From a virus: a DNA stretch of 26,644 bases. This document shows, piece after piece, positions 1 through 26,644 of this stretch. The notes under the pieces are model-generated. The model did no database searches. It worked only from the letters and a program-made list of their open reading frames with translations, and was not told the DNA's origin. Positions within the stretch are counted from its first letter, which is position 1. Each line of letters begins with the position of its first letter. Both the position numbers and the translations under genes were made by a program. The DNA lies in IMG/VR virus record IMGVR_UViG_3300017760_000066, positions 1 to 26,644 of that record; one strand, given 5' to 3'.

Positions 1-160
1 AGGCATTAATGTAAGTATTATAAGCAAGAGTGTCAATTAAGACCGAAAAGTTGGATCCTTCAAAGTCAAAGTCGGTAAAATTAGAATTTGAACGCAAATA
101 ATTCTTAATTTGCGTCTTAATTTGATCAAAATCTAGATCTGAGAATTTTGTGAGTGGCAT
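1..160 (-). CDS. gp6: Baseplate wedge subunit gp6, N-terminal part
   Basis: The gene starts with ATG at 160 and runs off the left edge, leaving 53 residues. It begins MPLTKFSDLDFDQIKTQIKN, which I recognise as the usual N-terminus of gp6 in T4-like cyanophages. In T4, gp6 dimers form the ring that joins the baseplate wedges. Its ATG overlaps the TAA stop of the gp25 gene (TAATG), so the two are probably translationally coupled, and gp25-gp6 is the expected order in these phages. The identification rests on the short N-terminus and the neighbour. Confidence 0.85.
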   Translation of the reverse strand, partial: MPLTKFSDLDFDQIKTQIKNYLRSNSNFTDFDFEGSNFSVLIDTLAYNTYINA

Positions 161-558
161 TATCTTGTTACTTGAAGGATAAACTCTAATTGTACCGGGG
201 TTCTAGGTTGCCCAACGATAAAATATGAGACCAATACGTTATATCCGTTTTGATCGTACTGAGGTCTCACTTCAATAGTGTTAATTTCCACTCTTGGTTC
301 AAAATTTTTAATTGTAACTTCAATATCTTTTTGAATTACGGACGCTGTACCATAATCTAACAGTTCAAAAAGACTTCTAGAAATTTGAGATCCTAATCTT
401 GGTTGAAAAGGACGCTCTCCTAGGGCAGTGAGCACCAGATTCCTTATAGAACGAGAAATAGCACGCTCATTTGACAGCGCAATTAGATCCCGAGTGATCG
501 GGTGCTTCATGAAAGACAAAGAAATGTCTTTAAATGCCCGTGAGACTGGTTGTGGCAC
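160..558 (-). CDS. gp25: Baseplate wedge subunit gp25 (GPW/gp25 family)
   Basis: This 132-residue protein has the usual length of T4 gp25, a lysozyme-like structural component of the baseplate wedge. Family signatures are the early segment around residues 20-55 (ITRDLIALSNERAISRSIRN, then GERPFQPRLGS) and the later FEPRVEI segment. It overlaps gp6 by TAATG. A late-promoter-like CTAAATA lies 25 bases upstream of its ATG, which suits a virion gene. Confidence 0.92.
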   Translation of the reverse strand: MPQPVSRAFKDISLSFMKHPITRDLIALSNERAISRSIRNLVLTALGERPFQPRLGSQISRSLFELLDYGTASVIQKDIEVTIKNFEPRVEINTIEVRPQYDQNGYNVLVSYFIVGQPRTPVQLEFILQVTR

Positions 559-567
559 CTGTTATCG

Positions 568-589
568 ATAAGACTTCTGTCTTATTTAG
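568..589 (-). promoter_or_regulatory. Candidate late promoter and hairpin before gp25
   Basis: The 92 bases between gp25 and the next gene contain CTAAATA (minus strand, 589 to 583), similar to T4-type late boxes, 25 bases before the gp25 ATG. The perfect inverted repeat ATAAGAC-TTCT-GTCTTAT at 568-585 overlaps it. No T-run follows the hairpin, so it does not look like an intrinsic terminator. The distance to the ATG resembles that of the three fibre late boxes (21-22 bases). Confidence 0.45.
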
Positions 590-650
590 AGCCGAATTTC
601 CAACATTACCAAAGAAACCATATCCTTGGGTAAAATGCCCTGGTCCACAC

Positions 651-1328
651 TCAAATATTGGTGCTTCCAACCGAGATATTTCGTGATTCAGAAGGAGTTT
701 CCCAAAAATACTCATCGGTATCCCCGAGTCTACCCCATCGGATTCCATTTTCAACTTGATAATATTCCGTGGAGACCTTGAAATCGGGTGTAAGTGGCGT
801 TTCCGGGGTGATTGATAGGTCATAAATTCGTGTTCTATTGTTTGGATATAGCGCATACTGCCCATTTTCTAGTTCAATGCAGTTATGTGACTTGTGTTCT
901 TGTGGAATCTCACTCACATTGGTGTCAATAATGTCGTGATCAGGGTGATAGTTGTCCAAAGTAAACAAATACTCACCTTTCAGGTTACCAAAGTGTCGTG
1001 TACGGACTTCGAAGTCCATAGATCCGATAAATTGCTTCTCAATACAACGGACTCCATAGTCCATACAATTCCAAAATTGTAAATTTGGTAGATCTAAATC
1101 GGGATCTGGTGTCTTTGGTTCTGATACAAAGGCACTGATGGGCAACTTATCAAACATTGCACCATATTCGGGTAGGTAAGTCTCAAAATAAAAAGCGCGT
1201 CCGGGGATGCTTTTAGCAGTCACCCAAACGCCCTCTACAAACTCACCATACCCGTCCTTCAAATCCCTTAGATATTCTTTGCGAACCCACACTTTCTGTG
1301 CAGGGAGATTGATGACGAGTTGACTCAT
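651..1328 (-). CDS. Conserved T4-like cyanophage protein, function unknown
   Basis: This protein of 225 residues is acidic and aromatic-rich. It has no transmembrane segment or catalytic motif that I recognise. Its N-terminus (MSQLVINLPAQKVWVRKEYL) looks like a protein found next to gp25 in T4-like cyanophages. Its ATG overlaps the stop of the small gene upstream (TAATG), and it is followed by gp25, so it is probably made with the baseplate genes and may be a virion or assembly protein. That role is inferred from position only. Confidence 0.75.
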   Translation of the reverse strand: MSQLVINLPAQKVWVRKEYLRDLKDGYGEFVEGVWVTAKSIPGRAFYFETYLPEYGAMFDKLPISAFVSEPKTPDPDLDLPNLQFWNCMDYGVRCIEKQFIGSMDFEVRTRHFGNLKGEYLFTLDNYHPDHDIIDTNVSEIPQEHKSHNCIELENGQYALYPNNRTRIYDLSITPETPLTPDFKVSTEYYQVENGIRWGRLGDTDEYFWETPSESRNISVGSTNI

Positions 1329-1474
1329 TATCTTCCTTGCCCTCTGTAACGTTTACGAGCCGAGTTACGCGAGCTCGCGGCATACTTGGTATGTTTCCCA
1401 GTTCCCTGACGAGTTTTCTTCGGGCTTGACTCAATCATATTAGTCCCCGTAAGGGACTGCTTCATCTTTGCCAT
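1328..1474 (-). CDS. Small basic conserved cyanophage protein (48 aa)
   Basis: A 48-residue ORF starts MAKMKQSLTGTNMIESSPKK and ends with a run rich in Arg and Lys (ARKRYRGQGR). I recognise it as a small conserved protein of T4-like cyanophages located near gp25. The strong positive charge suggests contact with nucleic acid or an acidic partner, but the function is unknown. Its TAA stop overlaps the ATG of the next gene, and its start is one base from the stop of the glycosyltransferase-like gene, so it sits inside a tightly packed operon. Confidence 0.8.
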   Translation of the reverse strand: MAKMKQSLTGTNMIESSPKKTRQGTGKHTKYAASSRNSARKRYRGQGR

Positions 1475-1475
1475 A

Positions 1476-2252
1476 TCAAATCACCCGTGTCTTTTCATGA
1501 CCAACGCGAATCCTTGGATCCACCCAGATATCAAATCCTGCTGCAATTGCATCGAGACAGAATGATACATCCTCTCCACACATGTCCTGAACCTCACCAG
1601 ATTCAAACTCTTGCATCTTTGGTGCAAACCATGGATACTTCATCTCTCCGTGCTCAAACACACCCTTCTTGATCATACACCAACCGAAACCAATGTAGTC
1701 AACTGTGAACGGTTTGCGGCGCTTTGAGATGGATTCCAGAGTCTCATGGTTCATAACACCACCACTCTTACGGAAGTCCTCTTCCTCCAACCAGTGAGCA
1801 CAGGAAGTGGTCTTCCCATCTTCTGTGCAGTACCAACCAGAAACAATCTCTTTCTCTGTGCCATCCTCAGCAATCGCCATATCGCACAATTGCCAGAACT
1901 TCGTCGTGTCAAATACAATGTCACTATCAATCCACAACTGATAGTCATACTGCAACTTACCATCCCAGGGAATCTGGTTTGGTCCACGCAACACATTTGC
2001 CCCGAGACACTTGCATCGTGCAAAGTTCACCATGGAAGAGTAATCCTGACTAATCTGAATACTCATTCCATTCTGAACCATGTCGAAGCACAGTTGCACG
2101 AAGTTCTTCAAGAAGATATATGAGACGCCTCGACCTGGAAGACAGAACACAATGCTCTTGCCCTTCATCCGAGCTTTAATTCCATCAATGTCAAACTCCT
2201 CCTTCTTTTGTACCGGAGGGGTCTTTGCTTTAACTGTAAATCCTTTTGCCAT
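1476..2252 (-). CDS. Glycosyltransferase-like protein (GT-A type, DxD)
   Basis: The likely start is the ATG at 2252 (MAKGFTVKAKTPP), giving 258 residues; an ATG 24 bases upstream is also in frame. Residues 33 onward (KSIVFCLPGRGVSYIFLKNF) form a nucleotide-sugar-type first strand. The DSD motif at about residues 109-111 (LWIDSDIVF) matches the metal-binding DxD of GT-A enzymes, and the C-terminal VGHEK histidine could be the extra ligand. Acceptor and sugar cannot be told from the sequence. A TTGACA/TAGAAT promoter lies directly upstream, so it may be expressed early even though it is next to baseplate genes. Confidence 0.65.
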   Translation of the reverse strand: MAKGFTVKAKTPPVQKKEEFDIDGIKARMKGKSIVFCLPGRGVSYIFLKNFVQLCFDMVQNGMSIQISQDYSSMVNFARCKCLGANVLRGPNQIPWDGKLQYDYQLWIDSDIVFDTTKFWQLCDMAIAEDGTEKEIVSGWYCTEDGKTTSCAHWLEEEDFRKSGGVMNHETLESISKRRKPFTVDYIGFGWCMIKKGVFEHGEMKYPWFAPKMQEFESGEVQDMCGEDVSFCLDAIAAGFDIWVDPRIRVGHEKTRVI

Positions 2253-2275
2253 AAGTTTGAATAACCTACATTTCA

Positions 2276-2304
2276 ATTCTACCAGTGTATCTATGATATG
2301 TCAA
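2276..2304 (-). promoter_or_regulatory. Sigma70-type promoter TTGACA-N17-TAGAAT
   Basis: On the minus strand TTGACA (2304 to 2299) is followed after exactly 17 bases by TAGAAT (2281 to 2276). The predicted start is near 2269, about 17 bases before the ATG of the glycosyltransferase-like gene. The TGA inside the -35 hexamer is also the stop codon of the 65-residue gene upstream. Confidence 0.75.
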
Positions 2305-2498
2305 TAAGAAGACTCTTCCGAACTCTTCACTAATTTGACTTTCTCATAGTTCAAATCAGACTCTTCATAGTCTGTTTTCATGAGACCCACCATGCCTTTC
2401 AGCGTTTCCCAGGTCTCCCTAAACTCTTCATTTGTTAGACTCGAATAAAGACATTTATCCTTAGCGTAAATGTGAAATCTATACTCGTTTGTAATCAT
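2301..2498 (-). CDS. Small acidic protein, function unknown (65 aa)
   Basis: The ORF starts MITNEYRFHIYAKDKCLYSS and is rich in Glu and Lys. The beginning looks like a short beta hairpin and the rest looks helical. It overlaps the cupin gene upstream by 20 bases and ends inside the -35 box of the next promoter. No family was recognised. Tight overlap with the cupin supports it as a real gene. Confidence 0.65.
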   Translation of the reverse strand: MITNEYRFHIYAKDKCLYSSLTNEEFRETWETLKGMVGLMKTDYEESDLNYEKVKLVKSSEESSY

Positions 2499-2832
2499 CT
2501 TTTAATCTTACAATGTCCTCTTCATTACATTGAGATCCTAACTGAACCTCAATAATAGTTATGCCGTTCTCACCTCCCTTCAACCGATGATGCTGTTTAG
2601 CATTTATTTTGTATTGACTGTGAGGTGTGGCATGATAACACCCTTCCCCAATAGTAACATAACCATCCCCGTCTACGCAGGTCCAATACTCTGCGCGATG
2701 AAAATGGTATTGTAGTGATAGTTGTTGATCTGGATGGACTACAAGTCTCTTTACCTTGTAACCTTCCTCTTCTAGGAGATTCTCATAATAACCCCATGGG
2801 CGTTCAAATTTCTCCGCGAAATTTTTTTCCAT
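2479..2832 (-). CDS. Cupin, mannose-6-phosphate isomerase type II-like
   Basis: The 117-residue protein matches the C-terminal isomerase domain of bifunctional ManC/PMI enzymes, which interconvert mannose 6-phosphate and fructose 6-phosphate. It opens with RPWGYYENLLEEEGYKVKRL. The cupin metal site is visible: H43 and H45 in QYHFHRAEYW, E48, and a later histidine at 81 or 82. The guanylyltransferase half is absent, so it is a stand-alone cupin; it may act on another sugar. The neighbouring glycosyltransferase-like gene suggests a shared role in surface glycan or virion sugar metabolism. Confidence 0.8.
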   Translation of the reverse strand: MEKNFAEKFERPWGYYENLLEEEGYKVKRLVVHPDQQLSLQYHFHRAEYWTCVDGDGYVTIGEGCYHATPHSQYKINAKQHHRLKGGENGITIIEVQLGSQCNEEDIVRLKDDYKRV

Positions 2833-3019
2833 CTCTGAACCTATTAGGACCTTTCTAAATCTCAGAATTTTTTTGAGATGAAGTATATTTAGTTCGCGTT
2901 TTGGGTTCGTTGTAGGTTAGGGTAGTTAGCGTTTTTATATACGCCCCTACGCGCCACGGCACGATATCATCAACCGCGCCCTAACTGGTGTCTCTAAGTG
3001 TCAATCAGTGACACTGTGT
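2833..3019 (-). other. Long untranslated leader or small RNA region
   Basis: About 180 bases separate the strong promoter at 3020-3048 from the cupin ATG, and I see no ORF of useful length. The region has a GC-rich patch (about 2940-2985), a CTAAATA late-like box on the minus strand (2892 to 2886), and an ATCTCA/TGAGAT hairpin at 2859-2879 with a 9-base loop. It could be a structured leader or an independent small RNA; nothing decides between these. Confidence 0.4.
2997..3015. promoter_or_regulatory. Perfect palindrome at a predicted transcription start
   Basis: AGTGTCA-ATCAG-TGACACT is a perfect 7-bp inverted repeat. It covers the predicted start (about 3013) of the promoter at 3020-3048. 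It could be a stem-loop at the very 5' end of the RNA or a dimeric repressor site. An early promoter joined to a stem-loop resembles the PeSL modules reported between genes in T4-superfamily phages. Confidence 0.5.
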
Positions 3020-3048
3020 ATTATAACATTTTTCAGAGAATCTGTCAA
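3020..3048 (-). promoter_or_regulatory. Consensus sigma70 promoter TTGACA-N17-TATAAT
   Basis: Minus-strand TTGACA (3048 to 3043) and TATAAT (3025 to 3020) match the bacterial consensus at all twelve positions with the ideal 17-base spacer. It directs transcription towards the cupin gene at 2479-2832, across a leader of about 180 bases. It is typical of early phage promoters read by host RNA polymerase. Confidence 0.85.
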
Positions 3049-3052
3049 TCCC

Positions 3053-3241
3053 TTAGTGATACGCTGCTTCCCAGAGTTCTTCTACATTTTCTGACAAATC
3101 TTCCACAGTGACTGTCAAGTTCTCTCCGCCGCCAATATCAAAAACCTTGTGAAAGTCTATCTGATGAACATCAAAGTCCGCAAAGACTTCGAAGTCTAAT
3201 GTGACACGGATCTGCTGCTTTTCTGCGTGGCTAGTGTTCAT
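3053..3241 (-). CDS. Small acidic protein, function unknown (62 aa)
   Basis: The ORF starts MNTSHAEKQQIRVTLDFEVF and is strongly acidic. It looks like alternating strands followed by a helix (VEDLSENVEELWEAAYH). It sits alone between two consensus promoters; the one at 3266-3294 starts RNA about 18 bases before its ATG. Expression from a strong early promoter suggests a host take-over role, but this is inference and no family was recognised. Confidence 0.65.
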   Translation of the reverse strand: MNTSHAEKQQIRVTLDFEVFADFDVHQIDFHKVFDIGGGENLTVTVEDLSENVEELWEAAYH

Positions 3242-3265
3242 CAGATTGGTGGTGGGTTCCTCTGT

Positions 3266-3294
3266 ATTATATAATAAATTTCCGAGACTGTCAA
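3266..3294 (-). promoter_or_regulatory. Consensus sigma70 promoter TTGACA-N17-TATAAT
   Basis: Minus-strand TTGACA (3294 to 3289), a 17-base spacer and TATAAT (3271 to 3266) again match the consensus fully. The predicted start near 3259 gives a short leader before the ATG at 3241. Confidence 0.85.
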
Positions 3295-3333
3295 GGTGTT
3301 TGTGTGGGTCTCAGGAAAAAATCGGCGGTGGGG

Positions 3334-3362
3334 TTGACAAAACTCTCTCCTCATGATACGCT
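3334..3362 (+). promoter_or_regulatory. Weak plus-strand promoter candidate
   Basis: TTGACA at 3334-3339 is followed after 17 bases by TACGCT, which keeps only the three most conserved -10 positions. It would point into the DnaA-box cluster and then run antisense to the small genes. No plus-strand gene lies downstream, so if active it would make an antisense or origin-priming RNA. Confidence 0.25.
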
Positions 3363-3409
3363 CGCTTAGATAACAACAACTCAGCACATTTACAAGACAA
3401 TAACAACAC

Positions 3410-3480
3410 TATTCCACAGGTTAATAACACTTTTCCACAACGATTGTGGATAACTTATAAAACAGTGACATATATTTATA
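3410..3480. other. DnaA-box cluster with AT-rich flank (origin-like)
   Basis: Three nonamers lie within 44 bases: TATTCCACA (3410-3418), TTTTCCACA (3431-3439) and TGTGGATAA (3445-3453, reverse of TTATCCACA). TTATCCACA is the E. coli DnaA consensus, and as I recall TTTTCCACA is the cyanobacterial form. The last two make a perfect inverted repeat, TCCACAA-CGA-TTGTGGA. A very AT-rich tract follows to about 3505. It contains TATAAATA on the minus strand (3480 to 3473), which could be a late box or just part of an unwinding element. The intergenic stretch 3242-3516 has no other gene that I can see. Confidence 0.5.
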
Positions 3481-3516
3481 ATACCATTTAAAACGTTATT
3501 TTAAGGTAAAACAGCA

Positions 3517-3681
3517 CTAAAACGCCAAATATACGTCATAATTGTCCTTATCTGGCACCATAGTCTTGATAACATGTAGTGCAGCATCTTCACCAATTAC
3601 AGTGACTTCTTGACGGGAAATATAACCACGTTTCTTATTCTTCTTCCATACGATTGTATATCGATTCGTTGTCTGTGTCAT
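3517..3681 (-). CDS. Small basic protein, function unknown (54 aa)
   Basis: The likely start is ATG at 3681 (MTQTTNRYTIVWKKNKKRGY); an ATG at 3705 adds eight residues and overlaps the upstream gene further. The protein alternates strands and basic turns and ends in YDVYLAF. It is the last gene of a run of small genes and precedes the origin-like region. No family recognised. Confidence 0.6.
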   Translation of the reverse strand: MTQTTNRYTIVWKKNKKRGYISRQEVTVIGEDAALHVIKTMVPDKDNYDVYLAF

Positions 3682-3907
3682 GGACGGATTTGCGAGACTT
3701 GACATAAGTGAGTTCAGACCATTGGTGAGGATAACAGAGTAATAAACAATGAATATTCTTGTGACGTTCTCTCTTCGTATAGGTACACTTTGGTTTAGGT
3801 TTTACATGTAGTTCGATCGTTATGTAATTACAATCAACGAAATATACCCATCCTTGAACATCTTTCCATATAACATAATCATTGACCTGGGGTTGATACT
3901 TACTCAT
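3635..3907 (-). CDS. Conserved small cyanophage protein (90 aa)
   Basis: The protein begins MSKYQPQVNDYVIWKDVQGW, suggesting an SH3-like barrel start, and contains KRERHKNIHCLLLCYPHQW, a motif I recognise from small cyanophage proteins. The Cys/His spacing (HCLLLCYPH) could bind a metal, but this is not certain. It overlaps its neighbours on both sides, and its start overlaps the end of the 97-residue gene by 8 bases. Confidence 0.72.
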   Translation of the reverse strand: MSKYQPQVNDYVIWKDVQGWVYFVDCNYITIELHVKPKPKCTYTKRERHKNIHCLLLCYPHQWSELTYVKSRKSVHDTDNESIYNRMEEE

Positions 3908-4193
3908 ACAATAATCGTTCTAATGGATTAAGATTTAATCTCATAGAAGTATAGCATCTAGTATCTTTTATGTCTACCTTATCTCCTTGCTTGGTGGCAT
4001 TGATAGGCGCGTAATAGCATTTCTTTTTTCTATCATAGAACCCCCAGATTGTCCTTGGAACTTCACTGGTATAAGAAAAGAAATCATGATTAAGCAACCA
4101 GATACTAGAAAGATTACGCTTGAACTGTTTAACTTCATAAGAGAAACCTTTGGGTGCAATGTGATGAAAATCAGGTGGTAATTCTAGTTCCAT
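3900..4193 (-). CDS. Conserved small cyanophage protein (97 aa)
   Basis: The central segment RTIWGFYDRKKKCYYAPINA followed by GDKVDI is a pattern familiar from unannotated cyanophage proteins. The predicted structure is mostly beta. It overlaps the coiled-coil gene upstream by 10 bases and the 90-residue gene downstream by 8, which supports the chosen start. Function unknown. Confidence 0.72.
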   Translation of the reverse strand: MELELPPDFHHIAPKGFSYEVKQFKRNLSSIWLLNHDFFSYTSEVPRTIWGFYDRKKKCYYAPINATKQGDKVDIKDTRCYTSMRLNLNPLERLLYE

Positions 4194-4444
4194 CCGGTAG
4201 ACTCATCAGGTGGAAACATCTTATAGAAAAGATCATCATCTGCATCATCTATCATATCACGTTGCTTAACGAGAAACTGAATTGATGCATTGTAGTTGTC
4301 AATCTGTTTCTGTAATTCTTCTTTCTTAAAGTTCAACTCCATGATAGACTTATTGATCTCGACTCTATCCATGTCTTCTTTGATTGGGGTCATTGATGTC
4401 AATTTAGAAAGTGCAGATTTAACGTTCAAAATGGTGTGCTCCAT
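4184..4444 (-). CDS. Small coiled-coil protein (86 aa)
   Basis: Residues 20-70 form a heptad-like helix rich in Lys, Glu and Gln (MELNFKKEELQKQIDNYNAS) and then an acidic tail. It has no Cys or His motif. It is likely to oligomerise. It overlaps the next genes by 10 and 19 bases, typical of the operon. Function unknown. Confidence 0.68.
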   Translation of the reverse strand: MEHTILNVKSALSKLTSMTPIKEDMDRVEINKSIMELNFKKEELQKQIDNYNASIQFLVKQRDMIDDADDDLFYKMFPPDESTGWN

Positions 4445-4608
4445 GACTCATATTTGTTCATACTGATATAACCTTCTTTGCAAAGATCATCAGTAAAAAT
4501 TCCCCATGCTTCTCTCTTTGCATGAATGTTATCAACCTCTGGATGTTGCTTGATTGCAACTTTCCAATTGTAGCGGAATTGTGCGACTGCTTGTGATTTA
4601 GTAATCAT
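4426..4608 (-). CDS. Small protein, function unknown (60 aa)
   Basis: The ORF starts MITKSQAVAQFRYNWKVAIK and is rich in aromatic and charged residues, consistent with a small helical protein. It begins 5 bases after the 68-residue gene and overlaps the coiled-coil gene by 19 bases. No family was recognised; packing supports a real gene. Confidence 0.62.
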   Translation of the reverse strand: MITKSQAVAQFRYNWKVAIKQHPEVDNIHAKREAWGIFTDDLCKEGYISMNKYESWSTPF

Positions 4609-4613
4609 GAGTT

Positions 4614-4820
4614 TCAGTTACCTGCTTGGTCGAATGATTCGTTGTAGACATCATAAAAAAGGTCAAATGCTGCTAGATCGTTTGCAAATGGTGCAGACAT
4701 TTCGCAAACCCAATCATATGCCATATCCAGATCAGCATCGGTGCTGAGTAGGAAGGCAGGCAGGTCCCGCAGTGCTTGAATGAAATCGGGATCGGTGAGA
4801 CGGAAATTTGTTTTGTTCAT
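4614..4820 (-). CDS. Small acidic protein with a leaderless-type start (68 aa)
   Basis: The start chosen is ATG at 4820 (MNKTNFRLTDPDFIQALRDL), not the ATG at 4886, because a promoter occupies the segment between them. The predicted transcription start of that promoter is the A of this ATG, so the mRNA would have no leader. The protein is acidic and helical and no family was recognised. Confidence 0.65.
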   Translation of the reverse strand: MNKTNFRLTDPDFIQALRDLPAFLLSTDADLDMAYDWVCEMSAPFANDLAAFDLFYDVYNESFDQAGN

Positions 4821-4826
4821 ACTGAT

Positions 4827-4855
4827 AGTATGGCAGATCTGAGGGAGAATTGCAA
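4827..4855 (-). promoter_or_regulatory. Extended -10 promoter TTGCAA-N17-CATACT
   Basis: Minus-strand TTGCAA (4855 to 4850) and CATACT (4832 to 4827) are 17 bases apart, with TGC before the -10 box (extended -10). The bases after it, ATCAGTATG, put the gene's ATG seven bases beyond the -10 box. The promoter at 8598-8626 has the same layout. Confidence 0.65.
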
Positions 4856-4882
4856 GCGATAGTGGACACTCTCCCAACTGGT

Positions 4883-5134
4883 TCACTTACCGATTCCCAT
4901 GGGATCATCTGCGGTAGACTCCAATGCGGAGAACGATGTTACGTTCTCTTTTAAACATATGCCTGGATAATATCCTTCTGCTTCCTCAATTAGTTTATCA
5001 AGTGTATACTCATCATACAATGAATTGAAATAACTGAATAACACATATCTCATTGTTTTGAGATCCATGTCATCAATCTGATTCATGATCAGTTGCTCTT
5101 GTAGTGCATCACGATCAACGATGTTGTCTTTCAT
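4883..5134 (-). CDS. Small acidic protein, function unknown (83 aa)
   Basis: The ORF starts MKDNIVDRDALQEQLIMNQI and is helical and acidic, with a hydrophobic/aromatic middle (MRYVLFSYFNSLYDEYTLDK). Its start overlaps the stop of the upstream 49-residue gene by ATGA, so translation is probably coupled. It resembles the neighbouring 49- and 57-residue genes in acidity and small size, but I see no clear alignment. Confidence 0.65.
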   Translation of the reverse strand: MKDNIVDRDALQEQLIMNQIDDMDLKTMRYVLFSYFNSLYDEYTLDKLIEEAEGYYPGICLKENVTSFSALESTADDPMGIGK

Positions 5135-5280
5135 AGTGTAGTGAACTCCTCAACATAATAGCGGGCAGAGATCTTTAATTCCTCTGCTTTTGTCATGATT
5201 TCATCGATCTGATCTTCTGATAGATCTTCGATGACCCATGTTAGATAGTGCAGATCTTCTTCGATAGTAGTTTCCATCAT
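5131..5280 (-). CDS. Small acidic protein, function unknown (49 aa)
   Basis: The start at 5280 (MMETTIEEDLHYLTWVIEDL) is favoured because it forms an ATGA overlap with the stop of the 57-residue gene upstream; a longer version from 5313 is open but would overlap that gene. The downstream end also overlaps the next gene by ATGA. The sequence is a strongly acidic amphipathic helix. Function unknown. Confidence 0.62.
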   Translation of the reverse strand: MMETTIEEDLHYLTWVIEDLSEDQIDEIMTKAEELKISARYYVEEFTTL

Positions 5281-5450
5281 ACTGTGAATTGCTCCTGACT
5301 GAATTCGTCGCATTTAATGTTCATTGTATCAACGTCGTTGAAGAATTCCTCAACTTGTTGTTCATCCCACTTCTCATAAAGTGACATTAACTCTTGATCG
5401 CTTTCGAGTGCCATAGTGCAAGGATCTTTCATTAGAAAATGTGTGTCCAT
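5277..5450 (-). CDS. Small acidic protein, function unknown (57 aa)
   Basis: Translation gives MDTHFLMKDPCTMALESDQE and on to EQFTV with a TGA at 5279-5277. It is acidic and helical with two Cys. It overlaps the upstream 55-residue gene by 19 bases and the downstream gene by ATGA. The chain of overlaps across 4883-5599 is the main support. Confidence 0.6.
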   Translation of the reverse strand: MDTHFLMKDPCTMALESDQELMSLYEKWDEQQVEEFFNDVDTMNIKCDEFSQEQFTV

Positions 5451-5599
5451 GATGAATGTTGTGCTTTGGTGATTCTACCGTCTTTGAGCATACCGTCGCA
5501 AACTTGACAGAAAACGTCGAACTTTTCGAGTCTTGTGAGGTTTGCATCTGTGCCGTTGGCAGTCTCACCAACGACACGAATCAGAGTCTTTTTAAGCAT
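5432..5599 (-). CDS. Small CxxC protein, function unknown (55 aa)
   Basis: The ORF starts MLKKTLIRVVGETANGTDAN and contains FCQVCDGML, a single CxxC that could hold half of a metal site or a disulfide. It ends with HSSWTHIF. It begins 8 bases after the 115-residue gene ends, so it is probably cotranscribed from the promoter block at 5976-6048. No family was recognised. Confidence 0.6.
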   Translation of the reverse strand: MLKKTLIRVVGETANGTDANLTRLEKFDVFCQVCDGMLKDGRITKAQHSSWTHIF

Positions 5600-5607
5600 C
5601 GTAAGAA

Positions 5608-5955
5608 TCAGGCAAAGATGAATCCGTTGGTGAAATCGTAGGTGTTGAAGACTTTACTTTGTCCTGCCATTCCTACGAACTTGTCAACATACCACTGAAA
5701 GTTCTTCTGATAGACACGCTCTCCATCAATGCAGAATTCTTCGCAAAGTGCATTAAGGCGTGATTTTGTGGTGGTAGACTGCCAACCACCATCGAAGATT
5801 GTCATGGTGTCGTCTGAAACTTCTGCAATCTTGTTACCATGAAGACGAACGACGCTGACGCCTGAGGTCTCATCAAAATAAACTGCCGTGTTTCCTGAAC
5901 TCCAATTGGCGTTGGATTGGATGGCGGCGTTCATCTGGGTTTCGATCTTGCGCAT
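5608..5955 (-). CDS. Conserved cyanophage protein (115 aa)
   Basis: The protein begins MRKIETQMNAAIQSNANWSS and continues with beta-rich segments (VSVVRLHGNKIAEV) and a C-terminal aromatic half (YQKNFQWYVDKFVGMAG). I recognise it as a recurrent small protein of T4-like cyanophages without assigned function. The promoter motif TGTATTATT starts RNA about 27 bases before its ATG, and the same motif precedes the unrelated gene at 7000-7272. Confidence 0.75.
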   Translation of the reverse strand: MRKIETQMNAAIQSNANWSSGNTAVYFDETSGVSVVRLHGNKIAEVSDDTMTIFDGGWQSTTTKSRLNALCEEFCIDGERVYQKNFQWYVDKFVGMAGQSKVFNTYDFTNGFIFA

Positions 5956-5975
5956 GAGTGGTTTGAGTGGTGTTC

Positions 5976-6048
5976 CTTTGACTCTTTAATAATACACGAA
6001 AACGGGCGTCACGCAACGGGGGCTAGACCACTTTGGCGACTGTCACAC
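5976..6048 (-). promoter_or_regulatory. Duplicated promoter block, copy 1
   Basis: A 24-base sequence at 5976-5999 (minus strand, core TGTATTATTAAAGAGTC) is identical to 7284-7307. It contains a -10-like TATTAT at 5994-5989 but no good -35. A second shared element, GTGTGACAGTCG, lies 37 bases further upstream (6048 to 6037). The spacing in the other copy is 36. The upstream element lies inside the metallopeptidase gene. Confidence 0.6.
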
Positions 6049-6362
6049 CAACGGTCGTAAAGTATACTCTCCATGTGATATGCTTGATCTTCTCTCACTC
6101 TTTCAGTCAAAATGCCTGATTCGTTTTGTATTACATGCACCAATTCATGCAATAAAGTAGTAATATAGTCCGATTCGTTCAAGTTTTTATCAATCTGTAT
6201 AAATTGCTCATTTCCATTTGTTTCGGTGAACCCTAGGGCATTTTCGCAACTAAGATCGGTGTGAAATACCTCAACATCACTTTGGATAGGATATTGTGAT
6301 GTGAAGAAGTCAAAAACGTCCTGTGTAGGATAGTTCATTGATCTGCCGGAAGTGAATAACAT
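6009..6362 (-). CDS. HExxH zinc metallopeptidase-like protein
   Basis: Residues 72-76 (HELVH) are the zincin motif HExxH: two His ligands and the catalytic Glu. A following ERVREDQAYHMES segment offers E91 as a third ligand, as in gluzincin or SprT-like proteins. The protein has 117 residues, short but sufficient for a minimal domain, and no signal peptide, so it would act in the cytoplasm. The substrate is unknown; candidates are host regulators or virion precursors. Its start overlaps the stop of the upstream gene by one base (TGATG). Confidence 0.78.
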   Translation of the reverse strand: MLFTSGRSMNYPTQDVFDFFTSQYPIQSDVEVFHTDLSCENALGFTETNGNEQFIQIDKNLNESDYITTLLHELVHVIQNESGILTERVREDQAYHMESILYDRWCDSRQSGLAPVA

Positions 6363-6532
6363 CAGTTTGCGGGTTCTGGGAACTTGATTGCTTTAAGAAT
6401 CTCTTGATAGTCTCTGGTTTCGATCTCATCAAAGTCATATTCCTGTTGCTCTAAGCAATAGGTGATAAGATCGATTTGATCAGGTGAGAGTGTAACTTTG
6501 AGCATTGACTTGGATAGGGTTGACTCCATCAT
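6362..6532 (-). CDS. Small acidic helical protein (56 aa)
   Basis: The start at 6532 (MMESTLSKSMLKVTLSPDQI) forms an ATGA overlap with an upstream frame; an ATG at 6580 would add 16 residues. The downstream stop overlaps the metallopeptidase start by TGATG. The sequence resembles a small helical regulator-like fold, with the segment IDLITYCLEQQEYDFDEIET. No family was recognised. Confidence 0.62.
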   Translation of the reverse strand: MMESTLSKSMLKVTLSPDQIDLITYCLEQQEYDFDEIETRDYQEILKAIKFPEPAN

Positions 6533-6729
6533 TTTAGCATAGATTTCTCTTTTTTGCATATTGCACGGATGTAAGTCCATGCCGTTGAGTGATTACGAAA
6601 TCTCCTCATTGCGTTCTTTGTTCCTAACTCCGTCAGAGCAACATACATCGACTTCTTGATAGGCATCGCGACATGATTGCCGCACTTGCATACTATCGGG
6701 GGATGTGGGTCCAGGATTTGAGGGTTCAA
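6529..6729 (-). CDS. Alternative ORF with CxC (66 aa), competes with 6593-6763
   Basis: The ORF reads MNPQILDPHPPIVCKCGNHV and ends MLK, with its TGA overlapping the ATG of the 56-residue gene as ATGA. The CKCGNH segment is the only distinctive part. It overlaps the frame at 6593-6763 for 137 bases, so probably only one of the two is a gene. The ATGA junction favours this one, while the upstream overlap favours the other. Confidence 0.35.
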   Translation of the reverse strand: MNPQILDPHPPIVCKCGNHVAMPIKKSMYVALTELGTKNAMRRFRNHSTAWTYIRAICKKEKSMLK

Positions 6730-6763
6730 GGAGATCGTAGAGATATTGTTTAATTAGTGACAT
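6593..6763 (-). CDS. Small hydrophilic protein (56 aa), alternative frame
   Basis: The start at 6763 (MSLIKQYLYDLLEPSNPGPT) overlaps the end of the upstream 59-residue gene by 14 bases, in the style of the other genes here. The C-terminal half is charged and holds three Cys. It conflicts with 6529-6729. I prefer this frame slightly because of its upstream junction and its ordinary amino-acid composition. Confidence 0.48.
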   Translation of the reverse strand: MSLIKQYLYDLLEPSNPGPTSPDSMQVRQSCRDAYQEVDVCCSDGVRNKERNEEIS

Positions 6764-6929
6764 ATGTTTGCTTGATTGCATCAGTTTTGAAGCGTCGGCA
6801 TAACTTGAATAGGAGTTTCAAGTCATCCTCAATCACATATCGAAACGAGTCAGATTCGATGATGAACTTACCATCTTCCATCCAGATTTGTGGGAGTTGT
6901 TTCTTGTAGATTGGGAAGTCAGTTGGCAT
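6750..6929 (-). CDS. Small protein, function unknown (59 aa)
   Basis: Translation from ATG at 6929 gives MPTDFPIYKKQLPQIWMEDG and ends TYVTN. It has a short strand region (KFIIESDSFRYVIEDD) and then a basic helix (LKLLFKLCRRFK). It starts 70 bases after the stop at 7000; this gap contains a T-rich stretch but no clear promoter or hairpin. Confidence 0.58.
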   Translation of the reverse strand: MPTDFPIYKKQLPQIWMEDGKFIIESDSFRYVIEDDLKLLFKLCRRFKTDAIKQTYVTN

Positions 6930-6999
6930 GATGTTAGATAAGAAAAAAAGATTTGGAGGGTCTTACGCTTAATACTGTGCAGCCCTCAGTGTTACTTAA

Positions 7000-7272
7000 T
7001 CACCCAACACACGCCATGGGAGAATACTCATCGCGAGGCATTTTGTCAAAGTTGAAACCAGTGACCTCAGCACCTTTGGCAATACGTGAAGCAATCTCAT
7101 GTTTGAAGTCAATAGCACCAATAGTGCTGTATGAGTTCTGGTTACTGCCACGGAAATAAACACGTTTGACGAAACGGCGAACGGTAACTTTCATTCCTTT
7201 GATGTCATCAGACTCAGCGATGAATGCCTCAGGGAAGAAATCAACGACGACGGCGGAATTTGTGAGTTGCAT
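7000..7272 (-). CDS. Conserved small cyanophage protein (90 aa)
   Basis: The ORF starts MQLTNSAVVVDFFPEAFIAE and has a basic beta-rich centre (MKVTVRRFVKRVYFRGSNQN), which could bind nucleic acid. The promoter copy at 7284-7355 begins RNA about 18 bases before its ATG. It shows no visible similarity to the 115-residue gene behind the other copy. Function unknown. Confidence 0.68.
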   Translation of the reverse strand: MQLTNSAVVVDFFPEAFIAESDDIKGMKVTVRRFVKRVYFRGSNQNSYSTIGAIDFKHEIASRIAKGAEVTGFNFDKMPRDEYSPMACVG

Positions 7273-7283
7273 GTGATGCGTTT

Positions 7284-7355
7284 CTTTGACTCTTTAATAA
7301 TACACGATTTTGACCCCTGTGGGGGGATCAGTGGACACCTTGCCGACTGTCACAC
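7284..7355 (-). promoter_or_regulatory. Duplicated promoter block, copy 2
   Basis: It has the same 24-base element as 5976-5999 (here 7284-7307, -10-like TATTAT at 7302-7297) and the same upstream GTGTGACAGTCG (7355 to 7344), 36 bases away. A stem-loop lies between them: TGACCCC at 7311-7317 pairs with GGGG-A-TCA at 7323-7330 with one bulged A. The TGA of GTGTGACAG is the stop codon of the upstream 46-residue gene. Confidence 0.6.
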
Positions 7356-7490
7356 GATAGGATTTACTCCTATCACTTTGGCGGTAGGATTTCGTGCCAA
7401 AGCTGTTTCTTTGGCGTCCTTATGACTGGTGGCATGTACTTCCTCTTTGAAGATTGTGCCGCCAACGTATAACTTTACTTCCCATTTCAT
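7350..7490 (-). CDS. Small conserved cyanophage protein (46 aa)
   Basis: The ORF begins MKWEVKLYVGGTIFKEEVHA and continues ATSHKDAKETALARNPTAKV. I recognise it as a small cyanophage protein with one beta hairpin, a helix and a final strand. Its start overlaps the stop of the upstream gene by ATGA. Its TGA stop lies inside the regulatory element GTGTGACAG. Function unknown. Confidence 0.78.
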   Translation of the reverse strand: MKWEVKLYVGGTIFKEEVHATSHKDAKETALARNPTAKVIGVNPIV

Positions 7491-7693
7491 GATCCATGAT
7501 TCTCCATGAACTCATCCAAAGTATAACCTTCATCAGTTGATGTTTCTTCGATTAGTTCCTCAATAGTGAGTGATTCCATGTCTTTTCGATATTCCTCCGG
7601 TGTTGGATCTTGTGGGTCATAGTCATCATGGCAGAGATACTCCCACTCATGAACAAGGGCATCAATCAGTTGTTCTTTGGTGTACTCAGACAT
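7487..7693 (-). CDS. Conserved small acidic cyanophage protein (68 aa)
   Basis: The start at 7693 (MSEYTKEQLIDALVHEWEYL) is chosen because it gives an 8-base overlap with the ligase-like gene; longer versions would lie inside that gene. The motif HEWEYLCHDDYDPQDPTPEE is familiar from cyanophage hypothetical proteins. It is strongly acidic and helical, so it could mimic DNA or bind a host protein, but this is speculation. Confidence 0.75.
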   Translation of the reverse strand: MSEYTKEQLIDALVHEWEYLCHDDYDPQDPTPEEYRKDMESLTIEELIEETSTDEGYTLDEFMENHGS

Positions 7694-8591
7694 TGGCAAA
7701 TTTGTCGTTGTTGAAATTAGCACGAGAGAATTGGAAGCGATCAACGAGTTTGAACACACCAAACTGATTCACCATGACATAACCCTCACCACGACATTGA
7801 CGACCGTCAACATATGCTTTTGGACCATTGTTGCGGCATTGCATCAGCATATCCATCTTGATTGATGCAACTAACTGCCACAAACGCAGAGTATTTACAT
7901 CAACCTGATTTGCATGTGCAAGGGCATCAAGTGTAATGTCGTCGATGTTAAGACCTGACCGAATGATGCCATTGAATTGTTTTTGAAGAGATGCAGAGTC
8001 CTTAGAATCCAAGAACTCACACGTGGTAGACATTTGACGTGCAAATGCAACCTTATGACTGCGTTGTGTCTGCTGTACCCAACACTTAGGATGGACCCAT
8101 TTGACTTGATCGCTGTCTTTGTATGGAAGATATTGCAGAGGGTGAGCAACAGCATCACGCAGATCTTTGTCTGCTGTGTAGATTGTATGCGGTGCAATAA
8201 TGATAGTCTGATCGATTACATCGTCAAAAACGTAAGTAATCGTATTGGGAGTATATGTGTCGTCTCCTCCAATGCCAATGAAATCACCTTGAAGAATGCG
8301 ATTTGTTCGTGGAAGATTAGCAAAACAAGCATGGAGAATGATTGCTACCTCACCAGAATGATTCTGGTCGATCTCATCATGCGAGTGATTGATCTTGATC
8401 TTGACTTTGTTGAATACAGACTTTGTGCCAACAAAGAACTTGCCGTTAGCAGGATTAGTGCCCCAAACAATAGCAGGAGCGCCATCAATCTTGACTGATA
8501 GATGGTTATCTTCTGATGTTAACCAATCAAGCGCAGACAAGTCACCCGTCAAAATAGAATCTTCGGGGTGTTGGAGATGTGTGTTTTTCAT
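7686..8591 (-). CDS. KxDG nucleotidyltransferase/ligase-like protein (301 aa)
   Basis: The start at 8591 (MKNTHLQHPEDSILTGDLSA) is set by a promoter whose predicted start coincides with this ATG. Motifs of covalent nucleotidyltransferases (RNA/DNA ligases, capping enzymes) are visible in order: K34-I-D-G37 as motif I (adenylated Lys), GEGYVMV around residue 269 as motif IV, and FKLVDR near residue 281 as motif V. It looks like a conserved cyanophage family of unknown function. The ligase activity is inferred from motifs only. It lies downstream of the helicase and nuclease-like genes, so repair of nucleic-acid ends is a reasonable idea. Confidence 0.65.
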   Translation of the reverse strand: MKNTHLQHPEDSILTGDLSALDWLTSEDNHLSVKIDGAPAIVWGTNPANGKFFVGTKSVFNKVKIKINHSHDEIDQNHSGEVAIILHACFANLPRTNRILQGDFIGIGGDDTYTPNTITYVFDDVIDQTIIIAPHTIYTADKDLRDAVAHPLQYLPYKDSDQVKWVHPKCWVQQTQRSHKVAFARQMSTTCEFLDSKDSASLQKQFNGIIRSGLNIDDITLDALAHANQVDVNTLRLWQLVASIKMDMLMQCRNNGPKAYVDGRQCRGEGYVMVNQFGVFKLVDRFQFSRANFNNDKFANV

Positions 8592-8597
8592 ACTGTT

Positions 8598-8626
8598 AGT
8601 ATGGCACGAAATGGGGTGAAAGTCAA
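8598..8626 (-). promoter_or_regulatory. Extended -10 promoter TTGACT-N17-CATACT
   Basis: Minus-strand TTGACT (8626 to 8621), a 17-base spacer ending in TGC, and CATACT (8603 to 8598). The gene's ATG follows as AACAGTATG, seven bases beyond the -10 box, exactly as at 4827-4855. The mRNA is therefore predicted to be leaderless. Confidence 0.7.
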
Positions 8627-8640
8627 GCGATGGTGTCCAC

Positions 8641-9327
8641 TTAGACAACTGGCATAGGGGTGAGGTTGATTGGGTTAATTGTATTGTAGTCTACTTTATT
8701 CTTCTGCTCAGTCACATTCTCAATGTCAAAGTATAGATCCATTGTCTCAACGGTGCCACTGTATTGGCATTCGAGAACATCATCCAATTTGGTACGATTC
8801 TTGGCACCAATCACATTATCAAACCCAACAACATCTCCTGCTGTGTTGAATCGTGGTGCAATACGTGGGAGAACACTAACGAATAGAATCTTCTCGATGG
8901 GTCTACAACCATCCGAGACAGGAGCATAATAGAGTCGTGCTGCCTCACCAATCGTAGTATTTGCATAATTCTTGATATTTTTGTTCACGTTGCTGTTGAT
9001 AGCCTTGGCAAGAATTGCCACCTTCATGTTATCATCAGCATCAAATCCTACGATGTCAATATCAAATGTGCCACCGAAGGCATCTTCTTTCAGTTGATAT
9101 TCAAACTCCCAACGATACTCTGCCATCTCAGGATTAGCATTGAGAATCTCATTTAGCAATGCTTTATGCAATTCATCAGTGCGCTTGCTGCTGCGAACGT
9201 TCTGGAATGAAGTAGTTAGAAACTCGGTGAGGAAGGGCATCGGTGTTTTGTTCGTTGGTACTATCATAGCAGCACCCTCACCCTGTTGCATGGGTAAGGG
9301 CTCCGGTTTGCGGATTGGCACAGTCAT
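8641..9327 (-). CDS. Possible PD-(D/E)XK-like protein beside helicase (228 aa)
   Basis: A long charged N-terminus leads to YRWEFEYQLKEDAFGGTFDI, then DIVGFDADDN and AILAKAINSNVNKN. The order acidic residue, FDIDI (D89/D91), then a strand ending in xAK (K108) resembles the core of restriction-type PD-(D/E)XK nucleases. The acid two residues before K108 is a leucine here, so catalysis may be lost or the fold misread. It overlaps the helicase stop by ATGA, so both are probably made from one mRNA. Confidence 0.5.
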   Translation of the reverse strand: MTVPIRKPEPLPMQQGEGAAMIVPTNKTPMPFLTEFLTTSFQNVRSSKRTDELHKALLNEILNANPEMAEYRWEFEYQLKEDAFGGTFDIDIVGFDADDNMKVAILAKAINSNVNKNIKNYANTTIGEAARLYYAPVSDGCRPIEKILFVSVLPRIAPRFNTAGDVVGFDNVIGAKNRTKLDDVLECQYSGTVETMDLYFDIENVTEQKNKVDYNTINPINLTPMPVV

Positions 9328-10532
9328 CGACGCACCACACTATCAAGCATCTCACCTTTCTCGAAGACGGTGTTAACAACTGACTGCAATGCTCGCTCGG
9401 TAGCAACACCAACCTGAGAATATACAGGCACGACACACAAACCAAACGTCTTAGATTCGTTGCCTGTACGCAATACACGACCGATAGTCTGTGTCATCTC
9501 AATCACGTTCATGTTGCGAAGGAAGATGACAGTTTCCAGTTCGCTGACGTTGATACCCTCAGAGAGAATAGAACGATGCAGAACAACAAACTTTTTCTCA
9601 GGATCGCGACCCCAAGCATTCAACGTCTCGAAGAATACCTCGCGATTGACTTTCTTACCATCGATGACTGCACCCGTCTTGGATGTGATGTAAAGGCATG
9701 AATAACCACGGACACCAAGATCTTTGGCAAAGTCAGTGTGTGCCATCAAGTTGATGAGTTGACGTGAAGTCTTGACACATACTAGAATCTTCTTGGTGTC
9801 AGTCTCATCAATTGTATCCATCACGTTTTCTGAATCAGTCTCGCATGAAATCATTCGGGAGTTCTTGTGAATATCAAACATCTTTGCTTGAATACGAGGA
9901 GGGATGATGTATCCACCTTCTACCAACTCAGGAGCAGAAACACGGGCAATGATTTGACCATAGACTGCCTCATCATTCATGCCTGGTTTATTGATAGTGA
10001 TCGAAGTCTTACGTGTGGCTGTGAAGAAGTAGCAACGATCTGCCTCGTAAGAGAAGAACTCAGTGGGAGGAAAAAAGTTACGCTTGACGCTATTGTGTGC
10101 CTCGTCAAAGTATATTGTGTTGACCTCAATGTCTGCCTCCATGATACGATGGAGAGAATTGTAGGTGGTGAAGATGATGACGTTCTCACCCATACTACGG
10201 GCGCAACCTGCATACAGATGAATCTTATCTGCCTTAGTGGTGCTAGTGTAGCGTGTTTCACCACTGTGAACGTGCATCACATGCAGATATGGGTCACTGT
10301 TGTTAGGATCAATGACCTCCATAAACTCGCTGCAAAGTTGTTCAGCAAGAAGAATACGAGGAGCAACAACAACTGTGGTGGTGCCGTTGTTGATACTATC
10401 CAGACAATTCTTGGTGTCTGTGATCATGCACATTGTCTTACCACCGCCAGTGGGGACAATCACTTGTCCTTTGTCATAGGAACCCATACGATTGACAATA
10501 CGTTGCTGATGGGGACGCAGTTGCATGAACAT
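9324..10532 (-). CDS. SF2 DEAH-type helicase (about 400 aa)
   Basis: Helicase motifs appear in order: Walker A PTGGGKT (residues 27-33), DEAH (143-146), TAT (171-173), SEGINVSE (motif V, near 324-331) and QTIGRVLR (motif VI, 348-355). The N-terminal LRPHQQRIVNRM is the Q-like region found in the UvsW/type I-III restriction helicase groups. The start may be 10532 or 10526 (MQLRP), only 9-15 bases from the predicted RNA start. It probably remodels recombination or replication intermediates, perhaps with the 228-residue neighbour. The length is short for UvsW. Confidence 0.85.
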   Translation of the reverse strand: MFMQLRPHQQRIVNRMGSYDKGQVIVPTGGGKTMCMITDTKNCLDSINNGTTTVVVAPRILLAEQLCSEFMEVIDPNNSDPYLHVMHVHSGETRYTSTTKADKIHLYAGCARSMGENVIIFTTYNSLHRIMEADIEVNTIYFDEAHNSVKRNFFPPTEFFSYEADRCYFFTATRKTSITINKPGMNDEAVYGQIIARVSAPELVEGGYIIPPRIQAKMFDIHKNSRMISCETDSENVMDTIDETDTKKILVCVKTSRQLINLMAHTDFAKDLGVRGYSCLYITSKTGAVIDGKKVNREVFFETLNAWGRDPEKKFVVLHRSILSEGINVSELETVIFLRNMNVIEMTQTIGRVLRTGNESKTFGLCVVPVYSQVGVATERALQSVVNTVFEKGEMLDSVVRR

Positions 10533-10547
10533 CTCTGATATGAATAT

Positions 10548-10576
10548 AGTATGGCATGAAAAAAGCGCCCTGTCAA
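10548..10576 (-). promoter_or_regulatory. Promoter TTGACA-N17-CATACT with -35 in hairpin loop
   Basis: Minus-strand TTGACA (10576 to 10571) and CATACT (10553 to 10548) are 17 bases apart with TGC before the -10. The -35 hexamer is exactly the loop between the arms AGCGCCC (10564-10570) and GGACGCT (10577-10583), which pair with one mismatch. It drives the helicase and nuclease-like genes with a leader of only 9-15 bases. Confidence 0.75.
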
Positions 10577-10646
10577 GGACGCTGTGACACTTCTAAAATT
10601 GTCTTAGAGATATCAGCACACCGATACCAAAGGTATCTATGCAATT

Positions 10647-10811
10647 TTACATCATTGCTAGTGTTTCTTGTTGCTTTAAGTAAAGTTTGACCCAACATCG
10701 TGCCATATTCTTTACAAGTTCAATATCTTCCATCTTTTCAATATCACGTGAGATCTTCTCGTATTGAAAACTCTTAGATGGTTTATCTAAGGTGATATCA
10801 TCAGGATTCAT
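10647..10811 (-). CDS. Small conserved helical protein (54 aa)
   Basis: The start at 10811 (MNPDDITLDKPSKSFQYEKI) is preferred to longer versions, which would lie inside the next gene. The C-terminal helix DIELVKNMARCWVKLYLKQQ resembles short cyanophage and cyanobacterial proteins of unknown function. It is the last gene before the helicase promoter region; 10577-10646 holds no other feature that I can support. Confidence 0.65.
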   Translation of the reverse strand: MNPDDITLDKPSKSFQYEKISRDIEKMEDIELVKNMARCWVKLYLKQQETLAMM

Positions 10812-10833
10812 GAGATTAGTCCTCTGTTCATAA

Positions 10834-11004
10834 TTATGTATCCTCTTTCGTACCGTAATCATATAGAATCTCAATCTTCTTCCATTTATGTGTTCTATTG
10901 CATCCAGTAAGGTGTTTAACCTCACCATCAAGGACATGTGCAATATTGCTCAGTTGCATATCCATCATCATTGCTGATGTCTTTGGATCAAGTTTCTTTG
11001 GCAT
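10834..11004 (-). CDS. Small protein, function unknown (56 aa)
   Basis: The start at 11004 (MPKKLDPKTSAMMMDMQLSN) follows from its 17-base overlap with the upstream gene. The basic C-terminal half (CNRTHKWKKIEILYDYG) could bind nucleic acid. No family was recognised. Confidence 0.6.
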   Translation of the reverse strand: MPKKLDPKTSAMMMDMQLSNIAHVLDGEVKHLTGCNRTHKWKKIEILYDYGTKEDT

Positions 11005-11152
11005 CTTTCTTAGTAATAAAATAAAGTTTATAATACTTACGTTTAAGTAAGTCAATTAGTTCTTTGTCTTCCTGTTCATTGAGGAGATTTAATAATTGGG
11101 AACATCCTTCAAGTTCAGAGATGAGACGTAGATAGTTAACAGGATCATTCAT
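10988..11152 (-). CDS. Small helical protein (54 aa)
   Basis: Translation gives MNDPVNYLRLISELEGCSQL and ends TKKDAKET. It is helical and leucine-rich with one Cys, and the C-terminal half is basic. The promoter at 11180-11208 gives a leader of about 20 bases; a second ATG lies four bases downstream in another frame. No family recognised. Confidence 0.6.
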   Translation of the reverse strand: MNDPVNYLRLISELEGCSQLLNLLNEQEDKELIDLLKRKYYKLYFITKKDAKET

Positions 11153-11179
11153 AGGATTCTCATCACCCTCAACAAACAG

Positions 11180-11208
11180 AGTCTACATATAAATTCGAAT
11201 TTTGTCAA
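11180..11208 (-). promoter_or_regulatory. Sigma70-type promoter TTGACA-N17-TAGACT
   Basis: Minus-strand TTGACA (11208 to 11203) and TAGACT (11185 to 11180) are 17 bases apart. The TGA in the -35 box is the stop codon of the 36-residue ORF at 11205-11315. The promoter would drive the three small genes down to 10647. Confidence 0.7.
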
Positions 11209-11315
11209 GTAACAAGGAAGTCACACGGACTCCCCAGTTCATAAATGCCATGAATGATACAATGAACAATAGTTTTTGATTTACAGTCAAAGAGGTAATT
11301 GTGTACTCCACACAT
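11205..11315 (-). CDS. Short Cys-rich ORF (36 aa)
   Basis: ATG at 11315 directly follows the terminator hairpin. The product starts MCGVHNYLFDCKSKTIVHCI and ends CDFLVT, with four Cys and three His. Its stop is the TGA of the downstream -35 box. Cys at positions 2, 11, 19 and 31 could bind a metal, but the ORF is short and has no clear ribosome site, so it may not be expressed. Confidence 0.38.
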   Translation of the reverse strand: MCGVHNYLFDCKSKTIVHCIIHGIYELGSPCDFLVT

Positions 11316-11319
11316 TATA

Positions 11320-11350
11320 AGACCCCACACAGGCGATCTGAGCGGGGTCT
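11320..11350 (-). terminator. Terminator-like hairpin after the plastocyanin-type fibre gene
   Basis: AGACCCC (11320-11326) and GGGGTCT (11344-11350) form a 7-bp GC-rich stem around a 17-base loop, 23 bases after the fibre gene stop in transcription direction. The T-tract is short (TCTTATAAT), so termination may be partial. Confidence 0.65.
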
Positions 11351-11373
11351 GGTGCAGTTATTTGATTGTCACA

Positions 11374-12789
11374 TCAGGTGATGTTAATTACTCCACCCAT
11401 TGCAGCGTGTGCAGTACATTGATAATATAAAGTATCAGGAGTTACGAATGGAACTTCGAAGATTAGCACACCATTTGCAACATCATTATTAGTAACTCCT
11501 ACGTTCCATGCTGTACCAGCAGCACCATTTGTCGTGCTCTGAATACGGAATGGGTGTGCTCCCATCTTATTCTCAAACATGTAAGTATGTCCGCGTTTGA
11601 GATATAGAGTGGGATCAGTCGCTGTTGAGTGACCAAAACCAGGACCAGTAAAGATATAGTTACTTGAACCATCTGCTGTCAATACCCAACGCATTGAAGC
11701 AGTATACGATCCATCACCATAATATGTGGTCACACCTTGATCAACATGTCCACTCGCAGTAATAATACCTGAGATATTAATAGATGCGAACGTAGCAATA
11801 CCTGTATATGAGGATTGTCCGCTAACTTTTAAACCTAATCCACGATTAAATGAGATCTCTTGTGTAGCATCACCACCATCAAGTTTAGCAAAAGTTAAAG
11901 TGCCAGTCGGTGTTTTAAATCCAGCAAAAGCTGTGACCATGCCAACAGCACTAACTCCGCCATTAGTAATGGTAGTAAATCCTGTAATTTCAGCACCACC
12001 AATACCGATATTTAATTCAGTAAGAGTAGCAGCAACACCTACATTTAGATTTGTAAGAGTTGCTTGCCCACCAACAGTAAGAATACCACTCGTTACATTG
12101 GTGTTTGATAAGTTAACCTGTCCACCGGCAGTAAGAATACCACTAATTACATTGGTATTTGATAAGTTAAGTTGACCCTCAGCAGTAGAAATACCACTAA
12201 CAGATAACTGAGTGAGTTGTGCGCTACCTGTAATATTATTACTTGCAATTGTAGTAGCAGTTACAATTCCAACAACTGTTGTGCCACCAGTAATGTTAGT
12301 AATAGATGCATTATTAAAATTACTATTACCTGATGCAGATACACTGGTAACAGTAACAGCAGTTCCAGTAAGTGGACCACTTAATTGATTTGCAGTTAAT
12401 ATACCAGCATTAACGTTGCCTAGTGTAGATACGCCAATAACAACTAACGATGCAGATCTAGGGTCAGCAGTAGTAACACCGGATGTAATAGTGGTGATAC
12501 CTGATGCTAACGCAGATACTCCAAAAGTACCATCAAAGTTTATTTTAGTAGCAGCACCGATAGAGTTATTTTCTCTCATGACAGTAACACCGGCACCAAC
12601 AGCAGCGAGACCGGTTAATCCTGATCCCTCCCCAAAAAAGTTGGTTGCAGTGACAACACCGACGACCTTGACATCAGTAGCAACATCTAGATTGGTGCCC
12701 TTGCTGACTGATCCTGCTCTCAGGTCAACACCATCAATGCCAAGGGCATCAGTATTGCCAAGTTTTGCTAATTCTCTTGCTCTTGACAT
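11374..12789 (-). CDS. Tail fibre-like virion protein with cupredoxin-like C-terminus
   Basis: The start at 12789 (MSRARELAKLGNTDALGIDG) gives 471 residues. The body is made of repetitive segments such as GIVTATTIAS and SGILTAGGQV, typical of beta-helical fibre proteins of marine myoviruses. The last 75 residues contain AHPFRI (H412) and YYQCTAHAAMGG (C458, H461, M464), the His-Cys-His-Met ligand set of type 1 copper proteins such as plastocyanin. Copper binding is inferred. A late box lies 22 bases upstream and a terminator-like hairpin follows, so it is probably a single-gene late unit. Confidence 0.8.
   Translation of the reverse strand: MSRARELAKLGNTDALGIDGVDLRAGSVSKGTNLDVATDVKVVGVVTATNFFGEGSGLTGLAAVGAGVTVMRENNSIGAATKINFDGTFGVSALASGITTITSGVTTADPRSASLVVIGVSTLGNVNAGILTANQLSGPLTGTAVTVTSVSASGNSNFNNASITNITGGTTVVGIVTATTIASNNITGSAQLTQLSVSGISTAEGQLNLSNTNVISGILTAGGQVNLSNTNVTSGILTVGGQATLTNLNVGVAATLTELNIGIGGAEITGFTTITNGGVSAVGMVTAFAGFKTPTGTLTFAKLDGGDATQEISFNRGLGLKVSGQSSYTGIATFASINISGIITASGHVDQGVTTYYGDGSYTASMRWVLTADGSSNYIFTGPGFGHSTATDPTLYLKRGHTYMFENKMGAHPFRIQSTTNGAAGTAWNVGVTNNDVANGVLIFEVPFVTPDTLYYQCTAHAAMGGVINIT
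12070..12177 (-). repeat. Two 54-bp coding repeats in fibre gene
   Basis: Two adjacent 18-residue units begin GQLNLSNTNVISGILTAG and GQVNLSNTNVTSGILTVG, and a degenerate third follows (GQATLTNLNVG). The DNA is also nearly repeated, so this looks like a recent internal duplication of one rung of the fibre. Confidence 0.8.
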
Positions 12790-12810
12790 CGCACACAATT
12801 AGTTTCTAGT

Positions 12811-12818
12811 TATTTATC
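12811..12818 (-). promoter_or_regulatory. T4-type late promoter GATAAATA
   Basis: GATAAATA on the minus strand lies 22 bases before the fibre ATG and is followed by ACTAGAAA. Similar boxes with a similar flank stand at 18443-18450 and 24216-24223. The preceding gene's stop TGA begins at the base before it (TGATAAATAA). Confidence 0.75.
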
Positions 12819-13293
12819 AAATTGTCATTAAGTCTGCACCACACTCATGAAACAGCATATAAAATTGCCATAATACTTCTACTTCAAACTCATGGAATGT
12901 GAGATCTTCTTTCCGTTCATCAATTCTTCTACACTTATCCTTATCAATTAACACCGTTGGAACAGTTGGATGCTGTTCTGGACAGAATAAGTAACAATCA
13001 AAATCATCAGGTAGAGATGCTAATGCATCAGCAATAGGAGATTTAGCCCTGGTTGTAATACCAAGGATCAAATCTGCATGTTGTGAAGCATACTCAATCC
13101 ATGGTTTATGCCATGGTTGATCCTTACTTAATGCACTTAAATGCACAGCATCTGGATAAAATGTAAATTTGCCCAAATACCTATTCATATCGCTACCAAC
13201 ATGGTTAGCAATAGCAAGATTGCCGCCATTACCTATGATTGCAATACTTTTTGATTGTTTTACTGATTCAATTAGCGTTGAAGAAAGTGTCAC
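12817..13293 (-). CDS. SIS-domain sugar isomerase (GmhA/KdsD-like)
   Basis: GTG at 13293 is the likely start (158 residues, VTLSSTLIESVKQSKSIAII); an ATG at 13374 is in frame but overlaps the upstream gene by 107 bases. IGNGGNLAIANHVGSDM is the phosphosugar-binding loop of SIS proteins such as GmhA (heptose isomerase). KdsD, which makes arabinose 5-phosphate for Kdo synthesis, also uses this fold. With KdsB and a HAD phosphatase next door, a KdsD- or GmhA-like role in Kdo or heptose sugar supply is likely; the exact substrate is not decided. Its stop overlaps the late box of the fibre gene. Confidence 0.75.
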   Translation of the reverse strand: MTLSSTLIESVKQSKSIAIIGNGGNLAIANHVGSDMNRYLGKFTFYPDAVHLSALSKDQPWHKPWIEYASQHADLILGITTRAKSPIADALASLPDDFDCYLFCPEQHPTVPTVLIDKDKCRRIDERKEDLTFHEFEVEVLWQFYMLFHECGADLMTI

Positions 13294-13618
13294 TGTGAAT
13301 ACCTTTGTCGTCAATGTAAATGTCGCCAGAATATTTTCCGAGAAACAGTTTAGTATACCTGCATCCCCAATCATCCAACTGTTGTTCTGTCATTCTACCA
13401 TACTTTTGTCTTGCACGATTCATTGATTCCTCATCAAAGTTTCCTTCTGGATTATTCTTTGGACCCATTCCTCGTGCAGTCATGTATACAATTTCATGAC
13501 CTTCATCATATAATTTATTCATCTTTTCAATTCGATCATAATACACTTCACCTGATCCAAAGTTTGGACCATTAAAATGCTCACAAATTGTACCGTCAAT
13601 GTCAACGACGTATCTCAT
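13268..13618 (-). CDS. HAD-family phosphatase (capsule-type)
   Basis: The start at 13618 (MRYVVDIDGTICEHFNGPNF) gives 116 residues. D6 and D8 in VVDIDGT are the nucleophile and acid/base of HAD enzymes, GHEIVYMTARG is motif II, and GDIYIDDKGIHSD is motif IV. The length and pattern fit small capsule-biosynthesis phosphatases. It could replace KdsC (Kdo-8-phosphate phosphatase) in the cassette, but this is inferred from neighbours. It overlaps kdsB by 17 bases. Confidence 0.8.
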   Translation of the reverse strand: MRYVVDIDGTICEHFNGPNFGSGEVYYDRIEKMNKLYDEGHEIVYMTARGMGPKNNPEGNFDEESMNRARQKYGRMTEQQLDDWGCRYTKLFLGKYSGDIYIDDKGIHSDTFFNAN

Positions 13619-14309
13619 GTTTAACAATCTCAATGTCTGATGGGCGATCAACAGCATGTGTTCTCATGCCGATATTAAATGGAGTCACAGGTATTTTACC
13701 AATGAAACCTAGGGTGTCAAGACTAGCACAATCCTCAACCATTTTCAAATCATATGATCTGAAATTTGCAATAGTATCATAGTCATAGACATATAGTCCA
13801 GAGATTCCGAAGATATGTCGATTAATAATCCACTCTGGTTCTGGTGTACGAGTGATCCAAATTACATTATCATTATTGATAACTGCTTTGACACAATCTT
13901 TATCATCAACATCAGTCTGATTAATATTATAGATTGCTTGCAACATCTGAGTCTGATGTGTCATTGCATGACCAATCATATCATCAATTGATTCTGGATT
14001 CATCACAGGTTCATCTCCTTGGAGATTAACAACCCAACGTGGTTTATATTCTAGTAATCGAACAGCATCAGATACTCTATGAGTGCATGTAGAACAAGAG
14101 TCTGTAATTATGGCATCACAGTTATATTGTTTTACTACGTTATAAATTTCTTCATCAGGTGTTGCGACAACAATATTATCAATATACTTACATTCCATTG
14201 CACGATCAATGACATGCAGAATCATTTCTTTTCCATTGATTTTATACAATGGTTTACCAGGAAATCTTGTAGATCCTAATCTTGACGGGATAACACATGT
14301 AACAGTCAT
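13602..14309 (-). CDS. kdsB: CMP-Kdo synthetase (3-deoxy-manno-octulosonate cytidylyltransferase)
   Basis: This 235-residue protein has the length of KdsB (about 245). The nucleotide-binding signature IPSRLGSTRFPGKPL is at residues 7-21, and the active-site segment VVNLQGDEPVM lies near 92-102. Both are characteristic. The enzyme joins CTP and Kdo to make CMP-Kdo for LPS or capsule. The gene is in a chain of ATGA/overlap junctions with its neighbours, so it belongs to one operon driven by the promoter at 15680-15708. Confidence 0.9.
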   Translation of the reverse strand: MTVTCVIPSRLGSTRFPGKPLYKINGKEMILHVIDRAMECKYIDNIVVATPDEEIYNVVKQYNCDAIITDSCSTCTHRVSDAVRLLEYKPRWVVNLQGDEPVMNPESIDDMIGHAMTHQTQMLQAIYNINQTDVDDKDCVKAVINNDNVIWITRTPEPEWIINRHIFGISGLYVYDYDTIANFRSYDLKMVEDCASLDTLGFIGKIPVTPFNIGMRTHAVDRPSDIEIVKHEIRR

Positions 14310-15301
14310 AACTCAGAGATTAACTTTCTTACAGAGGGATGATACTCTATTGTATCATAGATTTTGCACTTTGCATTCAGTTTATCCAATGCTTTATCTT
14401 TGGAATACAATTCCAATGGCACAGCATCAGTTATGATTCTTCCAGTAGAGTTACCATAGAACCAATCATCCCAATGTCTACCATGTTTTTCTGTCAACAG
14501 ATTTGATCTAAAATTGAGCATATACAACGATTCTAATAGTTCATCAGGTGTTTGTCTCTTATGTGGACACAGGAACAACTTAATCATACTCATGATGACA
14601 CTGCGATCATCACACCTGTCTATCCATAAGTTCTCAAACTTACTATGAATATCTTCTAACTTAGCATAGCTATTAACTGAACTTGTTGTGGTCTCATAGT
14701 AAATATCCCCTGCATCATAGTAACGAACATGAGCACCACTATAATATGCGTACATAGTCGCAGATGTGAACATTGGAAAGTAAAATGCCTGAAATCTTCC
14801 CATTGCAACAGCAAGACCCAACTGCCACTCTTCTACACCAGGATCATCAAAGATACTCATGATATGTAAGTCTTTCAATCCCTCATATGCAAAGGCATAG
14901 TACCAGTCTTGCTTCTGTTCTGCTGGTGCCATTGCAATAACAGGTCTAGGTGCATTTTCTACTAATGTTCTAATGGCATCATAATTTACCTGATTGAAAT
15001 CAACACCGGTTGCAACATCAATCTTAGGTAGAAAGATACATGTTCCCTGTCTTTCTTGTCTTGGCACAAGTGCATCAGCATATAGAAATGGACATGCACC
15101 TAGATGAACATACTTATCATTCTTAACAAGTTTGTCGGGAAGATATTCACTCCATGCATATACAGTGGAGCACATGAAGTCAGCATAAAATTCCTGCCGA
15201 CCCATTGTTTCTGTCTGGACACCAGGAATAAAGTTATAATCTAGGTATTGATCTGTTCCTGCCCAATAATTAAGGATCTCTTTTGTTCCAAAACGACTCA
15301 T
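14306..15301 (-). CDS. Possible glycosyltransferase-like protein A (331 aa)
   Basis: No family was recognised with confidence. The protein contains GACPFLYADAL near residue 68 and IFLPKIDV near residue 89, and later FYFPMFTSATMYAYYSGAHV. The same landmarks in the same order occur in the gene at 25497-26465 (CAPFVYGDAL, VFLPRTDW, CPLFCSTVLYATWCG), so the two are paralogues. The pattern of sheet-helix units and the Kdo-cassette setting suggest a GT-B-type sugar transferase, perhaps using CMP-Kdo, but this is inference. Its start overlaps the upstream gene by ATGA. Confidence 0.6.
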   Translation of the reverse strand: MSRFGTKEILNYWAGTDQYLDYNFIPGVQTETMGRQEFYADFMCSTVYAWSEYLPDKLVKNDKYVHLGACPFLYADALVPRQERQGTCIFLPKIDVATGVDFNQVNYDAIRTLVENAPRPVIAMAPAEQKQDWYYAFAYEGLKDLHIMSIFDDPGVEEWQLGLAVAMGRFQAFYFPMFTSATMYAYYSGAHVRYYDAGDIYYETTTSSVNSYAKLEDIHSKFENLWIDRCDDRSVIMSMIKLFLCPHKRQTPDELLESLYMLNFRSNLLTEKHGRHWDDWFYGNSTGRIITDAVPLELYSKDKALDKLNAKCKIYDTIEYHPSVRKLISEL

Positions 15302-15657
15302 AATGTCTTTTCGTCTGTGTTGAACAGGGCAAGCATTTCTTTCTTCGTTAAGATCTTCTTACGATAGAATACTTTCAACATCTTATTCAATTTTCTATTC
15401 AAATTCTTTTGTAGTTGCATATCTTCACCGTCCCAATCAGGATTGAAACGCCACCCATCTTCTGGATTAAACTTATATTTTTTCTGATACCAATTCTTTG
15501 GTTCTTCTACATTTTCATGCAACACATAGTAGTGTGGCAACTCAGAAATCATCTCATCTTTAATCCACCACTGTCCCATATCATCATCAAAACGAATGGG
15601 GATAAAGTCTGGAAAAAGATATACGCTCTCTTCTATCTCGTTGCACAGCGTCTTCAT
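15298..15657 (-). CDS. Unknown protein leading the Kdo cassette (119 aa)
   Basis: ATG at 15657 (MKTLCNEIEESVYLFPDFIP) is preferred; a TTG at 15669 would add four residues. The N-terminal half is acidic and aromatic (FDDDMGQWWIKDEMISELPH) and the C-terminal half is a basic helix rich in Lys and Asn. It is the first gene after the promoter at 15680-15708 and its stop overlaps the next start (ATGA). Function unknown. Confidence 0.65.
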   Translation of the reverse strand: MKTLCNEIEESVYLFPDFIPIRFDDDMGQWWIKDEMISELPHYYVLHENVEEPKNWYQKKYKFNPEDGWRFNPDWDGEDMQLQKNLNRKLNKMLKVFYRKKILTKKEMLALFNTDEKTL

Positions 15658-15679
15658 ATTCACCAACAATGATGTGTCT

Positions 15680-15708
15680 AGTATATATCGGTTTGATTAG
15701 AATGTCAA
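15680..15708 (-). promoter_or_regulatory. Sigma70-type promoter TTGACA-N17-TATACT
   Basis: Minus-strand TTGACA (15708 to 15703), a 17-base spacer and TATACT (15685 to 15680) match the consensus at 11 of 12 positions. The predicted start near 15673 is 16 bases before the ATG at 15657. It would drive the five-gene Kdo cassette. The TGA of the -35 box is the stop of the oxygenase upstream. Confidence 0.8.
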
Positions 15709-16268
15709 GAAACAAAACTGTACCAACCAGTAATGATGTATTTTGTGTTTAAATTGGGGATTATACCAGAGTGCATGTGTGTCCACGCTGCGGGCCAAAT
15801 TAACATTCTCCCCTGTTTTGCCTTAAAAGTTTTATTTTGATAGTAGAACTTAGTGCCACATTTTGCATCATTTAAGTAGAACATCCATGCAATAATACGT
15901 TTAGAGGTGTGCCCTTCTTGTTCACAATGAGTGGCAAAATATCCATCATCCCTATCAAACCTTTGCATGTGATAGTCAACATTAAGACTCCACTGTGTCA
16001 CATCATTCAAATACTTATGCTTCTTTTTATATCTTTCTATTCCATTTAACAAGGGTGTACCCAATGCATCAGCAAAGAACATATCTTTTGATTGCATTTT
16101 AGAACGATCAAAAGTAAAATCTAAACTCGTGCTTTTCTTCTTATTTAAATCTACCAAACCACCCGCCAAACCCACTTCATGAAGTGGTGAATGTGATTCA
16201 AAAATATAAATTAATTGTTCACACTTTTCTTTTGATAATACTTTATCATATTTTTCAATAAAGTCCAT
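15705..16268 (-). CDS. 2OG-Fe(II) oxygenase, prolyl 4-hydroxylase-like (copy 1)
   Basis: The 187-residue protein has the cupin-type core of 2-oxoglutarate oxygenases: iron ligands H114 and E116 (ATHCEQE), distal His at H164 or H166 (WTHMHSG), and K176 (TKYIITGW) in the position for the 2OG carboxylate; collagen-type prolyl 4-hydroxylases use Lys there. Glu in place of the usual Asp is unusual but seen in some families. It lies 18 bases after a glycine-rich adhesin gene. The gene at 20724-21263 is a clear paralogue with the same HCE, THxHxG and TKYI motifs. Confidence 0.82.
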   Translation of the reverse strand: MDFIEKYDKVLSKEKCEQLIYIFESHSPLHEVGLAGGLVDLNKKKSTSLDFTFDRSKMQSKDMFFADALGTPLLNGIERYKKKHKYLNDVTQWSLNVDYHMQRFDRDDGYFATHCEQEGHTSKRIIAWMFYLNDAKCGTKFYYQNKTFKAKQGRMLIWPAAWTHMHSGIIPNLNTKYIITGWYSFVS

Positions 16269-16286
16269 GAAGGAATAAAAATGTCA

Positions 16287-17111
16287 CTATACTGGGTATC
16301 TTACCACAACTCTACCTTTACCACCAGCTCCACCAGGACTACCGCCGCCACCATCGTAGGAACCGCCACCGCCGCCACCGCCGCCGCCATAATTATTACC
16401 ATCAGCAGAGGGTCCGCCGAATCCATTGTGTCCACCTGTATCTCTACCGGCACCTGGTGCCATATATGGTTTCCACCAGTTACCAGAAGGTTGTGGAGCT
16501 CCACCCGCTCCGCCAGAACCGCGTCCACTAAAAGCGGGACTTCTTCCAGTACCGGTCCCACCGGTGTGGTTGTTATTAATTGTTACAGTTGGATTGGGGG
16601 TAGCAGGATCCTGGTTGACGCCACCCTCACCAGCACCAGGAGATCCCCCACCATCACCAGCACCACCTTGTAAATATCCAAAGGGTAAAGTAAATCTAGA
16701 ATATCCACCAAGACTTCCATTACTACCGGGACCACCAGAACCACCGCTGCCACCATTACCAGCTTGTATAGGATATGTTCCTGTTCCCAAATCTGCAATA
16801 GTGCCGACTAATGTCCCACCACCGCCGCCACCGCCGCCACCAGGACCATTACCACCATCACCAGCACCACCGCCGCCGCCTCCGCCTGCGCCTTGAAGAA
16901 GAACTTCAATCGAAGCAGTTCCTCCGGTTACTTCAAAATTATCCGATGTGGGATAATCAAAGACATGATAAGTATATCCATCACCAGGCGTTGCAATAGT
17001 GCCACCAGTCGCGGTGAATGCAGCAGCACCGCCACCTGACAAATAACCAAGTCCTCCACCTGTACCAGTTAATCCAAGCAGGGGTTTTTCTTTTTTATTC
17101 CAGTTAAACAT
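16287..17111 (-). CDS. Glycine-rich fibre/adhesin-like protein (copy 1)
   Basis: The 274-residue protein starts MFNWNKKEKPLLGLTGTGGG and has several runs of 6-9 Gly with interspersed Pro and Ser, plus short beta segments (ASIEVLLQG). This resembles polyglycine-II adhesins such as gp38 of T-even-like phages, which bind host receptors, but no specific match can be shown. A strong Shine-Dalgarno AGGAGGT lies 6 bases before the ATG. It sits between a fibre gene and an oxygenase. Confidence 0.72.
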   Translation of the reverse strand: MFNWNKKEKPLLGLTGTGGGLGYLSGGGAAAFTATGGTIATPGDGYTYHVFDYPTSDNFEVTGGTASIEVLLQGAGGGGGGGAGDGGNGPGGGGGGGGGTLVGTIADLGTGTYPIQAGNGGSGGSGGPGSNGSLGGYSRFTLPFGYLQGGAGDGGGSPGAGEGGVNQDPATPNPTVTINNNHTGGTGTGRSPAFSGRGSGGAGGAPQPSGNWWKPYMAPGAGRDTGGHNGFGGPSADGNNYGGGGGGGGGSYDGGGGSPGGAGGKGRVVVRYPV

Positions 17112-17117
17112 TTATCT

Positions 17118-17124
17118 ACCTCCT
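17118..17124 (-). promoter_or_regulatory. Strong ribosome binding site AGGAGGT
   Basis: AGGAGGT (minus strand) is complementary to the 16S anti-SD and is 6 bases from the ATG at 17111. It is the strongest SD I saw in this window and suggests high translation of the glycine-rich protein. The TGA stop of the upstream fibre gene is 1 base before it. Confidence 0.8.
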
Positions 17125-17125
17125 A

Positions 17126-18421
17126 TCAAGCGTTAGTATAGTTGGTTACAGCACCATATATTTGGTATGCATTTGTACCAGTTCCAATTTTTAGAATTTG
17201 GAATGTATAAACGTCTCTTCCAGAAGCACCACCCGATGTTGGCGCACCACCAGACCAATATACTGCTGTGGCAGGGGCTACACCATCAACCTGAACAGTT
17301 CCAATATATCCAGAGTTATTTGGTGTAATAATAACAGTAAAGGAAACAGTTTCACCATTTGATATTGTTGTGCCATGAATACCAGTGAAGTTGATTGTAA
17401 GGCTTCCTGATTCATTACCAGAGAATAGAATTACATTACCATCTGATAATGGATTGGCTGTCTGTGCTCCAAGAGTTGTTCCCGCATTTTCATATTTCTC
17501 TGCAAGTCCACCCTTAAAGATTGCTGCACCACTATTAGCTATACGCAACCGCTCGTATGGAATGTAATCACCATCAGCACAAGTCATGAACGTTAATTGT
17601 CCTCCACGCCCATTGGCGTTGGTGGTCTGTGCGTTACATTCTATTCTTGCTCTCTCAACAGCATTAGTAACTCCTGCTCCAAATGATAGATGCCCTAATT
17701 TATCTCCATCACTTAAACTAGACTCAGTTTCTTTCCATGTGATATTTATTCTCGCAGTTTCGGCATCATTACTAACTTGCAATCCCTCACCAACATCTGC
17801 ACCTTCAATTTGAACTAGGTTATCATAACCAATCCCCTCAATATTACAATTTGTGCTCGATGTTTTGCCAACTAATAATCGTTGACTAGAATCTACACGA
17901 GTTGCTTCAACACTGGCAGTTTCTACTGTAAATGTATCAGCAGCAGGGAACCTAATGGAAGTATTAGTGTCACCAGTGTGGAAGATTGAATCTGCGATTG
18001 ATACATTTCCACCAAAAGATGCTGCGGCAGAAACATTAACATTCGCTAAATTAGACTGACCCGAAATAGTAGTGATACCAGCAAGAACTTGAAGACCATT
18101 TCTTGCAGTAATCAATCCAACTGAATCAATATTAGTTACATCATCATATGTTAGTGTGCCACCAATTGTGACGTTACCAGTAAATGTGGCAGCAATACCA
18201 GTTAAATTTCCACTTAAAACAAGACCATATCCAGTTGCACCAATACCCAAATTTACTGCCGTACCTGCATTTGTTGCAGTTCCACTAAATGTGGTTGCAG
18301 TAATGATACCAGTGGATGAACCATCCATCTGAATACCAGAACCAATATCAATGGTTTGAGATGGATTGGTGCCAATACCCGAACCAATATCTGCCAGATT
18401 AGTTGCTCTTGTTATCGCCAT
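17126..18421 (-). CDS. Tail fibre-like virion protein (431 aa)
   Basis: The start at 18421 (MAITRATNLADIGSGIGTNP) is 21 bases after the late box; two earlier residues are possible from 18430. Repeats such as GIITATTFSG, ISGQSNLANVNV and GNVTIGGTLTYDDV indicate a beta-helical fibre body. The C-terminal part (SLTINFTGIHGTTISNGETV) looks like a globular tip domain seen in marine phage fibres. It heads a late operon followed by the glycine-rich protein and an oxygenase. Confidence 0.78.
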   Translation of the reverse strand: MAITRATNLADIGSGIGTNPSQTIDIGSGIQMDGSSTGIITATTFSGTATNAGTAVNLGIGATGYGLVLSGNLTGIAATFTGNVTIGGTLTYDDVTNIDSVGLITARNGLQVLAGITTISGQSNLANVNVSAAASFGGNVSIADSIFHTGDTNTSIRFPAADTFTVETASVEATRVDSSQRLLVGKTSSTNCNIEGIGYDNLVQIEGADVGEGLQVSNDAETARINITWKETESSLSDGDKLGHLSFGAGVTNAVERARIECNAQTTNANGRGGQLTFMTCADGDYIPYERLRIANSGAAIFKGGLAEKYENAGTTLGAQTANPLSDGNVILFSGNESGSLTINFTGIHGTTISNGETVSFTVIITPNNSGYIGTVQVDGVAPATAVYWSGGAPTSGGASGRDVYTFQILKIGTGTNAYQIYGAVTNYTNA

Positions 18422-18442
18422 TGCTGACACTAATTTTCTAAT

Positions 18443-18450
18443 TATTTATC
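18443..18450 (-). promoter_or_regulatory. T4-type late promoter GATAAATA
   Basis: GATAAATA on the minus strand, 21 bases before the fibre ATG, with the flank ATTAGAAA. The stop TGA of the upstream oxygenase is part of TGATAAATAA. Confidence 0.75.
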
Positions 18451-19078
18451 AGACAGTGATCTCTTTAATATTAACCATCTGTTTTGGCAACACGTTAAAT
18501 GATAATGAGTATCGATGTTCATGTGACATATTAGGTGGTACAGAGTGTAATAGTCCAGAACTAAATGTCAACAATGTACCAGTCTTTGCTGGCACATTAT
18601 AGTGAGGAGCATTAAAAGCATTGTATCTACTTTGCTTAAATGGTATAGAAACTTGATGATATGCATGAGAAGATCCTAATGCATGTGGTTCATGGAATCT
18701 AATATCCCCACATCTTTCTGGCGCGTCCAAATATAGGACACCACTATAAAGTGATCCGGTATGATTATGCATGACACATTCATGTCCATATCCATGCCTC
18801 AACACCCATGATGAGATAATAACAAATTCAATATCATCATCAATCAGATATACATCTTTTGATAGTTTTTGGACTGATTTAAGAACATTCTCTTTTATAT
18901 CAGAGAACATCTCCGTTTGAAGAATATTTCTATCTTCATCTGATGACCAATCACCCGTGCCAATATGCACACGTTCATAATTTAATTTTTTTATATAATT
19001 TTTTATCTCTGGTGTGATCAGATGATTTACATCTTCAATCATCAGAGGTGTAGCAAAAATAGGAATAAGATCACTCAT
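18449..19078 (-). CDS. 2OG-Fe(II) oxygenase-like, PF13759/TIGR02466 type
   Basis: The start at 19078 (MSDLIPIFATPLMIEDVNHL) gives 209 residues and overlaps the upstream gene by 8 bases. The pattern HNHTGSLYSGVLYL, then GDIRFHEP, then LLHSVPPN (H178) and HRYSLSFN (R189) follows the 2OG-FeII_Oxy_5 type (conserved protein TIGR02466). The first site is H-N-H (104-106) instead of HxD/E, so the iron ligation is not certain. It is related to the gene at 19071-19655. Confidence 0.72.
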   Translation of the reverse strand: MSDLIPIFATPLMIEDVNHLITPEIKNYIKKLNYERVHIGTGDWSSDEDRNILQTEMFSDIKENVLKSVQKLSKDVYLIDDDIEFVIISSWVLRHGYGHECVMHNHTGSLYSGVLYLDAPERCGDIRFHEPHALGSSHAYHQVSIPFKQSRYNAFNAPHYNVPAKTGTLLTFSSGLLHSVPPNMSHEHRYSLSFNVLPKQMVNIKEITV

Positions 19079-19655
19079 GATACACACTCACATTAAAAGC
19101 AACTGAAATTCTATCTTCATCAGAATTATTTTTAGTTACAGAGTGATTTAAGTGCGATGGAAATAATATCAAAAGACCTACCTGTGGTTGCATGTAGAAC
19201 CAGTCATGTAATGTAAGTTCGTCTTTAAATTTTTGAGAGTATGCTCCCAACAATCTAGATTGTGTAAAACTATTGGGAGATTCAAAAACAATATTACCAC
19301 TATCTTTCGGAACCTTTAACCATAAAACACCAGACAAATCACATCCAGGATGATTATGAGAGTGATTATAATCTCCGGGATTGTTAATATTAAACCACAT
19401 ACTAGTCATCTTCATAGACGAATTTTTACTAAAAATTTCTCTATTATTAAAATATTCTTGTAGATATGAATGTATTACTTTACTGATAGGATTATCAACA
19501 CCATGATAATCATCAAAGGATTGCCAACCACCGGCATTTGATTTCTTCACACCCTCACTTATTTTACTCTCTTGGCGTGCATATTGAACCAACTCATCAA
19601 TATTAGGTATATTGAGATGTATGGTATGAATTGGACATGGAAATGTTAAGAACAT
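19071..19655 (-). CDS. 2OG-Fe(II) oxygenase-like, PF13759/TIGR02466 type
   Basis: This 194-residue protein carries NHSHNHPGCDLSGVLWLKVP (H98-H102), SGNIVFESP, a distal H171 (LNHSV) and R182 (DRISVAFNV). These are the landmarks of the same family as the gene downstream. The two overlap, so they look like an old tandem duplication. The substrate is unknown; phage fibres are plausible because of the setting. Confidence 0.74.
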   Translation of the reverse strand: MFLTFPCPIHTIHLNIPNIDELVQYARQESKISEGVKKSNAGGWQSFDDYHGVDNPISKVIHSYLQEYFNNREIFSKNSSMKMTSMWFNINNPGDYNHSHNHPGCDLSGVLWLKVPKDSGNIVFESPNSFTQSRLLGAYSQKFKDELTLHDWFYMQPQVGLLILFPSHLNHSVTKNNSDEDRISVAFNVSVYHE

Positions 19656-20215
19656 AAGAAAGCACAGATAAATCTAAACTGACCAGGAGATGGAAACTCA
19701 TTGGTATGAAAATACTTACCATCAAATAGTAATATCTTTCCTGCCTTTGGTGTTACCTTTTTTACGATACCTAATTCTAGTCCATCTTCAACGGACAAAT
19801 ATGTGGGTCCAGTATCATATGTTTTATCAAATATGATCGTATCACCATCACAATCATTGAGATATATTATAACCACATAATGATTCTCAGTGTAATCTAC
19901 ATGTGGTTCAGAAAATGGAACTGGATGATGAATGGTTGCATTTACATTTGCTCGCATCATCTTGGTGATGTTGATACCATTCTCATATCCAAATCTCACT
20001 GCAATATCATTCCAGAAAGGAAAATATTCTGATGTCCTTGGGGTTTCATCTTCTAATTCAATTCTTGGCATCAATGTATGACTAAAAAATGGAAAGTTTT
20101 TGGTAGTATATGTCGGACGAAAATAAAAAGGAAAGTTTGCATTTGTAAGCACATGATGATTAATTTGTCTCATGACATCATCAGGTACAGCATTTTCTTT
20201 TTCAAAAAATATCAT
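19646..20215 (-). CDS. 2OG-Fe(II) oxygenase-like protein
   Basis: In 189 residues it shows H105-D107 (EPHVDYTENH), then YLNDCDGDTIIFD, KAGKILLFDG, distal H170 (KYFHTNEFP) and R181. This is the full HxD...H...R set of the double-stranded beta-helix dioxygenases. Overlaps of 10 and 4 bases link it to both neighbours in one transcript. Confidence 0.82.
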   Translation of the reverse strand: MIFFEKENAVPDDVMRQINHHVLTNANFPFYFRPTYTTKNFPFFSHTLMPRIELEDETPRTSEYFPFWNDIAVRFGYENGINITKMMRANVNATIHHPVPFSEPHVDYTENHYVVIIYLNDCDGDTIIFDKTYDTGPTYLSVEDGLELGIVKKVTPKAGKILLFDGKYFHTNEFPSPGQFRFICAFLCS

Positions 20216-20727
20216 GGATTATATTGTAATGCGATTGACAATCTACCAAAATCATTCATGAATGGTGTTGGTGGTAAAATCTTATGTGGCAATTTTCCAT
20301 TAAAAATAACAGCTCTGCCTGGTTTTGGTCTCACAGTTCTACCACTCTTAAACGTAGTTCCAGAACCCCAGTGCCATTTCCATATTGGATTGATATAAAA
20401 TATCACTGTGCTACCCCATTCATCAGTATGATATTCAAAATGTTCATGTGGTTTAATACAATTAACAGTAACCTTATACAAATTTACTGTATCTGGAATT
20501 CTTCTCTCCTTGACTCTCTTAGTCAAAAAACTGATCATGGGATCTTCATCCATGATTTCCCCAAGTTTAGGTTGTCTAATTAAATTGCCAAAAGACATCC
20601 TCTTAACTTTTTGTTTTTGTTTCTTATAGTCATCAATCTTATGCCAAACAAAATCATCACTACTCACGAAGTCATAAAGATTTTGATTCTCTCTATTACT
20701 TAATATGTTATCAATAACAGTAATCAT
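20212..20727 (-). CDS. 2OG-Fe(II) oxygenase-like protein
   Basis: The start at 20727 (MITVIDNILSNRENQNLYDF) forms an ATGA overlap with the upstream gene; 171 residues. H100-D102 (EYHTDEWGST), KPGRAVIFNG, H148 (LPHKILPP) and R162 (GRLSIALQY) give the HxD...H...R triad. It belongs to the general 2OG oxygenase fold but is not closely like its neighbours. Confidence 0.8.
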   Translation of the reverse strand: MITVIDNILSNRENQNLYDFVSSDDFVWHKIDDYKKQKQKVKRMSFGNLIRQPKLGEIMDEDPMISFLTKRVKERRIPDTVNLYKVTVNCIKPHEHFEYHTDEWGSTVIFYINPIWKWHWGSGTTFKSGRTVRPKPGRAVIFNGKLPHKILPPTPFMNDFGRLSIALQYNP

Positions 20728-21263
20728 AAGAAACTTAACCAACTAGAAGTAATATATTTGGTCTCAGTAGGTGAGACTAGTCCTTTGTGTGCATGTGTCC
20801 AGTCTGAGGGCCAGATAACAAGTTTTCCCTGTGTTGCTGTTATCTTTTGATCTTGATGAGCAAAGAAAGTTTCTCCACCATCATGAACTGTGTTCAAGTA
20901 AAACATCCACACCAACATTCTAGCACATGTTTTGAGAGATGACCTCTCACAATGCAATCCATGATATGCCTGATTAGCATTATAGCGTTTAAATGAAATA
21001 TTTTCAACCTGTCCATATCTACTCATAGTCTTTAAAAAAGGATATCTCTTTTCATACTCAACTAAACCCTCCTGCACTGCTTCAAGAAGAGGATTCATTT
21101 GATAGTATTCTGGGGTGAATAAGACCTCTGTACAATCTTTTACAGATGGATTTAACCCCCCAATTGTCTGACCCTGATGATGATATGCTTTATGTCTTTC
21201 AAATAATCTAATCAAATTTTCACAATCTGCTTGTGAAAGTGCATTATGTTTTTCAAAAATCAT
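20724..21263 (-). CDS. 2OG-Fe(II) oxygenase, prolyl 4-hydroxylase-like (copy 2)
   Basis: The protein (179 residues) parallels 15705-16268: H104-E106 (HGLHCERSS), ARMLVWMFYLN, DGGETFFAH, IWPSDWTHAH with H157/H159, and K169 (TKYITSSW). Both use Glu in HxE and Lys for 2OG. It directly follows the second glycine-rich protein, with an ATGA overlap, just as copy 1 follows the first. Confidence 0.83.
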   Translation of the reverse strand: MIFEKHNALSQADCENLIRLFERHKAYHHQGQTIGGLNPSVKDCTEVLFTPEYYQMNPLLEAVQEGLVEYEKRYPFLKTMSRYGQVENISFKRYNANQAYHGLHCERSSLKTCARMLVWMFYLNTVHDGGETFFAHQDQKITATQGKLVIWPSDWTHAHKGLVSPTETKYITSSWLSFL

Positions 21264-22138
21264 GCGGGTCCGTTAATATAAATTCTACCTGGCGATTGAA
21301 TATTACCCTGAGGGCCTCTTACTGGGTCACTAGGATTGCCAACAGTTCCTCTATTCCCACCTTGATTTTGAGGTGTTCCTACTGATGGGTGAATATATGT
21401 GCTTCCTCCACCGCCACCAGTAGCAGCAAGACAACAAATATCAGGACCACCTTGACCACCCCAATAACCAGAACCACCGCCAGATCCGCCACCGTGACCC
21501 TGACCAGGACCGCCTTGTAGGGGCCAAGATGTATATCCAGGACCACCACCAGAAGTGCTCTGATAACCACTACCAGGTTGTCCTGATGTACCACCACCAG
21601 CACCTGCTACCTGACCTCTACCACCATCATCATTTTCTGTCGCACCACCACCACCAGCAACGATTCTAGCATTTGCTTGTGACTTAGAGTTTACAAAAAT
21701 GCCATATGCTCCACCACCAGGTGCTGGACCAACAACACCGAAGTTTGTTGCTACTGTGAGAACATCACCTGCGGAACCAGAAAGATATCCACCACCAAAA
21801 CCACCTGCCGCAGCTGACGGATACTGGGGAGCCTGTTGTCCACCACCACCCCATGCCCTAATTCTGAGGTTAGTAAAATCACCCAGAGCAGTCATATTGA
21901 ACTGAGTTGCAGGAGTAGTCAGATTTAAAACGGATGAGTTGAAATCAATCTCACCAGGTCCAGAAACACCAGATGGAACAGTAAACACGCCAGGAGTTCC
22001 TGATGAAAATACTTCTCTCCACGTTCCACCATCTTTAATGTGAATAGTTGAAGAACTTCTCCATGTTCCACCATCTTTAATGTGGACTTCGGAAGATGTC
22101 CTCCAACTTCCACCATCTTTAACTGCGGTATCTGCCAT
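21260..22138 (-). CDS. Glycine-rich fibre/adhesin-like protein (copy 2)
   Basis: This 292-residue protein starts MADTAVKDGGSWRTSSEVHI with three copies of KDGG(S/T)WR, then a beta-rich part, and a glycine-rich second half with segments such as GGGGATENDDGGRG and GGSGGGSGYWGGQGG. Like copy 1 it resembles polyglycine-type receptor-binding proteins. The three repeats at the N-terminus could be an attachment to another virion part. Its stop overlaps the start of the oxygenase (ATGA). Confidence 0.75.
   Translation of the reverse strand: MADTAVKDGGSWRTSSEVHIKDGGTWRSSSTIHIKDGGTWREVFSSGTPGVFTVPSGVSGPGEIDFNSSVLNLTTPATQFNMTALGDFTNLRIRAWGGGGQQAPQYPSAAAGGFGGGYLSGSAGDVLTVATNFGVVGPAPGGGAYGIFVNSKSQANARIVAGGGGATENDDGGRGQVAGAGGGTSGQPGSGYQSTSGGGPGYTSWPLQGGPGQGHGGGSGGGSGYWGGQGGPDICCLAATGGGGGSTYIHPSVGTPQNQGGNRGTVGNPSDPVRGPQGNIQSPGRIYINGPA
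22016..22120 (-). repeat. Three 42-bp KDGG(S/T)WR coding repeats
   Basis: Units of 14 residues begin KDGGSWRTSSEVHI, KDGGTWRSSSTIHI and KDGGTWREV. The DNA is also near-identical (for example ccaccatctttaatgtg on the plus strand occurs in more than one unit). The pattern fits a virion-attachment or trimer motif in the first 45 residues. Confidence 0.85.
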
Positions 22139-22140
22139 AA

Positions 22141-22848
22141 TTAATAGAAATAAGGTGCGGAAGGTTCTTCGGGATAGAAATCTCTTGTGGCGATCTCTGC
22201 CCTAGTATATACTGAGATGTCAGAGATCGTGCCAGGAAGATCTCTTAATGTTTGACGATATGACTTCATTGCTGTGGAGATACCAACTCCACGTTCTGTG
22301 CCCTGAGTGATAATCCAATCAGTATTCTTCATCAACAAATCACGTGTCCCTCTCAGAACGTCCCATTTCTCAGCATTGAGATCATCAGTGTTATAACGAG
22401 TAATATCGTATGCTTTGGTCACAGTCAAAGCAGAATGATCATATACCCAGTCAGTATCTTCTTTCTGAACCTTTAATTGTACTGTATCTTCGTCAGAGAT
22501 AGTTGGTTCTTGAACAGCATATGTCTTCCAAGTAATAGTATACGTCTTATCATCACCACTCTTTGTCCATTCTGCAATAGGATTTTTAATATAAAACTCA
22601 GTATCGCTAGATGTTGGAACATCGTTCCAATTAGCGACATATCGCCACTCTTCATTGTGATAAAGATAGTCATCATCAACAAATGCACCATTATCATACA
22701 ACCAACGTGGATGTGTTCTGGTTGTGCCGTAATTAGTTACATATCTTTTTCTCTCCTGAGCAATATTCCACTCATCTGTTTTAGTGGGAACAGTATCAGG
22801 GAACCAATATCTCTTATCGGTATTTTCTACCCAACTTCCAGCAGTCAT
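22141..22848 (-). CDS. Tail fibre assembly chaperone-like protein
   Basis: In this protein of 235 residues the C-terminal 70 residues (VLRGTRDLLMKNTDWIITQG, then YRQTLRDLPGT) carry the pattern R-RxxLLxxTDW...YRQxLRDLP of phage tail-assembly chaperones (Phage_tail_APC type). The N-terminal 150 residues are aromatic and acidic and could contact the fibre. Its place between a fibre gene and a glycine-rich gene fits a role in folding or attachment of those fibres. Confidence 0.72.
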   Translation of the reverse strand: MTAGSWVENTDKRYWFPDTVPTKTDEWNIAQERKRYVTNYGTTRTHPRWLYDNGAFVDDDYLYHNEEWRYVANWNDVPTSSDTEFYIKNPIAEWTKSGDDKTYTITWKTYAVQEPTISDEDTVQLKVQKEDTDWVYDHSALTVTKAYDITRYNTDDLNAEKWDVLRGTRDLLMKNTDWIITQGTERGVGISTAMKSYRQTLRDLPGTISDISVYTRAEIATRDFYPEEPSAPYFY

Positions 22849-22860
22849 GCGTTAATTTCC

Positions 22861-24195
22861 TTAGTAGATGTAGTATATATCTCCGTCAGATCCACCAGAA
22901 GGTGATCCACCGGATTGAACAGTTCTTGCACCAATGGCATTTTGACCAACAGCAACGCCATTACAAGTAAGAATACCAGAAACAGCAATTCCGTTGCCAT
23001 CCATGGTGATGCCAACACCAACATTAATACCACCAGTGGCGGTTTCAAGTTTTTGTGATCCATTGTGGAACAGTTCTGCGGCACCATTGTGATTAAATTC
23101 TGCAATATGATTGCCACTTGTGCCACTTTGAATAACAAGTTTACTACCTGTCTCCATGCAGAGATTTAGATCACCTACGCCGTTATCATGAATATACGAG
23201 GCAGAACCATCGTGATAAATTACAAGATCAGAACCAATACCAGCAGTAATATATTCATTATCACCTACACTGAAACCATCAGCAGTTGCAATACCAGTAA
23301 TTTTTACACCACCTGCATCAGTTTCAAATTTCTGGTCACCAATTGAACCACTAGTGCCAGGATGATACAGTCTTACTTGACCATTATAGAACAATCCATA
23401 ATAATCAGCATTTTCGTCTAGGAAATAATAATTTCTACATCTAAAATCAAAAGCGGCGTTACTAGCCTCAGTATTATGAATTCTTAACTCCCCAGAGTTT
23501 CCTCCAATCGTAGATTTATCAGATGCAGTAACATTAATCTCAATAGATCCACCAGAAGCAGGATAATTACTTGGCCCGAAGATTAATTTATCACCCTGAG
23601 TGCCGAAGACGATATCGCCCTCCATATCAATATTATTGTTAAATGTAGAAACACCAGCAACAACTAAACTGTTAGTTCTGACATCATCAGTTGCAGCAAT
23701 ACCAGTGAGGTTTGCACCAGAACCACTGAAACTGATGGCAGTGATAATACCAGAGGCATTAAGTCCAACAGCAGTTGCACCAATACCTAAGGCAGATGAA
23801 ATACCAGAGACAGTGGCAAATCCTGCGGTGGCAGTATTACTTACCGTCGCATTGAGACTGCCTGTGATACCAAGATCACCAGAGATAGTAACGTTACCTC
23901 TAATTGTAGCATCTCCGTCACCAGTGATGACATCTTCCCTTTTAAAATTCTCAAAGGTAACAAATTCAATAATATCACCATCATTAGCAGGAGAAAGAAG
24001 AGTTACAGTAACACCATCTAATGCTCTAAAATCTCGTCCACCTGATAATTTAATACCATTTCGATATACATCAAGAGCATTGATTGAGTACCCTCCACCA
24101 ACACTAAAATTAATCTGCCCGCCAGCAGCTGTTGTTGATAGTCTTTGGTTATTCTGGGTTCCAGTAAAACTAGCTTCTTGTCCTAGGTATCCCAT
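22861..24195 (-). CDS. Tail fibre-like virion protein (444 aa)
   Basis: It starts MGYLGQEASFTGTQNNQRLS, a beginning often seen in cyanophage fibres. The first 90 residues form a beta domain (SINALDVYRNGIKLSGGRDF), then fibre repeats (FSGSGANLTGI, SLVVAGVSTFNNNIDMEGDI) and a C-terminal beta region (LVIYHDGSASYIHDNGVGDL). A late box lies 21 bases upstream, and the gene heads an operon running to 18449 with the chaperone, the second glycine-rich protein and five oxygenases. Confidence 0.78.
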   Translation of the reverse strand: MGYLGQEASFTGTQNNQRLSTTAAGGQINFSVGGGYSINALDVYRNGIKLSGGRDFRALDGVTVTLLSPANDGDIIEFVTFENFKREDVITGDGDATIRGNVTISGDLGITGSLNATVSNTATAGFATVSGISSALGIGATAVGLNASGIITAISFSGSGANLTGIAATDDVRTNSLVVAGVSTFNNNIDMEGDIVFGTQGDKLIFGPSNYPASGGSIEINVTASDKSTIGGNSGELRIHNTEASNAAFDFRCRNYYFLDENADYYGLFYNGQVRLYHPGTSGSIGDQKFETDAGGVKITGIATADGFSVGDNEYITAGIGSDLVIYHDGSASYIHDNGVGDLNLCMETGSKLVIQSGTSGNHIAEFNHNGAAELFHNGSQKLETATGGINVGVGITMDGNGIAVSGILTCNGVAVGQNAIGARTVQSGGSPSGGSDGDIYYIY

Positions 24196-24215
24196 TTCTA
24201 TGATAACTTTTTAGT

Positions 24216-24223
24216 TATTTATC
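24216..24223 (-). promoter_or_regulatory. T4-type late promoter GATAAATA
   Basis: GATAAATA on the minus strand, 21 bases before the ATG at 24195, followed by ACTAAAAA. The stop TGA of the upstream oxygenase is part of TGATAAATAA. Confidence 0.75.
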
Positions 24224-24845
24224 ATCTTGCGCGGTCCCATGCACAGTGAGCGTACATGCCGTCAGCAAGAACGTAATGAAAAAATATTTGATGATAATAA
24301 GTATCATCATTTCTTTTTAGTCTTCTAAAAATTTTATTATGTCTAGATTGTAGAGGCTCTCTCCAATGTGTATGCTCACACCCTTTATATATTAAACCAT
24401 CACCAGGATCTAATTCTGCTTCATTTTCTACCCCATCAACAGATTCAATTTTGAATGGCCAATAGTAATCAAGATTACTACTAACATGCACACTAACAGA
24501 AATTTCACATGCAGGACGGTCTCTATGCCTTTCTAATTCTTGTCCTGGAAAATAAAATCTATCGTAGTAATATGTATTGTATAACTTTCTACCAATAATT
24601 TTTTCTAATTTAAAACGAATGCCAGTATGTGCATCACGATATTTTGGATACCAGTAACGTGCAAGAGATCCAGAAACTTGTCCCTCTTCTTCTATATGTA
24701 CAAACTGAGAGAGATCACCAAAATAATTTAGTTGCCCTCTGATAGCAGGAACTTCATTATACAATTCTTCTGGATTCCATAAATCTCTTACGACTAAGAA
24801 TCCATGCTTATCAAAAGCTTCGTTGCGAGTCCATGATTCTGTCAT
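24222..24845 (-). CDS. 2OG-Fe(II) oxygenase-like protein (207 aa)
   Basis: H107-R-D109 (LERHRDRPACE) is followed by SVSVHVSSN, ELDPGDGLIYKGCEHTHW (distal H158 or H160) and R162. The pattern fits a phytanoyl-CoA hydroxylase-like or related dioxygenase, with the N-terminal segment KHGFLVVRDLWNPEEL typical of that group. Four bases separate it from the upstream gene. It may act on the fibre proteins in the same region, but substrates cannot be inferred from the sequence. Confidence 0.8.
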   Translation of the reverse strand: MTESWTRNEAFDKHGFLVVRDLWNPEELYNEVPAIRGQLNYFGDLSQFVHIEEEGQVSGSLARYWYPKYRDAHTGIRFKLEKIIGRKLYNTYYYDRFYFPGQELERHRDRPACEISVSVHVSSNLDYYWPFKIESVDGVENEAELDPGDGLIYKGCEHTHWREPLQSRHNKIFRRLKRNDDTYYHQIFFHYVLADGMYAHCAWDRAR

Positions 24846-24848
24846 AAT

Positions 24849-25469
24849 TTATCTCCAACGAGGTCCTACGACCCACCCAACAATAGATTTACGAGTTCCT
24901 TTTGTTACTTTAAGAACTCGATGTTGTGTGCGAGAGTCAAACAATACAATCGTACCACGTTGACGTGGTGCAAAATATGGTGAACCTTCTTCACTCAGCA
25001 ATTGAAGATTGCCACCTTCATAGTCATCAGGGTCAGAAAGTTGTAGAACAAAAGATAGTTTACGAACAAGTTCAATATTCTCATTCACAAAATCTTGGTG
25101 CAAACCATCATCACGGTTACCATTGCTTACAGGTTTATATTGTGTTGCTAATCCTGCATCATTGTGCCATCCATAAAATTGACCTTCATCATAACGAGTA
25201 TATTGCATTGATTCGCCATCAATACACCTCAAATCATACAAAAAATTTTCACGATTGGCGCGTTGAATATAATGCCACAAGAAACCACCAACCCAATGAT
25301 TAGTGGGAACCCATGCATTCTTAGAATTTCTTTTATCTTTATTCAATGCATCTCCATGAAGTTTGGAATCTGCCATCTGAGGATCAAAATTTTCTCTGAG
25401 ATCTCTCTCAATAATTTCAACCACGTCTGTTGGAACATTAGTATAATGCCAAAGAGCTTGATATGCCAT
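24849..25469 (-). CDS. PKHD-type 2OG-Fe(II) hydroxylase-like protein (206 aa)
   Basis: H102-D104 (FYGWHNDAG), the segment KLSFVLQLSDPDDYEGGNLQ, H183 (TQHRVLKV) and R193 (GTRKSIVGWV) match the PKHD/PiuC-like group of hydroxylases. The 2OG-binding R is followed by KSIVGW as expected. It is the first oxygenase after the gene at 25497 and forms a pair with 24222. Cytoplasmic; no signal peptide. Confidence 0.83.
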   Translation of the reverse strand: MAYQALWHYTNVPTDVVEIIERDLRENFDPQMADSKLHGDALNKDKRNSKNAWVPTNHWVGGFLWHYIQRANRENFLYDLRCIDGESMQYTRYDEGQFYGWHNDAGLATQYKPVSNGNRDDGLHQDFVNENIELVRKLSFVLQLSDPDDYEGGNLQLLSEEGSPYFAPRQRGTIVLFDSRTQHRVLKVTKGTRKSIVGWVVGPRWR

Positions 25470-25496
25470 TTTTTATTTAAGCGTTACAGTAGACTA

Positions 25497-26465
25497 TCAC
25501 AATTTCGAGAAAAAATCAACTATCTCTCTCGATGGTGTACATTCAAATTGTTCGATTTTCTCTTTCAAAGAATGAAAACAATCATCTGATCTAATATTAT
25601 ACTCTGGAATCTTATAATCAATTTCCTCAACTCTTTCATTTAGAGATCTCAATTTTTGATATAAGTCCCAAGGTTTCTCCACCAAGTCTAGCGACAAAAA
25701 TTGATATGTCAAATATTTTTTCTCATCACTTAACATATTATCAGAGTAAATCTCTTCAAGGTATTTCATACCACGATTCCACTCGCCACTTTTATCCTGA
25801 GGAGAATAATGTTTATGAACATCTTGTTCAATTAACTCAGGACACTTTGTATGAATTTTACTTTCATCATAAAACTTGGTCTTTGTACCACACCAAGTAG
25901 CATATAGCACAGTGCTACAAAATAATGGACAATATACAGTTTTTGCCTTTCGCATCAATCTAATCATTTGATCTCCCCATCGATCATCATGTTGTGTTGT
26001 GGCAACTGTATATAAATTTTTAGGGATTATATCCTGCCAAATTTTTAAATCGGGTGGAAAGGATATGTAATAAGTATCTTCATCAAATTCATATTCCTTC
26101 AAAGCATCTATAATTTTATGCTTCTTAGTTTCATCAAGAAGTGTGCTCCAATCAGTTCTTGGAAGGAACACCATATCAACCTTTTCACTCTCATTATATG
26201 TTGTGGTGCTCAGTGCATCTCCATAAACAAATGGAGCACAACCAAACACAGCATCATCAGGAATTTTCTTAATTACCTGATTTTGCCAAAAATATTTGGG
26301 TGGGTTATTTAATATGTAATCATAATCCCAGTCTTGAAAGAAATTTTCTTTTGCAAGTCCTGGTGATACTTCATAATCTAAAATCCCACTTATTCCGGTC
26401 CAAGCATCTAAGTAGAGCTTCTGACCGTAAGCAGGATGAGATGTAATAAAAGATTGTTGTTTCAT
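25497..26465 (-). CDS. Possible glycosyltransferase-like protein B (322 aa)
   Basis: The protein starts MKQQSFITSHPAYGQKLYLD. CAPFVYGDALS near 116, VFLPRTDW near 138 and CPLFCSTVLYATWCGTKTKF near 199 align by eye with protein A at 14306-15301, so they are paralogues. No known motif decides the activity. It sits upstream of two oxygenases, away from the Kdo cassette. A second copy beside fibre genes is compatible with modification of virion or cell-surface glycans, but no specific claim is made. Confidence 0.6.
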   Translation of the reverse strand: MKQQSFITSHPAYGQKLYLDAWTGISGILDYEVSPGLAKENFFQDWDYDYILNNPPKYFWQNQVIKKIPDDAVFGCAPFVYGDALSTTTYNESEKVDMVFLPRTDWSTLLDETKKHKIIDALKEYEFDEDTYYISFPPDLKIWQDIIPKNLYTVATTQHDDRWGDQMIRLMRKAKTVYCPLFCSTVLYATWCGTKTKFYDESKIHTKCPELIEQDVHKHYSPQDKSGEWNRGMKYLEEIYSDNMLSDEKKYLTYQFLSLDLVEKPWDLYQKLRSLNERVEEIDYKIPEYNIRSDDCFHSLKEKIEQFECTPSREIVDFFSKL

Positions 26466-26481
26466 AACAAAAAATAATTAA

Positions 26482-26644
26482 TTAACCGCCGTCTGCTTCT
26501 GCCTCGGCTTGTGTTCTAGTTGGTGCAATATAATTGTCGGAAGTGTCGTCATTGTCGCCTGTTGGAACCATAAATGTGTCTGCTACATCCCATGAAGTGC
26601 TACTTTCATTCCACGTATAATGTTTACGTGTTGTTTGAATACCA
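26482..26644 (-). CDS. C-terminal end of an unknown, probably virion, protein
   Basis: An open frame enters at the right edge and ends with TAA at 26484-26482. The visible 53 residues include KHYTWNESSTSWDVADTFMV and end EAEADGG. Acidic, Thr/Ser-rich and aromatic, it resembles virion or fibre-associated proteins such as the chaperone-like gene at 22141, but it cannot be identified. The start lies outside the window. The 16 bases to the next ATG have no clear SD. Confidence 0.6.
   Translation of the reverse strand, partial: GIQTTRKHYTWNESSTSWDVADTFMVPTGDNDDTSDNYIAPTRTQAEAEADGG

Follow-up and report, generated by a model that had tools for sequence, protein, structure and literature searches.

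A candidate replication origin with a host-type DnaA-box module in T4-like marine cyanophages

T4-like marine cyanophages carry a conserved intergenic element that is probably a replication origin in the T4 style, with a promoter and an unwinding element, and that in the phage studied here includes an oriC-like module for host DnaA. Arrays of DnaA boxes are present in about one-quarter of these phages, which suggests that the replication starter of the host has been borrowed. The DNA analysed, called the window, is a stretch of 26,644 nucleotides (IMG/VR virus record IMGVR_UViG_3300017760_000066, positions 1 to 26,644). It matches Synechococcus phages, and the gp25 and SF2 helicase genes identify its source as a T4-like cyanophage. 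The parts of the element and the landmark genes are listed in table 1.

Table 1. The element and its surroundings in the window.
Feature	Position	Strand	Basis or remark
gp25 baseplate wedge gene, landmark	160–558	-	Pfam PF04965, E 3e-14; phrog_261, E 2e-53
Left flanking gene, phrog_12516	3053–3241	-	
Sigma70-type putative early promoter, TTGACA-N17-TACGCT	3334–3362	+	extended -10 TG at 3354–3355; sequence only
CGCTTAG after the -10 hexamer, conserved; probable transcription start region	3363–3369	+	
Exchangeable module, here a DnaA-box array	3370–3453	+	alignment of ten close relatives; composition
DnaA-like box TATTCCACA, one mismatch	3410–3418	+	sequence reading
DnaA box TTTTCCACA, cyanobacterial consensus	3431–3439	+	PMC4674748
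DnaA box TTATCCACA	3445–3453	-	convergent with the box at 3431, 14 bp start to start
AT-rich block, candidate DNA unwinding element	3455–3504	.	least stable 0.1% of window 50-mers
TATAAATA, putative T4-type late promoter sequence toward gp25-gp6	3473–3480	-	sequence reading
Right flanking gene, phrog_1078	3517–3705	-	putative plus-strand transcript would be antisense to this gene
SF2 helicase gene (phrog_16), landmark on the other side of the element	9324–10532	-	

The element lies between genes, as originally noted (intergenic region 3242–3516). From its extended -10 promoter of sigma70 type, which runs into CGCTWAG, it continues through a variable module to an AT-rich block. The promoter hexamers, TTGACA (3334–3339) and TACGCT (3357–3362), are separated by 17 nt, with TG upstream of the second. 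A plus-strand promoter had been proposed and is present, not at the weak TGGATA/TATATT match (3447–3476) but at this unit. Its consensus across 81 relatives is TTGACAAactgcgcgtCTtATG.TACGCTCGCTtAG, and the TTGACA-N17-TACGCT arrangement is conserved in more than 100. The core TACGCTCGCTWAG occurs exactly in the window only at 3357–3369. Six of eight related records have it at the element, exactly or with one mismatch, and the remaining two have GCACGCTTAG; elsewhere in these records the promoter core always shows at least two mismatches, save for one match in SynMITS9220M01. The plus strand of the module is A/C-rich and G-poor (9% G). The AT-rich stretch said to adjoin the boxes is confirmed by its instability: the corresponding block falls within the least stable 0.005–0.08% of five complete genomes, and in 43 of 62 loci the most unstable 50-mer of the surroundings, taken 1 kb to each side, falls in this block. 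TATTTATA is enriched 17-fold in elements, and plus-strand TATAAATA occurs in none of them. The window also has two perfect minus-strand TTGACA-N17-TATAAT promoters (12/12), at 3294–3266 and 3048–3020; the former diverges from the promoter of the element, 40 bp away.

Pieces of the intergenic region were matched by blastn in S-BM3, S-SM2, P-SSM2, Sf-CH8, SynMITS9220M01 and others. Set side by side, the relatives have in common the promoter, CGCTWAG or a near form of it, a variable middle and the AT block, and most carry TATAAATA on the minus strand. Scans of IMG/VR with promoter patterns returned at least 119 plus 26 stretches. The site is fixed: in T4-like cyanophages the element lies between gp25-gp6 and the SF2 helicase gene and always points away from gp6. 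In all 58 IMG/VR loci with a gp25 match, gp25 (and gp6 where present) is upstream of and opposed to the promoter of the element, a count from which the second orientation in one fold-back contig (L022) was left out as an artefact. That contig folds back at the promoter (14788–14854) and so holds the element in both orientations, probably through misassembly. The positional counterpart of the window helicase is Syn9 gp75. The name UvsW was dropped for it, as the annotated uvsW of Syn9 sits elsewhere, beside uvsY. A gene for a mannose-6-phosphate isomerase C-terminal domain (2479–2832, minus strand; PF01050, E 3e-26) lies near the element and is retained in 11 relatives. A description of the element, or of a DnaA array in cyanophages, was not found in the open-access literature.

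Three DnaA-like nonamers within 44 bases, at 3410, 3431 and 3445, had been noted in the window and are present. Two are exact copies of TTWTCCACA and the third has one mismatch. The pair at 3431 and 3445 had been called a perfect inverted repeat; it is convergent, but not perfect, because the third bases differ (T versus A). There is strong support for reading them as host-type boxes: the DnaA box published for cyanobacteria is TTTTCCACA (PMC4674748), and boxes are concentrated in ordered arrays at a fixed position in many cyanophages. TTWTCCACA occurs 49 times in elements totalling 25 kb and 27 times in 830 kb of DNA outside them, a 60-fold enrichment; for 103 non-redundant loci the density is 1.95 per kb within elements and 0.033 per kb beyond them, and 21 of these elements hold at least two copies. 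TTTTCCACA is the dominant form in the relatives. Direct boxes mostly follow each other at 11–12 or 21 bp, and the array usually closes with an inverted box at 13–14 or 22–23 bp, spacings that correspond to steps of about one helical turn.

Carriers of the array include S-PM2, Syn9, S-SM2, S-BM3 and the window phage. The genomes of S-BM3, S-PM2, P-TIM68 and Syn9 (169–197 kb) contain a single convergent TTWTCCACA pair apiece, inside the element or in its close surroundings. The pair of P-TIM68 lies upstream of the promoter and not downstream, which counts against the origin reading. The three-box array occurs in only 45 of 2.9 million viral contigs in IMG/VR, and 34 of the 45 encode T4-like cyanophage proteins; contigs with few or none of these proteins include L330, L335, L344, L362 and L365. 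The same array is found in at least 118 contigs of bacterial genomes, and among the matches listed 71 of 118 have dnaA, dnaN or rpmH within a stretch of at most 8 kb. In the S-PM2 record NC_006820, tRNA-Leu and tRNA-Asn are annotated over the array (19177–19333; L209 3934–4090). The record LN828717 has no feature at this place, and the tRNAs of NC_006820 are possibly an annotation error.

The module between promoter and AT block is exchangeable. A rough sorting of 103 elements gives 24 of the DnaA type, 21 with ATTGAGAA, four TGTGN4CACA-like, four with GGATANTATCC and 50 others, many of which have different direct repeats. In no element do the DnaA and ATTGAGAA types occur together. DnaA is not a general requirement, since about three-quarters of the relatives are without the array, a point against the origin model. 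When ten close relatives of the window are aligned, the flanks are conserved and the middle is replaced. On a gp25 tree the DnaA state must have changed five times or more on well-supported branches, and the two members of one pair share an identical gp25 but not this state. As read from these sequences, close relatives differ through exchange of just the module. Repeats of ATTGAGAA/TTCTCAAT, in both orientations, stand in the place of the DnaA boxes in L018, L024, L052, L062, L093, L121 and others, with a 13-fold enrichment over flanking DNA. One clade (L133, L138, L144, L156) has several copies of TGTGCCCCACA or TGTGTTACA(CA) there. Tandem duplications of the initial transcribed region, such as CACAAGACCTGGAGGGGTTTCTAAGAATGTAAA, are located between promoter and AT block in L020, L021, L096, L112, L118 and L129. 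Short direct repeats of 10–11 bp, GACACTTGAGA / GACACTCAGAG, follow the AT block rather than precede it in L039, L049, L059 and L130.

A T4-style origin with an initiator module is proposed on the grounds of its T4 origin anatomy, its oriE-like polarity, the unstable AT block and a putative transcript that would be G-poor and non-coding. (i) The host-sigma70-type promoter would fire early in infection, opposite to the late genes. (ii) The G-poor transcript would enter the unwinding element, stay hybridised and prime the leading strand, as at T4 oriF/oriG. (iii) The module between promoter and unwinding element would bind an initiator; in the window phage and about one-quarter of its relatives this module is an oriC-like array of host DnaA boxes. 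(iv) Host DnaA would bind cooperatively on one helix face and help to melt the AT block. (v) Until the T4-type primosome of the phage takes over, DnaA would keep the origin from closing or else load the helicase of the host. (vi) Later, transcription from the opposing TATAAATA late promoter would run back across the element and silence it. Two points bear on steps (ii) and (v). A stable hybrid (R-loop) would not be favoured by a G-poor transcript, which counts against the origin model. Syn9 encodes its own gp59, gp41 and gp61, so that DnaA-dependent helicase loading would in principle be unneeded.

The T4 origins are the natural comparison. T4 oriF and oriG are units of about 100 bp in which a promoter is followed by an AT-rich downstream unwinding element and an R-loop serves as primer, and oriE has an early promoter and iterons (PMC3016281). 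The order of promoter and AT-rich block is the same in the element. The promoters of oriF and oriG, however, are MotA-dependent middle promoters, whereas that of the element looks by sequence like a sigma70-type TTGACA promoter with a consensus -35, and these T4 origins are without a known initiator array. With oriE the element shares a place upstream of gene 6, a reading direction away from it, a putative early primer RNA antisense to late genes, and repeats within the origin; its early promoter and the late promoter opposing it are recognized by their motifs. The likeness is one of position, with no alignable DNA, and direct reading of oriE reveals no evident copy of the element. The repeats are DnaA boxes here and other sequences in the relatives, not the T4 iteron. 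In addition, oriE lies in gene 5, with repEA/repEB on the primer strand, whereas the element is intergenic and has no enriched plus-strand ORF. DnaA boxes had been expected to be unusual for T4, and indeed its five boxes lie scattered, with no cluster.

The array itself resembles a cyanobacterial-type oriC, in which TTTTCCACA boxes, direct and inverted, are likewise clustered beside an AT-rich stretch, and the three-box array also lies near dnaA/dnaN in bacteria. Unlike a bacterial oriC, the element has small phage genes instead of dnaA/dnaN as neighbours, few boxes and no consistent GC-skew turning point; its array is coupled to a T4-like promoter unit, in a phage that is lytic and has a replisome of its own. 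Iteron plasmid origins (RK2, pSC101, P1 type) bring DnaA boxes, repeats and an AT-rich region together in one unit. All three are also found in the element family. In the plasmids the two kinds of box occur together and a plasmid Rep protein is present, whereas DnaA boxes and ATTGAGAA repeats were not seen together in the elements; no Rep gene for the cyanophage element was identified.

GC skew had been named as a check on the original prediction of a replication origin, and it gives no support. In six complete relatives (five genomes and Syn9) there is no consistent turning point at the element. The skew is monotone, with a local break in Sf-CH8 only, and follows transcription, or gene direction, around the whole genome. 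This result either speaks against an origin or is uninformative where transcription dominates. Skew was rejected as support and kept out of the favourable evidence because it tracks gene direction and leaves the element unmarked. The origin reading is partly supported, through its anatomy: the promoter, the unstable AT block, the oriE-like position and polarity and the oriC-like array make use as an origin probable.

Other functions have been considered for the same parts. One is a regulatory switch with no role as an origin, in which the early promoter and the late promoter facing it would be controlled, by transcription-factor action or by a roadblock, through DnaA or whatever protein recognizes the alternative repeats. 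In its favour, DnaA regulates promoters in bacteria, and the array has a conserved promoter upstream of it and an opposing late-promoter sequence next to it. Such a switch is unlikely: by itself it leaves unexplained the extreme instability of the AT block and the retention of a transcript that does not code for protein. ORFs are not enriched in this transcript (21 of 77 versus 28 of 86 controls), on which ground a protein-coding role was rejected, and in the window no plus-strand ORF of at least 50 aa starts in the element or just downstream. A second proposal is that the array titrates host DnaA, as datA does in E. coli, and halts initiation on the host chromosome as phage copies accumulate. 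In its favour, oriented, spaced, high-consensus boxes are found in many phages and would multiply with phage copies. It is made quite unlikely by the small number of boxes, only two to five per element, by the tie of the array to a promoter and unwinding element, and by the unrelated repeats that replace it at the same place in relatives.

The transcript could itself be the functional product, with the inverted boxes forming an RNA hairpin. The promoter is conserved, the lack of ORF enrichment fits a non-coding RNA, and the inverted pair is able to fold. With a fold z-score of -1.2 the transcript is not markedly structured, and there is no Rfam match. The loop between the two boxes measures 4–5 or 13–14 nt, two values about one helical turn apart. 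Of 39 distinct convergent pairs, 14 have arms that are not identical; the differences fall mainly on positions 3 and 6, and none of them is compensated. This count is biased towards consensus arms because the arrays were found by consensus. Uncompensated differences of this kind fit protein sites on DNA and not an RNA stem. A hairpin or Rfam family was rejected, and a functional RNA is judged very unlikely. Chance can be dismissed as the source of the DnaA-like nonamers in this AT-rich DNA between genes. A single box is expected to turn up about once in each window (mean 1.1), but two exact boxes at most 40 bp apart arose in one of 2000 windows simulated with a first-order Markov model. The enrichment and ordered spacing across relatives refute chance, and the boxes of T4, similar in size to many relatives, are scattered.

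The preferred reading of the element as a T4-style origin with a DnaA module leads to a broader proposal, which is plausible though held with less than even confidence. One conserved origin chassis, an early promoter and an unwinding element, may accept exchangeable initiator cassettes: an oriC mimic for host DnaA in some phages, and ATTGAGAA, TGTGN4CACA or other repeats for other proteins in the rest. If this is true, the choice of initiator is a fast-evolving, host-facing trait. A phage of this kind would be, to our knowledge, the first in the T4 superfamily to start replication through the host initiator. For the model phages Syn9 and S-PM2 the element offers an exact origin candidate, at about 52.6 kb in Syn9 and about 19.2 kb in S-PM2, and one that a known architecture, a T4 origin plus an oriC array, would explain; for Syn9 a single theta origin has been predicted (cited in PMC2984593). 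Through such an origin, the replication of abundant ocean viruses would be linked to a cell-cycle protein of the host.
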